The notes: a model not told the origin generated them from the letters alone. A stretch of DNA of 64,000 bases from Candidatus Raymondbacteria bacterium RIFOXYA2_FULL_49_16 (GCA_001789205.1 MFYT01000058.1:74236-138235), one strand, 5' to 3'; positions 1-64,000 are shown, counted from the first letter of the stretch. Made by a program: numbers and translations.

Positions 1-689
1 TTTTTAAGCACGTGTTTGAGCATGACCAAGCGTTCGCTCACGCCTTTTGCGCGCGCTGTGAGCACGTACTCCTTCCCTGTTTGATCGAGAATGACAGTAC
101 GGTAGAACCTGACATCAGACCCAAGCCCCACGATTATCCAGATCCCGGCTGGAAGGACAAGAAAGGGTATGCCTTTCAGGCCTGGCTCCCAACCTGAGAT
201 AGGGAAAAGACCGAACGCAAAAGAAAGATAGTACTGACCGGCAATAATATAGACAAGAATACTGATGCTCATACCCATGACACAGAGAATGACAATGATG
301 CGGTCCCACAACCGATTACGATAAAACGCCACGACAAGCGAAAGCAATACCGAAAGGATACTTCCGATGACAAACGAGGGAACTGTCAAAGAAAGCGATG
401 GAACCAGACCTTCACGGATCATAGTGCTTATTTTTTGTTTTGTCGCCCAGGATCTGCCAAAATCGAAGCAAACCAGTTGCCTCAGATAATCGAAATACTG
501 GACAACAAGCGGTCTATCAAGACCCAGCTGGTGTTCAAGCTGCCGGACCTCCTCTTGCGACGCGTTCTTTCCAAGGATCTGGTACGCAGGATTGCCGCCA
601 ACCACGTTGAACAGGAGGAATACAACAGCAGTAACACCCAACAACAGGGGTATCATATAAAACATTCGTCTTACAATATAGGCCGCCAT
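1..689 (-). CDS. Peptide ABC transporter permease, DppB/OppB type (partial)
   Basis: Inner-membrane permease subunit of a dipeptide/oligopeptide importer. The frame opens with an ATG at 687-689, two bases after the stop of the binding-protein gene, and runs off the left edge after about 229 codons. The translation starts MAAYIVRRMFYMIPLLLGVT, the usual DppB N-terminus with its first membrane helix, followed by the extracellular segment and further helices. The cytoplasmic EAA loop is visible near the edge (EYVLTARAKGVSERLVMLKH), where the ATPase subunit docks. The C-terminal roughly 100 residues, the DppC partner and any ATPase genes lie outside the window. Family assignment is secure; substrate (peptide, nickel or other) is not determined. 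Confidence 0.9.
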   Translation of the reverse strand, partial: MAAYIVRRMFYMIPLLLGVTAVVFLLFNVVGGNPAYQILGKNASQEEVRQLEHQLGLDRPLVVQYFDYLRQLVCFDFGRSWATKQKISTMIREGLVPSLSLTVPSFVIGSILSVLLSLVVAFYRNRLWDRIIVILCVMGMSISILVYIIAGQYYLSFAFGLFPISGWEPGLKGIPFLVLPAGIWIIVGLGSDVRFYRTVILDQTGKEYVLTARAKGVSERLVMLKHVLK

Positions 690-691
690 AA

Positions 692-2464
692 TTATTGCCC
701 CAGCATCCTTTTTCTCTGGTCTGTATCTATTCTGAAATATTTTACCTGTTCCGGTGAAACAATGTGCGGCTTATAATTTTTAAGCCAGGAATAGCACAGC
801 GATTCGCTCACCCGGTGTGTGTCGAATATCCAGGGGCAGTCTTCCGCAACAATTGCCTGCATGCGTTTGATGCATGCCAGACGGTCCGCGCCATCGGTGA
901 GTACCGTTATTTTCCGGTAGAGCGAATCATATTCGGCATTTTTATAATTCGCCGCATTCTCTCCCGGAGCTTCGTTAGGTCCATAAAGCAACTGTAGAAA
1001 ATTCTCCGGATCGGGATAATCCGCCATCCACGCCAAGCCCGCAATCTGGAACTTGCTTGTCTTGAGCCGCTCGAGAAATTCGGGCCAGGTTACACCAATA
1101 ATTTTTATGCGTATTCCTATCTCTGCCATATCAGCGGTAAATTTCTCCGCCATTTGCCGTGACGTCGTGTTCGCCTGGGTCAGGTATTCAAACTCAGGCA
1201 AACCCCTGCCTCCGGGAAAGCCCGCTTCAGCCAGGCTTCTTTTTGCGCGTTCGACATCCCTTCCCTGGTAGGGATTCCTGAACGTTGCGTCGTATCCAAA
1301 GAGGCCGGGGGGAATGGGGCCTTGTGCCCGAATCGCCCTGCCATTGTAAAACAGGTCGATAATCTTGTCGACATCCACAGCCAGACTGATGGCCTGACGC
1401 AATTTCCTGCGGCTGCCCAGCAGCGTGTCCTTGAAATTGAATGTCGTATAAGTAAGATCCAGATCTTCGGCCCGGATGAATTGAATTCCCTGGTCCGTAT
1501 ATTCTTCGCGCAAGGTCTTGTCCGGATTGATCAGATTGTTATAATTATCCTTGGGAATGCCCGACCGTTCAAGATTGCCCCGCAGAAAATTGAGTATCAT
1601 AGGCTGCGTTTCAGTAAATGTATAGTATTCAAGCCGGTCAATAAACGGCAGGGGTTTTCCCGCATCATTGAGCAACCCGGCAGCGCTGTCATCCGCCCCA
1701 CCTTCAACGGGATACAGGCCGTGGACATATTTCGGGTTTTTCTCGAACACAAGCCGCAAACCCCGTCGCCATTCTTTAAGAATATAGGGGCCGGTACCTA
1801 CCGGATGATTTAAAAATTCATCCGCATAGTACTCTACTGCTTCGTGAGGAATAACCGCCGCATAACTCATGGTCAGAATATATTTGAAATACGGACAGGG
1901 TTTTGTTAGGATAATAACAAGGGTTGAATCACTCGTTGCAGCAAGACCCGCAACATCTGACAGATAATCTGCAGTATCGCTTGTTTTCAATTGCCGTGTC
2001 GAGAAACGAAACTCGTTGAGTCCGGCTATTTTATCTTCAAACAACCACCAGCCGGTTGTCCGCGTCCTAACATCCGCAAGCCGCTTAATACTGTAAATAA
2101 AATCACGCGCAACAACCTCCCTGCCTTTTCCACTGGGAAAACACAGGTCGTCGGAAAAAAAGATTCCTTTCCGAAGGTGAATCGTGTATTCAAGCCCGTC
2201 TGCCGAGATACGCGGCAGCGATTCTGCAAGACATGGCTGGATATCATAGGGCCGGGCCAGATACTTGTATTCATACAGCGGCTCGTACACCTGTTTCTGG
2301 CATATATGCGAATACAAGTCACTGCACTGCGATGGGTCGAACCCTTTGATTCTATCAGCAAGCACACCGCGATAGACATTGCCGGGAACCGGTTGTTTGA
2401 GAGAGCATGAAATAAAAGACAGAATGGAACACCAGAAAAAAAGAACCGCGGTGAGACGCATCAT
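692..2464 (-). CDS. Peptide ABC transporter substrate-binding lipoprotein (SBP family 5)
   Basis: 590-residue extracytoplasmic solute-binding protein of the DppA/OppA family. The N-terminus has a hydrophobic signal ending in FISCS, a plausible lipobox, so it is probably an outer-leaflet inner-membrane lipoprotein. The body shows family-5 landmarks: VYEPLYEYK near the start, HLRKGIFFSDD, VIPHEAVEYY, HPVGTGPYILKEW, RRKLRQAISLAVDVDKI and a late MADYPDPENFLQLLYGPNE stretch. Its ATGA start overlaps the stop of the zinc-ribbon gene by four bases and the permease follows two bases downstream, so the genes are cotranscribed. Substrate is inferred as peptide from the family only. Confidence 0.92.
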   Translation of the reverse strand: MMRLTAVLFFWCSILSFISCSLKQPVPGNVYRGVLADRIKGFDPSQCSDLYSHICQKQVYEPLYEYKYLARPYDIQPCLAESLPRISADGLEYTIHLRKGIFFSDDLCFPSGKGREVVARDFIYSIKRLADVRTRTTGWWLFEDKIAGLNEFRFSTRQLKTSDTADYLSDVAGLAATSDSTLVIILTKPCPYFKYILTMSYAAVIPHEAVEYYADEFLNHPVGTGPYILKEWRRGLRLVFEKNPKYVHGLYPVEGGADDSAAGLLNDAGKPLPFIDRLEYYTFTETQPMILNFLRGNLERSGIPKDNYNNLINPDKTLREEYTDQGIQFIRAEDLDLTYTTFNFKDTLLGSRRKLRQAISLAVDVDKIIDLFYNGRAIRAQGPIPPGLFGYDATFRNPYQGRDVERAKRSLAEAGFPGGRGLPEFEYLTQANTTSRQMAEKFTADMAEIGIRIKIIGVTWPEFLERLKTSKFQIAGLAWMADYPDPENFLQLLYGPNEAPGENAANYKNAEYDSLYRKITVLTDGADRLACIKRMQAIVAEDCPWIFDTHRVSESLCYSWLKNYKPHIVSPEQVKYFRIDTDQRKRMLGQ

Positions 2465-3147
2465 TCTTTGAGTTTGAGCCCGGCCTTTTGCACCAATCCG
2501 CTGATGACCTTCTTGAGCGCCTCGTTGTCGAGGTTGATATTCTCCCGCTGGGCCTCCATGCGCGTATAGTTGAGCGTGCGCTCAAGGTTCATGGGAAAGG
2601 CCACCGAGCTGGCAATCTGGAGAATCCGTCGCACGATTGCGGGCTTTATACCAGCGGCTTCGCCGATCTCTTGCAAAGCAGCGCCAAGATCTTGGCGGGG
2701 TTCGGGGGTTGAAAAGAGCGAAGGCTGGGCAGCAACCGCAGGCGCTTTGTCCTCCTTTGCGGGTTTGACAACTTTGGGTGCTTTGGCAGGAGCATGGGCA
2801 TTAGCTGGCACGCTCTCTGGCTTCGCGGATTTGTGAGAAGCAGGGTGGTCTTTTTTATGGGCATGCTCTTTTTCCCTGTGACGTGCGTGTTTGAGTACCA
2901 GACCCTTATTTTTGAGCGCCTTGATGCCGCACGCATGGCACACTGCCGCGCGTACGCCTTCAATCTCCATACGCACTATCTCGGTGACCGCTGAACCGCA
3001 GGAGTCGCACTCCTTGAGCTCTTGCAGTGTCTGGCTTATGCCGTCCTTTATCTCGCGCAGGACAGTAAGGTCCTTGCTGTCCATCTGTTTTTTACCAGCG
3101 ACTGCGGCCATTTTTGCGGCTAGTTTCTTTAGATTGACGTCTGCCAT
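2461..3147 (-). CDS. Zinc-ribbon protein of unknown function with Ala/Lys/Pro-rich linker
   Basis: 228 residues from the ATG at 3145-3147, which has a GGAGA-type ribosome site; a longer in-frame extension to 3237 overlaps lipM and is less likely. Residues 47-73 carry two CxxC pairs (CDSC and CHAC), a likely zinc ribbon. Residues about 80-150 are a low-complexity His/Lys/Ala/Pro linker, and about 155-228 form a compact helical C-terminal domain (LGAALQEIGEAAGIKPAIV). No signal peptide. I do not recognise a named family. It sits between lipM and the peptide-binding protein and overlaps the latter by four bases, so it is cotranscribed with transport genes; a nucleic-acid-binding or regulatory role would be a guess. 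Confidence 0.7.
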   Translation of the reverse strand: MADVNLKKLAAKMAAVAGKKQMDSKDLTVLREIKDGISQTLQELKECDSCGSAVTEIVRMEIEGVRAAVCHACGIKALKNKGLVLKHARHREKEHAHKKDHPASHKSAKPESVPANAHAPAKAPKVVKPAKEDKAPAVAAQPSLFSTPEPRQDLGAALQEIGEAAGIKPAIVRRILQIASSVAFPMNLERTLNYTRMEAQRENINLDNEALKKVISGLVQKAGLKLKE

Positions 3148-3194
3148 GATAGGTAAGTCTCCTGATAGTGAATGATATGCCGTACAATATATAA

Positions 3195-3941
3195 TTAATT
3201 GATACCGTTTGAAACAATCACAGATTCCTTGCCCCATGCGTCGCTGAACCCTTGTCTGAACGCCTCAGCAGCCTGATCGAAGGTCACGGTCTTTCCCATA
3301 ACATCCTGGACCGTTGTGGATTCCGCTGTCACAAGACGACGGTATTCCTCGCGCACGTGTTCCGGGGCATTGAGATAATCGGCAATATCCAACCCGCGTG
3401 AAAGAAGGAGCGATCCGTGCTGGAGGAACCTCTTCTGTGTCCGTTTCTGGGCGCTACCAAGTATTTTCCTGCCCTCTACTTTTAATTCGTACCGCGCTGT
3501 GGAAGCAAAGCAGGGCAGTGATGCATGGGACCGCGAACGCTCGTCAGGATTTTTCGCCTTTTCCAGCTGGCACTTGACACCAAGCAGCTCAAGGCTTGCC
3601 GCCAAGGCTTCCCCGATCTTTTTATACGTCTGGTTCAGGTCGTTTCCAAACATGCCACCAACGGGGCCTGCCACGGAATAGGTCAATTCTTTGTGGTGAA
3701 GGACCGCCCTGCCGCCGGTTAGGCGTTTGACGCAATCGATACCATCAGCACGAAGATGGTCAAGATCCAGTTCCTTCTCCGCCTTTTGGCCAAACCCTAT
3801 GGAAACAGCCGGAGGAGACCAGCCATACACGCGCAGAAACACGCCTTCGTTTGCCGCAAGGAGGCGCGCATCGAAAGACATGTTGTATATGGCGGTCTGG
3901 TGGCCGGAATTAATAAAAAAAAGAGTGGCGCAATCAGACAT
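3195..3941 (-). CDS. lipM: Octanoyl/lipoyl protein transferase, LipM/LplA family
   Basis: 248-residue member of the biotin/lipoate A/B ligase fold. The substrate-binding signature KRLTGGRAVLHHKELTYS lies at residues 72-89. The stretch LPCFASTARYELKVEGRKI places Cys144 and Lys159 where LipM-type octanoyl-[ACP]:GcvH transferases have their acyl-cysteine nucleophile and acyl-binding lysine; classical LplA ligases lack this cysteine and carry a C-terminal domain that is absent here. The expected reaction is transfer of octanoate from ACP to the lipoyl domain of GcvH or E2 proteins in the cytoplasm. The fatty-acid operon and gcvPB lie a few kilobases upstream, which fits. LipM versus LplA rests on the cysteine and length. 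Confidence 0.82.
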   Translation of the reverse strand: MSDCATLFFINSGHQTAIYNMSFDARLLAANEGVFLRVYGWSPPAVSIGFGQKAEKELDLDHLRADGIDCVKRLTGGRAVLHHKELTYSVAGPVGGMFGNDLNQTYKKIGEALAASLELLGVKCQLEKAKNPDERSRSHASLPCFASTARYELKVEGRKILGSAQKRTQKRFLQHGSLLLSRGLDIADYLNAPEHVREEYRRLVTAESTTVQDVMGKTVTFDQAAEAFRQGFSDAWGKESVIVSNGIN

Positions 3942-3971
3942 TTTATTCCTTGCATGTCACCGGTGAATAAA

Positions 3972-5129
3972 TCAAAGCCATTGTTCCAAATTTTCGAGAT
4001 ATCGCTCCCATGGCAACACCTGAACATTCCCTAAAAAGAATGGCTGACCTATTGCTCCAACAAGGAAAAGAGGAACATCTGGGTTGTTTTGACCAAAATC
4101 CCTAAGGCCACGGCAATCCGGCTGTGCAACCGAAGTACCAGACTTAATCTCAATGGCCGCTTGTATTGTACCATGCTTTACAATAAGCAGGTCCACTTCC
4201 GACCCGCTTCTAGTACGCCAGTAGAACAACTCGGCCTCGCTTCGTCGATATGAAATCATGCGATACGTCTCCAGAACAATGAATTGCTCAAAGAGCCTGC
4301 CGCGACGCACCGGATCGAGACCAGCAGTCAATTGTTTCTGCAATGCGTTAGCGATACCCGTATCGAACAAATAATACTTTGGATGGGCAGAAACTCGCTT
4401 CCCAACGCTTTTAATATAAGGATCAATTCGTATCCCGATGAGCGTATCTTCAAGGATGGAATAATAGGACTTGACAGAATTGCATGACAGTCCGCATTCC
4501 CTGCCTATCCCGGTTTGGTTTACTATTTCACCGTTTCTGGCCGCGGCAATATCGAGGAAACGTGAGAATCCGGCCAGATTTCGGGCAATGCCTTCACTCT
4601 GGATTTCCTCGCGAAGATAGGTATCCGCATAGGCTGCCAAGGTCTCCTGCGTTTCTATCTCGCTTTTTCCAGCGCAGCCAACCAATGTTCCGAAGCGAAG
4701 CGCGGTCTCCAGGTTGAAATTTTCTTTTTGTTCCAGATAGGTCAGTGGATGAAGTCTCCGTTCCACAGCCCTACCGCCCAGGAGATTGACCCCGCCTCTG
4801 CACAATTTTCTCGCGCTCGATCCAGTCATAATAAACCTTGTGCCTGGATAATCTGCAATAAGTGAATGGATTTCGTTCAATAGGGCCGGTACACGCTGGA
4901 TCTCATCGATGACGATTTCAGTGACGCCTTCCTTTTCTATTTTATAAACAGAATTTCTCCGAAATTGTTCAGGGGCCTTAAGATAGAGGTGGTATTCTTC
5001 CGAATGGAGAAGGTCAACATACCATCCATTTTTCAAATTCTCCCTGACCAGCGTGCTTTTTCCGGTTTGCCGAGCCCCGAATAAAAAGAAGGAGCTTTTT
5101 TCTGGTAAATTTATAAGTCTTTTAATCAT
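3972..5129 (-). CDS. AAA family ATPase with DUF4143 domain
   Basis: 385 residues. Walker A is GARQTGKST near the N-terminus and Walker B is EIVIDEIQRVP; a sensor-like FIMTGSSARKL follows. The C-terminal DUF4143 half ends in RTRSGSEVDLLIV ... AIEIKSG, the E-VD-ExK pattern of a PD-(D/E)xK nuclease-like fold. Such proteins are common, often horizontally acquired, and their function is generally unknown (toxin-antitoxin, defence and DNA-repair roles have been suggested for the family). It lies between rnc and lipM on the same strand, with an AT-rich 125-base gap upstream unlike the neighbouring operon. The family call is firm, the role is not known. Confidence 0.9.
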   Translation of the reverse strand: MIKRLINLPEKSSFFLFGARQTGKSTLVRENLKNGWYVDLLHSEEYHLYLKAPEQFRRNSVYKIEKEGVTEIVIDEIQRVPALLNEIHSLIADYPGTRFIMTGSSARKLCRGGVNLLGGRAVERRLHPLTYLEQKENFNLETALRFGTLVGCAGKSEIETQETLAAYADTYLREEIQSEGIARNLAGFSRFLDIAAARNGEIVNQTGIGRECGLSCNSVKSYYSILEDTLIGIRIDPYIKSVGKRVSAHPKYYLFDTGIANALQKQLTAGLDPVRRGRLFEQFIVLETYRMISYRRSEAELFYWRTRSGSEVDLLIVKHGTIQAAIEIKSGTSVAQPDCRGLRDFGQNNPDVPLFLVGAIGQPFFLGNVQVLPWERYLENLEQWL

Positions 5130-5254
5130 GATTCATTTTTTACGGTAAATAATGCAACATAATTAACATAAATTATATCTTATTTAAATTCAAGTGATAA
5201 AATGAAAATACTATACATTATTTATGTATAATTTATAAAATTAGGGAACGGAAA
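5130..5254. other. AT-rich intergenic stretch upstream of the DUF4143 ATPase
   Basis: This gap between rnc and the ATPase gene is far richer in A and T than either neighbour and contains no open frame. It presumably carries the promoter of the ATPase gene. The rnc stop region can form a short CGGAAA/TTTCCG hairpin without a T-run, so no convincing terminator is seen. The compositional break supports late arrival of the ATPase gene. Confidence 0.5.
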
Positions 5255-6043
5255 TTATTTTTCCGATTTGATATCCGGGTTCTTCTCCAGGAAATCGAGC
5301 GCGGACCGGGCAGCGGCCTGCTCAGCCTCTTTTTTGCTCTTTCCCTGGCCGGCGCCAAAATGTTTTCCCCAGAATTTTACGCTGATGTCAAACGTTTTAG
5401 CGTGGTCCGGCCCAGATTCAGATGTTACTTCGTATTGGGGAATCTCGTTGCCCCGCGCCTGCACGAATTCCAGAAGCCTGCTTTTAAAATTGCTGTAATC
5501 TTCGTCGGTGAGCATCCTGTCGAGCATGACCAGCACATGTTTTTTAATGAACGTCTCGGCCGCGGCGTAGCCGCCATCGAGATAAATTGCCGCAATGAGC
5601 GCCTCGAACGTATTACTGTTGATTGAAAACCGTGTGCGGCCGCCGGTTTTTTCCTCGGACCTGCTCAACTTGAGCTGGTCGCCCAGATTGATGCGGTCAG
5701 CCGCCTCCTTGAGCGCTTTCCGGGAAATGAGCAGGGACCTGATCCGGGAAAGTTCGCCCTCTTCCTTGTCCGGATACCGGGAGAAGAGAAAATTGCTTGC
5801 CACGAGTCCCAGCACTGCGTCACCAAGAAACTCGAGACGCTCGTTGGACATCAGATTGCTGTTGGAAACGGCAAAGGCGTATGACCGGTGTGAAAGCGCA
5901 TGATCGAGCAGGGACGTATCGCGGAACACATAGCCAATGCGCCCTTCAAACCCATCGGCGCTGCCGACGGTCCGCGAAAACAACCGGCCGATCAGCCGTT
6001 TTAGGACATGCACACGAATTACGTTTTCCTGAGTACCAGGCAC
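5255..6043 (-). CDS. rnc: Ribonuclease III
   Basis: 262-residue double-strand-specific endoribonuclease for rRNA and mRNA processing. The catalytic signature ERLEFLGDAVLGLVAS and the second acidic site EALIAAIYLDGGY are intact, and the C-terminal third is a double-stranded RNA-binding domain (PQYEVTSESGPDHAKTF ... GKSKKEAEQAAA). The long frame begins with GTG at 6043 and overlaps the end of fabF by 25 bases; an in-frame GTG at 6013, just after the fabF stop and preceded by AGGA, is an equally plausible start. Last gene of the fatty-acid operon, an order known from many bacteria. Confidence 0.96.
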   Translation of the reverse strand: MPGTQENVIRVHVLKRLIGRLFSRTVGSADGFEGRIGYVFRDTSLLDHALSHRSYAFAVSNSNLMSNERLEFLGDAVLGLVASNFLFSRYPDKEEGELSRIRSLLISRKALKEAADRINLGDQLKLSRSEEKTGGRTRFSINSNTFEALIAAIYLDGGYAAAETFIKKHVLVMLDRMLTDEDYSNFKSRLLEFVQARGNEIPQYEVTSESGPDHAKTFDISVKFWGKHFGAGQGKSKKEAEQAAARSALDFLEKNPDIKSEK

Positions 6044-7251
6044 GCGTTGTGCCCGCCAAAACCGAACGAATTGGAAATCGCGACCTTGATGTCCCGTTTT
6101 ACGGCCGTGTTTGGCGTATAATTGAGATCGCAGTCGGGATCGGGGTCCTCGTAATTAATGGTTGGAGGCACTACGCCGTTCTGAAGTGACAATGCAGAGG
6201 CAATGAGTTCAACGCTTCCGGATGCGCCCAGCAAATGGCCAACCATGGATTTGGTCGAACTGATATTGATATCGTAGGCGCGTTGACCAAACACCGTTTT
6301 GATGGCCGCTGTTTCATTTTTGTCGTTAAGCTCGGTGGAGGTTCCGTGCGCATTGATGTAATCGACCGTCTCTGGACCCAACTGCGCCGATGCGAGCGCC
6401 GCGCGTATTGCGCGCGCCGCCCCTTCCCCGCCCTCAGCGGGAGCGGTCATATGGTATGCGTCGGAACTGTAGCCAGCACCGCAAAATTCCGCGTAGATGC
6501 GGGCGCCGCGGGCGAGCGCGTGCTCCTCGGACTCCAGAATAATGATGCCCGCGCCCTCGCCCATGACAAAACCGTCGCGTTTTTTATCAAACGGACACGA
6601 CGACTTGCTCGGCGGATCGAAGCGCATTGACATTGCACGTGCCGAACAGAATCCCGCCATGCCCATGTCGCAGATAGTGGCCTCGGCGCCGCCGCTGATC
6701 ATGACATCGGCCTCGCCGTACCGGATGAGTTTGAGAGATTCGCCCAGGGCATGGGCGCTAGAAGCGCAGGCCGAGACGCACGCGAAGTTGGGTCCCTTGG
6801 CGCCATTGATGATGGACACCATGCCCGAAGCCATATCCGCGATCATCATTGGAATAAAGAAGGGGCTGACGCGGTCAGGGCCTTTTTCGAGCAGGATGCG
6901 GTGCTGCTCCTGCAGGGTATTGAGGCCGCCAATTCCCGATCCGATGACACATCCCACACGGTCAGCGTTGACCGCCTTCATGTCGAGCTTTGCGTCTTGA
7001 ATGGCCATGGCGGCCGCACCCACCGCGTACTGGACGAACAGATCCATGCGCCGGACTTCCTTCTTGGACATGAAGTTTTCCGGATTGTAATCCTTGACTT
7101 CACCCACCACTTTGACCGGATATTTGTCCCGGTCAACCTTGGTGGCAAGGTTGAGTCCGCTCTGCCCATTCAGCAGCGCGTTCCAGAATTTTTCGAGAGT
7201 GGACCCCACCGGGGTAACCACTCCCATGCCAGTTATAACAACTTTTTTCAT
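6019..7251 (-). CDS. fabF: 3-oxoacyl-[acyl-carrier-protein] synthase II
   Basis: 410-residue condensing enzyme that elongates acyl-ACP with malonyl-ACP in type II fatty-acid synthesis. The KAS triad is visible: Cys162 in VSACASSAHAL, a histidine in NAHGTSTELND and a second histidine in SMVGHLLGASGSVE. The C-terminal glycine-rich SNSFGFGGHNACLV is also typical. Length matches the family. It follows acpP with a 14-base gap and overlaps the long rnc start, so translation of the operon tail is probably coupled. Confidence 0.97.
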   Translation of the reverse strand: MKKVVITGMGVVTPVGSTLEKFWNALLNGQSGLNLATKVDRDKYPVKVVGEVKDYNPENFMSKKEVRRMDLFVQYAVGAAAMAIQDAKLDMKAVNADRVGCVIGSGIGGLNTLQEQHRILLEKGPDRVSPFFIPMMIADMASGMVSIINGAKGPNFACVSACASSAHALGESLKLIRYGEADVMISGGAEATICDMGMAGFCSARAMSMRFDPPSKSSCPFDKKRDGFVMGEGAGIIILESEEHALARGARIYAEFCGAGYSSDAYHMTAPAEGGEGAARAIRAALASAQLGPETVDYINAHGTSTELNDKNETAAIKTVFGQRAYDINISSTKSMVGHLLGASGSVELIASALSLQNGVVPPTINYEDPDPDCDLNYTPNTAVKRDIKVAISNSFGFGGHNACLVLRKT

Positions 7252-7265
7252 TCAACCCTTTCTTC

Positions 7266-7496
7266 TTATGACACTCCCTTTGATTTCAGATAGGCGATGG
7301 CATCACCGACGGTCTTCATCTTTTCAGCGTCTTCATCGGGAATTTCTATGTTGAATTTCTCTTCGAACGCCATGACCAGCTCAACGGTATCGAGCGAATC
7401 GGCGCCCAGATCGTCGATAAAATTCGATTCGGTCTTGATCTGGTCGATGTTGACTCCCAGCTTCTCAGCGACGATTTCTTTTACTTTCTCTTCCAT
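7266..7496 (-). CDS. acpP: Acyl carrier protein
   Basis: 76-residue acidic carrier protein. The phosphopantetheine attachment site is Ser34 in [13 protein letters not shown]. Family length and the acidic helix II ([16 protein letters not shown]) are standard. It lies between fabG and fabF, the normal position in the operon, with a good AGGAGG ribosome site, as expected for a very abundant protein. Confidence 0.98.
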
Positions 7497-7538
7497 GGCA
7501 ATACCTCCTGTTAAGTAAAAATGGTATAGTTCTCTACA

Positions 7539-8279
7539 TTACATAGTCATGCCGCCATCAACGGCAAGTACCTGGCCGGTAACATAGGCGGCGTCGGGCG
7601 ATGCGAGAAAAGCCACGGCATCGGCGACATGCGCGGCTTCACCCAAGCTTCCCAACGGAATAAATTGCGTCAGTTTCGCCTTGTCCTCGTCCTTGAGCTT
7701 GTCGGTCATGGCGGTGCGGATGAATCCCGGCGCAATGGCATTGCTGGTAACGCCCTTGCCCGCGAATTCCTTGGCAACAGTCTTGGTAAAGGCGATGAGA
7801 CCGCCCTTGCTTGCGGCATAATTCGCCTGCCCCGCATTGCCCATGAGTCCCACAACAGAGGCAATGTTAATAACCCGGCCATAGCCGGCGCGCATAATAT
7901 GCTTGATCGCGAATTTCGTACATAAAAAAGCGCTTTTTAAATTCACATTGAGCACCAGGTCCCATTCTTCCTCTTTCATCCGAAGAAGAAGACCGTCGCG
8001 TGTGATGCCGGCGTTGTTGACCAGAATGTTGATGGTGCCAAAGGCCTCAACCGCCTTCTTCACCATTTCCTCGACATCGGCCGATTTTGACACATCGCAG
8101 ACAAGTCCAATGGCCTTGACGCCCATTGCGGAAATCTCCTTAGCAGCGGCTTCGGCCGTTGCCTGGTCGATATCGCATACTATAATGTTTGCGCCTTCGC
8201 GTGCGAGCCGGTCGGCAATGGCTTTTCCTATGCCGCGCCCGCCGCCTGTGACAAGTGCCACTTTGTTCTGAAGTTTCAT
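7539..8279 (-). CDS. fabG: 3-oxoacyl-[acyl-carrier-protein] reductase
   Basis: 246-residue NADPH-dependent short-chain dehydrogenase that reduces 3-oxoacyl-ACP. The cofactor loop is TGGGRGIGKA, the structural motif is NNAGITRD, and the catalytic Ser141-Tyr154-Lys158 appear in ASVVGLMGNAGQANYAASK. Its start overlaps the end of fabD by four bases. Placement inside the fab operon separates it from the many other SDR enzymes. Confidence 0.97.
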   Translation of the reverse strand: MKLQNKVALVTGGGRGIGKAIADRLAREGANIIVCDIDQATAEAAAKEISAMGVKAIGLVCDVSKSADVEEMVKKAVEAFGTINILVNNAGITRDGLLLRMKEEEWDLVLNVNLKSAFLCTKFAIKHIMRAGYGRVINIASVVGLMGNAGQANYAASKGGLIAFTKTVAKEFAGKGVTSNAIAPGFIRTAMTDKLKDEDKAKLTQFIPLGSLGEAAHVADAVAFLASPDAAYVTGQVLAVDGGMTM

Positions 8280-9202
8280 ACTAATACGCTCCCTGCTGTT
8301 TGGAGTGCCTGGTCGATCTCGGCCATGGTTGCGGCAGGAACGACCTGAATATTCCTGTTAATTTTACGTAAAAGACCCATCAGAATCTTACCCGGGCCCA
8401 TTTCAACCGCTATTCCCGCTTCAGCATTCTCGAACGACGCGACCCACCGCACGGGCGAAAAAAGCTGCTGGTAGAGCAAATCGCGTATAACTGCACCCAC
8501 AGTGACGGGTTGGGCGGTGACGTTCGAAATGACCGGGACCTTTGTATCCCGAATGGGAGCCGATGCCAGCGCGTCCTTCATTTGTTCGGCTGCCTCCTGC
8601 ATAAGCGGGGAATGGAAAGCGCCGGAAACCTGCAACGGCACAACCCGCTTGGCGCCAGCAACAATGAGCGCGTCAGAGGCCTTTTTCACTCCTTCTGGCG
8701 TGCCTGAAATGACTGTTTGGTCGGGCGTGTTCTGGTTCGCGGGAACCACGACATCACCCGCCTGCGAGATCTCGCCGCAGATTTTCTCAATGACCGCGCT
8801 GTCGGCGCCCATGACCGCGGCCATGGTTCCCTTGGTGGCCCGGGCCATGAGCAGCCCGCGCTGCCGCACCAGCTTCAGGCCTGTCGCAAAATCAAAGCCG
8901 CCCGCGGCCGCAATGGCGGTATATTCGCCAAGCGAATGGCCCGCAGTACAATTAGATGAAACGCCCGCGCGCGCGAAAAACTCATATATAGCAAAGCTAT
9001 TCACGAAAAGCGCTGGCTGTGTGTTCTCGGTCTGTTTCAGTGCGTTGTCGGGTCCTTCGAACATAATTTTTTTCAGGTCAAACCCCAAAATATCGCACGC
9101 CTCGTCGAAACGCTGTCGTACACATGTGTCGGCGGCATACAGTTCCTTGCCCATGCCCACGGCCTGCGCCCCTTGTCCGGGAAAAAGAAAATATATTTTC
9201 AT
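8276..9202 (-). CDS. fabD: Malonyl-CoA:ACP transacylase
   Basis: 308-residue enzyme that charges ACP with malonate. The N-terminal FPGQGAQAVGMGKELY and the nucleophile elbow GHSLGEY (Ser90) are diagnostic, and the partner histidine lies in VSGAFHSPLM. It starts four bases after fabH ends and overlaps fabG by four bases, so it is translationally coupled on both sides. Confidence 0.97.
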   Translation of the reverse strand: MKIYFLFPGQGAQAVGMGKELYAADTCVRQRFDEACDILGFDLKKIMFEGPDNALKQTENTQPALFVNSFAIYEFFARAGVSSNCTAGHSLGEYTAIAAAGGFDFATGLKLVRQRGLLMARATKGTMAAVMGADSAVIEKICGEISQAGDVVVPANQNTPDQTVISGTPEGVKKASDALIVAGAKRVVPLQVSGAFHSPLMQEAAEQMKDALASAPIRDTKVPVISNVTAQPVTVGAVIRDLLYQQLFSPVRWVASFENAEAGIAVEMGPGKILMGLLRKINRNIQVVPAATMAEIDQALQTAGSVLV

Positions 9203-9206
9203 GCGT

Positions 9207-10202
9207 TTAAATCCACTTTATCAACAGCGATGCATAGGTGAGTCCAGCGCCAAAAGCGGTAAACACGACATGGTCGCCCTGTTTGATTTTTCCCGCCTTG
9301 AGGCATTCGTACAGGGTGATGGGAATTGTGCCTGCCGAGCTATTGGCGTATTTGTCGACCGTAAGCCCAATTTTTTCCTCGGGAATTTTAAGCGAACGGG
9401 CGATGTAATCGATCATCCGGTAGTTGGCCTGGTGCGGCACAATGCAGTCGAGTTTTTCAACCGGCACCTGCGCCCTGTCGCATACCCGTTTTATGGAATC
9501 GACCACGATCCGTGTGACTATTTTAAAGACCGCGTTTCCGTCCATTTTGAAATAATACTGCGCTCTGAGCGAAGGATCCTCCTGAAGCTTGTAGGCGGGA
9601 AGCCGCGACCCGCCGCCGCTGATTGTAATAAGGCCCGCATGTTTGCCATTGGCCCCAAGATCGGCGGCAAGCACGCCGCCCGGCTGGTCGGACGCGGTGA
9701 CCACCGCCGCGCCTACCCCGTCGCCGAAGAGCACGCAGGTGCTCCGGTCGGTCCAGTCGATAAACGGGGACATGGCGTCGCCGCCAATGACTAGAATGGT
9801 GGCGTAAGAACCGGCGCGGATCAGATTATTGGCCATCTCAACGCCGTATACCCATCCCGAACAGGCGGCCGCAAGGTCGAACACGGGGATGGGCTTGGTT
9901 ACACCCAGTTTTTCCTGGATGATGCAGGCGTTTGACGGGCAAAGAAAATCAGCAGTAAACGTGGCGTTGATGATAAAGTCAAGATCGTCGACGGACATAC
10001 CCGCTGCGGTGATCGCTTCTTTGGCCGCGCACACAGCGTGGTCGCTGATCATCTCCCCCTCTTGCATGATGCGGCGTTCCCTGATACCGGTGCGGGAAAC
10101 GATCCATTCGTCGGACGTATCGACGATTTTGGCAAGATCGCTGTTCTTCACCACTTTCTCGGGAAGTGATATGCCAACACCCGCTATTTTCACATTACGC
10201 AT
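9207..10202 (-). CDS. fabH: 3-oxoacyl-[acyl-carrier-protein] synthase III
   Basis: 331-residue KAS III that starts fatty-acid synthesis by condensing acyl-CoA with malonyl-ACP. Catalytic Cys114 lies in DLAAACSGWVYG, His in CIVPHQANYRMID and Asn in KYANSSAGTIP, with GAGLTYASLLIKW at the end. Neighbours are plsX (21 bases upstream) and fabD (four bases downstream). Chain-length preference cannot be read from the sequence. Confidence 0.97.
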   Translation of the reverse strand: MRNVKIAGVGISLPEKVVKNSDLAKIVDTSDEWIVSRTGIRERRIMQEGEMISDHAVCAAKEAITAAGMSVDDLDFIINATFTADFLCPSNACIIQEKLGVTKPIPVFDLAAACSGWVYGVEMANNLIRAGSYATILVIGGDAMSPFIDWTDRSTCVLFGDGVGAAVVTASDQPGGVLAADLGANGKHAGLITISGGGSRLPAYKLQEDPSLRAQYYFKMDGNAVFKIVTRIVVDSIKRVCDRAQVPVEKLDCIVPHQANYRMIDYIARSLKIPEEKIGLTVDKYANSSAGTIPITLYECLKAGKIKQGDHVVFTAFGAGLTYASLLIKWI

Positions 10203-10223
10203 GATTACCCGCCCTTTTCAGTG

Positions 10224-11195
10224 TTATTCGAAGCACTGTGGATCCTTGAGCATGACCTGCCGGATACGCTCGTTGACTTTTTTCAAAACCATTTTCTCGG
10301 CTTTGAGGACCGCATTTTTGATGGCCGTGGCCGAAGAGCTTCCGTGGCAGATGAGCACCACGCCATTGACTCCCAGGAGATCGGCCGCGCCATAGGTGTC
10401 CTTGTTGAATTTTTCGAGAAAATTCTGGGCGCGCTCGCCCACAAAGAGGTCCCCCACTGTTGTATATATAAAATGGGGAATGGACTCGTAAAATTTAAGA
10501 AGTATGTTTCCCACAAAACCATCGCACACAATAACGTCGGCCTTGTCAAAAATGACGCCGTTGCCTTCAATGTTTCCCGCGAAATTCATGAGACTGGAAG
10601 CAAGCATAGCGTGGGTGGCCACCGTGGCCTCATTGCCCTTGCCCGGCTCTTCGCCCACGCTCAGGAGACCGATGCTCGGGTTTTTTTTATCTAGCACATA
10701 TTCGGCAAAAATCTCGCCCATGCGGGCAAACTGGAAAAGGTGCTGGGGTTTGCAGTCGGAATTCGCCCCCATGTCGAGACAGAAGGAAAATCCGGCGACC
10801 GTGGGCATGGTAACGCCAATGGCCGGCCGGTTGACGTTTTCAATGCGCCCGAGGCCGAAAAGCGATGCGCCCATGAAGGCGCCGGTGTTGCCCGCGCTTA
10901 TTGAGGCGTCAACCTTGCCCATTTTCTGGAGGCCTATGGTTTGGCAGAGTGACGCCTCAGGCTTGGTCTTGAGCGCCTTGGAGGGAGATTCGCCCATGTC
11001 AATGACCGTCGGTGAATGGTGGATGGTAATGGGCATGCCTGTTGTGTCAAAACACGCGAGTTCTTTTTCGATGAGATCCTGTTTTCCCACAAGGGTGACT
11101 TCGATGTCCTTGCGCTCTTTCAGGGCCGCGACAACGCCCTCGATTTCAGGGAGCGGGGCGGTATCAGAGCCCATTGCGTCAACAGCGATTCTCAT
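10224..11195 (-). CDS. plsX: Phosphate acyltransferase PlsX
   Basis: 323-residue enzyme making acyl-phosphate from acyl-ACP, the first step toward phosphatidic acid. Characteristic segments are the N-terminal RIAVDAMGSDTAPLPEIEG, SISAGNTGAFMGASLF, GANSDCKPQHLFQFA and GFVGNILLKFYES. It sits between rpmF and fabH, the widely conserved order. No membrane segment is predicted, as usual for this peripheral enzyme. A plsC-type acyltransferase lies at 31.5 kb. Confidence 0.96.
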   Translation of the reverse strand: MRIAVDAMGSDTAPLPEIEGVVAALKERKDIEVTLVGKQDLIEKELACFDTTGMPITIHHSPTVIDMGESPSKALKTKPEASLCQTIGLQKMGKVDASISAGNTGAFMGASLFGLGRIENVNRPAIGVTMPTVAGFSFCLDMGANSDCKPQHLFQFARMGEIFAEYVLDKKNPSIGLLSVGEEPGKGNEATVATHAMLASSLMNFAGNIEGNGVIFDKADVIVCDGFVGNILLKFYESIPHFIYTTVGDLFVGERAQNFLEKFNKDTYGAADLLGVNGVVLICHGSSSATAIKNAVLKAEKMVLKKVNERIRQVMLKDPQCFE

Positions 11196-11198
11196 ACG

Positions 11199-11381
11199 TT
11201 ATTCCTCTTCGACCCGCAGGACTTCAACGCCGCCGTAATATCCGCAATGCGGGCAGATGCGATGGGGTACAATGGGCTGCTGGCAATGGCCGCACTTGGC
11301 CATGGGCGTGGACTTCAGTTTCCAGGTTGCCCGGCGTTTGTCCCTCCGCGATTTGGAATGTCGTCTTTTTGGAACGGCCAT
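11199..11381 (-). CDS. rpmF: 50S ribosomal protein L32
   Basis: 60 residues, very basic N-terminus (AVPKRRHSKSRRDKRRATWK) and a four-cysteine zinc knuckle made of CGHC and CPHC. Length and order between yceD and plsX, with three-base gaps on both sides, are exactly those of the conserved cluster. The zinc-binding (C+) version is present. Confidence 0.97.
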   Translation of the reverse strand: MAVPKRRHSKSRRDKRRATWKLKSTPMAKCGHCQQPIVPHRICPHCGYYGGVEVLRVEEE

Positions 11382-11384
11382 GTT

Positions 11385-11891
11385 TCACTCCTTCTTCAGT
11401 TTAAGCAACGGCTCCCACCGGGGGTCGATACCCGTGGTGCTGCAAGAACATTTTTCCTTATTCAAGTTTATACCGCACATCGGGCACAAACCGGCGCACG
11501 ACTCGCTACATACCGCGGCCATAGGCATGGCCGTGCTCAGCTCTTCCGTTACCAAGTGCGTAAGGTCGATGCTGGTGTCGAACTGCGTGAAGACCAGGAT
11601 ATCTTCGTCGCAAGATTCTTCGTCCAAAGAGCTATGACCCTGGAGCGTTCCGATGGCCTCTATATCAGCTTCGAGGTCTTTGCGGAAAGCTTTGAGGCAA
11701 CGGGCGCACTCTAGGGCCACCCTGGCCCGCACGCGCCCTTTTATATAAAGGACACTCTCCTGATTGTCCACGGTGAGTTTGAGTCGCCCGTTTTGGGCCA
11801 GAGGGGCCATTTCAGGGTCGATCAAGCTTTTATCGAGGACAATATCGAGTTCGTTTATGCCCGGATGCAGGGCTGTTAATTCAATTCTCAA
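11385..11891 (-). CDS. yceD: YceD/DUF177 family protein
   Basis: 168 residues. The DUF177 core CARCLKAFRKDLEADIEAI is present around residues 62-80, and the C-terminal half carries a cysteine cluster (CSESCAGLCPMCGINLN ... CSC). The family is involved in accumulation of large-subunit rRNA and is usually encoded next to rpmF, as here. The start appears to be TTG at 11889-11891; no strong ribosome site precedes it, so a different start is possible. First gene of the fatty-acid operon. Confidence 0.9.
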   Translation of the reverse strand: MRIELTALHPGINELDIVLDKSLIDPEMAPLAQNGRLKLTVDNQESVLYIKGRVRARVALECARCLKAFRKDLEADIEAIGTLQGHSSLDEESCDEDILVFTQFDTSIDLTHLVTEELSTAMPMAAVCSESCAGLCPMCGINLNKEKCSCSTTGIDPRWEPLLKLKKE

Positions 11892-11904
11892 AATAAGGTT
11901 GAAT

Positions 11905-11934
11905 AAGATACAAATTCAATCTTTTTCGAGTCAA
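11905..11934 (-). promoter_or_regulatory. Sigma-70 type promoter of the yceD-rpmF-fab operon
   Basis: On the minus strand TTGACT (11934-11929) is followed by an 18-base spacer and TATCTT (11910-11905), close to the -35 and -10 consensus. It lies 14-43 bases upstream of the yceD start in an otherwise AT-rich gap between gcvPB and yceD. With this -10 the transcript would start near 11898, only a few bases before the TTG codon, giving a very short leader. Confidence 0.6.
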
Positions 11935-11978
11935 CACTAATTCTTGAACTATTACTAATATTTAAGATTGCCCTGGTT

Positions 11979-13421
11979 TTATAGCGATTTGAAGCAAACA
12001 TCAAGATCGCGGGCAGCCTTTGCCTCGTCAAGCCTGCGGACCGGGGTAGTATGAGGTGCCTGGACAACTATTTCAGGGTCTGTCTCAATTTCCCGGACAA
12101 TTGCCGATAAAACGGAAACAAGCCGGTCGAGTTCTTCCTGCGTCTCAGTCTCCGTGGGTTCGATCATGATGGCTTCGGGCACAATCTGGGGAAAATAGAT
12201 AGTGGGCGCATAGACGCCGTAGTCGAGCATGCGTTTTGCTATATCGAGTGTTTTTACCCCTTTGTTCTTGAAAGGGGTCCCAGAGAGCACGAATTCGTGC
12301 AGGGGCTGGCCGGGATAGGTCTGTTCGAACATGCCCTTCAGTTTGCTGAGGAGATAATTGGCGTTTATGATGGCCCGTTTGCTCGCTTCGGCAAGACCAT
12401 TGCCTCCCTGCATGAGTATATACGTATAGGCGCGCACACAGACCAGAAAATTTCCGTAAAAAGAGTGGGCCTTGCCGATACTTTGTGGGACTGATTCTGA
12501 GAACCGGAACCCTTCATTGGTTTTCTCAATACGCGGCCGGGGCAGAAAGGGGGCAAGATGGCTGCGCACACCAATGGGACCTGATCCGGGCCCGCCGCCA
12601 CCATGCGGGGTTGAAAAGGTCTTGTGGAGATTGAAATGCATGACATCGAAACCAATTTCCCCTGGTTTTACAATTCCCATGAGTGCATTGAGGTTGGCGC
12701 CATCCATATAGAGAAGCCCTCCCTGGCCGTGTACGATGTTCGCAACCCGTTCTATCTCCTGTTCAAAAAGGCCCAGGGTATTGGGATTGGTGATCATGAT
12801 GGCGGCCACGGAAGGGTTCATCTTTTTTTCAAGTTCCGTGCAATCGATGGTTCCTGAGGGGCCCGACGCAATCTGTATAGGCACAAAGCCGGCAATAGCG
12901 GCCGAAGCCGGATTTGTCCCATGAGCGGAATCGGGGATGAGAATGTATTTCCGGTCCTCCCCTTTTTTTCTGAAATAGGCGGCCATGACCATGAGCGCCG
13001 CCAGTTCGCCGTGCGCGCCCGCCGCAGGCTGGAGCGAGACCGCGTCCATTCCGGAGATTTCAGCTAGCGCGTGTTCGAGGTTATACATGAGTTCAAGCGC
13101 ACCCTGACACAAATGCTCAGGAACAAGCGGATGCAGCCCGGTAAATCCTTCGAAAGCCGCTGTTGTTTCGTTGATCTTGGGGTTGTGTTTCATGGTGCAT
13201 GACCCGAGCGGATATATTCCCTTATCAATATGATAGTTGAGACTTGACAGATTTGTATAGTGTCTGACAACTTCGTATTCAGGCACTTCGGGCAGTTCGG
13301 CCGGTGTCTGACGCAGAAAACCTTTGGGGAATACGGTATCGGGTTGTATCTCAGGAACATCGTGCTTTGGAATGGTAATGCCGCGGCTGCCGGGAGAGGA
13401 TTTTTCGAAGATGAGTTTCAT
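11979..13421 (-). CDS. gcvPB: Glycine dehydrogenase (decarboxylating) subunit 2
   Basis: 480-residue C-terminal-type half of the glycine-cleavage P protein, in the two-subunit form. The PLP site is NLHKTFSTPHGGGGPGSG; HYTNLSSLNYHIDKGIYPLG and GSCTMKHNPKINE near the N-terminus and MIEPTETETQEELD near the end are characteristic. It decarboxylates glycine and passes the aminomethyl group to lipoylated GcvH. The usual partners gcvPA, gcvT and gcvH are not adjacent in this window: upstream is a hairpin-rich gap, downstream the fatty-acid operon. No glycine riboswitch was recognised upstream. Confidence 0.95.
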   Translation of the reverse strand: MKLIFEKSSPGSRGITIPKHDVPEIQPDTVFPKGFLRQTPAELPEVPEYEVVRHYTNLSSLNYHIDKGIYPLGSCTMKHNPKINETTAAFEGFTGLHPLVPEHLCQGALELMYNLEHALAEISGMDAVSLQPAAGAHGELAALMVMAAYFRKKGEDRKYILIPDSAHGTNPASAAIAGFVPIQIASGPSGTIDCTELEKKMNPSVAAIMITNPNTLGLFEQEIERVANIVHGQGGLLYMDGANLNALMGIVKPGEIGFDVMHFNLHKTFSTPHGGGGPGSGPIGVRSHLAPFLPRPRIEKTNEGFRFSESVPQSIGKAHSFYGNFLVCVRAYTYILMQGGNGLAEASKRAIINANYLLSKLKGMFEQTYPGQPLHEFVLSGTPFKNKGVKTLDIAKRMLDYGVYAPTIYFPQIVPEAIMIEPTETETQEELDRLVSVLSAIVREIETDPEIVVQAPHTTPVRRLDEAKAARDLDVCFKSL

Positions 13422-13594
13422 AAGGATGATTAAAAATAAAAATAGGCGGCAGCGGGTAGCAAACAGATATTTTTCCCGCTATAAATATTCGTTAAACAGG
13501 AAACCTATTATTGCACAAACCGTTTCAGGATTAACCAATGCATATGTTCCGTCGCTGAGGGGGTCTGGGGGGCGAGCCCCCGGCGGCTTCTTTG

Positions 13595-13622
13595 CTTCTT
13601 TCTTGGCCGGACAAGAAAGAAG
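13595..13622. repeat. Perfect 11-bp inverted repeat
   Basis: CTTCTTTCTTG at 13595-13605 pairs exactly with CAAGAAAGAAG at 13612-13622 across the six-base loop GCCGGA. It follows a GC-rich G-run/C-run segment. No T-run follows on either strand, so it is better described as a dispersed palindromic repeat than as a terminator. Confidence 0.7.
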
Positions 13623-13726
13623 TTATCCATAAGACATCTTTCTTTTTCCCCGCTTCAGACATTCGCTAAGCATGAAAAAGCATTGGTAAGGCAGGCAGCG
13701 CGAATTGCAGACCCAGGCCAAAAAAT

Positions 13727-13787
13727 GACCGTTTTCCAAAAACGCAAATCCGTGAGAAAACGGAATTTTTTGGCCAATGTTAAGCAG
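13727..13787. repeat. Imperfect long hairpin
   Basis: The left arm (GGCCAAAAAATGACCGTTTT and one more C) and the right arm (GAAAACGGAATTTTTTGGCC) are complementary apart from a short bulge in the middle, giving a stem of about 19 pairs with a loop of roughly 20 bases. It lies about 65 bases from the stop of the flavin split-barrel gene (read on the minus strand), so it could attenuate or terminate transcription running toward gcvPB. Confidence 0.6.
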
Positions 13788-13853
13788 AAAATAAAACAAT
13801 ACTCAATATCTGCAGGAATTAGTATAGCAGCGCATATTCCAGTATTTAACTGA

Positions 13854-14327
13854 TTACTCGCCCGATCTTTTACACGTCAGGGTTGTGGTCTTCAAACAAT
13901 ACACCCGAACAGCATCGATCATTGCAGCCGAGAAATCCCATTTCTTTTTCCGGGAATACTGTTGCATGATAATCCGCAGGGCCTTTATTTTTTCTGCCGC
14001 ACCTGTTATTTCCCGTATCCTTCCTTCGACAAACACGCTGACATACGCTGTTCCCCAGCCGCATGCGATCCGCGCTTTCTTCACAGCAGCATGAGCAACC
14101 AGAGATATGCAACCAAGGCTGTTCTTGCGAATGGTTTTAATTTTTCTGCCATTGACGGCAGAATGAAAATAAAAAATCTGGTCTGAATACCCGAAATTTA
14201 ACGGAACAACATAGGGTTTCCGGCCATCAACAAGTCCCAATACCCCGTAACTCGCCTGCCGGATGACACGTTCTATATTTTCTCTGCCAAAAATCTCTTT
14301 ATCTTTCCGTCTCATATCGTCAGGCAC
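13854..14327 (-). CDS. Pyridoxamine 5'-phosphate oxidase-family flavin-binding protein
   Basis: 157 residues. The opening MRRKDKEIFGRENIERVIRQ and the strand pattern YGVLGLVDGRKPYVVPLNFGY ... FYFHSAVNGRKIKTIRKN match the FMN-binding split-barrel proteins related to nitroimidazole-resistance (NimA-like) and pyridoxamine-phosphate oxidase. YVSVFVEGRIREI provides the second core strand. It probably binds FMN, but substrate is unknown; true PdxH residues for PLP synthesis are not evident. pdxB lies about 2 kb upstream, which is suggestive but not proof of a vitamin B6 role. Confidence 0.8.
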   Translation of the reverse strand: MPDDMRRKDKEIFGRENIERVIRQASYGVLGLVDGRKPYVVPLNFGYSDQIFYFHSAVNGRKIKTIRKNSLGCISLVAHAAVKKARIACGWGTAYVSVFVEGRIREITGAAEKIKALRIIMQQYSRKKKWDFSAAMIDAVRVYCLKTTTLTCKRSGE

Positions 14328-14351
14328 CTACAGGCTTTTCCTACAGCCTCG

Positions 14352-16376
14352 TTACTTGAGAGAACCAACCAGCTTCTCGATGGCGGAAACGACCATGAGC
14401 TCAGTTTCGGCAAAAGGCTTCCCCGCCTTTTCGATGATCTTTTCCGCGTCGTAGCGCCACTGCGAAGTGGGCTTTTTTCCTGATTCACGATAGTCCATGG
14501 CCTCAAGCCCAATAATGGCAAGAGCGGAAAGATTGGCAGACAGGGGTTCGATTTCATTGAGCATTGGAGACTGCTGGATAAGAGGCAGAATTTTCTGATG
14601 ATTATCTTTCCATAATCTGAGCATACTCTTGAGTTCGTATGCGCCGCTGGTTGTTCCCGCGCAATACGCGTCCATATTCTCCCTAAAACGTCTGGCAGTG
14701 CGCGCATCGGGCCGGGCAACATCGGGGGTACGCGTATAGGGCGTCAAGGTGCCGCACCGCGACCGGTATTTCCAGATATCTGCCTTGACAGGTTCGCACA
14801 CGTCAAAAAAGACCTTGAGCGAGGCGATGTCCTGGTTGTTGGCCAGCCGCCGCAGCATCATGCCGTAATTTTTCTCGTGCAAAAGACCCAGGCCTTCGAG
14901 CCGGTAGCTGACCACGTCAAGCCGCCGGTACATATCACTCACGTCGCGCACGGACGCGGGCGACCAGAGCCGCTCGGCAATGGCCGCGGTGCGCGGCCAA
15001 ATGCGCGAATCAATAGTTTCGCGCGTGACAAATTCTCCCCACATGGTCGCCTCGCCGCCCAAGATGAACTTCTGCTCGCCGGGTGAAAGCCCCGAGTCCA
15101 CGGGCACAGGGTCGTTTAAGTAGTGATTTGAAGCGGGCCGGACCAGGTCGATGTAATATCCATGGGACAGGATGACGTTGTACCCTTTGCGTGCCGACGA
15201 TAGCAGCGCCTCTTGTCCGCGCCACGACTGGATGACAATGGTGTTTGGAATGTCCGGCTGATAAATCTCGTCCCAGCCGACCATTCTTTTTTTGTACTTT
15301 GTCAAAATCGTCAGGATACGCTTGTTAAAATGGCTTTGCAGTTCGTGATTGTCCTTGATCTTCATCTTTTTCATGAAGGCCTGGATTGTGGGATTAGCGT
15401 CCCACTGTTTGCCATTGTTCTCGTCGCCGCCAATGTGCAGGTACTCGTCGGGAAAGAGTTTGGCCATTTCCCTGAAAAAGGCGTCGAAAAACTTGTACGT
15501 GGCCTCGCTGGCCGGGTTGAACGCAGGGTCCTTGATGCCAAAGGTGCGCTCAATGGTATAGGGGCCAGGTGCGCTGGCCAGTTCAGGATGGTCCACAAAC
15601 CAGCTGGTGGCATGGCCGGGAATATCGAACTCGGGTACCACCCTGATGCCGCGTTCATCGGCATAAGCGATGATCTCCCGAATCTGCTCCTGGGTGAAAT
15701 ATTCGCCATCAGACCCCAGTTCGTGAAGTTCGGGAAAGGTTTTGCACTCAATCCTGAATCCCTGGTCTTCGGAGAGGTGCAGATGGAGCACGTTCATTTT
15801 GACGGCAGCCATGCCATCGAGATTGCGCCTGATAACATCGACAGGCATGAAGTGGCGGCCCACGTCGATCAGAAGTCCGCGCCAGGGAAACCGGGGCGCA
15901 TCGGCAACGACTACCGCGGGAAAAAAATATCCTTCGCGATCGACAGAGAGAAGCTGCAGCAACGTTTCGAGTCCCCTGAGCACGCCGATATCAGTTGGCG
16001 CAGTAAGGCGTATTGAGTCAACGGTTACCACCAGGCGGTATGATTCGTCGGCATGAAACAGAACTTTTGCCCGCGCATCAAATGATATAATGCAAGGCGC
16101 CGATGCCGTGTCTTTTGCCGGACCCACGATTCCCTGCGCAAGAAAAAGCCCGGTGCGGCTGGTGAGACGGGAAAGAAAACGGGTCGCGCATCCAAAAACG
16201 CGTTCACTCGACCCTTTCCGGACTTTGATTCTGAAGTCGGGACCGAGTCTGAATGAACCTTCGGTGTACTCGTACGCTGCGGGTATTGGCATTAGCACTG
16301 CGGTTTTCATGGCATCTCCCCCATAGACTGATAGACAAACTACGCTCGTAAACATGAGAAATACTACTATACGCAT
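14352..16376 (-). CDS. Secreted beta-N-acetylhexosaminidase (GH20)
   Basis: 674 residues with an N-terminal signal peptide (MRIVVFLMFTSVVCLSVYGG). An N-terminal GH20b-like domain spans roughly 28-150, and the catalytic TIM barrel begins at FPWRGLLIDVGRHFMPVD (163-180). The substrate-assisted pair Asp318-Glu319 is visible in HIGGDENNGKQWD; NVLHLHLSEDQGFRIE and VPEFDIPGHATSW are other barrel signatures. It removes terminal GlcNAc/GalNAc from chitin oligomers or glycoconjugates in the periplasm or outside. The C-terminal 150 residues are helical, as often in bacterial GH20. No sorting domain is present. Confidence 0.95.
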   Translation of the reverse strand: MRIVVFLMFTSVVCLSVYGGDAMKTAVLMPIPAAYEYTEGSFRLGPDFRIKVRKGSSERVFGCATRFLSRLTSRTGLFLAQGIVGPAKDTASAPCIISFDARAKVLFHADESYRLVVTVDSIRLTAPTDIGVLRGLETLLQLLSVDREGYFFPAVVVADAPRFPWRGLLIDVGRHFMPVDVIRRNLDGMAAVKMNVLHLHLSEDQGFRIECKTFPELHELGSDGEYFTQEQIREIIAYADERGIRVVPEFDIPGHATSWFVDHPELASAPGPYTIERTFGIKDPAFNPASEATYKFFDAFFREMAKLFPDEYLHIGGDENNGKQWDANPTIQAFMKKMKIKDNHELQSHFNKRILTILTKYKKRMVGWDEIYQPDIPNTIVIQSWRGQEALLSSARKGYNVILSHGYYIDLVRPASNHYLNDPVPVDSGLSPGEQKFILGGEATMWGEFVTRETIDSRIWPRTAAIAERLWSPASVRDVSDMYRRLDVVSYRLEGLGLLHEKNYGMMLRRLANNQDIASLKVFFDVCEPVKADIWKYRSRCGTLTPYTRTPDVARPDARTARRFRENMDAYCAGTTSGAYELKSMLRLWKDNHQKILPLIQQSPMLNEIEPLSANLSALAIIGLEAMDYRESGKKPTSQWRYDAEKIIEKAGKPFAETELMVVSAIEKLVGSLK

Positions 16377-16421
16377 AATAGTTAAAATACTTTTGAAACC
16401 CGGTAATGGAAAGAAAATTGT

Positions 16422-17558
16422 TCAGACCATAAATTCGAGGGCGCGCAGCATTTCCTTCACCTTCTGCGGCGCTTTTTCGCACACAACCTGGGTATTGGCG
16501 AATTCGCGGCGTTCGGGATATTCCTTGCGCAGGCTGTCAAAATAATTCCCCCGCTTTTCCGCGTCCACGTCGACAATACCCCTGAATCTACGGTCGTCGT
16601 CAGACACGTCGTATACGGGAAAAATTGCGGCGCGTGCATAGTCGTCCATGGCTTTGAACTTGCCTGGAATGATCACTTCCGGTATGGACGGCTTTGGAAG
16701 AGTAAGACGCCATTCGGACTGGAGTTTGAGGTAAGCGACCGCGGCGCGATACACCATCTCGACCCCGCGGACCTTGCCGTCGAACGAGTATCCGGCAATA
16801 TGGGGAGTCGCAATGCCGGCTTTTGTAATGAGCTGCGTATCAGGATAAGGTTCGTTTTCCCATACGTCGCAGACACATGTGGCGACTTTGCCGCTGTCGA
16901 GCGCCGCGTGCAGGGCTTTTTCATCGACCGCTTCACCGCGCGAGGCATTGATAAATATAGCGCCCTGCTTCAGCGAGTTAAAAAAATCTTCATTTGCCAT
17001 ATGAAACGTGGCCAAAAGGCCTGACCGGGTGAGCGGTACGTGCAAAGTGACAATGTCGCAGGCGCAGCATTCGCTCAACGACCGGTATTTCTCATCGTTG
17101 GTACGCTCAAACAGCGGGGGGTCGTTGAGGACAACCTTCATATCAAAGGCCTTGCAGCGCGCCTCGAGCCTGCTGCCGACGTTACCAGCGCCGATAATGC
17201 CGATAGACCGGTCCTTGAGCGCAAAACCATACTTTTTCGAAAGACAGAGAAGCGCTGATATTACGTATTCCGCCACTGAGGTGGCGTTTGAGCCTGGTGC
17301 GTGCGCAAACTCGATCTTCCGCTTCTTCAGGAAGGCTGTGTCGACATGGTCAAACCCTGTGGTGGCTGATCCCACAAATTTTACCGCGCTCTCCTTGAGC
17401 AGCGCCTCGTTTACCTTGGTAACGGACCGAACCAGCAGCATGTCCGCGTTTTCGACCTCGCTGGCGGTGATGGCGCGGCCCGGTAGAACAGTCACCTCGC
17501 CCAGGTGATCGAAGATCTCCTGCACATAAGGGATGTTCTGGTCGGCAATTATTTTCAT
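16422..17558 (-). CDS. pdxB: Erythronate-4-phosphate dehydrogenase
   Basis: 378-residue D-2-hydroxyacid dehydrogenase whose start MKIIADQNIPYVQEIFDHLG is typical of PdxB, the second step of DXP-dependent pyridoxal phosphate synthesis. The NAD-binding GIIGAGNVGSRLEARCKAF, the catalytic Arg region INASRGEAVDE, the Glu region DVWENEPYPD and the His in ATPHIAGYSFDGK are all present, and a C-terminal PdxB dimerisation domain follows. The DUF502 gene ends 20 bases upstream, so the two may be cotranscribed. Confidence 0.92.
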   Translation of the reverse strand: MKIIADQNIPYVQEIFDHLGEVTVLPGRAITASEVENADMLLVRSVTKVNEALLKESAVKFVGSATTGFDHVDTAFLKKRKIEFAHAPGSNATSVAEYVISALLCLSKKYGFALKDRSIGIIGAGNVGSRLEARCKAFDMKVVLNDPPLFERTNDEKYRSLSECCACDIVTLHVPLTRSGLLATFHMANEDFFNSLKQGAIFINASRGEAVDEKALHAALDSGKVATCVCDVWENEPYPDTQLITKAGIATPHIAGYSFDGKVRGVEMVYRAAVAYLKLQSEWRLTLPKPSIPEVIIPGKFKAMDDYARAAIFPVYDVSDDDRRFRGIVDVDAEKRGNYFDSLRKEYPERREFANTQVVCEKAPQKVKEMLRALEFMV

Positions 17559-17578
17559 GTAGGATATAAAATAATAAT

Positions 17579-18196
17579 TTAAGCCTGGACCATTCCGCCA
17601 GTAAAAATAAGCTTGAAGGATTCCTCGACCGAGATATCCAGGGGCCTGATCTTGTCTTCGGGAATTATGGAGAGATATCCACTGGTTGGGTTGGGCGTAG
17701 TGGGAATGAACACAAGGTAGTATTTTTTCACTGTATCAGGGCTGAGACGGTCACCTGCATCGCCTGTGATAAATCCCATGATCCAGCGGTCCGGACCCGG
17801 CCATTCGACAAGCACGGGCTTCATGAATTGTTTCTGTTTCTTGATGGAAACAAGGTCTATGACCTGACGTATTGCCCGGTACACCACCTTTATGCCAGGA
17901 ATGAGGTTGAGGACCGCTTCAATGGCTTTGAGCAGTCCCCTGCCCATAAAAGTTTTGAGGAGCATGCCGAAGATCACGATAAGGGAAAAAAGAAGCAGGG
18001 TAACGGCGATCTGGGTAAGCTGCATAATATAGGGAATGTCGCGGTAGTGTTTGGGGATAAAGACCACTGATCCATCGACAATTCTGACAACGAGCCCGAA
18101 CATGAAAAAACCGATGTACAGAGTGACAATAAGCGGCAGGAGCGCAAGGAGGCCCCTGAAAAAATAGCCCATGATTTTACGGATTATAGCTTTCAT
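17579..18196 (-). CDS. DUF502 family membrane protein
   Basis: 205 residues from ATG 18194-18196; a longer frame to 18244 exists but begins in the likely promoter region. Two N-terminal membrane segments (GYFFRGLLALLPLIVTLYIGF and a second around LTQIAVTLLLFSLIVIFGM) are followed by PGIKVVYRAIRQVIDLV and FIPTTPNPTSGYLSIIP, the conserved DUF502 core. Function is unknown. It is divergent from folC, with a 93-base gap between them. Confidence 0.88.
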   Translation of the reverse strand: MKAIIRKIMGYFFRGLLALLPLIVTLYIGFFMFGLVVRIVDGSVVFIPKHYRDIPYIMQLTQIAVTLLLFSLIVIFGMLLKTFMGRGLLKAIEAVLNLIPGIKVVYRAIRQVIDLVSIKKQKQFMKPVLVEWPGPDRWIMGFITGDAGDRLSPDTVKKYYLVFIPTTPNPTSGYLSIIPEDKIRPLDISVEESFKLIFTGGMVQA

Positions 18197-18289
18197 GCTT
18201 GTACCAAGGGGATTTAATATACACATTGCACGGAAAGGGTACAAGAATTGTGATAGTAACCCTTCCTGGAAAATTGGTATTTTACAGCC

Positions 18290-19516
18290 GTGGAATTTTC
18301 ACACACTCTCGACTATCTCTACTCGCTCCAGACACACGGCATTAAGCTTGGCCTGGACCGTGTGTCAGAATTCCTGCGGCTTCTGAGAAATCCTCACACG
18401 TCTTTTGCCAGCATACATATCGCGGGTTCAAACGGCAAAGGCTCCATTGCACGGCTGATATACGAAGCCTTGCGCGCGCAAGGCTATTCCGTTGGCCTCT
18501 ACACCTCGCCGCACCTGATAAGGTTCAACGAACGCATAGTGACGAATAACGAGGAAATATCGGACGAGGAAATCTGCAGGTTTGTGGAAGCGCATCGGCA
18601 CGAATTCAAAGATCTACACCTCACCTTTTTCGAAGCCACAACAGCCCTGGCCTTTGACCACTTCAGGAATCAAAAGGTTGATGTGGCAGTGCTGGAAACC
18701 GGCATGGGCGGCAGGCTAGACGCAACCAATATTGTGACCCCGCTGGTCTCGGTCATAGGCGATATTTCAATCGATCATGAGCAGTACCTGGGCAGCACCA
18801 TTGAACAGATAGCAGGGGAAAAAGCCGGAATTATCAAAAACAATGTGCCTGTTGTCATTGGAATCAGGAACCAGGCGGCAAAAAAGGTCGTTCTCGACCG
18901 CGCACCAATGGCCATGGACGCATTCACTGCGTATAATGCAACCGAAATCTCAGAAACTGCTACAGAAACCGCAATGACCATTACCGGCCCTTCTTCTATT
19001 TCCATGGGAAACATTGTGCTGCGTTTGCCCGGAGCGCATCAGGTGCGAAACGCGTTGGCTGCTGTTGCAGCGCTAAAAACAGCAGTGCCGAATGTTCGGG
19101 ACCAGAGCATCCGCAAAGGTTTTGCCAATGCGCGCGTTCCCGGACGGCTTCAGCTGCAATCTGGCGCACCGGAAATTCTCTTTGACGTTGCCCACAATCC
19201 GGCAAAAATAACCGCGCTCAATGATTATCTCTCCCGTTTTTTCACAAAGAGAAATATCGTCATTGTCTTTGGCGTCATGGCTGACAAGGACACTACTGCC
19301 ATGCTTAAGATACTGGACACTGGAGAGAGGCGCTTTGTGCTCACCAGACCCGCGACCGAACGCGCCTGCGACCCAGCCCTGCTTGCGGGTATGGTACGCA
19401 CAGGAGAAGTGGTTCCTGAAGTCGCGCAGGCTGTGACCAAAGCTGTTGCGCTCGCGGGCAAATCAGGTCTTGTGGTGGTAACTGGGTCGTTCTATACTGT
19501 TGGCGAGGCCCTTTAA
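18290..19516 (+). CDS. folC: Folylpolyglutamate synthase/dihydrofolate synthase
   Basis: 408 residues starting with GTG. The Mur-ligase-type P-loop is HIAGSNGKGSIARLIYEAL, followed by YTSPHLIRFNERI, LTFFEATTALAFDHF, VLETGMGGRLDATNIV and SVIGDISIDHEQYLG, an ordered set unique to FolC. The C-terminal domain carries DVAHNPAKITAL and FGVMADKD. It adds glutamate residues to folates in the cytoplasm. A hairpin directly after the stop (19518-19536) may end transcription. Confidence 0.95.
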   Translation: MEFSHTLDYLYSLQTHGIKLGLDRVSEFLRLLRNPHTSFASIHIAGSNGKGSIARLIYEALRAQGYSVGLYTSPHLIRFNERIVTNNEEISDEEICRFVEAHRHEFKDLHLTFFEATTALAFDHFRNQKVDVAVLETGMGGRLDATNIVTPLVSVIGDISIDHEQYLGSTIEQIAGEKAGIIKNNVPVVIGIRNQAAKKVVLDRAPMAMDAFTAYNATEISETATETAMTITGPSSISMGNIVLRLPGAHQVRNALAAVAALKTAVPNVRDQSIRKGFANARVPGRLQLQSGAPEILFDVAHNPAKITALNDYLSRFFTKRNIVIVFGVMADKDTTAMLKILDTGERRFVLTRPATERACDPALLAGMVRTGEVVPEVAQAVTKAVALAGKSGLVVVTGSFYTVGEAL

Positions 19517-19517
19517 G

Positions 19518-19540
19518 AAGGTACCTGGGGTACCTTTCTA
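19518..19540 (+). terminator. Candidate terminator of folC
   Basis: AAGGTACC (19518-19525) pairs exactly with GGTACCTT (19529-19536) across a TGG loop, and TCTA follows, giving a weak T-rich tail. It lies immediately after the folC stop codon. The stem is short and only moderately GC-rich, so intrinsic termination is possible rather than certain. Confidence 0.45.
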
Positions 19541-19915
19541 TAATTGCCGGTAAAACCCTTTCCTGAACCCGGCCACAATGAGAAGCGCCAACAGTACCAG
19601 GAATGCGGTCACATAGGTCCCTTGCCAAATTGGCAAAAAGGCTTCAATACGCAAAAAAACGAAAAGCACGCCGATAATGAACGTGATATATGCCGCGATC
19701 CATCCAACACCACGTCTGATTATTATGAGCACATGCATGGAAACCATATTCTCGAACAACCGGGCCATTCCCTTGGTTGGCGCTATGAACCCCAATAAAA
19801 GGTTAAAGAGGGTTGATTTGCCCGCCCCATTGGTGCCAATGAGTGCCACGCGTTCGCACCGGCAGACGTTGAATGAAACCTGGTTAAGGGCAGCGATAGA
19901 CCCGAAGATCCGGGT
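19538..19915 (-). pseudogene. Fused remnant of an ABC transporter ATPase and membrane segment
   Basis: Open frame of 125 codons bounded upstream by an in-frame TAG. It begins inside an ABC ATPase (IFGSIAALNQVSFNV), passes Walker A (VALIGTNGAGKSTLFNLLLG) and stops resembling an ATPase after GFIAPTKGMARLFEN; the Q-loop, signature and Walker B are gone. It then runs in frame into about 70 hydrophobic residues with two or three membrane spans. The simplest reading is that a deletion joined the N-terminal part of an ATPase gene to a membrane-protein tail. CRCER replaces the usual G-E-R before Walker A, another sign of decay. An ATG-like start is lacking; GTG within the P-loop strand is the only candidate. 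Confidence 0.7.
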
Positions 19916-19920
19916 CTATC
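19895..19920. repeat. Perfect 10-bp inverted repeat within the ABC remnant
   Basis: GATAGACCCG (19895-19904) pairs exactly with CGGGTCTATC (19911-19920) across a six-base loop. It coincides with the point where the ATPase remnant's frame is interrupted upstream, so it may mark a rearrangement or insertion point. It has no T-run. Confidence 0.65.
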
Positions 19921-19940
19921 CATGGTTTCAATAACGGGAA

Positions 19941-20110
19941 TCATGAAGGAAAAAAGTCTGCCATGGTCACAAATTCCAGGCTAATGGCAGGACCAACATC
20001 AACAAGGATGTCAGTATCGCTTTCCAGACCCTGCACTGTCTGAATCACAGCTCCCTGTAATTCACGAAGCGTCCGGCTAATCGCCGGTTTGTCACTTCTG
20101 GCCGACTTTC
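19941..20110 (-). pseudogene. Possible gene remnant of unknown origin
   Basis: A 57-codon stretch with no start codon of its own lies between the sorted surface-protein gene and the ABC remnant. Its translation (PAISRTLRELQGAVIQTVQG ... LEFVTMADFFPS) looks protein-like, with ordered amphipathic helix and strand character, and ends in a normal stop at 19941-19943. An in-frame stop lies just upstream within the neighbouring gene's end. I cannot name the parent family; it may be the C-terminal scrap of a gene lost in the same event that damaged the ABC genes. Confidence 0.35.
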
Positions 20111-21958
20111 TTATTTAATCAGCATAACGCGCTGATTCACCACTTTCTCCCCGATCCGAAGCCGGACCAGATAGACACCTGACTGCACCGGGAGTCCATC
20201 CGTCCCTTTGCCGTCCCAGTGGGCCCGATAGCCAGCGTGGAAAGCCTCAGGCAAGAGCCGGACAAGCAGGCGGCCTGAAACATCATAGATGCTTAAGAAA
20301 AGGGCTTGTTTGGACGCTGAGGTTCCCGTCAAGGTAAGGGTAACAGCGTCCGTTGAAGGATTAGGAAGGACCGTCAAGGTCAAGGCCTTTGCGGAAGAGA
20401 GGTTGTTTTCAAGGGCCAAATTAGGGCCGCCAGTCGTGACGTAAACACTGTCCCGGGAGGCATAGAGGGTATTGTTGCGGCTGGAGCTTACGCGCCAATA
20501 AAAGAGGGTGTTGGAGTCTAGATTGACCAATGGAGTATAGGAAGTATCACTGGTTGGTGTGGATATGACAGTGGTGGCGAAATTGGCCACCCGGCTGATC
20601 TGGATGGTATAGTAGGACGCGCTGGAAACCGGGTGCCAGACAAAGGTAGGACGGAGGGTGTCCACCGTGTCGCCATTAAAACGTACCAGCAGGGGAATGG
20701 AATCAGGCAGGATAGTAAAATTGTCAGCAGAAGAATAGGTAGCGCTCAGATCCGAGGCCACACGCCAATAAATGGTCCGTGTCGGCAGGTTCACCAGGGG
20801 AGTATAAGCGGTATCGTTCGTTGGTGAAGTGATGAATGGTGCTGCGAAATTTCCCAAGGTATCGATCTCTATGGTGTAGGAGGCGGCGCCCGCGACTGCA
20901 TGCCAAGTCAAGGTGGGACGGCGGTCCTGCGTGGGATCTGGTTCGTAGGCAATCAGCACAGGGACGCTGCCGTCGAGAATGACCTGGATGGCCGAGGCGT
21001 AGCGGGTGGGCGCCAAGTTGCTGCTGACCCGCCAATAGAGTGTGTCGATTGGCAGATTGATGAGGGGTGCATAACTCGTGTCATTCAGGGGAACCGATAT
21101 AAAGGGGCTGCCAAAGCCATGGAGGGTGTCAATCTGGATAGTGTAGGATTCAGCCCCAAATACCGGATGCCAGCGGAAAGCGGGCCGCCGGTTGGTAGTT
21201 GGATCGCCGATGATGAGTTCAGGCAGGGCAAACGAGCTATACGCTTCCACGAATAGGGAACGGCGGATGGACGTTTGAAGTCCCTGCTGAATGCGGATGA
21301 CATAATCGCTGCCTGCGGTCAGCAGAGCACCGTTTAAAACATATGCGTAGCGTCCGTCTCCTGAATCTGCCATGGTTCCGGAACTCCCCACGGCCGTTCC
21401 CGTGGAGGTGCTTATAGCAATGGAGACCGTCTGTCCGGCCCAAGGCTCGCCTGCGGCATTATATAGGACCGCGAAAACTCGCTTGGTCGTGTCTGAAGAA
21501 ATAACGGGAGAGGGATTCTCAAACTCCAGTTTCCAGGCTGCATTAGCGCCAGCGGGATTGGGGCCGCTATGATGAAAAACAAAAATCCGATCCTCCAGGT
21601 TTGTTCCTTCCACATTCACACGGACGCGAAACTCGATGATTGAGCTATCATGGGCGCTCAGGTTCACATCCTTATAAGTATAAGACCCATCTTCGTTGTC
21701 CGTCATTGTTACGCCATTAAGTAATATGGTGCCGCCGCCATTACCCGGGACTCGAACCGTTAGAACGGGTGTTGCCCCGGAATAAGGCGCATTAATCTGA
21801 TCATAGACATGAATAGTCACGTCAAAAGTATCCAATACGATAAAACTGGTGTCCAAGGGTACGTCAAAGCTGATTCGATAAGCTGAGGTGTCGACCAAGG
21901 CCAACGCTGGCAAAGTCAGGAAAAGACAAAAAGCAAGAATGTTTTTGAGAATAGACAT
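20111..21958 (-). CDS. Secreted repeat protein with type IX-like sorting domain
   Basis: 615 residues from ATG 21956-21958, chosen because GGGAGG sits six bases upstream; a TTG one codon earlier is in frame. A signal peptide (MSILKNILAFCLFLTLPALA) is followed by two Ig-like domains (about 25-130 and 145-240), then three tandem repeats of 88-91 residues (about 245-511) that each contain R-P-x-F/L-x-W-H, S/Y-YTI-x-I and YWRVSS/ASDL, an Fn3-like pattern. The end (NPSTDAVTLTLTG ... GVYLVRLRIGEKVVNQRVML) is a FlgD-like/type A C-terminal sorting domain. Likely surface-displayed or released; no catalytic domain seen. Confidence 0.85.
   Translation of the reverse strand: MSILKNILAFCLFLTLPALALVDTSAYRISFDVPLDTSFIVLDTFDVTIHVYDQINAPYSGATPVLTVRVPGNGGGTILLNGVTMTDNEDGSYTYKDVNLSAHDSSIIEFRVRVNVEGTNLEDRIFVFHHSGPNPAGANAAWKLEFENPSPVISSDTTKRVFAVLYNAAGEPWAGQTVSIAISTSTGTAVGSSGTMADSGDGRYAYVLNGALLTAGSDYVIRIQQGLQTSIRRSLFVEAYSSFALPELIIGDPTTNRRPAFRWHPVFGAESYTIQIDTLHGFGSPFISVPLNDTSYAPLINLPIDTLYWRVSSNLAPTRYASAIQVILDGSVPVLIAYEPDPTQDRRPTLTWHAVAGAASYTIEIDTLGNFAAPFITSPTNDTAYTPLVNLPTRTIYWRVASDLSATYSSADNFTILPDSIPLLVRFNGDTVDTLRPTFVWHPVSSASYYTIQISRVANFATTVISTPTSDTSYTPLVNLDSNTLFYWRVSSSRNNTLYASRDSVYVTTGGPNLALENNLSSAKALTLTVLPNPSTDAVTLTLTGTSASKQALFLSIYDVSGRLLVRLLPEAFHAGYRAHWDGKGTDGLPVQSGVYLVRLRIGEKVVNQRVMLIK
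20426..21226 (-). repeat. Three tandem Fn3-like coding repeats
   Basis: Three consecutive units of about 265-273 bases within the secreted-protein gene encode near-copies of one domain: each has a W-H near its start, a YTIQI/YTIEI strand, an NDT/SDT-x-Y-x-P-L-x-N-L turn and a final YWRV strand. The units have diverged at the DNA level, so they are old rather than freshly duplicated. Confidence 0.75.
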
Positions 21959-22200
21959 CAATCCTCCCTTTTATTATTTTAAGAATCAAGCAATTTTCGG
22001 GCCGGGTGATATTTACTGTATTTTAATCGCTTAAAAGATAAGGGATAATCTATGGGGTGGTTAAAAATAATCAACTTTATCTATTATTGAAATTTTTGTA
22101 TTTAGCGGTTTCTTTATTTGGAAGGTTGGGTGAAAAATACACCGGAAAGAGCCATTGACTCATTTTCCGTGCAGAAGGCACTCACCACAATAAAAGGGCG
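21959..22200. other. AT-rich intergenic region upstream of the secreted repeat protein
   Basis: This 240-base gap lies upstream of the secreted repeat-protein gene and downstream of the PP-loop gene on the same strand. It contains the ribosome site GGGAGG next to the gene and an AT-rich block suitable for a promoter (for example TTGATT, 16 bases, TAGATT read on the minus strand near 22070-22045), but nothing near consensus. A short open frame on the plus strand has no coding character. Confidence 0.4.
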
Positions 22201-22866
22201 TCACCCGGGCAGTAAATCACAAAAACAAAACCGTTCATCGCGTAAGACTTTTTCGCCTGTGTTGAATGCTATCCTCTTTTCGAATATCGGCCCTGCATAG
22301 GAAAACGTATGAAATTCCCCATTCTCACCGCACGGATCAACGCTGCCTGGTAAATTCGCGAGAAACACGTTATTAAAACTTCTACCGCAAAAACCAGCAT
22401 CAAGACACTTCGTGTCCACGCAGGTCACTACAGCTTCAAACCCCGATGCAATGAAAGTCTCCGCAAGTTCGCGCGTATTTCTTTTCCAAATCGGGAACAG
22501 CGCCCGCAAACCAATCCGGTCAAGGTTTTCCTCCCTATATTTCTTAAGGTCTTCGAGGAAAATATCTCCAAATGCGACCGCTGTTACCCCCTGCTGCTTG
22601 TGTTTTTCAAGACAGGTTCTCATATTAGCCTCATAGTCGTCGTTTGAACAACCTTTGGGTATCCAGACAATATCAAGAGGATACCCGAGAGACTGTGCCT
22701 GCTCCTCGACAAGGGTCTTGCGAACCCCATGCATGCTCACTCTGTCATATTCCCCGGTCATTGTGGTGAGAAGCGCGGCGATCTCATGTTCCTGCTGCTG
22801 ATGCAATGCGTGCAGGGCCAGCGCTGAGTCCTTCCCGCTGCTCCAGGCAAAAATAGTTTTTCCCAT
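22201..22866 (-). CDS. Dph6-like PP-loop ATPase (diphthine--ammonia ligase superfamily)
   Basis: 221 residues from ATG at 22864-22866; an upstream in-frame start would add ten residues with no ribosome site. The PP-loop AWSSGKDSALALHAL at the N-terminus binds and adenylates with ATP, and GDIFLEDLKKYREENL is the second family motif, placing it in the adenine nucleotide alpha-hydrolase/ATP_bind_4 group. Bacteria lack diphthamide, so the bacterial members have another, unassigned role. A cysteine-containing C-terminus (CVDTKCLDAGFCGRSF; CFCDLLPG) could matter for that role. Divergent from the sulfatase-type gene. Confidence 0.82.
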   Translation of the reverse strand: MGKTIFAWSSGKDSALALHALHQQQEHEIAALLTTMTGEYDRVSMHGVRKTLVEEQAQSLGYPLDIVWIPKGCSNDDYEANMRTCLEKHKQQGVTAVAFGDIFLEDLKKYREENLDRIGLRALFPIWKRNTRELAETFIASGFEAVVTCVDTKCLDAGFCGRSFNNVFLANLPGSVDPCGENGEFHTFSYAGPIFEKRIAFNTGEKVLRDERFCFCDLLPG

Positions 22867-22958
22867 GAAGTACAATATAAAACAGCGTCGCACCAAAATA
22901 CATCATACCCATACTACCCAGTTGTCCTTGAATATTGACGATACCTATATTCTCCTTC

Positions 22959-24683
22959 ATGTTCACGCTTCCGGGCAAACTCCGGCAATGGTCCTTTGCC
23001 TTTTTTCTAATCCTCTTCTGCGGTATAGATCTCCTGGTTGTCCGCGATATTCCCTGGCTCAAGGACAATGTGACCGGCATACGTTTCATCGTCAATTATT
23101 GTATCTCGTTTATAGGTCTTGTCTCTCTTGTCTGGCTGACAGCGCGGTTTCTGGTGCGGAACAGGGCGCTTCAAATCGCGGGCTTCTGCCTTGTTTTTCT
23201 TCCGGTCATTAACCAGGCCTCCTATTTCGGCATATATAAAAACTTCGTCACCCCTTTTGGCTTTGGCTTTGTCAAAGAAAACCCGCTCATGACCTTTCAG
23301 CTCTATATAGAGACAGCGGACCCTGTCCGCATAGCGATTGCGATTGTCTTGTCTCTTTTTGCCTTCACTGTCCTGGTCTCCGGCCATCGGCCGCGCACAA
23401 CCTGGCCCGCGTTTGTTCATGGCGCCCTTTTTACCGGCGTGCTTGCCCACAGTGTTTTTGGCTGGTATTCGGTCACTCTGTTCCAGACCAGCCCCATTGC
23501 CTACTATGGCACGCTGGTCGAAAGCGTTGCGCGAAAAGCCAGCACCTTCAAGGTCGAACGGCCCGATGTGCCAATGCCAATCAACACGCCCGCATCATTG
23601 CCCAATATTATTTGGGTCATTGGCGAGTCAACAGTCCTGTCGCACATGGGTATATACGGGTATGAGCGCAATACAACACCCAACCTGAACGCGCTCGAAA
23701 AAGAAAAAAAGCTTGTGGCGCTCAAAAACGCGGTTTCTATTGGCACAAAAACTCGTTTGAGCATCCCGTATTTATGCACCGGCCTGCAGGGTCCGGATCC
23801 GCATGGCGCATTTTATACTTATCCTACCATGTTCACCTATGCAAAAGCGCGCGGCTATGCCACGGCCCTTTTCTCGGCGCAGGATTTCAAATGGGGGCAT
23901 CTTGATAAAATACTCGTTGATAAAAGCGTGGACACCTATGCGGACGGTTCGCGGTACGATCCCCGGGTCGACGTGCGCAAGGGCGCTGACGATCTGGTTG
24001 TTCTTGAAAAGGCCGTTATACCCTTTCTGAACGCCTGCAAGCCGCCCTTTTTCCTCACCGTGCAGATGGACGGCAGCCACTATCCCTACAGCACCCACAG
24101 TCCAAGAGAACACAAGGTCTTTCTGCCCGAGGAAAGCAGCAATTGTATCAATGCGTTTGACAATACAATCGTCTATACCGACGCCTTTCTCAACGGCCTG
24201 TACCATGAGGTGTTCGGCCGGTATCCTGGTTCGTGGATTTTTTTCACTCCCGACCATGGCCAAAACCTGGGCGGCAAAGAGGGCATGTTCAACGACGGCT
24301 ATTCTGACTTTATTGTGCACAACCCGCTCATTATTTTCATGCCCGGCGAAAGTTATGACGCGATTGCCCTGCAAGAACAGGCGCCGGTAAGCCAGATAGA
24401 TATCTTTGCCACAACACTCGAACTGCTTGCCCTGAAGCCTGTGAAGCCGATTGATGGCTTTTCTTTATTGTCCCCTGTTCCCAAAGATAGATTGCGCACC
24501 TGCAGCGAATACATGCCTACCTTCCATAACAACCCCACCGCCATTGCCGTGCTTCCAGACCGTTCCCATTATTTCATTAATTTCAGCAAAAAAAGCGCCC
24601 TACGCGCCGATGGAAAAACAGCCATGCACTATGCAGACCTTGACAGTACCATACGGACGTTGGTGGAAAAACACCTATTCTAA
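22959..24683 (+). CDS. Sulfatase-domain phosphoethanolamine transferase, EptA/CptA-like
   Basis: 574 residues from ATG 22959; a TTG at 22935 would add eight. About five membrane helices occupy the first 190 residues, followed by a periplasmic alkaline-phosphatase-fold domain: NIIWVIGESTVLSHMGIYGY with the metal-binding Glu, a nucleophile Thr in IGTKTRLSIPYLC, and FTPDHGQNLGG near the metal site, with HNPLIIFMPG later. Such enzymes move phosphoethanolamine from phosphatidylethanolamine to lipid A, core sugars or glucans. The envelope gene downstream (patatin-Omp85) starts 49 bases later. The exact acceptor is unknown. Confidence 0.88.
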   Translation: MFTLPGKLRQWSFAFFLILFCGIDLLVVRDIPWLKDNVTGIRFIVNYCISFIGLVSLVWLTARFLVRNRALQIAGFCLVFLPVINQASYFGIYKNFVTPFGFGFVKENPLMTFQLYIETADPVRIAIAIVLSLFAFTVLVSGHRPRTTWPAFVHGALFTGVLAHSVFGWYSVTLFQTSPIAYYGTLVESVARKASTFKVERPDVPMPINTPASLPNIIWVIGESTVLSHMGIYGYERNTTPNLNALEKEKKLVALKNAVSIGTKTRLSIPYLCTGLQGPDPHGAFYTYPTMFTYAKARGYATALFSAQDFKWGHLDKILVDKSVDTYADGSRYDPRVDVRKGADDLVVLEKAVIPFLNACKPPFFLTVQMDGSHYPYSTHSPREHKVFLPEESSNCINAFDNTIVYTDAFLNGLYHEVFGRYPGSWIFFTPDHGQNLGGKEGMFNDGYSDFIVHNPLIIFMPGESYDAIALQEQAPVSQIDIFATTLELLALKPVKPIDGFSLLSPVPKDRLRTCSEYMPTFHNNPTAIAVLPDRSHYFINFSKKSALRADGKTAMHYADLDSTIRTLVEKHLF

Positions 24684-24732
24684 CGCGAAAATGGTATAAA
24701 TTTCATTGGCCAAGAATGTATTTTTATTCCCT

Positions 24733-27447
24733 ATGAAAATCTGCGCCGCCATTCTGCTTTCCGCACTGCTCTGCTGCGGCTTTTCCATCCCCGATCCTGC
24801 TGCCGACACCCTTGTTGGCGCGCTGGGGCCGGTAAAATTCTATCGCGAAAAAAAACCCGTTGTCGGTTTGGTATTGTGCGGCGGCGGTGCGCGCGGTTTC
24901 GCCCATATCGGCGTCATCAAGGCGCTCGAACGCGAAGGCATCTACCCAGATGTGGTAGTGGGCACCAGTATGGGCAGCGCCATCGGCGGTTTCTACGCGA
25001 CCGGTATCACGGGTGAGGAACTCGAACAAATGGCCCTTTCGGTGAACTGGAAAAAAATCTTCGCGGCCGAAGCTGAACGCAGGGACAAATTTTTCACCCA
25101 GAAAAAGGGCGAGGAAGACTATATTCTGGAGTTCCGATTTACCGGCGGGGAAATCATGCTGCCCACGGCGCTCACCTCGGGTCAGCAGCTCATTTCGCTG
25201 TTTCTCGAGAAAACCATTGGTTTCGATTACGCCTCAGGATTCAATTTCGACAATCTTCCCCGCAAATTCCGCGCGGTTGCCACGGACTTGGTATCGGCGA
25301 AAATGGTCGTACTGGGCAAGGGATGCCTGGCCGAGGCAATGCGCGCCTCGCTCGCTGTCCCCTTTGTATTCACTCCGTTTACCCTCAACAACCGGCAGCT
25401 GGTCGACGGCGGGTTCATGAACATTCTTCCCATTGACGTGGCAAAAAGCATGGGCGCGGAGGTCATTATTGCCGTTGATGTGAAACCGGTCCTGTATACC
25501 GAAGAAGAGTTGACAAACCCAATATCCTTCATCGACCAGATCGTGGCAATCTGCCTCATTAGCCAGGAAAACCGGCCTGTGCGTGATTCCGCCATTGTGA
25601 TAAATCCCGAGCTGGGCCGCCACGGGTCAGCGGATTTTGACGATATTACGCGTCTTATAAGCGAGGGTGAACTCATTGCCATGCAGCGCATGACCGATAT
25701 TCGCAAAGAAATTGCCCGGTTAAGCGCGGTCAAAACCGCGGACACAGGTGCAATCACCATTCAAAGCATTAAGATCAACAATCTGAAACTCACCGCCTTC
25801 AACGACATCTTTCCTCTGCTCAACCTTGAGCCGGAGCAGACCGTGTCAAAGGAGCGAGTGCGCCAGGCAGCGCGCAGCTTGTACAATTCTGGATGGTTCG
25901 ATTCGGTTTGGGTGGTCGTCGACACTCTGGCTTCAAGCGAATGTGCGCTCGAATTCAGCATCAGGGAACATGAGTCTATACGTAAAATCGAATTTGTGGG
26001 CAACACGGTTTTTCCCGACAGCGCACTCGAAGCGCTTTTTCCTCTCAAGGCGGGCATGCCGCTCAACCGCGTGCGCGCGGAAGAAGGATGCAAGGCGATT
26101 ACCAGCGCCTATGCGGAAAAGGGGTATGCGCTGGGCGGCGTACGGGAGATGCGGGCCGAGGCGGGTACGCTGCGCATTATCATCGGCGAGGGACGCATAC
26201 AATCAATAGCCGTTGAGGGCAACACACGGACCAATGAATCCATTATTACGCGCGAGATGTCCATGCTCGCGGGAAAACGGTTCTCCATTGCGGACGCTCT
26301 CCGCGACATCCGCGCCCTCTATGCCACAGGCCTTTTTTCTCATGTTTATATCACCCTCGACGAAAAAGCGGACGACATAGCGCTAAATGTCAAAGTAGAG
26401 GAAAGGCCCTTCCAGGTTTTTCAAGCGGGCGCACGCTATGATAACGTCCGCATGCTCGAAGGCTTCCTGCGTTTCAAGGCGCTCAATTTTGCGCATCGCG
26501 GGTACGCCCTCACCGGCAGGCTCCAATATGGTCTTCGCAGGGAAAAATACCTTCTTAGTCTTAAAACCGACCGGATTTTCCAGACCTTCCTGGCTGCCGA
26601 AAGCAAGGTCTACTACTACCGCGACAGGAAGTTTACTGTCGATGTGAATGATTCAACGCTCTACTCGTTTAATATGCTCCGAAAGCTGGGTACCATGTTC
26701 ACACTGGCCCACCAGATCGGCCGCATGGGCAAACTGTCGTACCTCTTCTATCTCGAACACTACAAGAGTAACCAAGAGGAAATTGACTTTGGGCCCATAA
26801 ACTCGTATGGAAAGGGATTGCGCGTCTTTTCCATCCGTACTGAATTCGACACCTACGACAAAGTTGATTTTCCCAGCCGGGGTTTTGATGTGTTTAGTTC
26901 TATCGACCTGGGTCTCGATATCATTGGCCAACACCAGGCCTTTTTTAATTTCACGCTCACCGCGGCCAATGTGCTGCCGTTGTCAGAAAACAACGCGCTT
27001 TTGCCCGCCCTATTCATGTCCCTTTCCGATGTGGCGCTTCCCGATCCGGTAAAAAACTACATGGGCGGTTCCACCGAATTAAAGATGAACGACAACTTGG
27101 CCTTCAACAACTCTTTTCCCCTCTACGGGTATGCCGAACAAGCCTTTACCGGCGATATTCTTATGATCGGCCGGCTCGCATACCGGCTGCGGCTGCCGCG
27201 GAGTTCCTATCTCTTCCTTGTGGCAAACGCGGGAAAAACCTGGCCCAAGGCGGATTTCGCGTGGAACCAACTGGGCGCGGCCATTGCCGAGGAATCGTTC
27301 AAAGGCGTGGGCGCAGCCTTGGCCATGGACATTCCCAAGGTTGGCCCGGCTCAGGTGACAGTGTCCATGCCCGTGCTGGTAAATAACCAGGCGTATGCGC
27401 AAACGCTGTCGAAGACAATCTATGTGTCAATAGGCCATAATTTTTAA
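24733..27447 (+). CDS. Patatin-like phospholipase fused to POTRA domains and an Omp85 barrel
   Basis: 904 residues from ATG 24733 (a TTG at 24706 would add nine); the chosen start gives a clean signal peptide MKICAAILLSALLCCGFS. The patatin domain has the oxyanion CGGGARGFAHIG at about 49-60, nucleophile Ser79 in GTSMGS and the catalytic Asp in DGGFMN. Three POTRA-like repeats follow (about 340-400, 415-480, 490-560; note KIEFVGNTVFPDSAL and IAVEGNTRTNESII), and the last 330 residues form an Omp85/BamA-type beta barrel ending in an aromatic F. This is the architecture of PlpD-like type Vd autotransporters but with extra POTRA domains. It probably hydrolyses phospholipids at the cell surface. 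Confidence 0.9.
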   Translation: MKICAAILLSALLCCGFSIPDPAADTLVGALGPVKFYREKKPVVGLVLCGGGARGFAHIGVIKALEREGIYPDVVVGTSMGSAIGGFYATGITGEELEQMALSVNWKKIFAAEAERRDKFFTQKKGEEDYILEFRFTGGEIMLPTALTSGQQLISLFLEKTIGFDYASGFNFDNLPRKFRAVATDLVSAKMVVLGKGCLAEAMRASLAVPFVFTPFTLNNRQLVDGGFMNILPIDVAKSMGAEVIIAVDVKPVLYTEEELTNPISFIDQIVAICLISQENRPVRDSAIVINPELGRHGSADFDDITRLISEGELIAMQRMTDIRKEIARLSAVKTADTGAITIQSIKINNLKLTAFNDIFPLLNLEPEQTVSKERVRQAARSLYNSGWFDSVWVVVDTLASSECALEFSIREHESIRKIEFVGNTVFPDSALEALFPLKAGMPLNRVRAEEGCKAITSAYAEKGYALGGVREMRAEAGTLRIIIGEGRIQSIAVEGNTRTNESIITREMSMLAGKRFSIADALRDIRALYATGLFSHVYITLDEKADDIALNVKVEERPFQVFQAGARYDNVRMLEGFLRFKALNFAHRGYALTGRLQYGLRREKYLLSLKTDRIFQTFLAAESKVYYYRDRKFTVDVNDSTLYSFNMLRKLGTMFTLAHQIGRMGKLSYLFYLEHYKSNQEEIDFGPINSYGKGLRVFSIRTEFDTYDKVDFPSRGFDVFSSIDLGLDIIGQHQAFFNFTLTAANVLPLSENNALLPALFMSLSDVALPDPVKNYMGGSTELKMNDNLAFNNSFPLYGYAEQAFTGDILMIGRLAYRLRLPRSSYLFLVANAGKTWPKADFAWNQLGAAIAEESFKGVGAALAMDIPKVGPAQVTVSMPVLVNNQAYAQTLSKTIYVSIGHNF

Positions 27448-27468
27448 TACACAAGACAAGGGACAACC

Positions 27469-28200
27469 ATGGAATTCTTTCCGGCAATAGACCTTATGGA
27501 TGGCCACTGCGTGCGCCTCTATCAGGGCCTTAAGGACAAGCGCACCAATTATAGCGCGGCCCCTGCCGATACTGCCCGCACATTTGCGGACGAGGGTGCC
27601 AGCGGCATCCACGTGGTCGACCTTGACGGCGCATTCAGCGGCGCGGGAAAAAACCTCGCCACCATCAGGGAGATTACCCGCGCGGTTGCCATACCGGTTG
27701 AAGTAGGCGGTGGTATTAGGAACATGGCCGACATTGAGGCGCTGTTCGACCTGGGTGTGGCGCGCATCATCATCGGCACTGCGGCTATCGTAAATCCCAC
27801 TCTGGTGCAACAGGCGGTCCTGGCCCATGGCGCCGAAAAGGTGCTGGTGGGCATTGACGCGCACAAGGGCAATGTGGCCATTAAGGGATGGGCCGAAAAG
27901 ACTTCCGTCATGGCCGAGGAACTCGCCTTGTCGATCAAACGACTGGGAATTACCTCCATTGTCTATACCGACATTTTGCGCGACGGCACCATGACTGGCC
28001 CCAATATCGCCGAAACCAAGACCATGGCCGAAAAAACCGCGTTGAATATAATCGCATCGGGCGGTATCAGTTCACTCATCGACATCAAGAACATCATCAC
28101 GCTCGAACCGCACGGGGTCACGGGATTCATCGCAGGCAAGGCCATCTACGATAACGCCTTTACCGTGCGCGATGTCATGGCCCTTTTGAAAGGAGCGTAA
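27469..28200 (+). CDS. hisA: Phosphoribosylformimino-AICAR-phosphate isomerase
   Basis: 243-residue TIM-barrel isomerase of histidine synthesis. N-terminal [18 protein letters not shown] carries the catalytic Asp; [14 protein letters not shown] and [19 protein letters not shown] are the phosphate-binding and second acid/base regions. A ribosome site AAGGGA precedes the ATG. First of a histidine/proline run; hisF follows one base after. Confidence 0.96.
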
Positions 28201-28201
28201 G

Positions 28202-28987
28202 GTGCTGGCAAAAAGGATCATCCCCTGCCTCGACGTGGACAAGGGCCGCGTGGTCAAAGGCATCAACTTCGTCAACCTGCGCGACGCGGGCGATCCCGTG
28301 GAACAGGCGAAAATTTACGACGCCGAGCAGGCTGACGAGCTGGTCTTCCTCGATATTACGGCCAGCTCCGACAGCCGCGACATCACCCTCGACATGGTGC
28401 GCAGGGTCGCGGAACAGGTCTACATCCCCTTTACCGTGGGTGGCGGCATACGCACCATCGACGACATACGAACCATTCTTAAGGCAGGGGCCGATAAAAT
28501 CTCGTTGAACACCGCCGCGGTCAAAAATAAGGACCTCATCCGGCAGGGCGCGGAGATGTTCGGCGATCAGTGCATTGTCACGGCCATAGACGCCAAACGC
28601 TCTGGAGCGACAGTCTCGGGCTTTGAGGTCTTCATCCACGGCGGACGCACACCCACGGGCATTGACGCCCTAGCATGGGCACAGGAGGCGGTCTCTCTCG
28701 GCTCAGGGGAAATCCTGCTCACCTCCATGGACCGCGACGGCACCCGCGACGGCTATGACCTGCCCCTTACCCGGGCCGTGTCCGACGCGGTTCGCGTACC
28801 AATCATTGCCTCGGGCGGCTGCGGCGCTCCCGCGCATTTTCTTGCCGCCTTTTCCGAAGGCAAGGCCGATGCCGCCCTTGCGGCCTCCATTTTTCATTTC
28901 AAAGAATTTACCATCGCGCAAATAAAAGAGTATCTTTTAGAACACAATATATCCGTACGGAGGCCTAGTGGACAGAATGCATCTTGA
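28202..28987 (+). CDS. hisF: Imidazole glycerol phosphate synthase cyclase subunit
   Basis: 261-residue TIM-barrel synthase/cyclase. Start is GTG at 28202 with AAGGAG six bases upstream. [17 protein letters not shown] and the catalytic Asp region, [13 protein letters not shown], and [14 protein letters not shown] are family hallmarks. It works with the amidotransferase HisH, which is not in the window. Its 3' end overlaps the start of proB. Confidence 0.97.
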
Positions 28988-29783
28988 TAAGACGCGCAGG
29001 ATCGTGGTCAAGGTCGGCACATCGCTGCTGACCGACAGCGACAACCATGTGGATCCCGCGAAGATAAAACGCGTCGCCACCCAGATCGCCGCGCTCAGGA
29101 AAAGCGGCCGCGAGGCCATTCTGGTCACTTCAGGCGCCGTGGGAATTGGCCTAGGCATAATCGGTTCGTCAAACTATCCAAAAAAACTCGACGAACGTCA
29201 GGCCCTGGCGGCCATGGGTCAGAGCCGTCTCATGCACATGTACGAAGACTGCTTCAGGCGCCACGGTTGTGCCATTGGCCAGGTGCTGCTCACGGCAGAA
29301 GACATCCATGTGCGCGAGCGCGCCCTGAATGTGCGCCACACCCTCAACAAGCTCTTTGAGTTCAAGGCAATTCCCATTGTGAATGAAAATGACACGGTTT
29401 CAACCGAGGAGTTGAAAACGAGCATTGGCGACAATGATTCGCTCTCGGCCTATGTGGCCCTGGCCGCGGATGCGGACCTCCTGGTCATTCTGACCGATAC
29501 TGACGGCTTGTACGACAAAAACCCTAAAAGCGATCCCTTGGCAAAGCGTATTGCCCTGGTGCGTGGAATTGACGATACCATTATCAGCCTGGCAAAAGGC
29601 ACAGACAAGATTACCGCGATAGGCGGCATGCAGACAAAAATTTCCGCGGCGCGCATGGCTGTTGAGGCTGGCATTGCCGTGGTAATCGCCTCGGGTTCGG
29701 ATGAGCACACGCTCGAATCCATTATAGCGGGAAAAGACATAGGCACGCTCTTTGTGCCAAGCCGCCGGAAGGACAAAATATGA
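28968..29783 (+). CDS. proB: Glutamate 5-kinase, short form without PUA domain
   Basis: 271-residue amino-acid kinase that phosphorylates glutamate in proline synthesis. [47 protein letters not shown] and [17 protein letters not shown] are the family motifs. The usual C-terminal PUA domain of about 100 residues is absent; PUA-less forms are known. Start is GTG 28968, four bases after GGAGG; an ATG three codons on is the alternative. Overlaps hisF by 20 bases and proA by four. Confidence 0.94.
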
Positions 29784-31036
29784 GCCTTGAAAACGAAATT
29801 GCGTCCTTGTCACGCAGAGCTAAAAAGGCGGCGGAGACAGTCTATGCCGCGCCCAGCCTGGTGAAAAACAGGGTCTTGCACAAGGCCGCTGCGCTGCTTA
29901 TTGCGGAAAGAAAAATGATCGCAACCGCCAATGCGCGGGATATTGTTGCCGCACGAAAGGCCGGCCTGTCCGGGACCATGGTAGACCGGCTTACGCTGAC
30001 CGATACGAGAATCAATACCATGGTAAAAGGCCTGCGCGAAGTTGCCGCTCAGGAAGATCCCGTGGGCATGCAGTACGAGGCCCGGACGCGGCCCAATGGC
30101 TTGCATATCGCAAAAGTCCGGGTTCCCATTGGCGTAGTGCTCATCATCTACGAATCACGGCCCAATGTCACAATCGATTCAGCCGCGTTGTGCTTGAAAG
30201 CGGGTAATGCGGTCATTTTACGCGGGGGCAAAGAGGCCTTTTGGTCAAACAACGCGCTTGTCACTATTTTCAGGAAGGCGCTCAGGAGCGCAGGGGTTGC
30301 TACAGACACGGTCCAGCTTGTCCAAACAACCGACCGGGCAGCCATTCCCCTGCTTGTGCGCCAGACCGAGTGTATTGATCTTGCCATTCCCCGGGGCGGA
30401 GAACATCTCATCCGCACGGTAATGGAAAACGCCCGTATTCCAGTATTGAAACATTACAAAGGCGTGTGTAATGTCTATATCGACCGCTATGCTGACCCTG
30501 CAATGGCCCAGCGTATTGCGGTAAATGCCAAGGTACAGCGCCCGGGCGTCTGCAACGCGGCCGAGACATTACTGCTCGACGCAAAACTGGACAAGAAAAC
30601 CAGTGCGCGGATTCTTAAGGCGCTCATGGAAAAAGGCGTTACCTTGAAGGGATGCGCAAGAAGCCGCAGCCTGGTACCGGGCATGGCTGTTGCGCGCGAG
30701 GCCGACTATTACACCGAATTCCTGGATTTAATCATGAACGTGAAAGTGGTTGACAGCGTCCAAGGAGCAATTGACCACATAACAAAATATTCATCGCACC
30801 ATACTGACGCAATTGTGACTAGGAACAAAAAGCGCGCACAGGAGTTCCTTGCGCGGGTCGATTCGTCGTCGGTCATGTGGAACGCCTCCACACGTTTTTC
30901 GGACGGCGGTGAATACGGGCTGGGAGCGGAAATCGGCATATCAACGGACAAAATCCACGCGCGCGGCCCCATGGGCGCGTATGATTTGACAACATATAAA
31001 TGGGTGGTAGTGGGTAAAGGACACGTGAGGAAATAA
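29780..31036 (+). CDS. proA: Gamma-glutamyl phosphate reductase
   Basis: 418-residue aldehyde-dehydrogenase-fold enzyme, second step of proline synthesis. YESRPNVTIDSAALCLKAGN and GGKEAFWSNNALV form the cofactor region; the catalytic cysteine lies in VQRPGVCNAAETLLLD; SSVMWNASTRFSDGGEYGLG closes the family signature. ATGA overlap with proB indicates coupling. The pair sits inside a histidine gene run. Confidence 0.97.
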   Translation: MSLENEIASLSRRAKKAAETVYAAPSLVKNRVLHKAAALLIAERKMIATANARDIVAARKAGLSGTMVDRLTLTDTRINTMVKGLREVAAQEDPVGMQYEARTRPNGLHIAKVRVPIGVVLIIYESRPNVTIDSAALCLKAGNAVILRGGKEAFWSNNALVTIFRKALRSAGVATDTVQLVQTTDRAAIPLLVRQTECIDLAIPRGGEHLIRTVMENARIPVLKHYKGVCNVYIDRYADPAMAQRIAVNAKVQRPGVCNAAETLLLDAKLDKKTSARILKALMEKGVTLKGCARSRSLVPGMAVAREADYYTEFLDLIMNVKVVDSVQGAIDHITKYSSHHTDAIVTRNKKRAQEFLARVDSSSVMWNASTRFSDGGEYGLGAEIGISTDKIHARGPMGAYDLTTYKWVVVGKGHVRK

Positions 31037-31037
31037 T

Positions 31038-31421
31038 ATGACCTATCTCGAAAAAGCCAAGTTCGACAGCAATGGCCTGCTGACAGCCATAGTACAGGAC
31101 TGGAAAACAGGCCAAGTGCTCATGTGCGCGTTCATGAACGCCGAGACCCTGAAGATGACCATTGAAACCGGAAAAATGACCTACTGGAGCAGGAGCAGGA
31201 AAAAAATCTGGCTCAAAGGCGAAGAGTCGGGCAACTTCCAATTCGTGAAAGAAATCCGTTTTGATTGCGATGGCGACGCGGTTGTCTTCAAGGTCGAACA
31301 AAAGGGCGGAGCCTGTCACGAAGGCTGGGAATCGTGCTTTTCATACAAGGTTGAAAACAACGGCGCCATTGTTACGGACGGGAACAAATTGTTCGATCCG
31401 GAGAAAGTATATAAAAAATAG
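31038..31421 (+). CDS. hisI: Phosphoribosyl-AMP cyclohydrolase
   Basis: 127-residue third-step histidine enzyme in its stand-alone form; no HisE pyrophosphatase domain is fused. TYWSRSRKKIWLKGEESGN and FDCDGDAVVFKVEQ plus GGACHEGWESCF hold the zinc-binding cysteines and metal-binding aspartates. It begins one base after the proA stop, so it belongs to the same transcript as hisA-hisF-proB-proA. Confidence 0.96.
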   Translation: MTYLEKAKFDSNGLLTAIVQDWKTGQVLMCAFMNAETLKMTIETGKMTYWSRSRKKIWLKGEESGNFQFVKEIRFDCDGDAVVFKVEQKGGACHEGWESCFSYKVENNGAIVTDGNKLFDPEKVYKK

Positions 31422-31500
31422 CGGGTAGCAGATAGCCGTCAGCAGGCGGTGAGGACACTTTTACTGCCACTGTCTGCTGCCAACTGCCCGCTGCCGACTA
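31420..31500. repeat. Imperfect inverted repeat between hisI and plsC
   Basis: AGCGGGTAGCAGATAGCCGT at 31420-31439 and the reverse complement of CAACTGCCCGCTGCC near 31481-31495 resemble each other (AGCGGGyAG core), so the 80-base gap could fold on itself. The 11-mer AGCGGGTAGCA also occurs at 13451-13461. It looks like a small dispersed repeat built from GCAGC/GGGTAG words. No gene is present. Confidence 0.5.
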
Positions 31501-31502
31501 CT

Positions 31503-32243
31503 ATGCTCTACACCCTTATCGCCGCTATCAGGGTCTATTTTACCGTGGTCAGGACCGGTATCAAGTATATGATCCTGCATCTGGTAAGTCCTCCCAGGGC
31601 ACACGCCTCGCTTTTGCCGCTGACCAGATGGTTTCTTGCCTATGTCCTGCGGCTCACGCGGGGTACGCTTGTGGTCGAAGGCGCTGAGAACCTGAAAAAA
31701 ATACCCACAGGCAGGCCCACGGCAATCATATCAAACCATGAAAGTTTTCTCGACATTCCCGTGGTCATGGGAACCATGGAAGTTCCCGTGGGGTTCATTG
31801 CAAAGAAGGAACTCAGCCGCATTCCGGTCCTTGGGTATTGGATACGGACCTTTGGCGGCCTTTTCATCGACCGCGAGAACATGCGCCAGTCCCTCGACAC
31901 CCTTAACAAGGCCGCGGAGCACGCCCAGGTCCATACGCTCCTCATCTTTCCCGAAGGGACCCGGAACAAAGAAAGCACCGTAGCGCCCTTCAAAACCGGC
32001 AGCCTGCGCTTTGCATTTGCCACGGAAAGCATCGTGGTTCCGGTCTGCATCTGCGGCGGTAGAAGGAAATTCGAAGGTAATGGATACCGGATAAAGGGAG
32101 GTCCCATATATCTGAAGATCTTTGAGCCCGTTGACCTTTCCAAGGCAAAACCAATGGATAAGCATACTTTTACCGCTTCCCTGCATCGCGATATCCTGGC
32201 GGCCTACCGAGAATTTGATTCCCGGCTGCGCACAACACCTTGA
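31503..32243 (+). CDS. plsC: 1-acyl-sn-glycerol-3-phosphate acyltransferase
   Basis: 246 residues from ATG 31503, chosen because the in-frame extension upstream lies in repeat sequence. The acyltransferase box I SNHESFLDIPVV (NHx4D), box III FPEGTRNKES and the GFIAKKELSRIPVLGYW substrate region define the family. An N-terminal hydrophobic segment anchors it to the inner membrane. It makes phosphatidic acid, completing the pathway started by PlsX at 10.2 kb. Confidence 0.93.
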   Translation: MLYTLIAAIRVYFTVVRTGIKYMILHLVSPPRAHASLLPLTRWFLAYVLRLTRGTLVVEGAENLKKIPTGRPTAIISNHESFLDIPVVMGTMEVPVGFIAKKELSRIPVLGYWIRTFGGLFIDRENMRQSLDTLNKAAEHAQVHTLLIFPEGTRNKESTVAPFKTGSLRFAFATESIVVPVCICGGRRKFEGNGYRIKGGPIYLKIFEPVDLSKAKPMDKHTFTASLHRDILAAYREFDSRLRTTP

Positions 32244-32269
32244 AAAATGTATATTCTGGATGAACAATT

Positions 32270-32563
32270 ATGGACGACATTCTAGCGACAAAATCCCGCC
32301 ATGGCCACGACAGCGGCAAGGGCTTCTGGTGGATCAAAAACCTGATCGTTGATGGGAAAAAAACCTCAATCATGGTCATGTTCGGCAATATAGTCATTGG
32401 CGATAAAGCCTGCTACCGGATTGGTACGGAAAGCGAGGTCTGGTTTGAGGCTGAAACCCAAGACCGCGAAGCCATTATCGAACAGGGTAAGGAGCTGATC
32501 AGGAAACAACTCAAAAACAAGGACATACGCAATCCCGACAACACTCCGTACCAGTGGGACTAA
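32270..32563 (+). CDS. Small protein of unknown function
   Basis: 97 residues, ATG start 26 bases after plsC and about 40 bases before the HD-GYP gene, same strand. Soluble, mixed charge, with GFWWIKNLIVDGKKTSIMVM then an acidic helix (REAIIEQGKELIRKQLKNK). The regular coding character and tight packing argue it is real. No family recognised. Confidence 0.65.
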   Translation: MDDILATKSRHGHDSGKGFWWIKNLIVDGKKTSIMVMFGNIVIGDKACYRIGTESEVWFEAETQDREAIIEQGKELIRKQLKNKDIRNPDNTPYQWD

Positions 32564-32604
32564 AAGTCGGCCCCTAAAAAACGGCCCATGCGTATCCGTA
32601 CCCT

Positions 32605-34581
32605 ATGAGCGAAAACCCGGTTGAAACCATCAGGTTCATTCACTGCCTTTCCCGCTCAAGCCTCAATCTTGCCACACTCAAAGGCATGTGCGGCACTGGC
32701 TTTGAATTCATCGAACTCCCCGAGGGAAATGTCGTCACCACGGTACTCGACAACGAGAAGCTCAACATTCTCCTTCTAGACAAAAACCAGTTCAATCAAT
32801 TTCCCACGGACACCACCTCCTATTTCCGGGTCAGGTTCTTCCTGGTGGCTGGCGACCAGGAGATATCGACCGACCTTCTTGATTATGAGCTGATTCAACA
32901 CTGGTTCAGGGAAAATCCGGCTGAAAAAGAGCTCTCCTTTGCCCTGCTCCGCGCGCACATCGACTACCGACAGCGCCGCGAGCTTTCAAACCTGCAAAAA
33001 CAGATCTATATCGCTCAAAAAAACCTCGCGGAACTCAACCGTATCGGCGCGTCACTCAACAGCGAGCACGATCTTGACATACTCCTCTCGCTCATCCTCG
33101 AGAAGTGCATGGAAATCACCAGCAGCGATGCGGGCAGCCTTTACCTGGTCATAAACGAGGAGAAATCGCTTTCCAGCCTCAGCGGTTCATCACGCGAGAG
33201 AAAACTCCACTTTAAAATCAGCAAGAACCAGTCGCGGGACGTGGCCTTTACCGAGTTTACCATGGACATCAGCAACAAGAGCATCTCCGGCTCCGTGGCG
33301 CTCACAGGTGAAATCATCAATATCGAAGACGTCCACTTTCTTCCCAAGGACGCGACCTACTCATGGAACAAGAACATCGACGAGGCCTCGGGATACCATA
33401 CCAAGTCAATGCTTACCGTTCCCATGAAAAACAGCAAGGACGAGATCATCGGCGTGGTGCAGCTCATCAACAAAAAGGTGAACCCCCGCATCAAGCTCAT
33501 GGAAGAGGCCGATTTCGACAAATACGTGAGAATCTATACCCAGAACGACGAATCCCTTGCCGTGTCTCTCGCGGGCCAGGCGGCCGTTGCGCTCGACAAC
33601 GCGCGTCTTTACCAGGACATCACCCACCTCTTCGAAGGATTTATCCGCGCGTCAGTAACGGCCATTGAATCCAGGGACCCCACCACGTCGGGCCATTCGG
33701 AGCGAGTGGCAACGCTGTCCGTGGGCATGGCCCAGGCAATCAACAAGGTGGATAAAGGTCCCTACGCAACCATCACCTTTTCAGAACAGCAGGTGCGGGA
33801 GATCAAATACGCCGCCCTGTTGCACGACTTCGGAAAAATCGGCGTCAGGGAAAACGTGCTGGTAAAGGCCAAAAAGCTGTATCCCTTTGAACTCGACACC
33901 ATCAACTGCCGGTACGAAATCATCAAGAAATACGTTGAAAACGAGTACATGAAAAAGAAAAACGATTTCCTCCTCGCCTATGGCAACAAGGTGGCCCAGG
34001 AACACATGGAAAACCTGGACCAGGAAATGGCGCGCAGACTGTCGGAGATCGACGCCTTTTTCACCTTTATCCTCAAAGCCAACGAACCAACAGTGCTCGA
34101 GGAGGGCGGATTTGAAAAAATCCAGCAGATCGGACAGATGGTCTTCAACCACAAAGGCAGCCGCATTGAGCTGCTGACCCCGCAGGAAATCCAGCGCCTT
34201 TCGATAAAACGGGGCAGCCTGTCCGAGGACGAGCGCGTTGAAATAGAAAGCCATGTCACCCATACCTTCAAGTTCCTGAGCAAAATTCCCTGGACCGAAG
34301 ACCTTAAAAGCGTGCCCGCCATTGCCTATATGCACCATGAAAAAGTGGACGGTTCGGGCTATCCCCGGCAGGTGCGGACAACCGATATTCCGGTGCAGTC
34401 GCGCATCATGACCATTGCTGATATTTTCGACGCACTGACAGCCAGCGACCGCCCCTATAAAAAAGCCATGCCCGCGGAAAAAGCGCTCGACATCCTCGCC
34501 ATTGAGGTAAAACAGGGCAAGCTGGACAATGACCTTTTTGACCTTTTTGTTGAGGCGCGTATTTTCGCAACAGTCCTCTGA
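32605..34581 (+). CDS. GAF and HD-GYP domain cyclic-di-GMP phosphodiesterase
   Basis: 658 residues, cytoplasmic. A unique N-terminal region (1-115) and a coiled-coil lead to a GAF domain (about 140-330; SDAGSLYLVINEEKSLSSL, MLTVPMKNSKDEIIGVVQL). The HD-GYP domain follows: HSERVATLS, LHDFGKIGVRENVLV with the HD pair, then HHEKVDGSGYP and DIFDALTASDRPYKKA. About 100 residues are inserted between the HD motif and the conserved E-x4-H helix, longer than in typical HD-GYP proteins. Metal ligands appear intact, so hydrolysis of c-di-GMP is likely; a motility or envelope role is inferred only. Confidence 0.9.
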   Translation: MSENPVETIRFIHCLSRSSLNLATLKGMCGTGFEFIELPEGNVVTTVLDNEKLNILLLDKNQFNQFPTDTTSYFRVRFFLVAGDQEISTDLLDYELIQHWFRENPAEKELSFALLRAHIDYRQRRELSNLQKQIYIAQKNLAELNRIGASLNSEHDLDILLSLILEKCMEITSSDAGSLYLVINEEKSLSSLSGSSRERKLHFKISKNQSRDVAFTEFTMDISNKSISGSVALTGEIINIEDVHFLPKDATYSWNKNIDEASGYHTKSMLTVPMKNSKDEIIGVVQLINKKVNPRIKLMEEADFDKYVRIYTQNDESLAVSLAGQAAVALDNARLYQDITHLFEGFIRASVTAIESRDPTTSGHSERVATLSVGMAQAINKVDKGPYATITFSEQQVREIKYAALLHDFGKIGVRENVLVKAKKLYPFELDTINCRYEIIKKYVENEYMKKKNDFLLAYGNKVAQEHMENLDQEMARRLSEIDAFFTFILKANEPTVLEEGGFEKIQQIGQMVFNHKGSRIELLTPQEIQRLSIKRGSLSEDERVEIESHVTHTFKFLSKIPWTEDLKSVPAIAYMHHEKVDGSGYPRQVRTTDIPVQSRIMTIADIFDALTASDRPYKKAMPAEKALDILAIEVKQGKLDNDLFDLFVEARIFATVL

Positions 34582-34592
34582 CACGGCGTTGC

Positions 34593-35756
34593 ATGACCCG
34601 CATTCTGTTTATAAATTATTCAACCGACCTGGGCGGCGCCGAACTTTCGCTGCTTGCTCTGGCCAGTTCGCTTGACCCAGCCGAGTACGGCGCAACGCTG
34701 ATCACCTTTGGGACCGGCGCCCTTTCGGTCCGAGCGCACGCGCTTAATCTACGGGTTATAGAGCTCGCGCCGGGTCCAACACTTACCGGCCTTCGCAGGG
34801 ACAACTCCGTTGCCGCCTCTTTTCAGGCCCTCATGCTTTTCGCACCCTTGCTGCGCCAAATACGCGCACTACGGCAGACGATACGAAATACCAACGCGTC
34901 CATCGTGCACACTAACAATCCGAAGTCCCATGTTCTGGGCGCGCTCGCCGCTGCCGGAACAGGAGTACGCGTGGTCATGCATATGCGCGACATTCTGCCC
35001 CCGCGCTCAGTAGGGCTCGCTGCAATGCGCATGTGCGCCGCACTCACCAATGCCTCGCTCATCGCCATATCAAACGCCGTAAAGGAAGCGCTGCCTCCCG
35101 GCCTAAAACAACGGACGCGCGTCATCTACAACGGTTTTGCACCTCTTATACCCGCGCGCACCCGCGCTGAAGTACGCTCCAGCCTGGGCGTTCCCGAACA
35201 CCATACTGTGGTGCTCACTGTGGGCCGCCTTGTACCATGGAAAGGCCATCAGATACTCCTAAAGGCAATGGTCCCTTTGATAAAAACCAATGAATACTGG
35301 CTTGTCATTGCCGGCAACGCGGCCTACGGCGGCCAGGAGTGGCCCGCGCTCCTGAAAGAACAGGCCCAAGGCCTTGGCATTGGAGACAAGGTCATCTTCA
35401 CCGGGTTCAGCGATGATGTCGCGGGTCTTTTCGCGGCCGCTGACATCTTTGTGCTCGCTTCAGAAAACGAACCATTTGGCCGCGCCCTGGTCGAGGCCAT
35501 GCTGTGCAATACCCCGGTCATTGCCTTTGACGCCGCAGGCCCTTCGGAGATCATTGAGCATGGAAAAACCGGTCTCCTGGTCAAAGAAAGAAACGCGGAG
35601 GCCCTTGGCGCGGCAATCACTGGATTAGCGGATAATCCAGTCCTGCGGCAAAACCTGGGCGGCGCCGGAGCGGCTGATGCTGCCGAGCGCTTTGCGCTTG
35701 AAAAACATGTCCAGGCAATCACAACCCTCTACCGGGAGTTGGCGCACACCCTATGA
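34593..35756 (+). CDS. Glycosyltransferase family 4 protein
   Basis: 387-residue GT-B enzyme. STDLGGAELSLLALA is the N-terminal acceptor-side loop; VLTVGRLVPWKGHQILLKA begins the C-terminal domain and EPFGRALVEAMLCNTPVIA (E-x7-E) binds the nucleotide sugar. No signal peptide; cytoplasmic or membrane-associated. It overlaps the GT9 gene by four bases (ATGA), suggesting joint action on a lipopolysaccharide core or similar glycan. Donor and acceptor are unknown. Confidence 0.9.
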   Translation: MTRILFINYSTDLGGAELSLLALASSLDPAEYGATLITFGTGALSVRAHALNLRVIELAPGPTLTGLRRDNSVAASFQALMLFAPLLRQIRALRQTIRNTNASIVHTNNPKSHVLGALAAAGTGVRVVMHMRDILPPRSVGLAAMRMCAALTNASLIAISNAVKEALPPGLKQRTRVIYNGFAPLIPARTRAEVRSSLGVPEHHTVVLTVGRLVPWKGHQILLKAMVPLIKTNEYWLVIAGNAAYGGQEWPALLKEQAQGLGIGDKVIFTGFSDDVAGLFAAADIFVLASENEPFGRALVEAMLCNTPVIAFDAAGPSEIIEHGKTGLLVKERNAEALGAAITGLADNPVLRQNLGGAGAADAAERFALEKHVQAITTLYRELAHTL

Positions 35757-36910
35757 AAACGCGTAACCGCTTTTTCAAATACGCTGATACCGCGTTGTGT
35801 ATTGCGCTTGCGCCCGTATATGCCTGGTTTTCTCTTTTCCCGAAAAAACCAAAATTCACACTCCCAATACGTTCCATCCTTGTCGTGAAGCTCTGCTGTC
35901 TGGGCGATTCCCTGCTCTCACTCTTTATGCTCCAGGCGCTCAGGAAAAAATACCCCCAGGCAACCCTTACGGTCATGGCAAGCAAACGGAGTGCGACTGT
36001 GTTTGAACGCTCACCCGCTGTGGACACAGTGGTCATACTGCCGGTATCGGGCCTAGGCGGTGTGCATGAAATATTTTCCTTGGCCCGTATTGCCGGCCAT
36101 TTCATTGTTGCTTGGCGCGTACGCTATGATATACTGATTGATTGCGACGTTTATTACCGTTTCACCACGCTGCTCGGCCTGGTGTGCGGCAGGCAATTCA
36201 GCGCGGGATTTACCACAAAAAAACTGCGCGCCTCATTCTATCGTTTTGCGGCAGCACGGCCCCAGAACAAACCTGAGTGGCGCTGCTTTTTCTCCCTTGT
36301 GCAGCCGCTTGCCATTGCGGAGGAGACACCGCTGCCCATTACCTTTGCCATTACTCAATCCGAAATAGATCAGGCGAAGATCCTCACTGGACCTCGTGAT
36401 GGACAACCTCTTAAGGTCGCCCTTGTGCCAGGATCGAGTCCCAACTGGCCCGAGAAAAAATGGCCGCTTGAACGGTTTGCGGAGCTCATGAAGCTCTGGA
36501 CTTCAACTGGACCTGTACAGTTTTTTATCTTTGGTGATAAACAAGAAGCTGTTCTTGTCGATACATTGCGCACGCTGGCACCCGGCATACCGCTGGTCAA
36601 TTGCGCGGGAAAGACCACCATACCGGTCCTGGCAGCGGCCCTGAAACAGATGGACTTGTGCATTGCGAACGACACCGGCCCCATGCACTGCGCCGCTCTC
36701 ATGGGAGTGCCCACTGTGGGCATTTTCGGGCCCACCAGTGAAAAAAAATGGACCCCGCCAGGCAGATTTAGTGCGGTATATGCGAATTGTCCATGCCGGC
36801 CGTGCTACTATATGAGCGCCATGCCAAAATGCGGCGATCCAGTCTGTCTCACCGCGATTCCGGCGCACATTGTTTTCGAGACTGCAACCGGCTTGTTAGG
36901 AAATAAATGA
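35753..36910 (+). CDS. Glycosyltransferase family 9 (heptosyltransferase-like) protein
   Basis: 385 residues. SILVVKLCCLGDSLLSLFM matches the heptosyltransferase N-terminal motif, ALVPGSSPNWPEKKWPLERFAEL the mid-region and CIANDTGPMHCAALMGVPTVGIFGPT the nucleotide-sugar site. CPCRPCYY near the end is a cysteine cluster seen in some GT9 members. It probably adds heptose or a related sugar to LPS core. Overlaps GT4 upstream and mltG downstream by four bases each. Confidence 0.9.
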   Translation: MKTRNRFFKYADTALCIALAPVYAWFSLFPKKPKFTLPIRSILVVKLCCLGDSLLSLFMLQALRKKYPQATLTVMASKRSATVFERSPAVDTVVILPVSGLGGVHEIFSLARIAGHFIVAWRVRYDILIDCDVYYRFTTLLGLVCGRQFSAGFTTKKLRASFYRFAAARPQNKPEWRCFFSLVQPLAIAEETPLPITFAITQSEIDQAKILTGPRDGQPLKVALVPGSSPNWPEKKWPLERFAELMKLWTSTGPVQFFIFGDKQEAVLVDTLRTLAPGIPLVNCAGKTTIPVLAAALKQMDLCIANDTGPMHCAALMGVPTVGIFGPTSEKKWTPPGRFSAVYANCPCRPCYYMSAMPKCGDPVCLTAIPAHIVFETATGLLGNK

Positions 36911-38067
36911 TGGTACGACTCCTCTGCCACTTGTACGACATCATGCTCGCCATGGTCATGGCGTGCTTCATGGTCCTTGGCTACTGCCTCTATGTCTTCC
37001 TCTTCCCGTTTTATCGATGGCCCTTCTTTTTCAGGCTCCTGTATTCCCTGGCGCTTGCGGGACTGGCGGCGCTCCTTGCGTGCGGGGTCTTCATAACGCA
37101 CGAATTAAAGAAACGAGCAATACAAAAGCCCTATAGTGAGTCGTTTGTGACTGTTAAAAAAGGCATGGGGCTCAACCAGATAGTGGCAAAACTCGACAAA
37201 CAGGACATTATCCAGTCACCTCTTCAATTCAAACTCGTGGCCGTTCTCAAGGGAGCCCCCTCCAAGCTCAAGGCAGGACGCTATAAGTTAAACAACCATC
37301 TATCTATTGAGGATATTCTCGACGCCATGGTACGCGGGAGCGTATATCGGAACCATCTGGTAGTCCCCGAAGGATACATGGCCTGGCAGATCGCCTCCAT
37401 GCTCAAACGTACCATGGAGATCGATTCAGCCGCCTTTATGGCCCTGGTCTGCGACAGCGCCTTTGCCCGTTCGTGCGGAGTTCCCGCGGGATCGCTCGAA
37501 GGGTATCTCTTTCCCGACACCTATCTCTTTGACTGGGACGCCTCTGCTGAACAGATCATCAAGATTATGCTCAGACGCTTTGAGGAAAAATTCCGCGAGC
37601 AATACACAGAGACGCCCATTACCAGAAAATATTCACGCCACCGGATTGTGACCATGGCCTCCATTGTTGAGGCTGAAGCCGCGGTCGATGGTGAGCGGGA
37701 ACTCATAGCCGGTGTGTTTTACAACCGGCTTGCCAGGCGCATACCCTTGGGCGCGGACCCCACGGTCCGTTTCGCGGTAAAAAAATATACTGAGCCACTC
37801 ACTGTCCGTGATCTGGCCATGGTCTCGCCCTACAACACACGGATCTATCGGGGTCTGCCGCCAGGCCCCATATGCAACCCGGGCGCGCGGGCCCTCTACG
37901 CGGCCATGCACCCCTTGGAGACAACCATGCTCTATTTTGTGGCAAAACGGGACGGCAGCAACGAACACTTCTTCTCAGAGACAAACGATGGCCATGTACA
38001 GAACAAGGAACGCGCGAAACAAAACAAGCGGCTGCAAAAAAACCGCGGCGTCCAGGGCCCTTACTAA
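36907..38067 (+). CDS. mltG: Endolytic peptidoglycan transglycosylase MltG
   Basis: 386 residues with an N-terminal membrane anchor (hydrophobic stretches between residues 10 and 70, longer than usual and possibly two spans). A LysM-like region is followed by the YceG catalytic domain: VPEGYMAWQIASML, EGYLFPDTYLF, catalytic Glu in ASIVEAEAAVDGEREL, GVFYNRLARRIPLGADPTV and YNTRIYRGLPPGPICNPG. It cleaves nascent glycan strands near the inner membrane. The stop shares one base with the start of the nuclease gene. Confidence 0.93.
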   Translation: MMVRLLCHLYDIMLAMVMACFMVLGYCLYVFLFPFYRWPFFFRLLYSLALAGLAALLACGVFITHELKKRAIQKPYSESFVTVKKGMGLNQIVAKLDKQDIIQSPLQFKLVAVLKGAPSKLKAGRYKLNNHLSIEDILDAMVRGSVYRNHLVVPEGYMAWQIASMLKRTMEIDSAAFMALVCDSAFARSCGVPAGSLEGYLFPDTYLFDWDASAEQIIKIMLRRFEEKFREQYTETPITRKYSRHRIVTMASIVEAEAAVDGERELIAGVFYNRLARRIPLGADPTVRFAVKKYTEPLTVRDLAMVSPYNTRIYRGLPPGPICNPGARALYAAMHPLETTMLYFVAKRDGSNEHFFSETNDGHVQNKERAKQNKRLQKNRGVQGPY

Positions 38068-38582
38068 TGGCCAGCTCCCGGTTGCCGTGGAGTAGTGGCG
38101 CTTTTCTCTTCTGTTTCCTGATAGCCGCAGGAGCAAATTCACTTTTTGTTAAAAATATTATCGACGGCGACACCTTTGAATTGAGTAATGGCGAACGCGT
38201 GCGTCTCATCGGCATTGACGCGTCAGAAATAGCTCCCTCGTCCAAGCTCACCTATGATGCGCGCGCCCGGAATGTCTCGGAACAGACGATCAAAGCCGAG
38301 GGCCGCATCGCGAAGAATTTCGCGAAAAAAATAGCGCTGAGAAAAAAAGTGCGGCTCGAATTCGACAGGGAAAAACGCGATCGCTACGGCAGGCTCCTCG
38401 CCTATGTTTTTGTGGATGATACGCTCATGATAAATCAGGTCATGCTCCGCGAAGGCATGGCCCTGGTTTACCGGAACTATCCCTTCATACACAAGGATGC
38501 GTTTTTGGCCCTTGAACAGGATGCCAGGACAAACGACCGGGGCTTCTGGAAAGAGTGGCCCGATTCCCTCCGCCTCCACTGA
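38067..38582 (+). CDS. Thermonuclease-like (SNase) exported protein
   Basis: 171 residues from ATG 38067, overlapping the mltG stop as TAATG. The N-terminal hydrophobic segment (GAFLFCFLIAAGANS) is a signal or anchor. The staphylococcal-nuclease fold is shown by IIDGDTFELSNGERVRLIGID, LEFDREKRDRYGRLLAYVFVDD, and MLREGMALVYRNYPF. The Asp and two Arg/Glu-type catalytic positions (GDT, RLIGID, RDRYGR) look conserved. Predicted Ca-dependent nuclease in the envelope; no neighbour explains its task. Confidence 0.88.
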   Translation: MASSRLPWSSGAFLFCFLIAAGANSLFVKNIIDGDTFELSNGERVRLIGIDASEIAPSSKLTYDARARNVSEQTIKAEGRIAKNFAKKIALRKKVRLEFDREKRDRYGRLLAYVFVDDTLMINQVMLREGMALVYRNYPFIHKDAFLALEQDARTNDRGFWKEWPDSLRLH

Positions 38583-38595
38583 TCCAAAAAACAAT

Positions 38596-38628
38596 AAAAA
38601 GCATCTCCTCCATTGCCAGAGGAGACGC
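38596..38628 (-). terminator. Rho-independent terminator of flagellin
   Basis: Read on the minus strand, GCGTCTCCTC (38628-38619) pairs with GAGGAGATGC (38610-38601) in a 10-bp stem with one G-T pair and an eight-base loop, followed by TTTTT (38600-38596). It lies 39 bases after the flagellin stop codon, the right place for a strong terminator of a highly expressed gene. Confidence 0.85.
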
Positions 38629-38666
38629 CTTTCACTACGCTGTACCTGCGTATCGAATACTCGCCG

Positions 38667-39509
38667 TTACTGGAGCAGCGTCAGCACGTTCTGCGGGATC
38701 GCGTTAGCCTGGGCCAACATGGCGGTCGCCGATTGCGTGAGGATCTGGTTCCGTGTGAACTGCGAGGTCTCTGACGCAAAATCCACATCGCGTATCAATG
38801 ACTCGGCAGCCTGCGTGTTGTGCTCCTGGTTATCCAGATTGTTGATGGCGTGCTCGAGACGGTTGACATAGGCGCCAAGATCGCTGCGCAGCCGGTTGAT
38901 CGAACCGAGCGCAACGTCGATTGAGGTAAGGGCGCTGTTGGCGCGCATCTGCGTGGTAATGCTTGAGCTGGTAAGACCCATGGCGCCAATCGATGTGCCG
39001 TTGATGGTGACCGTGAACTGATCATTGGACGAGGAATTGGGACCAATATGCAGTATGCACGATCCGCTGCCTGCTGCGCCAAAAGAGCCGATCTGACCAT
39101 CGAGCAGTGTCTGCGTGTTGTACTGGGTCACATTGGTGATGCGGTCGATTTCGCTCATAAGCGAGGTGTATTCCTGGTTGGTATACGCGCGCTCCGTTGT
39201 GGTGAGGGTGTCATTGGTCGATTGGACAGCCAGTTCGCGCATTCTCTGGAGCATTGATTCGATCTCGTTCGCTGCTCCTTCAGCGATCTGGAGCAGCGCA
39301 ATGCCGTCCTGCGCGTTCGATTTGGCCTGATGCATGCCGCGTACCTGGGTGCGCATCTGTTCTGATACGCTGAGGCCTGCAGCGTCGTCGCTGGCGCGGT
39401 TGATGCGGAGACCGGTGGAAAGACGTTCCAGGGAAATGTTCATTTCCCTATTGACCTGACGCAGGGACCCCTGTGTGATCATTGAAGAAATGTTGTGATT
39501 GATACGCAT
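38667..39509 (-). CDS. fliC: Flagellin
   Basis: 280-residue compact flagellin. The N-terminal D0/D1 region has RINHNISSMITQGSLRQVN, ERLSTGLRINRASDDAAGLS and a second conserved helix GIALLQIAEGAANEIESML; the C-terminal region has SIDVALGSINRLRSDLGAYV, NRLEHAINNLDN, AAESLIRDVDFASETSQFTR and ends AQANAIPQNVLTLLQ. Only about 70 residues separate the two, so the variable D2/D3 part is nearly absent. No signal peptide, as expected for type III export. A strong AAGGAGG site, sigma-28 promoter and terminator accompany it. Confidence 0.96.
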   Translation of the reverse strand: MRINHNISSMITQGSLRQVNREMNISLERLSTGLRINRASDDAAGLSVSEQMRTQVRGMHQAKSNAQDGIALLQIAEGAANEIESMLQRMRELAVQSTNDTLTTTERAYTNQEYTSLMSEIDRITNVTQYNTQTLLDGQIGSFGAAGSGSCILHIGPNSSSNDQFTVTINGTSIGAMGLTSSSITTQMRANSALTSIDVALGSINRLRSDLGAYVNRLEHAINNLDNQEHNTQAAESLIRDVDFASETSQFTRNQILTQSATAMLAQANAIPQNVLTLLQ

Positions 39510-39542
39510 GAAATTGCCTCCTTGTTATGCGTTTATGAAACT

Positions 39543-39566
39543 AAAAAGAATATCCGTATTCTTTTT
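39543..39566. promoter_or_regulatory. Perfect hairpin in the flagellin leader
   Basis: AAAAAGAATA (39543-39552) and TATTCTTTTT (39557-39566) pair exactly over a TCCG loop. It lies in the 5' untranslated region between the sigma-28 promoter and the ribosome site. It may stabilise the flagellin mRNA or serve as a binding site; it could also act as a weak terminator for transcripts entering from upstream. Confidence 0.6.
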
Positions 39567-39600
39567 CTAGCGTTGTATATTCGCCGGTGTTCACGAAAAA

Positions 39601-39628
39601 ATATCGGTGCGCACAGGGAAAAACTTTA
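39601..39628 (-). promoter_or_regulatory. Sigma-28 (FliA) promoter of flagellin
   Basis: On the minus strand TAAAGTTT (39628-39621), a full match to the -35 consensus of FliA promoters, is followed by a 12-base spacer and ACCGATAT (39608-39601), six of eight matches to GCCGATAA. It lies about 90 bases upstream of the flagellin start. It implies that this organism has a FliA-type sigma factor and late-class flagellar control. Confidence 0.85.
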
Positions 39629-39728
39629 GAGACAATCCTTGAAAGAATACTTAAAGCTATAATTCGGGTGATGTTAAATATTCTGTTATAATAATGCTTT
39701 TTTACAGCGATCCTGGCATTATTCGCCG

Positions 39729-40508
39729 TCAGTCGTCGTGTAATCCCGTGATGACATCCACGATGCGTTGGGCAAAGAGAGGGGCGACTTTCTTTGAAAA
39801 AGCCTCGTTGGGATGCGAATCATCGGGTCCGGCGGCATAGTCCGGTTTCAGATACAGCCCGCCTTCTGTCTCAAGGCCATGAAAATCCCATAGGAAAATG
39901 TTATCACCCTTTTCATCCCAGGTTTTTTTCATCCATGCGGAGAATTCAGCCGTACGCTTGGCCTTGTCTGGGTCGGACGCTGATGCGACAAGCGCCGCGG
40001 GCGTCCAGACAATAAACTTGGTCTTAGGGAACGAGCGCATCTTTTTTTTGAGCGCTGCATACTGGAGCTTGTAATTCTCCAGGGTCTTCCTGTCTGACGC
40101 TATGTCCGGCTTTCCCGAGTCCGGCTGAATGGATGAGACTGGAAAACAATGCTTGAAAACAATGACATCATAATTCTTCGTCAGCATCTCCAGTGTTGGC
40201 TCGTCTGAAAATGGCGCGTCACCCGCATGGTTCACCCATATGTTCCAATAATCAAACGGATAATTGCGCCACCCATAGGGTGTTTTTTTTGGAAATGCCT
40301 GTTCCGTGACCAGATAATTTGTCTTGTTCTTCTTGTTGTATTCATCCATCCATTGGGGGACCCCGCCTTGCCAGACGCAGTTGCCTGTGGAATGGTGAAG
40401 GAAAATAACGCGTGATTCTTTAGGCATGTTCCCTCCCTTTGGCTGAATTGATTGTGTGTACACCGCATTAACCATACACATGATCGTTGCAATTAAAATC
40501 TTGACCAT
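39729..40508 (-). CDS. Secreted SGNH-hydrolase-like protein
   Basis: 259 residues. A hydrophobic N-terminus (VKILIATIMCMVNAVYTQS) is a likely signal peptide. VIFLHHSTGNCVWQGG near residue 35 and DDSHPNEAFSKKVAPLF near the end place it with SGNH-fold esterase-like proteins, the DxxHP motif supplying catalytic Asp and His; the canonical GDS serine block is modified to HHSTG. Predicted esterase or deacetylase acting outside the cytoplasm. Divergent from an AraC-family gene, with sequence elements between them that recur upstream of the DUF362 operon at 47.1 kb. Confidence 0.7.
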   Translation of the reverse strand: MVKILIATIMCMVNAVYTQSIQPKGGNMPKESRVIFLHHSTGNCVWQGGVPQWMDEYNKKNKTNYLVTEQAFPKKTPYGWRNYPFDYWNIWVNHAGDAPFSDEPTLEMLTKNYDVIVFKHCFPVSSIQPDSGKPDIASDRKTLENYKLQYAALKKKMRSFPKTKFIVWTPAALVASASDPDKAKRTAEFSAWMKKTWDEKGDNIFLWDFHGLETEGGLYLKPDYAAGPDDSHPNEAFSKKVAPLFAQRIVDVITGLHDD

Positions 40509-40547
40509 GGACGCCCCCTCTCATGTATCTGGAACCGTTGTCTCACC

Positions 40548-40561
40548 TGTACGTTCTTGCC
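40548..40561. promoter_or_regulatory. Half-site of the AraC-linked element (site A)
   Basis: TGTACGTTCTTGCC at 40548-40561 repeats, with one or two changes, the half-site found at 40603-40616 (TGCACGTTCTTGTC) 55 bases away, and TACACATTCTTGGC at 47151-47164. On the minus strand it reads CAAGAACGTACA. It lies about 40 bases upstream of the SGNH gene, near where RNA polymerase would bind. Likely bound by the neighbouring AraC-family regulator. Confidence 0.55.
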
Positions 40562-40599
40562 AGGCAATATATAAATATATTATATGTTCTCAATGCGGA

Positions 40600-40635
40600 C
40601 AATGCACGTTCTTGTCTTATATTTGGATTTTATTG
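40600..40635. promoter_or_regulatory. Bipartite AraC-linked operator (site B)
   Basis: Two blocks, CAATGCACGTTCTTG (40600-40614) and TGGATTTTATTG (40624-40635), match the blocks CAATACACATTCTTG and TGGATTTTATTG at 47148-47183 with the same nine-base spacer; 28 of 36 positions agree. It ends eight bases before the AraC-family start codon and lies 92-127 bases upstream of the SGNH gene. It would let the regulator control both divergent genes. Confidence 0.65.
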
Positions 40636-40642
40636 TTATTCC

Positions 40643-41530
40643 ATGAGCAAACCTTCGAACTGGCCAATTACTGAAAAGGCCATACGTTTCATCATGCCCG
40701 CGGCCACGGTCGCGGCGCTTGTCAAGCATCCGCTTTCAAGCGACCTGTTCCCCCATGCGGTGGGGTATTATCCCAGCGCGCACGGCCATGTTATGAACCG
40801 GGCGGTCCACGACGACTGGTTGTTCCTCTATTGCGTCCAAGGAAAAGCAACGGTTGCGGCAGACGGCAGGGAATACTCTGTTTCCAAAGGCGACCTCGTA
40901 TTTCTGCCCAATGGCCTCCCCCATTCGTATCGTGCCAGCGAAAAAGAACCCTGGACCATCTACTGGGTGCACTTCACAGGAAAAAAGGCGGCGAACTACG
41001 TTGCCCATCTCTCCAGACTGGCGCATGGGCCTGTGCTACCCATTGGTCTACGGCAGAAACTAGTCGCAGATTTTATTGAACTAGTCGATATAGCGGCAAA
41101 AAACACTGACAACAATCTGCATAAATTTATCTATGCGGCCAATCTGTTAAAACAGATGATATGCTATCTTTCATTGATTAAACCCCGTGCTGATTCAACG
41201 AGCGACACGCCGTTTAACCTTGAACAGGTGCATGCGCTCATGCAGCAGGAGATAGAGGGAAGCATAAACCTGGACACGCTCGCCGCAGGGTGCGGTATGT
41301 CAAAATTTTATTTTGCCAAACGATACAAACAGGTCACTGGCACGTCTCCCATAGCCCATTTCATAAATATAAAAATGGCCCGCGCCTGCCGGCTTATCGA
41401 TATCGGGGACAAAAGCATTACTGAAACCGCGTATGCACTCGGCTATCTGGATACCTATTATTTTTCCCGCATATTTAAAAAAGTTATAGGTATTTCGCCG
41501 CGGCAGTATCGCAATCTGAACAAAGGTTAA
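40643..41530 (+). CDS. AraC family transcriptional regulator
   Basis: 295 residues from ATG 40643; a frame extending to 40523 runs through the operator region and is unlikely to be coding. An N-terminal cupin sensor (DDWLFLYCVQGKATVAADG, GDLVFLPNGLPHSYRASEKE, IYWVHFTG) binds a small ligand, often a sugar. The C-terminal double helix-turn-helix is complete: INLDTLAAGCGMSKFYFAKRY and ITETAYALGYLDTYYFSRIF, ending ISPRQYRN. Convergent with the esterase gene and divergent from the SGNH gene; the surrounding repeated operator suggests it is the local regulator. Confidence 0.92.
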   Translation: MSKPSNWPITEKAIRFIMPAATVAALVKHPLSSDLFPHAVGYYPSAHGHVMNRAVHDDWLFLYCVQGKATVAADGREYSVSKGDLVFLPNGLPHSYRASEKEPWTIYWVHFTGKKAANYVAHLSRLAHGPVLPIGLRQKLVADFIELVDIAAKNTDNNLHKFIYAANLLKQMICYLSLIKPRADSTSDTPFNLEQVHALMQQEIEGSINLDTLAAGCGMSKFYFAKRYKQVTGTSPIAHFINIKMARACRLIDIGDKSITETAYALGYLDTYYFSRIFKKVIGISPRQYRNLNKG

Positions 41531-41542
41531 GTCTGCGCCCTG

Positions 41543-43255
41543 TTATTGGTCCGATTCAGTGCTCCACAATCCGTTGAACACATCAATGAGCCCCGGATAG
41601 GTGACATGCCCGCCATCGTATGAGATGAAGGTAAACGGATGGCCGCGTTTCTTCAACTGCTTTGCCACGCTTTCCGCGTATGAAAAAGGCACGGTAAAAT
41701 CCTGCGGCGAATGCAGGATGATGATGGTGCGCGGTAACTGCTTCGGCATTTCCTTGTTTAAGGACTCTTTATTAAACTCCCAGGTCAGCGCGCCCGCGTT
41801 TGCCACAGCAGCATCGAACATGCCTGGATAATCAAAGACGAAATTCCACGTTCCCATGCCGCCCATTGAAAAACCAGTCACCGCGAGCTTCGTTGAATCA
41901 ATCCGATAATATGAAACAAGCGATCGCAGCATTTGGATTATGTCTTTCTCAACAACATCAACATAATGATAATTGCCGCGCGCCGAGGGTACCACGACAG
42001 GTACGGTAATTTCATCCATGGAACGTTTATAATATCGGGCGTCGCGTTCTACCTCGTATTGTGTGTTGTTTGAGCCATGAAGAAACAGGACAAGAGGATA
42101 TTTTTCCAGCGCCCGGGAAAAATAGGCCTCAGGCATATACAACCGGTATGGACAGAGGGTATCATCCTCGGCTGAATAGAAAGCCATTTCACGCACGCCT
42201 GGCGTGGCAAGTCCAGTAAAATTGTTTGTCGCAAAGGCCGCGATAATGCGTTCGGCAAAGTCGAATTCCTGACGCACGTATTCCCGTGTTACAAGCCGTT
42301 TTGTGTCCTGCTGGTGCTCAACATACCAACCCCGCCTGATATTCTCGATGCAGAGATGCAGGGTTGGAAGCCAGAAGCGTTCGGCCTCTGACAATTTTTG
42401 CCGCTGCTTGTATCTGATAAACGCGCTCTGTATCTTTTTGAACCGGTCATACGCCCTCTCAAATTCCCTGGTGAAACCGCCCACGCGGATTGTATAGACA
42501 CCGTCTTTGGGATTGAGCATGGTGCAGGCGGCCTCTTTTTCACTGGTCAAATTTCCAGCGTAGATATCCTTGCCTCGATCATTGGAAACCGTGCACCTGA
42601 CCACGCCACCCGGATTCTTGTGATCTGAATAAAACAGGGAAAAAGCAACGCTGCTATCAATGCATATTTCCGGATATACCAGAAGCGTAAGAGGGTCCCT
42701 GGTGACAAACCCGTCATCCGTTAATTCTGACTCGTCAGTGATGTATTCGGGCGCCTGCGTTACTATGAGAGATGCAAATCTGGCTCCCCATTCGCGTTCC
42801 TGGATACGGGTTGTGTGCAGACCCTTGTCGAGAGGTACCACTGGTCCGGGATAAAGTATCCATTTTCCCGTTTCGCCGTCATTGCCGAACACCTCATAAT
42901 CCATTGTGTCGATTTTGATCCAGAACGAATTGGAGGCGCCGTCGGTCCAGTAAAAACTGCCAAAAAATGAATACCGGCCTGCTTCGGGGCATTCGAACTT
43001 AAATGCGGCAAAACCCGCCTCTAGCGCGCCTTTTTCACGTGGAACGCCATGCCCCTTTCCTATAGGGGTAGCTATAAATCCTGACGTATTGTCCGTATAA
43101 CTTTTCATGGGAGCAGCAATAGTGTCGGCTTGCGCGGGAAAAATCTTGATAGTCTTCATGGTGTCACGCTGTTCAATTATTATTGTCGGTTCAATAGCGC
43201 ATCCTGTTACAAAAAGCAAAGAGGCCAGCGCCAATAAACTGTCTTTTTTCTGCAT
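41543..43255 (-). CDS. Secreted lipoprotein serine esterase with N-terminal beta-sandwich
   Basis: 570 residues. Signal ends FVTGCAIE, a lipobox. Residues about 40-160 form a beta-sandwich resembling carbohydrate-binding or malectin-like modules (GRYSFFGSFYWTDGASNSFW). After a linker and helical region, the C-terminal 220 residues are an alpha/beta hydrolase of the PHB-depolymerase/feruloyl-esterase kind: LVLFLHGSNN, nucleophile in TGFSMGGMGTWNF, Asp in HSPQDFTVPFSY and His in SYDGGHVTYPG. It probably removes acyl or feruloyl groups from a polysaccharide at the cell surface. Last gene of a four-gene operon; convergent with the AraC-family gene. Confidence 0.85.
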   Translation of the reverse strand: MQKKDSLLALASLLFVTGCAIEPTIIIEQRDTMKTIKIFPAQADTIAAPMKSYTDNTSGFIATPIGKGHGVPREKGALEAGFAAFKFECPEAGRYSFFGSFYWTDGASNSFWIKIDTMDYEVFGNDGETGKWILYPGPVVPLDKGLHTTRIQEREWGARFASLIVTQAPEYITDESELTDDGFVTRDPLTLLVYPEICIDSSVAFSLFYSDHKNPGGVVRCTVSNDRGKDIYAGNLTSEKEAACTMLNPKDGVYTIRVGGFTREFERAYDRFKKIQSAFIRYKQRQKLSEAERFWLPTLHLCIENIRRGWYVEHQQDTKRLVTREYVRQEFDFAERIIAAFATNNFTGLATPGVREMAFYSAEDDTLCPYRLYMPEAYFSRALEKYPLVLFLHGSNNTQYEVERDARYYKRSMDEITVPVVVPSARGNYHYVDVVEKDIIQMLRSLVSYYRIDSTKLAVTGFSMGGMGTWNFVFDYPGMFDAAVANAGALTWEFNKESLNKEMPKQLPRTIIILHSPQDFTVPFSYAESVAKQLKKRGHPFTFISYDGGHVTYPGLIDVFNGLWSTESDQ

Positions 43256-43277
43256 TCATACTCCCTTATATAGCAAA

Positions 43278-44750
43278 TTACTGGTCAAATTCTAAAACAC
43301 CGAATCTTGAAGGCAAATGGTTGTACGTGCCTGTCCATGACCAGACATATGAATCCCGCTTTAATCCTGTCCTGTTTCGTATAAAGTTCAACCCCCACGC
43401 ATTATGAGCGGGATACGCTGCAGTAATCGACTTAAACGGGATTGATAGCGCAATTTCATATCTCCTGGGTTTAAGTGCGGCTTTTATGACCAATCCCTTT
43501 ATAGTGCAAAGCGTATGGGGGGTGTTTTTTAATACTTCAACATTTCCCGCGGCATTGACGACAATCTGATAATATTCGTTGCACGTTCGGCCCGGATCAA
43601 AAAAGAATTCAACGGAATCATCTGAATAAATGGATCGTGTCCTGCTTTTTTCCAGTTTTGACGTGTCTGGCTCATAACAAAGCGCCTTTATATAGATATT
43701 TTTTCTATCGTAAAGGATGCAAAAACGGGTGCTGTCTTCAGCCGAAACACCTTTTTTCACCGAAATCATTTCCGTAACTGCGGCCCCTTTTTGCCACAAT
43801 TCAGTTTTAATATCGGAAATCGATTTCACATCAGCTATCCGGAGCGCGGTTGTTTTTGGCACAGGTTTGTAGGAGAGAGAATCCTGATTGAAAAAGGGCT
43901 GTGTAAAGGCGCGTTTCCTGCCCCGGCCATAGCATTCAAAACGGACATAGGGCATGACGATCTTTTCTACGTCAAACGTGATTGAGCCGGATTTCCCGTA
44001 TGCCAATTCGCAGCCATGCTCGCCAATAGCGACAATGATATCCGCATCGCGGCAGGTGACAACAATTGCCTTATTCTTCATAGTAATATTATTGATTTCA
44101 ATGCCCGTTGATACATAAAAACTACCTCGCTTTAAGGCGTGCAAAATCCCTCGCGGACTTGGATCGTCCGTCAGAATGGTGTTCCAGCATATGCCGACGT
44201 CATGGGTGAAATGGCAGTCATCGTTGCCCATTCCCCATATTCTTTTCCCAGCGGATAGCACTGCGTCCCATACGTCCAGGGCTTCGGCAGACCCGGCATC
44301 GTGATAGCAGTTTCCGTTTATGATTTCTATTCCCAGGTAATTCCGCAGCTTCAATAAAACATCCACCGGCCAATGGTTTAACCCCGGTTCCCATTTCGGA
44401 TGATTCATGATCGCATAGCCGCCCGCGTTGTTTATCGCATCGATCACCGCCTGCCTGTCCGGATCCGGTTTAATTTTATCTCCAATCCCCACTTGAAGCA
44501 TGTGCGGCCCGCCATCGCTCACCTCAACGCCAGGTATCAGAGTCAGCCCCTTGTTGTCTGCGTTGACAAAGCCACCGAAAACATCATGGTCACTTATCAT
44601 TAACACCTTGTACTGCAACCTGGAATACAAATCAATAACGCGCTGTAATTCAAGGCGGCCGTCGGAGTATTTTGAATGCGTGTGGAAATTCGCTTTGATT
44701 TTTCTTCGCAGCCGGAATGTATCCGGATACGGATTTACCATATTTGCCAT
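43278..44750 (-). CDS. PHP-domain phosphoesterase fused to a CBM9/DOMON-like domain
   Basis: 490 residues. The PHP metal motifs are in the N-terminal half: NFHTHSKYSDG, MISDHDVFGG, GVEVSD, MNHPKWEPG and GNDDCHFTHD. A linker (about 230-310) leads to a C-terminal beta-sandwich (about 320-490) with DDSVEFFFDPGRTCNEYYQI and WGLNFIRNRTG ending in a Trp/Gly-rich part, the pattern of carbohydrate-binding family 9-like domains. No signal peptide is evident at the chosen start, odd for a sugar-binding fusion beside lipoproteins. PHP-type phosphoesterase or hydrolase activity is inferred from metal ligands; substrate unknown. Confidence 0.82.
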   Translation of the reverse strand: MANMVNPYPDTFRLRRKIKANFHTHSKYSDGRLELQRVIDLYSRLQYKVLMISDHDVFGGFVNADNKGLTLIPGVEVSDGGPHMLQVGIGDKIKPDPDRQAVIDAINNAGGYAIMNHPKWEPGLNHWPVDVLLKLRNYLGIEIINGNCYHDAGSAEALDVWDAVLSAGKRIWGMGNDDCHFTHDVGICWNTILTDDPSPRGILHALKRGSFYVSTGIEINNITMKNKAIVVTCRDADIIVAIGEHGCELAYGKSGSITFDVEKIVMPYVRFECYGRGRKRAFTQPFFNQDSLSYKPVPKTTALRIADVKSISDIKTELWQKGAAVTEMISVKKGVSAEDSTRFCILYDRKNIYIKALCYEPDTSKLEKSRTRSIYSDDSVEFFFDPGRTCNEYYQIVVNAAGNVEVLKNTPHTLCTIKGLVIKAALKPRRYEIALSIPFKSITAAYPAHNAWGLNFIRNRTGLKRDSYVWSWTGTYNHLPSRFGVLEFDQ

Positions 44751-44803
44751 GATGTCTATTTATATGGTGTAAACCGTTTTAGCGCGTTGCCTGATCTCGA
44801 TGA

Positions 44804-45703
44804 TTATTGGATTTTCTGGTTAATCACGGACAAGAATTCGATATACTTATTTTTCAGGATCTCCCTGTCCCCGCCCTGCGTGGTGTCGGAATAGGAGATG
44901 CCATCAAATTTGACAAAATAGCGGCCTTTGCGCATATAACATCCCAGGTTCCAGGAGCCTTGGATAATAATGGCCTCGTCTCCAAGCGTGTCAAGCACGC
45001 ACGCCGTATCGCTGTACTCAATCGAGGAGGCGAACAGCGATCGGGCAGAATCTGCGTTGGCCATTTCGTCTAAAAAGATGTTGAATGGCCGGTCTTCAGG
45101 ATCAAAGTTCGGGTTATGATAAAACAACTCGTTTTGATATGTGTATGATCTCCAGACGCACCTGATAAACCCTTTGTCGTAGAAAAAGAGGTCAAAGCCA
45201 TCAATTTTATCATTAAAATTTGTAGTATCATACGCTTCAACATATCCGTTAAAAAGGCACGAATCAACCTCGCCCAAAGCTGGCAGTATATTCCCCAGAG
45301 AAATATATTCCACAGGCACATCGGTCGTAAACTCCCACGGGCCGCCAATGCTGCTGTCCTGTCCGTCTGTGGCAATAATACTCCAGAAATACCTGGCTTT
45401 ATACTGCAACCCGCTGGCATGGAACGAAGTGACAGTGCTATCCATCATCTTCCGTTGAGGAGGATTGACCGTATCGAGGTACACCGCGTATGTCAGCGGG
45501 TCATTGTCAGGATCGTTGCAGCTCCAGGAAAGCGTCAGTGTGTCGGCACGGCAGAGGAAGGAGTCTGCGGGCGCCACCGCTGTAACCGCTGCGGGCGCGG
45601 AATTCTCCGGAGCAGTGGGTGTTTGCGTTTTTCCATCCTTTTTTTCGCATGACAGCAGGCCAATGACGCAAAGGACACAGGGCAACAGCCAATACCATTT
45701 CAT
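44804..45703 (-). CDS. Fibronectin type III-like lipoprotein
   Basis: 299 residues. Signal peptide ends IGLLSCEKKDG, a good lipobox. After a Thr/Pro-rich spacer, residues about 40-130 form an Fn3-like domain (LTLSWSCNDPDNDPLTYAVY, ARYFWSIIATDGQD, GPWEFTTD). The remaining 170 residues, including GNILPALGEVDSCLFNGYVE, are an unrecognised beta-rich domain. Anchored to a membrane and facing out. It starts two bases after the DUF362 gene ends, so it belongs to the same operon. Confidence 0.8.
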   Translation of the reverse strand: MKWYWLLPCVLCVIGLLSCEKKDGKTQTPTAPENSAPAAVTAVAPADSFLCRADTLTLSWSCNDPDNDPLTYAVYLDTVNPPQRKMMDSTVTSFHASGLQYKARYFWSIIATDGQDSSIGGPWEFTTDVPVEYISLGNILPALGEVDSCLFNGYVEAYDTTNFNDKIDGFDLFFYDKGFIRCVWRSYTYQNELFYHNPNFDPEDRPFNIFLDEMANADSARSLFASSIEYSDTACVLDTLGDEAIIIQGSWNLGCYMRKGRYFVKFDGISYSDTTQGGDREILKNKYIEFLSVINQKIQ

Positions 45704-45705
45704 TG

Positions 45706-47070
45706 CTATCTCCTCACAATCAGTTTTCGGGCAACAGAGGCGCTTCCTGCGACAATACGGTACACATAAACCCCATTGGGAACCACGCGTCCATCAAAAG
45801 CATGGCCGTCCCATACCATGGTTGAGCGGCCTTGGGTTGCTCCGGATCTCCAGACCATCTTGCCGGTCAAATCATATATGCAGATCCGCGGTTTGTACTT
45901 CATAAGTTCGGCGGACACTGTGTAGGCAATGGCCGTGTTTAGGCTGACAGGATTAGGCGAGTTTTGCTCAAGTCCCAATCCGCCAGTCATGGCCATCTTT
46001 TCGCTGTCAAGGGCGGTTGTCAGTGTGCCGTTAATAAATTCCCGGTAGTCCCAGTGCTGATCAGACTCATCGCCCACGCCGTAATCCGCGTTTTGAGCGG
46101 CAGTGATGAGGTCATACCTCCCGGATCCGTACGTTGCATCGTTCATATCTATACGAAATATCTTTCTGCCCAAATAATCGACTACAACAGGATCCGTGCT
46201 CATGATAATGGTGCAGGGATCGGTTTGGGTGGAACTAGCGCTACGCATTGATGTTGCATAGGTGGTAAAGGTCTGTTCGCTGCCATTGTATCCGCCTTTT
46301 GTGCCCTTGGTGGCATCCAACAGCGTGAAAACCGTTTTATCCTTGATAATGCCGCCGCACCGGTTGTTTATAAGGTCCGCGGAGTTGTTCGGGCACCCTA
46401 CGGGGTTGTGGCTTCCAATGTGGTTCTTGAAGCCAAGGGTAATGGAACCGACACTTTCCCAATGCGTCTTTATGACCGGGATATTGATGAGATAATCCGC
46501 GTTGTACACACAATCAGCGATGTTCCTGCCGGCCGTGGCATCAGAGTGGCTCGCGCCGCTTGGACCTACGACAATGCCAGGAAACCGGGCCGCAGAATAT
46601 GCTGTCCATCCTGAGGTGCCAAGGTCGTAAATGGAAATATTGGCCGCGGGAAACGTGCCCCCAAGCATGGAAACAAGGCCATTGGTCACTGCCTGAACAA
46701 CCTGCCAGTGGGTCTTTGTGGTAAATGTGTTGTTCACCTTGATCGCTATTTTTTTTGATGTGGATATAGGGTTTGACGCGGGAAAAATAGCCTCCCATGC
46801 GGCGGCAACTGAAGACTCTCCGGTGAGGTCCATGATGCTTTCGTCGATCATTTGTTTGACCGTCGCATATTGCACTACTCCGGACACAACCGCACTTTCG
46901 TTGAAATTCAGAACACCCCTGCCTGGCCATTTGTTGCCCGGAAAAGCCATGGTTCGCAATGTTCCGGCAAACACTCCACCCGGAGATGAAAGGTTGGCTG
47001 CCATAAGGGCAATTGTGGAAGCCCCTGTTGTTTGCAGAAAACCGCGCCGGGAAATTCTGTTTTTCTTCAT
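45706..47070 (-). CDS. DUF362 protein with Tat signal and type IX-like sorting domain
   Basis: 454 residues. The N-terminus KKNRISRRGFLQTTGAST is a twin-arginine signal. The central DUF362 domain (about 90-340) includes KIAIKVNNTFTTKTHWQVV, INIPVIKTHWESVGSITLG, FKNHIGSHNPVG and TDPVVVDYLGRKIF. The C-terminal 85 residues (NSPNPVSLNTAIAYTV ... GVYVYRIVAGSASVARKLIV) are a type A sorting domain. Tat export combined with type IX sorting is uncommon and implies folding, perhaps with a cofactor, before surface display. Leads the operon DUF362-lipoprotein-PHP/CBM9-esterase. Confidence 0.85.
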   Translation of the reverse strand: MKKNRISRRGFLQTTGASTIALMAANLSSPGGVFAGTLRTMAFPGNKWPGRGVLNFNESAVVSGVVQYATVKQMIDESIMDLTGESSVAAAWEAIFPASNPISTSKKIAIKVNNTFTTKTHWQVVQAVTNGLVSMLGGTFPAANISIYDLGTSGWTAYSAARFPGIVVGPSGASHSDATAGRNIADCVYNADYLINIPVIKTHWESVGSITLGFKNHIGSHNPVGCPNNSADLINNRCGGIIKDKTVFTLLDATKGTKGGYNGSEQTFTTYATSMRSASSTQTDPCTIIMSTDPVVVDYLGRKIFRIDMNDATYGSGRYDLITAAQNADYGVGDESDQHWDYREFINGTLTTALDSEKMAMTGGLGLEQNSPNPVSLNTAIAYTVSAELMKYKPRICIYDLTGKMVWRSGATQGRSTMVWDGHAFDGRVVPNGVYVYRIVAGSASVARKLIVRR

Positions 47071-47147
47071 AAATAATCCCCCACGTTATATTTTTATACT
47101 ATCTTGCTGATACATATAATAACATAATATGATAACTTTAATTTTTG

Positions 47148-47183
47148 CAATACACATTCTTGGCTGTAAGATGGATTTTATTG
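47148..47183. promoter_or_regulatory. Bipartite AraC-linked operator (site C)
   Basis: Blocks CAATACACATTCTTG (47148-47162) and TGGATTTTATTG (47172-47183) repeat site B at 40600-40635 with identical spacing and strand. It lies 78-113 bases upstream of the DUF362 gene; an AT-rich segment between them can hold the promoter. The identity in non-coding DNA 6.5 kb apart is best explained as a shared regulator-binding site. Confidence 0.65.
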
Positions 47184-47203
47184 CTGTGAAAACATAACCA
47201 ACG

Positions 47204-49537
47204 CTACTTCAGTACCGCGCCTTTTTTCTTCAAAACACTGCCAATGGCATCAGCCAGGCCACTGATGGTAAAAGGCTTTTGGACAAATCCCAACGCTCCA
47301 TCCTTCAAGGTTTGGTTTATCTCTTCGCTGCGCGAATATCCAGACACGATCAGCGCCCGTATTGCGGGATCAATCTCTTTGAGCCTGCGGAAACATTCGT
47401 GACCATCCATGACCGGCATCATCATATCGAGCAGCACCAGATCAATACCGCCCTTCATGGACCTGTAGGTTTCCACAGCCTCTGCGCCATTTGCCGCATA
47501 AACCACGCTGCATCCTAATTCGGCAAGCACCTCTCCGCAGATATCGTGGACATGTCCCTCGTCATCAACTACCATGACCGTGCCCGACAACGCTTGGACT
47601 GCGGCATTGGCCGCAGGCCCGGTTTGCGCGTCCATAGAGCCTGTGACCGATGGAAAATAGATTTGAAACGCGGTGCCTTGACCAAGCGTGCTCTCCACCT
47701 CAATATACCCGCCGTGGCTTTTAACAACGCCATACACGCTCGAAAGACCGAGTCCCGTGCCCTTGCCCTTTTCCTTAGTGGTGAAAAAAGGCTCAAAGAT
47801 ACGCGCCTTGGTTTGTTTATCCATGCCTGTCCCTGTGTCTCTGACCGTGAGATTCAGGTAAGAACCAGCGACAACCGCGTACGACTTTGACCGGGCGAAT
47901 TCCTGGTCCAATGCAACTTCGCTGGTTTCGAACGAGAGCATACCGCCCCCAATCATGGCGTCACGCGCATTTACAGCGAGGTTGATAAAAGAGTTTTGGA
48001 GCTGAACTCTGTCACCAAGCATAAAGGGGTTCTGCGCCAGATAAGTGGTCTCAATGGTAATGTTTTTCTCCAGCGTATGTTTAAGAATCTCCACGGAATC
48101 GGTAAGAATCTGATGCAGGTCGACCACAACCATTTCAACCGGGCTCTTCCTGGCAAAGGTCAGAAGATTACCGATCATTGCTGACGCCTTGCCGGCAACA
48201 TCGACGATTTTTTCCGCATACCGCGCGGCCCGTTCATTGGCCTCTGCCTTGTCACGCCTTATAAGATCAGCGAAACCCGATATGGCGGCAAGAAAATTGT
48301 TGAAGTCGTGTGAAATACCGCCTGCCAGCTGGCCAATGGACTCAAGTTTCTGCGACTGGAAAAGCTGGCTCTCGAGTTTCTGCCGCTCCTCATCGGCCTT
48401 TTTCCCCTGAATGACCTTTTCCTCGAGCGTTTTGTTCGCCGCGACAAGTTCAACTGTCCGTGCCGTTACTTTCTGCTCCAACAGCTCATTGGCCCGTTTT
48501 AGCTCTTTCCTGATGTTTTTCTGCACACTGATATCACGCGCAACGCATAAGTATCCATAATCTGACATCTCGGAAACCATAATACTGACCGAAATTTCTT
48601 TGCCGCTTTTCGCCCTTAACAGGGCCTCCTGTCCAGACCGGCCTATATACCTGTCTATATCTCTTATAACGGCAGCCTGCGAAAAGTCTGAAACCACGAG
48701 GTCCTGGAAACGCTGTCCCTCAATGCCTTCGCGCGAGAAACCGAGCAGATCGAGGGCAGCGCTATTCGCGAAAGTAATGGCCCCGCGGGGAGAGAAAATA
48801 AAAAGCGCGTCACCAAGGGCGGAAACAATAGAGTCCGCGGCAACCGTGGTGGTTATACCAAGAAACTGGTAACGGTTGACCGCATAGGTTATTCCCGCGG
48901 CCCAGATGAGGATGACCACATCAGCCATGGGGGGGATCCAGAAAAGGCCCATCTGGCGTGCAATTATGTTAAAAAAGGTTCCCAAACCAAAAGGAATAAG
49001 ACCGAATACCAGGATAAAAGAGGCTTGCCTCTTCCTGATCTTGTCACGTACAGTCTGCCGGTATACAGCCATCAGGAAAAAACCAGCACTTGTGCAAAGC
49101 GTGAGATAGCAAAGATAATACAACGCTGCCGGACCCTGGAACCGCCCCATCCATCCGTGCCAGTACAAAGCATACCCGGTTATCAGGCTGCCGCGCCATT
49201 GGGAGAGTAAAAGGAGCAGTTGCACAATAAAAATGCCTGCTAAGGAGGCAATGACTGCCCTCTTTCTTCCTGTAAAAAACAGGGCAAAGGTAAAAAAAAG
49301 ACCGGGAAACCCTATCCACCCAATGGCCGCGATATTGTCGAAAAGTATGGCGGTTTCCCTGCTCACATGGGGATTACTGACAACACCATACCCCACACTC
49401 CAGATTGAGAATAAAGAAAGCAGAAGAAATAAAATCCTGTTTTGCCAAGACCGCGCGTCGAGACGCAGCACTACAGCGCCAAGAATGGCATAGACCGTTG
49501 CGCTGATCACATGGAGATAGGTAAGTATAAGGGCCAT
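47204..49537 (-). CDS. Hybrid sensor histidine kinase/response regulator
   Basis: 777 residues from ATG 49535-49537; a GTG six codons upstream is also in frame. Seven N-terminal membrane helices (1-225) match the histidine-kinase 7TM sensor, then a PAS domain (about 235-335; DALFIFSPRGAITFANSAAL), a coiled-coil, HisKA with phospho-accepting His410 in GGISHDFNNFLAAISGF, an ATPase domain (TVRDTGTGMDKQTKARIFEPFF, GKGTGLGLSSVYGVVKSHGG) and a C-terminal receiver with Asp in DLVLLDMMMPVMDGHE. Probably transfers phosphate to a separate partner. It stands alone between the DUF362 operon and a divergent MBL gene; signal unknown. Confidence 0.93.
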   Translation of the reverse strand: MALILTYLHVISATVYAILGAVVLRLDARSWQNRILFLLLSLFSIWSVGYGVVSNPHVSRETAILFDNIAAIGWIGFPGLFFTFALFFTGRKRAVIASLAGIFIVQLLLLLSQWRGSLITGYALYWHGWMGRFQGPAALYYLCYLTLCTSAGFFLMAVYRQTVRDKIRKRQASFILVFGLIPFGLGTFFNIIARQMGLFWIPPMADVVILIWAAGITYAVNRYQFLGITTTVAADSIVSALGDALFIFSPRGAITFANSAALDLLGFSREGIEGQRFQDLVVSDFSQAAVIRDIDRYIGRSGQEALLRAKSGKEISVSIMVSEMSDYGYLCVARDISVQKNIRKELKRANELLEQKVTARTVELVAANKTLEEKVIQGKKADEERQKLESQLFQSQKLESIGQLAGGISHDFNNFLAAISGFADLIRRDKAEANERAARYAEKIVDVAGKASAMIGNLLTFARKSPVEMVVVDLHQILTDSVEILKHTLEKNITIETTYLAQNPFMLGDRVQLQNSFINLAVNARDAMIGGGMLSFETSEVALDQEFARSKSYAVVAGSYLNLTVRDTGTGMDKQTKARIFEPFFTTKEKGKGTGLGLSSVYGVVKSHGGYIEVESTLGQGTAFQIYFPSVTGSMDAQTGPAANAAVQALSGTVMVVDDEGHVHDICGEVLAELGCSVVYAANGAEAVETYRSMKGGIDLVLLDMMMPVMDGHECFRRLKEIDPAIRALIVSGYSRSEEINQTLKDGALGFVQKPFTISGLADAIGSVLKKKGAVLK

Positions 49538-49650
49538 TATATCAGTAAAATACACTCATCTGTTCTGTTTTTCCACTGTATTTATAATACACTAACACCA
49601 AGGCCATCAATACCGGCCAATATCCCCTTGAAATTACGTATATTCTTGCC

Positions 49651-50454
49651 ATGAGAGCGCACACAAAGCCCTTCCGGTTCTGGAATAACCAAACGCCGGG
49701 CAAAGACCCTGTTCCCTGTCAAATATACGGTCCCCTGTACTATGTCGGGTCCCGTCAATTCTGCGCCTATGCACTCGATACACAAGACGGTCTTCTGCTA
49801 TTCGATACTATGGACAAGCCGTCGGAAAGACTCCTGGCCCGCAATGTACAAAAGCTTGGCTTCTCTATTAAAAACGTTCGATGGATTTTCAACACTCATT
49901 ATCATTTCGACCATGTTGGCGGCAATGCCATGGTCATGGACAGGTCGCACGCGACAATGTTCATTCATAAAAAAGAACTGAAACGCCTCGATATTGGACT
50001 GGGCCCCGGACGCTTTTCAAAAAAACACCGCGTAAGACCCCTTCGTGGCTCTGAGATACTAGAATGCGGCCCTATTCGTGTACGCGTGGTATTCACGCCT
50101 GGCCAATCCATGGGCTCATGCTGTTTTTTTACCGAGATTGATGGTCCACAGGGGAAAAAGCGGGTGTTGGTCATGGGCGATGCGAGCGGCTTTAAAAGTA
50201 ACAAAAGGGAGATGCGGCTCTACGGTTACCATGGAACAGACAAAGATTATATGAAAACCATAAGGAAAATGAAACAGTTTGTCTTTGACCTGGTGCTGCC
50301 CGGACATGCCCATCAGATTTCACTTGAAACACGGAGAGATGGCAGTCCATGGATCACCAGGAAAGAGTGGCTTTCGTTTTTAAACCACAGACTGGCAGAA
50401 ATGAAATCCTTTGTGGCCGAGTATCCTGATTTCAATCAGCTCATCCATTCATAG
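49651..50454 (+). CDS. MBL-fold metallo-hydrolase
   Basis: 267 residues, cytoplasmic. NTHYHFDHVGGNAMV is the HxHxDH metal motif; VFTPGQSMGSCCFF replaces the common GH-S-P-G strand, VLVMGDASGFKS gives the bridging Asp and VLPGHAHQI the last His. FCAYALDTQDGLLLFDTMDK precedes. Beta-lactamase-fold hydrolase, substrate unknown; not a close match to a known beta-lactamase group by the motifs visible. Convergent with glgP across a hairpin repeat. Confidence 0.88.
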   Translation: MRAHTKPFRFWNNQTPGKDPVPCQIYGPLYYVGSRQFCAYALDTQDGLLLFDTMDKPSERLLARNVQKLGFSIKNVRWIFNTHYHFDHVGGNAMVMDRSHATMFIHKKELKRLDIGLGPGRFSKKHRVRPLRGSEILECGPIRVRVVFTPGQSMGSCCFFTEIDGPQGKKRVLVMGDASGFKSNKREMRLYGYHGTDKDYMKTIRKMKQFVFDLVLPGHAHQISLETRRDGSPWITRKEWLSFLNHRLAEMKSFVAEYPDFNQLIHS

Positions 50455-50466
50455 GTGTCTGGTACT

Positions 50467-50545
50467 GATCCCCCCGACAGGATTAATCTCTGGGACACCC
50501 CCCTTGTTAAAGGGGGCATAATTCGAAGAATGACTACGGGGGATC
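50467..50545. repeat. Nested inverted repeat between the MBL gene and glgP
   Basis: Outer arms GATCCCCCCG (50467-50476) and CGGGGGATC (50537-50545) are complementary apart from one C; inner arms CCCCCTT (50499-50505) and AAGGGGG (50510-50516) pair perfectly over GTTA. The outer right arm overlaps the glgP stop codon. The element looks like one of the widespread CCCCCTT...AAGGGGG intergenic repeats and sits between convergent genes; it lacks T-runs. Confidence 0.65.
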
Positions 50546-53021
50546 ACATCTGCGGTATTTTCACCGGAGCAATGCCCCAGATGTCACGCGCATACTGCCG
50601 AATAGCCCTGTCTGACGAGAACTTGCCCATATTGGCGACATTGAGGATCGATTTCCGCCACCAGGTTTCCGCTGACGCATAGGCCTGCGCCACAGTCTCC
50701 TGGCACTTCATGTACGACTCAAAATCAGCCAGTACCATATAGGGGTCCTGATTGAGCAGGGAATCAATCAGGGACCTGAAGATATCTCCTTCGTTCTGCG
50801 AAAATATACCCGATGAAATGCTGTCAATGGCAAGCCGCAATTCAGCGCATTGGTCGTAATAACCCCGCGGCCAATATCCTTTGGCGCCAAGCGCCTTGAC
50901 ATCTTCCGCCTTTAGGCCGAAGATGAAGATATTCTCCTCTCCTACTTCTTCCCGTATCTCAATGTTTGCGCCGTCAAGAGTGCCTATGGTAAGCGCGCCG
51001 TTGAGAGCAAACTTCATATTGCCCGTACCCGAAGCCTCGGTGCCTGCGGTTGAAATCTGCTCAGACACATCCACCGCGGGAATAATCTTTTCAGCAAGCG
51101 ATACGCTGTAGTTGGGTAAAAAAACCACCTTGAGCAGATCGCTGGTCTGGCGGTCGTTGTTAACAACCGCTGCCACGTTGTTGATGAGTTTGATGATAAG
51201 CTTAGCCATGTAATAGGACGGAGCCGCCTTGCCGCTGTAAATAAAGGTGCGCGGCACCAGGTCCGTAAGCGCGCCAGTCTTGAGCCGTGCATAGAGTGAG
51301 ATGACATGTAAAATATTCAAGTGCTGCCGTTTGTATTCGTGAAAGCGCTTGGCCTGGCAGTCGAATATGCTTGCCGGATCAAGCGTGATCCCGAGCGACT
51401 CTTTGACGTACTCGGCAAGACGCTGTTTATTGGCTTTTTTCTGCTTTTTCCACGCATCCTGCAATTTCTTGTCACCGGCAGATGAAGCAAGCTTCTGGAG
51501 CGCGTCGAGATCAGTGATCCAGCCTGCTCCAATTTTCCCGCTTATCATGTCCGCAAGTCCGGGATTGCATTTGAGCAGCCACCGCCGCTGGGTAATGCCG
51601 TTGGTGATATTCTGGAATTTCTTCGGAAAATACTCGTTAAAATCGCTGAAGGTGCGTGTCTTGAGCAGCTCGGTGTGCAGCTCTGCCACGCCATTGACAG
51701 CATGGCTTCCTACAATAGCCAGATTAGCCATTCGGATCTGCTTGTTCTCGCCCTCCTGGACAAGGGACATTCGCTCCAAACGTCCGGTGTGGCCCGGAAA
51801 CCTGACTGCTATGGCCGAAAGAAACCGTTCGTTTATCTGGTAGATAAGTTCCAGGTGACGGGGAAGCAGATACCCCAGCAGGCCCACGGACCACCTCTCG
51901 AGCGCCTCGCTCATGAGCGTGTGATTGGTGTAGGCAAAAACTTTGACAGTAATATCCCAGGCCTTGTCCCAGGGCAGTCCCTCATCATCAATCAATACGC
52001 GCATGAGTTCAGGAATGGCGATCGCGGGATGGGTGTCGTTGAGCTGCATGGCCACCTTGTCCGCAAAGTTTTTCAGGGAGGAGTGCTTCTTCTTGTGGCG
52101 CCTGATAATATCCTGTATCGAAGCGGCCACAAAAAAGTATTCCTGCTTCAGCCGCAGTTCCTTGCCACCGCGCAGGTCGTCGCGCGGGTAGAGTATCTTG
52201 CTTAAACTCTCGGAAAGTACTCGCGATTCGTACGCCTTGAAATATTCGCCGCTGTTAAAATACTGGAAATCAAACTCATTGCTCGATCGGGCTGACCAAA
52301 GTCTGAGTGTGTTCACTGTATTATTGCAGAAACCCGGAATGCAGACATCGTAGGGCATGGCAAGAATGACCTGCGTATCGACCCAGCGGGCGATCTCTTT
52401 TCCTTTATCGTCGCGCATGTGCTCAACCCGTCCGTAGAACCTGACCGGATACAGAGTGTTGGGTCGCGGGATTTCCCAGGGATTGCCTTCGCCGATCCAC
52501 TGGTCAGGCGCTTCTTTCTGGTAGCCATTCTCAATTTTTTGGTGAAAAAGACCGTACTCGTACCGAATGCCGTAGCCGTATCCCGGAAGCTGCAGCGTGG
52601 CCATGGAATCAAGATAGCAGGCGGCAAGCCGTCCCAGACCGCCGTTGCCCAGACCCGAATCGACCTCCTCCTCCCGAAGCTCGTCAAGATCGTATCCCAG
52701 CTGTTCGAGCATGGTCTTGGCTGTGGCGAAAATACCCATATTGTACAGAGCGTTTCCCAGGGTTCTTCCCATTAGAAATTCCAGGGAAAGATAATACAGG
52801 CGTTTTACGTCCTTATTGTAATAAGTTTGCTGTGTTCTAATCCAGCGTTCAATAAGCCTGTCCTGGGCCGATAGCGCGACACTGTAGAAAAAATCCCGCG
52901 CCTGCGCCGTATGCTGGTCCTTTGCCAGCGAATACTCCATGTGATTCAGCAGCGACAAAGAGATGGAGCGGCTGTCCATTCCTTTGTGAATAATCTCCCA
53001 GGAGGCGCTTTTCTTTTTCAT
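50544..53021 (-). CDS. glgP: Glycogen/alpha-glucan phosphorylase
   Basis: 825 residues, full family length. NGGLGRLAACYLDSMATLQL, YGIRYEYGLFHQKIENGYQ, GYLLPRHLELIYQIN, RFHEYKRQHLNILHVI and the PLP site EASGTGNMKFALNGALTIG are all present. It releases glucose-1-phosphate from storage glucan. It starts 15 bases after the DUF2156 gene ends, so GNAT-DUF2156-glgP probably form one transcript, an unusual partnership. Confidence 0.97.
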   Translation of the reverse strand: MKKKSASWEIIHKGMDSRSISLSLLNHMEYSLAKDQHTAQARDFFYSVALSAQDRLIERWIRTQQTYYNKDVKRLYYLSLEFLMGRTLGNALYNMGIFATAKTMLEQLGYDLDELREEEVDSGLGNGGLGRLAACYLDSMATLQLPGYGYGIRYEYGLFHQKIENGYQKEAPDQWIGEGNPWEIPRPNTLYPVRFYGRVEHMRDDKGKEIARWVDTQVILAMPYDVCIPGFCNNTVNTLRLWSARSSNEFDFQYFNSGEYFKAYESRVLSESLSKILYPRDDLRGGKELRLKQEYFFVAASIQDIIRRHKKKHSSLKNFADKVAMQLNDTHPAIAIPELMRVLIDDEGLPWDKAWDITVKVFAYTNHTLMSEALERWSVGLLGYLLPRHLELIYQINERFLSAIAVRFPGHTGRLERMSLVQEGENKQIRMANLAIVGSHAVNGVAELHTELLKTRTFSDFNEYFPKKFQNITNGITQRRWLLKCNPGLADMISGKIGAGWITDLDALQKLASSAGDKKLQDAWKKQKKANKQRLAEYVKESLGITLDPASIFDCQAKRFHEYKRQHLNILHVISLYARLKTGALTDLVPRTFIYSGKAAPSYYMAKLIIKLINNVAAVVNNDRQTSDLLKVVFLPNYSVSLAEKIIPAVDVSEQISTAGTEASGTGNMKFALNGALTIGTLDGANIEIREEVGEENIFIFGLKAEDVKALGAKGYWPRGYYDQCAELRLAIDSISSGIFSQNEGDIFRSLIDSLLNQDPYMVLADFESYMKCQETVAQAYASAETWWRKSILNVANMGKFSSDRAIRQYARDIWGIAPVKIPQM

Positions 53022-53036
53022 GGTAGCATCCCTTTC

Positions 53037-53984
53037 TTACGATGAAAACGTCAGGACCAATGCCTCGGCAAGACGCATTGGATAGTATGATTCCTTGGAC
53101 TGGCGAAGTCCTGGATCGCCCAGGTCTTCCTCACGGTTTATGTGTGCATAGCCCCTCTCCTGAATGGCCCGCGCGGTTTCCTGGTTGACCACTTGATACA
53201 AACCTTTGAACGCGCGCAAGGCATGTTCAAAATGAACTACCATGGTATCAGCGTTCTGCGGCTCAAAAATAGAGAAGGCAGCGGGTTTGCCCTCAATGCG
53301 AATCAATATGCCGTCAAAGGAAAGGTGGGGAAAGAGACGCACTGCGTCGCCCACTGCGAGCGTCTCCTGCTCAAGATGCGGGCTCGCGGCGTCGTGCCGT
53401 TCGCTTTGCGCTCCCTTGACCACGGTGCGACATTCACCTATCGTGGTATCGGAAAGTGTTTCAACCGTCCACGAGTACTCTTTTCGTGCCTGGGCGATGA
53501 GGTTACGCTTTTTCGAGAACCTGCGCCCTGCCAGTTTTGCAAGGTCTTCGGTCTGATACAGGTAATTGTAATTGTCCCGTTCGTTGCTCACGGAAAAATG
53601 GGCCGCAAAATCAGGAAAGGCCTGCACAAAGGCAGGATCAACACCCACAATGCGGAGCGGATATTTCAATGCGCCCGCCTCTGCAAGAACCTGTTTCTGC
53701 GACTCTTTTGAAAAGAGGCCCAGCGGCTGGAGCAGGTATCTTTTATTTTCAGCCGGAGACAGACAGGAAATAAGCAGCGTGCCTCGTTCCGGAAAAACCC
53801 ACTGGTATTGATAAGTGGCGTTCCATGCGGCCAGGCAGCTCAGTGTATATCCGGAAAGCGGATGCGGGTGCGCACGCAGAAACGTGTCGAGTATTGGCCA
53901 GCCCTGTTCCTCAAGCGGAAGAAAGGCGCTGCCAAGAAAAGACTTTGTCTTAGGTATTTTGTTACACGATCCGCATTGGGACAT
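53037..53984 (-). CDS. DUF2156 (phosphatidylglycerol lysyltransferase C-terminal-like) protein
   Basis: 315 residues from ATG 53982-53984. This start overlaps the end of the GNAT gene by 23 bases; longer frames overlap it further. A short Cys pair (CGSC) opens the protein. The double GNAT-like fold of DUF2156 is supported by NYLYQTEDLAKLAGRRFSKK, LIAQARKEY, FDGILIRIEGKPAAFSIFE, and HFEHALRAFKGLYQVVNQET, then INREEDLGDPGLRQSKESYY near the end. Such domains transfer amino-acyl groups in MprF, but stand-alone bacterial members are of unknown function. No membrane segment. Confidence 0.85.
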   Translation of the reverse strand: MSQCGSCNKIPKTKSFLGSAFLPLEEQGWPILDTFLRAHPHPLSGYTLSCLAAWNATYQYQWVFPERGTLLISCLSPAENKRYLLQPLGLFSKESQKQVLAEAGALKYPLRIVGVDPAFVQAFPDFAAHFSVSNERDNYNYLYQTEDLAKLAGRRFSKKRNLIAQARKEYSWTVETLSDTTIGECRTVVKGAQSERHDAASPHLEQETLAVGDAVRLFPHLSFDGILIRIEGKPAAFSIFEPQNADTMVVHFEHALRAFKGLYQVVNQETARAIQERGYAHINREEDLGDPGLRQSKESYYPMRLAEALVLTFSS

Positions 53985-54363
53985 AGTTTTCCATTTCTTT
54001 GAATCCCAGCCTTGCATAAAATTCTTTTGTTCCAGGCTGGGCAAGAAGGCAGATCCATTCAATGGCCCGTTCTCTGCAAAATGCTGCCAGCCGCGTTACC
54101 AGTTCGCGTCCAATACCTTTACCGCGGAAAGCCACGGCAACGACAATGTCCTGGATATACGCGTCGCTTGCACCGTCGCTGACCACCCGGCCCATGCCCG
54201 CAATCCCGCCTGTATCAGTTTTGACTACCATGAAACAGAAGCTTCCGGCTATCATGGCAGGAATGATGTCACGGCTGTGCGCGCTCTCCTGCCACCAGCC
54301 AGCCTCTTGGTAGAGGCTGACAATGGCATCAATCGGCGCCTTGGTCACAATTTCGTAGCGCAT
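53962..54363 (-). CDS. GNAT family N-acetyltransferase
   Basis: 133 residues from ATG 54361-54363; an in-frame ATG ten codons upstream is an alternative. Acetyl-CoA binding segment VVAVAFRGKGIGRELVTRLAA and the C-terminal KEFYARLGFKEMENYVP are typical GNAT motifs; MGRVVSDGASDAYIQDIVV is the central strand. Substrate unknown. It leads into DUF2156 and glgP on the same strand and is divergent from the small plus-strand gene at 54449. Confidence 0.88.
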   Translation of the reverse strand: MRYEIVTKAPIDAIVSLYQEAGWWQESAHSRDIIPAMIAGSFCFMVVKTDTGGIAGMGRVVSDGASDAYIQDIVVAVAFRGKGIGRELVTRLAAFCRERAIEWICLLAQPGTKEFYARLGFKEMENYVPMRIV

Positions 54364-54448
54364 GGGTAGGATATAAAATATTAATATTTCCACTGAAAAA
54401 GATGTTATTTTCTTTACAGGAACCCGACTATAACGTTAAGGAGGTACC

Positions 54449-54673
54449 ATGGGATCAAAACGGACGCTCAAACCCATTCCGCGGACCAAAGTTAAAATAT
54501 TCAGGATCGCGAACCGCAGGGGGTTTGCCGCTATCTGCTACATGAACCTGACCGAGGGATCGTCGCCTTTCAAGGCATATTGCCGTATGCAGAAGGCAGT
54601 AAAAAGAATGGGGTTTTGTCTCCCGGACATCATGGTCGATGCTGCAAAGTCACTAGTCCGCAAGACAATCTGA
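54449..54673 (+). CDS. Small basic protein of unknown function
   Basis: 74 residues with a very strong ribosome site, AAGGAGGT, six bases before the ATG. The first 30 residues are rich in Lys and Arg (GSKRTLKPIPRTKVKIF), then a compact segment with three cysteines (ICYMN, YCRMQKAVKRMGFCLP). The strong translation signal and separate placement suggest real expression. No family recognised; small size and charge could suit nucleic-acid binding, but that is a guess. Confidence 0.6.
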   Translation: MGSKRTLKPIPRTKVKIFRIANRRGFAAICYMNLTEGSSPFKAYCRMQKAVKRMGFCLPDIMVDAAKSLVRKTI

Positions 54674-54735
54674 AAATATCTTTTTGTGTGTCCCATTATT
54701 TAAAAAATATTGCATTTATTTAATGTAAATTATAT

Positions 54736-54750
54736 ATTACATTATGTAAT
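54736..54750. promoter_or_regulatory. Palindromic operator upstream of the membrane protein/HTH pair
   Basis: ATTACATTATGTAAT is a perfect 7-1-7 palindrome. A further ATGTAA (54723-54728) lies just upstream, pairing with TTACAT. TATAAT at 54765-54770 could be the -10 box, with TTATGT overlapping the palindrome as -35; a protein bound here would then block polymerase. With that -10 the transcript would start within a few bases of the ATG at 54780 and be nearly leaderless. Confidence 0.55.
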
Positions 54751-54779
54751 GTATAGCATACCCGTATAATGGGGGCATT

Positions 54780-55187
54780 ATGAACGCAAATCAGAAAAGA
54801 GCCTGGTTTAATCTAGGTGTTTCGCTGCTATTCCTTATCACCTTTTTTGCCCTATTATTTCTGAAAGGGTTTCCATGGCCATATGCTGCCTTTCTTTGGG
54901 CGCTGCTCTTTGTGGTCCATTTCTTTGCTTTTAGAGGCCCCAATACGTACGATGAGCGTGACGCGCTTATTATACGCAAAAGCAAACGCATCGCCTTTGG
55001 TGTTTTCTGGGTTCTTCTTGTAGGAAGTAGTATGGTATTCTGGACTTTTCATCGTAATGGAACTATAACCGTGCAAGCAGATATAGTACCGTCCATGATC
55101 TCTTTTGGAACCATTGTTATTGTATGCGCTGAGTCGGTCGCCACGCTACTGCTGTACCAGATCCCGTTGAAGAGCGGCAGGGAATGA
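54780..55187 (+). CDS. Small four-helix membrane protein paired with HTH regulator
   Basis: 135 residues with four membrane helices (about 12-30, 32-50, 70-88, 105-125) and a cytoplasmic loop containing GPNTYDERDALIIRKSKR. The DERD-x-I-x-KS motif between helix pairs resembles DUF2178-type proteins, which are typically encoded next to a YozG-like HTH regulator, as here (6 bases downstream). Function unknown. Confidence 0.75.
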   Translation: MNANQKRAWFNLGVSLLFLITFFALLFLKGFPWPYAAFLWALLFVVHFFAFRGPNTYDERDALIIRKSKRIAFGVFWVLLVGSSMVFWTFHRNGTITVQADIVPSMISFGTIVIVCAESVATLLLYQIPLKSGRE

Positions 55188-55193
55188 CCTGCC

Positions 55194-55403
55194 ATGACCA
55201 AAATCCGGTTCACCAACAGTATCCGCCGTCTTCGCTTCGAACAGAATGAGATGACCCAGGAAGAGCTTGCGCAAAAGGTTGGCATCACACGCCAGACCAT
55301 CATCGCTTTAGAGGCGGGAAAATATTTACCCTCTCTGGAACTGGCCTTTCGATTGGCAAAAGTCTTTGGCGTAACGGTCGAAAAAGTGTTTCACTACGGA
55401 TGA
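55194..55403 (+). CDS. Cro/CI-type HTH transcriptional regulator
   Basis: 69 residues that are nearly all helix-turn-helix: [20 protein letters not shown] is helices 2-3, then [20 protein letters not shown]. The short form ending VTVEKVF matches the YozG-like regulators that accompany small membrane proteins. It probably represses its own two-gene transcript through the palindrome at 54736-54750. Convergent with the GntR-type gene; stops are four bases apart. Confidence 0.9.
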
Positions 55404-55407
55404 TGTC

Positions 55408-56460
55408 TCACCGGATATCAACCGGCATATACTGGATAAGCGGCTGTTTTGGATTGCCGTCAATGAGCTCCATAAGGGTCTCGGCCGCCCTGGCGCCCAT
55501 GGCACGCGTGTCCCAATGACACAGCGAAACCCTATTCCCCGCAAACAGAAGCTCCTCCTGAAGATCGGCAAACAGTACCGCGTGCCTTTTAGCTGCGTCA
55601 AATAGTGCATTGTTCTCAACCACCTCTTTTGCCTGGCGAAGAAACGTCGTGCTCGCACATATGTAACCAGTACACTCGGGGTGCTGACGCAGCGCATTTC
55701 CCATGCGCTCTTTCAAAGTCTCATCATGGGGAAAATAAAAGGCGCGCACCTGTTTCATTTTCCGTATGCGCGCGTGCGCCTCTATGCCCTGCCACCAGTA
55801 ATAATGGTCAATATCGTTGATTCCCAGCTCTTTTTGAAAAGCACCGAAAAACAGGATGTTCCGATGGCCAACCTCCATGAGCGTGTTGAGAGCAATGGCG
55901 CCGGCGCGCGCATGGTCAACCGTTACCTGCGGTACCTGAAGATTGTAATCCACAAAATCGCAGCAGACCGCAGGTATCTTATAGGCCTTCAGCCCGCCAT
56001 ACAGGAGCGGATCGTAAAACGAATACGCAATAACACCCGAAACGCAGGTTGAAAAAACTTCCCGCAGATATTCATCCATGTTTTTTGCGTCCCGGGCAAT
56101 GCAGACAAGATTTGCCTTTCCCGTGCGTCTGCATACATCTTCCATGCCCTGATACGCTTTTCGGAATACATGCAGGTCCATCTGCTTTGACAGATGTTCA
56201 TTGATAAGTACGCCTATTCTTTTTTCCTGTCTGACCTTCAGATAATTCTTTGGTCTGCGCTCCAGAACATAGGTCCCTTTGGACTTGGTCCTTTTTACCA
56301 GCCCGTCGTTTTCAAGAAGTCTGACCGCCTTGTTCACAGTGGTAAGACTATACCCGTATTGTTTTATCAGATCGAGCGTATGGGGAATGCGCGTACCCAC
56401 TCCATACACGCTGTTTTCAATCTCTTTTTTTAATCTTCCGTAAAGAGTCAGGTATTTCAT
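55408..56460 (-). CDS. GntR-type regulator with LacI-like ligand-binding domain
   Basis: 350 residues. The first 70 form a GntR winged helix (YGRLKKEIENSVYGVGTRIP, LTTVNKAVRLLENDGLVKR, KGTYVLERR). From about 80 the protein is a periplasmic-binding-protein fold of the LacI/GalR kind (RIGVLINEHLS, GVIAYSFYDPLLYGG, VTVDHARAGAIALNTLMEVG, ILFFGAF). This AraR-like layout usually senses a sugar. Divergent from the metallophosphoesterase gene across a very AT-rich gap with direct repeats. Confidence 0.9.
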   Translation of the reverse strand: MKYLTLYGRLKKEIENSVYGVGTRIPHTLDLIKQYGYSLTTVNKAVRLLENDGLVKRTKSKGTYVLERRPKNYLKVRQEKRIGVLINEHLSKQMDLHVFRKAYQGMEDVCRRTGKANLVCIARDAKNMDEYLREVFSTCVSGVIAYSFYDPLLYGGLKAYKIPAVCCDFVDYNLQVPQVTVDHARAGAIALNTLMEVGHRNILFFGAFQKELGINDIDHYYWWQGIEAHARIRKMKQVRAFYFPHDETLKERMGNALRQHPECTGYICASTTFLRQAKEVVENNALFDAAKRHAVLFADLQEELLFAGNRVSLCHWDTRAMGARAAETLMELIDGNPKQPLIQYMPVDIR

Positions 56461-56635
56461 AGAAACCTATTAATTTTATTAATATACTATTAATATACTC
56501 TTTTATTATTAATTTGAGTTAATAATTATTATTTTAAGCATTTTATTAATTTTTTTATACCTCTTTTATTTATCTAAAAAGTAACACAAGAGATATATTT
56601 ATTACAGGAGATCCAAGGTTAAAAGAGGAGACGTC
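56461..56635. promoter_or_regulatory. AT-rich divergent regulatory region with tandem 11-bp repeat
   Basis: The gap is almost entirely A and T. ATTAATATACT occurs twice back to back (56478-56488 and 56489-56499), one helical turn apart, and further ATTAAT words are scattered through it. Position between a GntR/LacI-type regulator and a secreted phosphoesterase suggests operator sites. A ribosome site AGAGGAG precedes the phosphoesterase ATG. Confidence 0.5.
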
Positions 56636-58147
56636 ATGAAAATAGCAGTACTAGTATGTATTCTGTCACTCAATGTTTTTGCGGGAATAATACAACACCC
56701 CTACATGTACCTGGATACTGACAATCCTTCTACGGCGATCTTCATCCATTGGAAGGGTGGTGAAGGCTCTGTTCATTATGGTATCGGAGACTATGCATCT
56801 ACCGCAATTGGAACCGATGAAGTCCATCTGACGGGCCTTGTGCCGCACGCGAAATACCAATGGTTTCTGGTTGTTGATGGCGACACCGGAGAAATGGGCG
56901 GTTTTCAACTCGATCCTGGCGGCGGCAATCCCATTAAAATGGTTTTATTCGGCGATACTCAATACATGGATTCGGTTGTTGTCCGGTTCTTTCAATATGC
57001 CCACAGTCACAGACCGGATCTGATAATAATCGTCGGCGATCTTCTTACCATGAACAACTCGATGTGCGTTGGATGCAACGACTTTGACCGGTTCTTCAAT
57101 TTCTATCCAGCCCTTTTTGCAAATGCGCTCATCGTTCCGGTCAAGGGTAATCACGACAGTGACATTCCCTATTTCCAAACCCATTTTCCCCATATTCCCG
57201 CCTCTCTCGAACCCTCTGCGACCGCTGAACAGCAAATTGCGCGTAACTATATGGTCGACTACGGCAACGTCTCCCTCAGCGTTAATGCGAACCAGCAGTC
57301 TGAAGGATGGTCATATTCATCCCTGAAAACATTCTGGACCACTGTGCTCAACCGCCGCATCGCTGACAACACACTCCGTCCCATTGTCATTGGCCTGTCT
57401 CACTATGGGGCAGAGGGCTCGCAATATGTGGGTCCTGTATATGAAACGCGGCACGGCGCGATCTGGTACAATGGTCATGAACATTATTATATGAGAACAA
57501 AATGGCTGCAGTCAATGGCTGATGGAGGAATTGCGAGCGTAAGTGAAACACAGGCGCAAAATCACATGGTGTATTGCTACGCAGGCCAGGCCGCGGCTAT
57601 CAGAGAGTGTTCTCCTGGCGGTGGATGCTATGCAGGCTGTTGGGACGAGAGCTCGGCAGCGTATCACAACTGTTCAACAGACCCCACGCCTGCACGCCTT
57701 ATGAGCGTTGTCGAAGTAACGGGGCAAGGCGTCATTACGCACAAGGCTTTTGCAGCCACAAACCAGAACGGAACCTCAATGAACGAACATCCTGTGGTGG
57801 ACTCGTTCACTGTCGATAAACAGGCCGAAGTGGCCGAATTTCTTGTCTCTACAGCGCACGAGAAAACAGGAGACGTATTACAAAACCCTACTGTCCAGGC
57901 GTTTCCCAACCCATTCAATCCAGCTACACAGATAACTGTCAGCGGTTTTTCCTCACGGGAAAACGCACCTGCTCTGGCAATTCATGATCTGACGGGGAAA
58001 AAAATAGCACAGATTGCCGCTGTAGCGCGCAAAGGGAATACACTCGAATACGCCTGGGACGCAGCGGGTCTTCCAGCGGGTGTGTATATTGCAGCATGGC
58101 GTTGCGGAAGCGCTTCAGTGGTCATGCGGCTGGCACTGGTAAAATAA
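56636..58147 (+). CDS. Secreted metallophosphoesterase with type IX-like sorting domain
   Basis: 503 residues. Signal peptide KIAVLVCILSLNVFA; an N-terminal Ig-like domain resembling that of purple acid phosphatases (about 20-95; VHLTGLVPHAKYQWFLVVDG). The calcineurin-type catalytic core runs from MVLFGDTQYMD through IIIVGDLLTMN, VPVKGNHDSDIPYF, GLSHYG and YNGHEHYYMR, all metal ligands apparently intact. The C-terminus (AFPNPFNPATQITVSGF ... GVYIAAWRCGSASVVMRL) is a sorting domain. Likely a surface phosphatase or phosphodiesterase. Confidence 0.9.
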   Translation: MKIAVLVCILSLNVFAGIIQHPYMYLDTDNPSTAIFIHWKGGEGSVHYGIGDYASTAIGTDEVHLTGLVPHAKYQWFLVVDGDTGEMGGFQLDPGGGNPIKMVLFGDTQYMDSVVVRFFQYAHSHRPDLIIIVGDLLTMNNSMCVGCNDFDRFFNFYPALFANALIVPVKGNHDSDIPYFQTHFPHIPASLEPSATAEQQIARNYMVDYGNVSLSVNANQQSEGWSYSSLKTFWTTVLNRRIADNTLRPIVIGLSHYGAEGSQYVGPVYETRHGAIWYNGHEHYYMRTKWLQSMADGGIASVSETQAQNHMVYCYAGQAAAIRECSPGGGCYAGCWDESSAAYHNCSTDPTPARLMSVVEVTGQGVITHKAFAATNQNGTSMNEHPVVDSFTVDKQAEVAEFLVSTAHEKTGDVLQNPTVQAFPNPFNPATQITVSGFSSRENAPALAIHDLTGKKIAQIAAVARKGNTLEYAWDAAGLPAGVYIAAWRCGSASVVMRLALVK

Positions 58148-58161
58148 TTTTTAAGAAAACT

Positions 58162-59748
58162 CTATCTGAGAACAATCACCCTGCGCGCCTGGTGCGTATC
58201 GCCTATGGACAGCCGGGCCACATAGACTCCCGCTCCCAAGGCCCTCGTGTTCCACACAATCTGGGAGTTTCCGTGCAGGCTTAAATGACGCACAAACACA
58301 ATGCGGCCACGCACATCGTAGATATCCAAACGCGCATCACCGCGAAGAGCAGTGATAAATTCCACGCCCGAACATCCATTGCCAACCACTGTTACGCGTA
58401 CCTGCGCTTTAGGATGCGATCCGGTCTCAACATTGCTGCCCGCTCCTTCATACGCACCCATATCAATGGCGTCAACCTGAAGCCTGGCGACTTCCTCACC
58501 CGGAAGAACCGCGGTGCGCAGCGGCGGTTCATATGCAGGGGGAAAGGCAGATGAGGGAAATTCATGGCCGGAAATGGTTTGTGGCATTGCAATACCCTGG
58601 TTTATGCACGCGCTGCCCGATCCAAGCCTGAAATCATCAATACCAAGAAAGCCAGGCGTGCTGCCGGTCTGGGTCCCAGTCCACGCAGCAGGTACATTGC
58701 TCGAACCCGTAGCAACCCAGTTATTAGAACCTGCCAATACTGCACTGCCCGATGCCCAGAGAGCCTCGACCGTGCGAGTCACGTTCACCCCTGCTGACCG
58801 ATAGAAAATATTGTTGTGCATTTCCACGCTCTCAAGACTGTCAAAGAGGCGAAAAACCGCGCCGCTGCCACACACAACCGTGTTATTCACAAACCTATAC
58901 CTGCCGCTTGTCGCCCCAGTGCCGTCGCCGCCAAACCTGACGACAGCGAAATTTGTGTCGTTTGAGGCCGTGGTCCTCTTTTTTCTAAGCACATTTCCCA
59001 TCACGTCCGAGTCTTCGCGTTTGAGCCCCGGCGACCATTGGGGCAAATCTTCAAGTCCGCCGGGATCGGGTCCAATCAGCTCCAGTTCGTGGTAATAGGC
59101 CCCTTCAATCCAGTTATAATAAATCTCATTGCGCTCAGACCGCGATTTCACGTTATTACCGCCATTTGCATCGTGCAGATAGCAGAAACGCATGCGAAAC
59201 ACTGATCCGGGATAGTGTACTTCATCGGTAGTCACGTAGATCTGGTGCTGGCTTGCGCCATTGCCGCAATGGTGCACTTCCACGTATTCAAGCGTGATAT
59301 CGCCTGTGCCCTGGTCTGCTGCCAAAATACCATGCGCTGGGCAGTCGTGGACAACAACATCACGAACCAGAAGACTATCCGCCTGGAGAAACAAACCGCG
59401 GAACGAACCGCCGGTAATATCAAACCCTTCAAAGACACAATGGTCTGCCCCTGGTCCGCTATAGGGATAGGGCGTGCTGAAATAGACCGTGTTGGTTCCT
59501 CCTGAAATCACTGGCCTGCGTCCGTTTATTCTGATACCACGAACCACAATAGGATCAGCCGATGTGCCAGCCTGAGTAAAAGTCATGCCGCCTGGATACG
59601 TGGTATCACCGTCGACTTCCACAGTATCACCCGGTCCCAGCGTTGATACCACTGCCTGCAGATTTGTCAGCGCCCGCGTCGGACCCACCCTATACAGTGT
59701 TGCGCACACAATACCGGGTATCAGCAGCATTACAAAAAGACCTTTCAT
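58162..59748 (-). CDS. Secreted right-handed beta-helix protein with type IX-like sorting domain
   Basis: 528 residues. Signal peptide KGLFVMLLIPGIVCA. Residues about 40-370 show repeating short strands and Asn/Gly turns of a pectate-lyase-like parallel beta-helix (GDTVEVDGDTTYPGGMTF, VFEGFDITGGSFRGLFLQ, VRDVVVHDCPAHGILA, YVEVHHCGNGASQHQIYV). The C-terminus (GSHPKAQVRVTVVGNG ... GVYVARLSIGDTHQARRVIV) is a sorting domain. A polysaccharide lyase or hydrolase activity is possible, but no catalytic set can be assigned. Convergent with the metallophosphoesterase gene. Confidence 0.85.
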   Translation of the reverse strand: MKGLFVMLLIPGIVCATLYRVGPTRALTNLQAVVSTLGPGDTVEVDGDTTYPGGMTFTQAGTSADPIVVRGIRINGRRPVISGGTNTVYFSTPYPYSGPGADHCVFEGFDITGGSFRGLFLQADSLLVRDVVVHDCPAHGILAADQGTGDITLEYVEVHHCGNGASQHQIYVTTDEVHYPGSVFRMRFCYLHDANGGNNVKSRSERNEIYYNWIEGAYYHELELIGPDPGGLEDLPQWSPGLKREDSDVMGNVLRKKRTTASNDTNFAVVRFGGDGTGATSGRYRFVNNTVVCGSGAVFRLFDSLESVEMHNNIFYRSAGVNVTRTVEALWASGSAVLAGSNNWVATGSSNVPAAWTGTQTGSTPGFLGIDDFRLGSGSACINQGIAMPQTISGHEFPSSAFPPAYEPPLRTAVLPGEEVARLQVDAIDMGAYEGAGSNVETGSHPKAQVRVTVVGNGCSGVEFITALRGDARLDIYDVRGRIVFVRHLSLHGNSQIVWNTRALGAGVYVARLSIGDTHQARRVIVLR

Positions 59749-59827
59749 GTCTCCTCCTTCGCGGATATCCTAAATATATCTTTTAAAACGTAGCTGGTAC
59801 CTTTTTTTAATAGCTATTTTACCATGC

Positions 59828-60799
59828 ATGCATAGTTTTGAAGGACTGGTTCCAGACCGGTTTTTGCCCGTGCTCGAAGAAGCGCTGGGCATTGAGCTCT
59901 CCTCGCTCATCCGTCCCTTTCCCAGCTATATAAACCGCGTCTACGAGATCCGGACAATGGACGACGTATCGTATGTAGCCAAATTCTACCGGCCAGGCCG
60001 GTGGCTCATTGACGCCATACGCGATGAACACGCTTTTCTCGCCGACTGCGCAGAGGTTGAAATCCCCGTGGTCTGCCCTCTCCAACTCGCAACCGGTAAA
60101 ACCCTGGGCTCTCTCGATGACATTCCTTTTGCAGTTTTTCCCAAACGTGCTGGCCGACGGTTCGATATCGAGGCTGACGAAAGCTGGCAGCGCGTGGGCA
60201 CGCTTCTCAGCAGGCTGCACAATGCCGGAGCAAAACGTTCCGCACCTTCCCGGCTCTGTCTTGCTCCTAAAACAACCACGCAAGAGTATGTTGACCGTCT
60301 TCTGGTCGATGGCGTGGCCGACAACCGGAAACAGGCGTTCAAAGACATCTGCTACCGGATCATTGATACTATTGCACCCTATTTTGAGAATCTGGAAACC
60401 ATCCGTATCCATGGAGATTTTCACTCGGGAAACATTCTTGAGCGCCCGGACACGGGCCTTATGGTCATTGATTTTGACGATATGATGAACGGCCCGCCAG
60501 CCCAGGATTTCTGGCTTCTTTTACCCGACCACTATCCCGCGTGCAAACAACAGCTGGAAAAGCTGTGCGAAGGATATCAGATGTTCAGGGATGTGGATCA
60601 GCGCTTGCCGTTGCTCATAGAGGGGCTTAGAGCAATGCGGCTCATTTATTTCACGGCCTGGTGCAACATGCAGCGGAATGATTTCCAGTTCCAGTCAAAA
60701 TTCCCCAACTGGGGCAGTGACGCCTTCTGGGTGCAGGAGATCAATGACCTGCGCGTCCAATACGCCAATATCATGGACGCGTTTTCCGGGGATGTATAA
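59828..60799 (+). CDS. srkA: SrkA/YihE-type stress-response protein kinase
   Basis: 323 residues, aminoglycoside-phosphotransferase fold. YVAKFYRPGRWLIDAIRDEH has the ATP-anchoring Lys; IRIHGDFHSGNIL holds the catalytic Asp and MVIDFDDMMNGPPAQDFWLL the metal-binding Asp. Length and QFQSKFPNWGSDAFW near the end match SrkA (RdoA), which phosphorylates Ser/Thr and protects against stress. Cytoplasmic. Divergent from the beta-helix gene, no operon partner. Confidence 0.9.
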   Translation: MHSFEGLVPDRFLPVLEEALGIELSSLIRPFPSYINRVYEIRTMDDVSYVAKFYRPGRWLIDAIRDEHAFLADCAEVEIPVVCPLQLATGKTLGSLDDIPFAVFPKRAGRRFDIEADESWQRVGTLLSRLHNAGAKRSAPSRLCLAPKTTTQEYVDRLLVDGVADNRKQAFKDICYRIIDTIAPYFENLETIRIHGDFHSGNILERPDTGLMVIDFDDMMNGPPAQDFWLLLPDHYPACKQQLEKLCEGYQMFRDVDQRLPLLIEGLRAMRLIYFTAWCNMQRNDFQFQSKFPNWGSDAFWVQEINDLRVQYANIMDAFSGDV

Positions 60800-60899
60800 A
60801 GACCTTCTCCGAAGCCATTTTAAAAAAGAGCGCCCCAACTCATCATCGCTGAATCAGGGTAAATTCATCCTGACTATGGCCATTTGCCCCTCCGGGTAG

Positions 60900-61169
60900 T
60901 TACCGCCCGCCAGATAAACGACCCCGTAAGGTGGACGGTCTCTGCGCATTGTAAAATTGAATATACTCCGCCAGAATCCTTGCAACCTGCTCTCGGTTCA
61001 GTAGAATAAAATTATCCAAAGCTTCTTCCCTAACTGTTCGGATGAACCGTTCGATAATGCTATTCATATTTGGGGCTTCCACAGCGGTCCGGATGGCAGT
61101 GATATTATAGGAAAGGTAGTCCAGGTTGAACATCGGCCCATTATCATGAATCAAAATCTGAATAAGCAT
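60900..61169 (-). pseudogene. Transposase remnant (DDE integrase core, C-terminal part)
   Basis: About 89 codons of an integrase-core transposase: LIHDNGPMF holds the second catalytic Asp and NSIIERFIRTVREEALDNF the catalytic Glu, followed by the family's YIQFYNAQRPSTL. The N-terminal DNA-binding part and first Asp are missing, and the C-terminus is replaced by RGRLSGGR. No inverted repeats were recognised at either side. Its truncated 5' end coincides with the truncated 5' end of the ATP-binding pseudogene on the other strand, so the two were joined by one event. Confidence 0.8.
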
Positions 61170-62305
61170 GGGAAAGGGATCCTTTATTTCGGCATCAAAG
61201 ATGATGGAACAATCGTTGGACAGCAGGTTGGCAATTTAACGCTAAAAGACATTTCACGGGCGATAAGCGACCATATTGATCCAAAAATATTTCCGGATAT
61301 CAAAGTTGAAAATATCGGCGGCAAAGACTGCATCAAAGTCGAGTTCACCGGTCATGAGGCGCTTTATTCGGCCTTTGGCCGTTTTTATATGCGCACCGGA
61401 GACGAGGATAGAAAGCTTTCGGTAAGCGAAATACGCCGGCTTATTGAAAAGAAAAGCCATTACGTTTACCCATGGGGTGCGGAAATTTCAGACACCCCCA
61501 TGTCCTGTGTAGACGTTTCAACCTTACGCCGGTTTATAAAAAGAGGCAACGAAGTAGGACGGATCAGCTTTCCCTACGATTCCGCAAAGAATGCCCTGAA
61601 CAAATCGAGAAAAGTGAACTGTATGTAAAAGAGCACATCAACTGGCGTGCCGACCTTTCCGGAAGCCGCAGGCTGGAAATTCCCGAGATTCCAGTACGCG
61701 CCATCAAGGAAGCTATCATCAATTCGTTGTGCCACAGGGATTTTACTAATTCCAAGAGCAACGAGGTTGCCATCTATCGGGACAGAATAGAAATCTTTAA
61801 CCCCGGTCAATTCCCCTTCGATTATTCGCCGGAAGATTTCATCAAAGGAACTGAACCAAGCATTCCCCGGAATCCCTTAATCGCGGAGACATTATATCGT
61901 TCTGAAGATATTGAAAAATGGGGCTTTGGTTTGTGGCGTATAAGCGAAGGGTGCAAGGCGGCAGAAGTAAAAGTGGCGTTTGATAAAATCAAAAGCGGCT
62001 TTATGGTGATTTTCTACAGACCTGACATAACCACATCGCAGACCGAAAGGAACAAAGGTATTATCACTGATTCCGGAAAAAGTTCAAAGGTTGGGTTGGT
62101 AGAAGGGTTGGTAGAAAACCAGAAAAAGATGCTTGAGCTGATGACGAAGAATCCGAACATTTCGAAGAAAGAATTATCTGAAAATATTGGCATTAGCACT
62201 ACCGCGATCGATAAGAACATAATGCACTTGAAGAAAAAAAGCCTGCTTCGCCGAATTGGTCCGGATAAAGGCGGGCATTGGCTTGTTTATCAGTCCACCT
62301 CCTGA
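61146..62305 (+). pseudogene. Broken AlbA/Schlafen-like ATP-binding gene
   Basis: Two reading frames carry one gene. The first (to 61628) starts within the AlbA_2 domain (GKGILYFGIKDDGTIVGQQ) and lacks the usual FKESL-type beginning; it runs to NALNKSRKVNCM. The second frame picks up from about 61586 as IEKSELYVKEHINWRADLSG, RAIKEAIINSLCHRDF, FNPGQFPFDYSPEDF and a winged-helix tail ending at 62305. Compared with intact relatives, roughly 50-60 residues between NALNK and IEKSELY are missing and the frame shifts there. So the gene lost its start and an internal piece. The family is linked to mobile elements and transcription/defence roles, poorly defined. Confidence 0.8.
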
Positions 62306-62389
62306 AAAATGATTTGAAATACACCATGGATTGACGTCCAAACGCCTGAAAAAAAGGGCTTGTTGGGGTAAAACGGGGAAAACAAATCA

Positions 62390-62722
62390 ATGGCTGAAAA
62401 GAAAAACCTATTCATCGGCAAATGGCGCATTACCGAAATGGAGCAGTGGGACCAGGATTTCGTTGATGAAGAGGAGGAAGGTTTCATTGAATTCGGCAAA
62501 CGAAGCTCTTTTCAGTTCGGATACCTCCAAGGGCAGATAGATTACAAAATAGAGGAAATCGAAGGAAAACAGCGCCTTGAATTTTCATGGGCCGGAAACG
62601 ACGAAATGGATCCGGTCAGCGGTAGAGGTTGGGCAAGAATTGAGGAAGACGGAACCCTATACGGTAAAATTGCTTTCCACATGGGCGATCAATCGTGGTT
62701 CAAGTCGAAGAGGAAGAAATGA
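62390..62722 (+). CDS. Conserved hypothetical protein
   Basis: 110 residues, acidic, ATG start. FIGKWRITEMEQWDQDFVD at the start and SWAGNDEMDPVSGRGWARI and GTLYGKIAFHMGDQSWF near the end give a compact beta-rich fold with many aromatic residues. I recall similar small proteins in accessory regions but cannot assign a function. It lies between the broken ATP-binding gene and the helicase gene on the opposite strand. Confidence 0.65.
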   Translation: MAEKKNLFIGKWRITEMEQWDQDFVDEEEEGFIEFGKRSSFQFGYLQGQIDYKIEEIEGKQRLEFSWAGNDEMDPVSGRGWARIEEDGTLYGKIAFHMGDQSWFKSKRKK

Positions 62723-62893
62723 GCGAATTGGTCAAGCTCGTGGACTGAAATAGTTGATCGGCGAAGCAAAGGAACCCAAACGCATCCCCAACGGCCTCAC
62801 CTTCCGCCTCGAATACTACCCAGAGCAGATTGGATCATTCGGAGACGAATCCCGTTCGTTTCCCATGCACGGTTGGGAGCGCAAAAGAGTACG
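62723..62893. other. Possible decayed coding remnant
   Basis: About 100 bases here translate to RIPNGLTFRLEYYPEQIGSF, which has coding-like codon choice, but there is no proper start or ribosome site and the frame soon enters the 3' end of the helicase gene. Probably a leftover gene fragment in the accessory region; parent unknown. Confidence 0.3.
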
Positions 62894-64000
62894 TTATGCA
62901 TTTATGTTCATTTTCCTTGTTCGTTTTATCAGTTCTGATACTTTAGTATTCGGTGGAGCTTCGACTGTATAGCCCAATTTTTTATAGGCAGGGAGCCGCT
63001 TCCTGAACATCGAAATTGTCAGGCCAAGATTTATATCAACATAATCATACACAGTTGCCGCACTTTTCCCCTGGCTAATCCTGTTGATGCGACCGACATA
63101 TTGAATAATCCGCCCCTTGAACGAAATAGGCATGGCAAGAATAAGCGTATCCAGTTCCGGAAGGTCAAATCCTTCACCTATCAGCGACCCCGTTGAAAAA
63201 AGACATGGTTTCTCTTTCTGTTCCAGACATTGAGCCAACCCTACCATGATTCGCTTGCGCTCTTTTTTGCCCATATTACCAAATAACAGAAATCCTTTGA
63301 AGGCAGTGTCGGCACTCTTTTGTTGAACAAGGCTATACAGCCGCTCCAAATGATCTTTTCTTTCAGACAATATAAGCGGGAATTGACCTGATTGAATTGC
63401 CGCAATGATATCATTAGAAATTAATTCAAGGCGATTCTTGTCTAAAATCAATTGATTCCAGACTTCGTGGATCGGGGACTGGGGTGGTGACTCCGGAGGC
63501 ATACGGAAATGCGATTCGCGAACAACTACTCGTTTATTCGTCAACGTGGAATCCTCCGGCCCTTTCATTTGATGGCGAATCGGCCCGCACTGCATATGAA
63601 AAATGGCTTGGTCTCCATCTTTTCGGAAAGGGGTTGCAGTCAGACCGAGCATGACGCGAGTGGAAAATAGTTTGAGCACCCCTTCAAAAGAGACCGCAGA
63701 ACCATGATGGCATTCATCCACGATGATTAACCCGTAATGGCGGTCTATATCGAGAATGTTTTTGGAGCGTGCAAGTGTTTGTAATGTCGATATATCAATC
63801 ATTCCGCTTCTTTTAACGCCAGGGATTCCAATCTGTTTGTTAGAAATACCGAGAAAGGTTGTAATTTCGGCATACGAAAGTCTCCGTATGCTGGCAAGAA
63901 AAGCCCATTGGTCAGGAAAAGGGATCAAAGATGCATCGATAAAAACGGAATTTCCATCTTTCCGCGGCAGTCGCTGAAGGGGAAGCGCTATCAGATTTCC
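62894..64000 (-). CDS. TOTE-like primase-helicase, C-terminal part (partial)
   Basis: The frame is open from the right edge to the stop at 62894 (369 codons visible). The edge begins with GNLIALPLQRLPRKDGNSVF, which resembles the end of the archaeo-eukaryotic primase domain of TOTE conflict-system proteins and its link to the helicase (LIPFPDQWAFLASIRRL). The SF2 helicase follows: motif II IIVDECHHGSAV, motif III GLTATPFRKDGD, later SLIGEGFDLPELDTLI and motif VI IQYVGRINRISQGKSA. The C-terminus DYVDINLGLTISMFRKRLPA is also as expected. Walker A and the primase catalytic site lie outside the window. Restriction-type SF2 helicase is the fallback. Confidence 0.75.
   Translation of the reverse strand, partial: GNLIALPLQRLPRKDGNSVFIDASLIPFPDQWAFLASIRRLSYAEITTFLGISNKQIGIPGVKRSGMIDISTLQTLARSKNILDIDRHYGLIIVDECHHGSAVSFEGVLKLFSTRVMLGLTATPFRKDGDQAIFHMQCGPIRHQMKGPEDSTLTNKRVVVRESHFRMPPESPPQSPIHEVWNQLILDKNRLELISNDIIAAIQSGQFPLILSERKDHLERLYSLVQQKSADTAFKGFLLFGNMGKKERKRIMVGLAQCLEQKEKPCLFSTGSLIGEGFDLPELDTLILAMPISFKGRIIQYVGRINRISQGKSAATVYDYVDINLGLTISMFRKRLPAYKKLGYTVEAPPNTKVSELIKRTRKMNINA

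Follow-up and report, generated by a model that had tools for sequence, protein, structure and literature searches.

A probable AraC-type tandem operator shared by an AraC-family regulator gene, an SGNH-type hydrolase gene and a DUF362 operon in Candidatus Raymondbacteria

Background

In Escherichia coli, the AraC dimer occupies both half-sites of araI1-I2, and with ligand bound its promoter-proximal subunit touches RNA polymerase at the -35 region; throughout the AraC family, a tandem pair of half-sites that ends at -35 is the usual arrangement of activators. E. coli AraC also possesses a distant O2-like site. Another closely similar system is MmsR of Pseudomonas aeruginosa (PA3571), which the description in PMC8151288 (citing Steele et al. 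1992, PMID 1339433) presents as an AraC/XylS-family positive regulator encoded beside mmsAB; in P. denitrificans and P. putida the name MmsR denotes an unrelated regulator of the LysR type (PMC11683335). Our literature search found no published report of MmsR binding sites or of the half-site consensus given below.

Here we analyze a 64-kb stretch of DNA (64,000 nucleotides, hereafter the window; all coordinates count from its first letter) from Candidatus Raymondbacteria bacterium RIFOXYA2_FULL_49_16, in which a regulator gene is accompanied by two 36-nt elements that we read as tandem operators:

40643..41530, plus strand: AraC-family regulator, the proposed binder, with an N-terminal cupin (AraC_binding) domain and a C-terminal HTH_18 domain; start codon placed by alignment with homologues
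40600..40635, minus strand: putative operator O1, with half-site 1 CAATAAAATCCA at 40624-40635 and half-site 2 CAAGAACGTGCATTG at 40600-40614, directed toward an SGNH-type hydrolase gene
47148..47183, minus strand: putative operator O2, with half-site 1 CAATAAAATCCA at 47172-47183 and half-site 2 CAAGAATGTGTATTG at 47148-47162, directed toward a DUF362 operon

As in araI1-I2, the half-sites of O1 and O2 are arranged in direct repeat, 21 bp apart, and half-site 1 contains TCCAT. The promoter-proximal half-site may also reach a -35 region in O1, where it touches a promoter-like sequence; O2 has no strong promoter match. Unlike E. coli AraC, the window regulator has other targets, and no counterpart of the distant O2-like site was identified for it. 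The likeness to MmsR, which is drawn from its published description, is that homologues of the window regulator are encoded divergently from mmsA-type genes, and the operator of the homologues that adjoin mmsA or HIBADH genes is the same bipartite element as that of the window regulator; unlike in the MmsR system, the sites in the window precede the SGNH gene and the DUF362 operon rather than mmsA-type genes.

Results and discussion

The regulator and its homologues

Our domain searches identified in the C-terminal part of the regulator the AraC-type double helix-turn-helix (PF12833, 67.9 bits against a cut-off of 33.6; PF00165, 69.7 bits against 26.6) and in its N-terminal part the AraC-like ligand-binding cupin domain (PF02311, 80.3 bits against 21.1). 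With both domains above their curated cut-offs, the protein belongs by its sequence to the AraC/XylS family; its top NCBIfam match is AraC (PRK10572) with 82.7 bits, which is below the equivalog cut-off of 208 and sets it apart from E. coli AraC. A scan of bacterial species genomes revealed a homologue with 43% identity in a Halioglobus MAG (L021), where the upstream region of the regulator gene contains CAATATAATCCATAAGAATCGCAACTTCCTCCCTTG at a distance of 46 nt, oriented as in the window, and a five-gene operon is divergent. From relatives of this genome we drew 70 gammaproteobacterial homologue loci. In most of the Pseudomonadota homologues the DNA-binding half is 43-53% identical to the window protein and the sensor half 34-44%, the former being the better conserved.

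No homologue of the regulator was detected in the 166 other genomes of the phylum (threshold E 1e-25), and therefore acquisition from outside the phylum is probable. In the same 166 genomes the operator family pattern gave no match at 0 or 1 mismatch and 18 matches at 2 mismatches; in the window genome it gives one match at 0 mismatches and one at 1.

The two 36-nt elements

The earlier note described the elements as two blocks enclosing nine variable bases, identical at 28 of 36 positions, one copy lying eight bases from the araC gene. We recovered both elements with the same identity at 40600-40635 and 47148-47183, where they read CAATAAAATCCAAATATAAGACAAGAACGTGCATTG and CAATAAAATCCATCTTACAGCCAAGAATGTGTATTG on the minus strand. 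The adjacency of O1 to araC also holds, with the distance corrected to 7 nt because the start codon is located at 40643. The blocks and their spacer are present too, but in minus-strand orientation they make better sense as a 21-bp direct repeat, CAATAAAATCCA-N9-CAAGAAyGTGyATTG. In both O1 and O2 the half-sites CAATAAAATCCA and CAAGAAyGTGyA follow each other with a period of exactly 21 bp, and internal identity at this offset (8/14 in each) is the maximum among offsets 14 to 28. An inverted-repeat reading based on the CAAT...ATTG ends was ruled out, as both conservation and internal identity favour the direct repeat. Judged by this layout, the elements are putative tandem operators of the AraC/araI1-I2 kind.

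When all 36-mers on the same strand of the 64-kb window were compared with one another without gaps, O1 and O2 came out as the top pair, and just one more pair reached 27/36. The consensus of the elements, with up to 3 mismatches allowed, had no matches in 100 shuffles, and in the whole genome (5.43 Mb) it matches at these two places only, so the many copies elsewhere that the earlier note had named as evidence against its reading were not found. The reversed control pattern had no match in the 5.43-Mb genome, and looser patterns with 3 mismatches allowed added just two or three places genome-wide, a chance-level number. These genome-wide searches used mismatch patterns; the expectations for matrix scores quoted below come from simulation.

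Two copies and no more, separated by 6.5 kb, might also be the product of a recent local duplication, or a chance similarity devoid of function. Such an origin is hardly credible, because the copies agree in the two blocks only and differ in the 9-nt spacer, because an independent matrix derived from homologues finds both copies while shuffles yield none, and because it is contradicted by the conservation of the element across phyla, to which we now turn.

Conservation of the element with the regulator

The pattern CAATATAGTCCAT-N8-CAAtTTcGTCAAT was found upstream of the regulator gene in 66 of the 70 gammaproteobacterial homologue loci (at most 5 mismatches over 19 specified positions; about 8.7 in shuffled sequence), with the spacing seen in the window and invariably in the same orientation. 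When the upstream regions of the homologues were searched for their commonest 8-mers without use of the window, these turned out to be pieces of the element, for instance ATAGTCCA, present in 42 of 70 loci (shuffled maximum 6). The direct repeat is evident in the homologues as well: over 77 sites, the mean identity between the first 14 nt and the stretch 21 nt further on is 0.71, compared to 0.16-0.30 at other offsets.

From homologue sites alone (65 distinct ones, none of them from the window) we derived a matrix of 36 columns, which ranked O1 first (18.2) and O2 second (15.7) in the 64-kb window, the next score being 3.75; the maximum in 40 simulated windows was 9.6, and a score of 15.6 was attained 3 times in 120 million simulated positions, which corresponds to 0.27 expected genome-wide on both strands. 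The 11 further Pseudomonadota loci given the same scan all scored above 10, and one Pseudomonadota homologue (L115) has no operator site. In two Bacteroides loci a site lies upstream of the araC gene (scores 15.5 and 19.1); in a Niastella homologue the only match is weak and reversed (8.1), and the matrix scan revealed no site in two Tannerellaceae homologues. The training sites themselves score 10.7-55.3, mostly above 35, and O1 and O2 fall below nearly all of them, so the preference of the window protein must have drifted if it is the binder; by these scores, the window branch has departed from the gammaproteobacterial consensus.

Elsewhere in the genome there is a weak third place, C71:72894 (matrix score 13.0, of which about 1 to 2 are expected by chance), with an alpha/beta hydrolase ORF 463 nt downstream; that it serves as a further operator of the regulator is unproven.

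As the element in the window matches the one that goes with the regulator's relatives in two other phyla, the AraC-family protein very probably binds O1 and O2 and thereby controls araC, the SGNH gene and the DUF362 operon. The earlier note had proposed this binding, and the comparison, with the element at 66 of 70 gammaproteobacterial loci and at a Bacteroides homologue, lends the proposal support. A location upstream of the regulator gene is, of course, expected of any site that controls araC, including one recognized by a different regulator coded elsewhere, for which araC would be a mere regulon member together with the SGNH and DUF362 genes. We consider this very improbable, since the element accompanies homologues of the regulator in Proteobacteria, in Bacteroides and in the window phylum although the neighbouring genes vary, and since the 21-bp tandem layout is the one that suits AraC-family dimers.

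Genes under the putative operators

In the window, the candidate targets are the following:

39729..40508, minus strand: probable SGNH/GDSL-type hydrolase with a signal-peptide-like N-terminus, target of O1
45706..47070, minus strand: DUF362 protein with a C-terminal Por_Secre_tail-like domain, gene 1 of the O2 operon
44804..45703, minus strand: lipoprotein-like protein with a weak fn3 match, gene 2 of the O2 operon
43278..44750, minus strand: protein with a CehA/McbA-type PHP metallohydrolase domain and a CBM9-like domain, gene 3 of the O2 operon
41543..43255, minus strand: alpha/beta-hydrolase esterase with similarity to short-chain PHA depolymerases (match below the curated cut-off), gene 4 of the O2 operon

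O2 is flanked by the DUF362 gene and by a histidine kinase gene that ends at 47204; as both genes are on the minus strand, O2 should serve the DUF362 operon in that direction. The last gene of the operon, encoding the esterase, is convergent with araC. The label "SGNH protein" given in the earlier note is borne out to the extent that GDSL/SGNH esterases are the best PDB matches of a single-sequence structural model (E about 1e-4 to 1e-3, TM about 0.5), but this model is of low confidence (mean pLDDT 57, pTM 0.62) and the Pfam GDSL match is weak (E 0.11); from the motifs and the model together we regard the label as probable. The SGNH gene is absent from the 166 other genomes of the phylum (threshold E 1e-8). 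The designation of the DUF362 genes as a "surface operon" is suggested by the C-terminal sorting-like domain and the signal-peptide-like N-termini, from which we infer that most of the products are exported.

Contig C6 carries a paralogous DUF362 operon (58% identical), which we considered as an extra target and rejected, as it has no operator site. The genome's own methylmalonate-semialdehyde dehydrogenase gene (mmsA, C57) likewise has no operator site.

The targets in other bacteria are different. In two loci (L105 and L110) the divergent gene encodes a CoA-acylating methylmalonate-semialdehyde dehydrogenase (TIGR01722, above cut-off), and in others an acyl-CoA dehydrogenase (L106), a propionate-CoA ligase-like protein (L107) or an IcmF-like isobutyryl-CoA mutase (L116). 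The five-gene operon of the Halioglobus MAG comprises an acylating aldehyde dehydrogenase, an acyl-CoA dehydrogenase, an enoyl-CoA hydratase, a 3-hydroxyisobutyryl-CoA hydrolase and HIBADH. Thus, according to their annotation, the divergent targets in the sampled Proteobacteria are genes of valine/C3-C4 acid catabolism (mmsA, HIBADH, icmF, prpE), like those described for MmsR of P. aeruginosa (PMC8151288, citing PMID 1339433). In Bacteroides fragilis (L022), whose regulator is 31% identical to that of the window, the operator-like site (15.5) lies between the regulator gene and the divergent gene, and the targets, unlike those in the window, are an XylE-like sugar porter and carbohydrate enzymes. 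As the same element is thus found with differing targets in Pseudomonadota, in B. fragilis and in the window, the comparison indicates that the operator site was retained and the genes under its control were exchanged.

Proposed mode of regulation

Three further features bear on how the operators may act:

40574..40602, minus strand: promoter-like TTGTCC-N17-TATATT of the SGNH gene, a consensus match only
40548..40559, minus strand: candidate for a third half-site, CAAGAACGTACA, 55 nt past half-site 2 of O1 and no more than suggestive
47095..47106, minus strand: candidate for a third half-site, CAAGATAGTATA, 56 nt past half-site 2 of O2 and likewise no more than suggestive

The TTG of the candidate -35 box of the SGNH gene coincides with the final 3 nt of O1. 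Near O2 we found no good sigma-70 match for a promoter of the DUF362 operon. In our model, the subunits of an AraC-type dimer would sit side by side on one face of the DNA, 21 bp being two helical turns. Half-site 2 would reach into the -35 region of both minus-strand promoters, and the liganded regulator, when bound at O1, would most likely activate the SGNH gene and, when bound at O2, the four-gene DUF362 operon. As O1 also covers the stretch that directly precedes the start codon of araC, its occupation probably lowers expression of araC itself. As to the ligand, the two hydrolases in the regulon and the C3-C4 acid targets of the relatives prompt no more than a guess, namely a small carboxylic or hydroxy acid. 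Overall, we assign a probability of about 0.83 to the reading that O1 and O2 are operators of the 40643-41530 protein, through which it activates the SGNH gene and the DUF362 operon and limits araC.

The extra half-site that the earlier note had reported at 40548 is indeed present, and we observed a comparable one (CAAGATAGTATA) in the other promoter. Counted from the operator start, these CAAGA-type half-sites are situated at +76 and +77 in the O1 and O2 promoters, respectively, and this near-equal placement is suggestive. Together with the overlap between O1 half-site 2 and the candidate -35 region, it could mean that the regulator binds both elements as a repressor and that the half-sites, including the possible third one, keep the SGNH and DUF362 promoters blocked or looped as long as no inducer releases it. 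However, a tandem pair that ends at -35 is usually the layout of an activator, the scores of the third half-sites (4.2 and 2.1) are within the shuffled range, where 5% of shuffles reach 6.7, and a search for a third half-site in the homologue loci revealed no enrichment. Repression therefore appears unlikely to us, and we infer activation as the main mode of action.

Conclusion

The type of operator described here, similar to araI1-I2 of AraC, is known; this probable member differs in the regulon under it. It is conceivable, albeit doubtful, that an operator code of this AraC subfamily has persisted in three or more phyla through exchanges of the genes it governs, with valine/C3-C4 acid catabolism in one case, sugar uptake in another and a set of secreted hydrolase and DUF362 genes in the third, and that in the window genome it acquired a third half-site, in a constant position downstream of the two promoters, which adds a second layer of control.

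The analysis assigns to the regulator a candidate binding site and a small regulon, composed of araC, the SGNH gene and a four-gene DUF362 operon that is outside the control of the regulator's relatives, and it does so in a genome whose closest relatives among the genomes compared are related at the level of phylum only. DUF362, CehA/McbA-PHP and esterase proteins of unknown roles would thereby be joined into a single response. The half-site consensus CAAtAtaGTCcAT with its 21-bp tandem spacing may be used to find regulons of this AraC subfamily elsewhere.

Operator-like places and DUF362 genes elsewhere in the genome

The last gene of the DUF362 operon (window 41543-43255) encodes a protein with a likeness, below the cut-off, to extracellular short-chain PHA depolymerases (NF050058, E 3e-16). 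Two places lie elsewhere in the genome:

C6:4133-5500 (L013): DUF362 paralogue, 58% identical
C71:72894 (L100:1501-1536): third, weak operator-like place, matrix score 13.0

The operon of the paralogue lacks the operator; its products carry sorting-like tails at the C-terminus and domains resembling esterases. The weak place precedes an alpha/beta hydrolase ORF by 463 nt, and one to two places with such a score are expected by chance.

Promoter architecture

In several Gammaproteobacteria (e.g. loci L045-L047, L050, L051, L053, L055, L056 and L096) the start codon of the regulator homologue follows the operator end by only 3–5 nt, so that a TATATT within the operator could be the -10 element of a leaderless or near-leaderless regulator mRNA. 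In the window, the presumed leader at both target promoters contains an extra CAAGA-type half-site:

40548-40559: SGNH promoter, 55 nt downstream of half-site 2
47095-47106: DUF362 operon promoter, 56 nt downstream of half-site 2

These extra half-sites, which the regulator homologues do not share, are suggestive of an additional control point at both target promoters.
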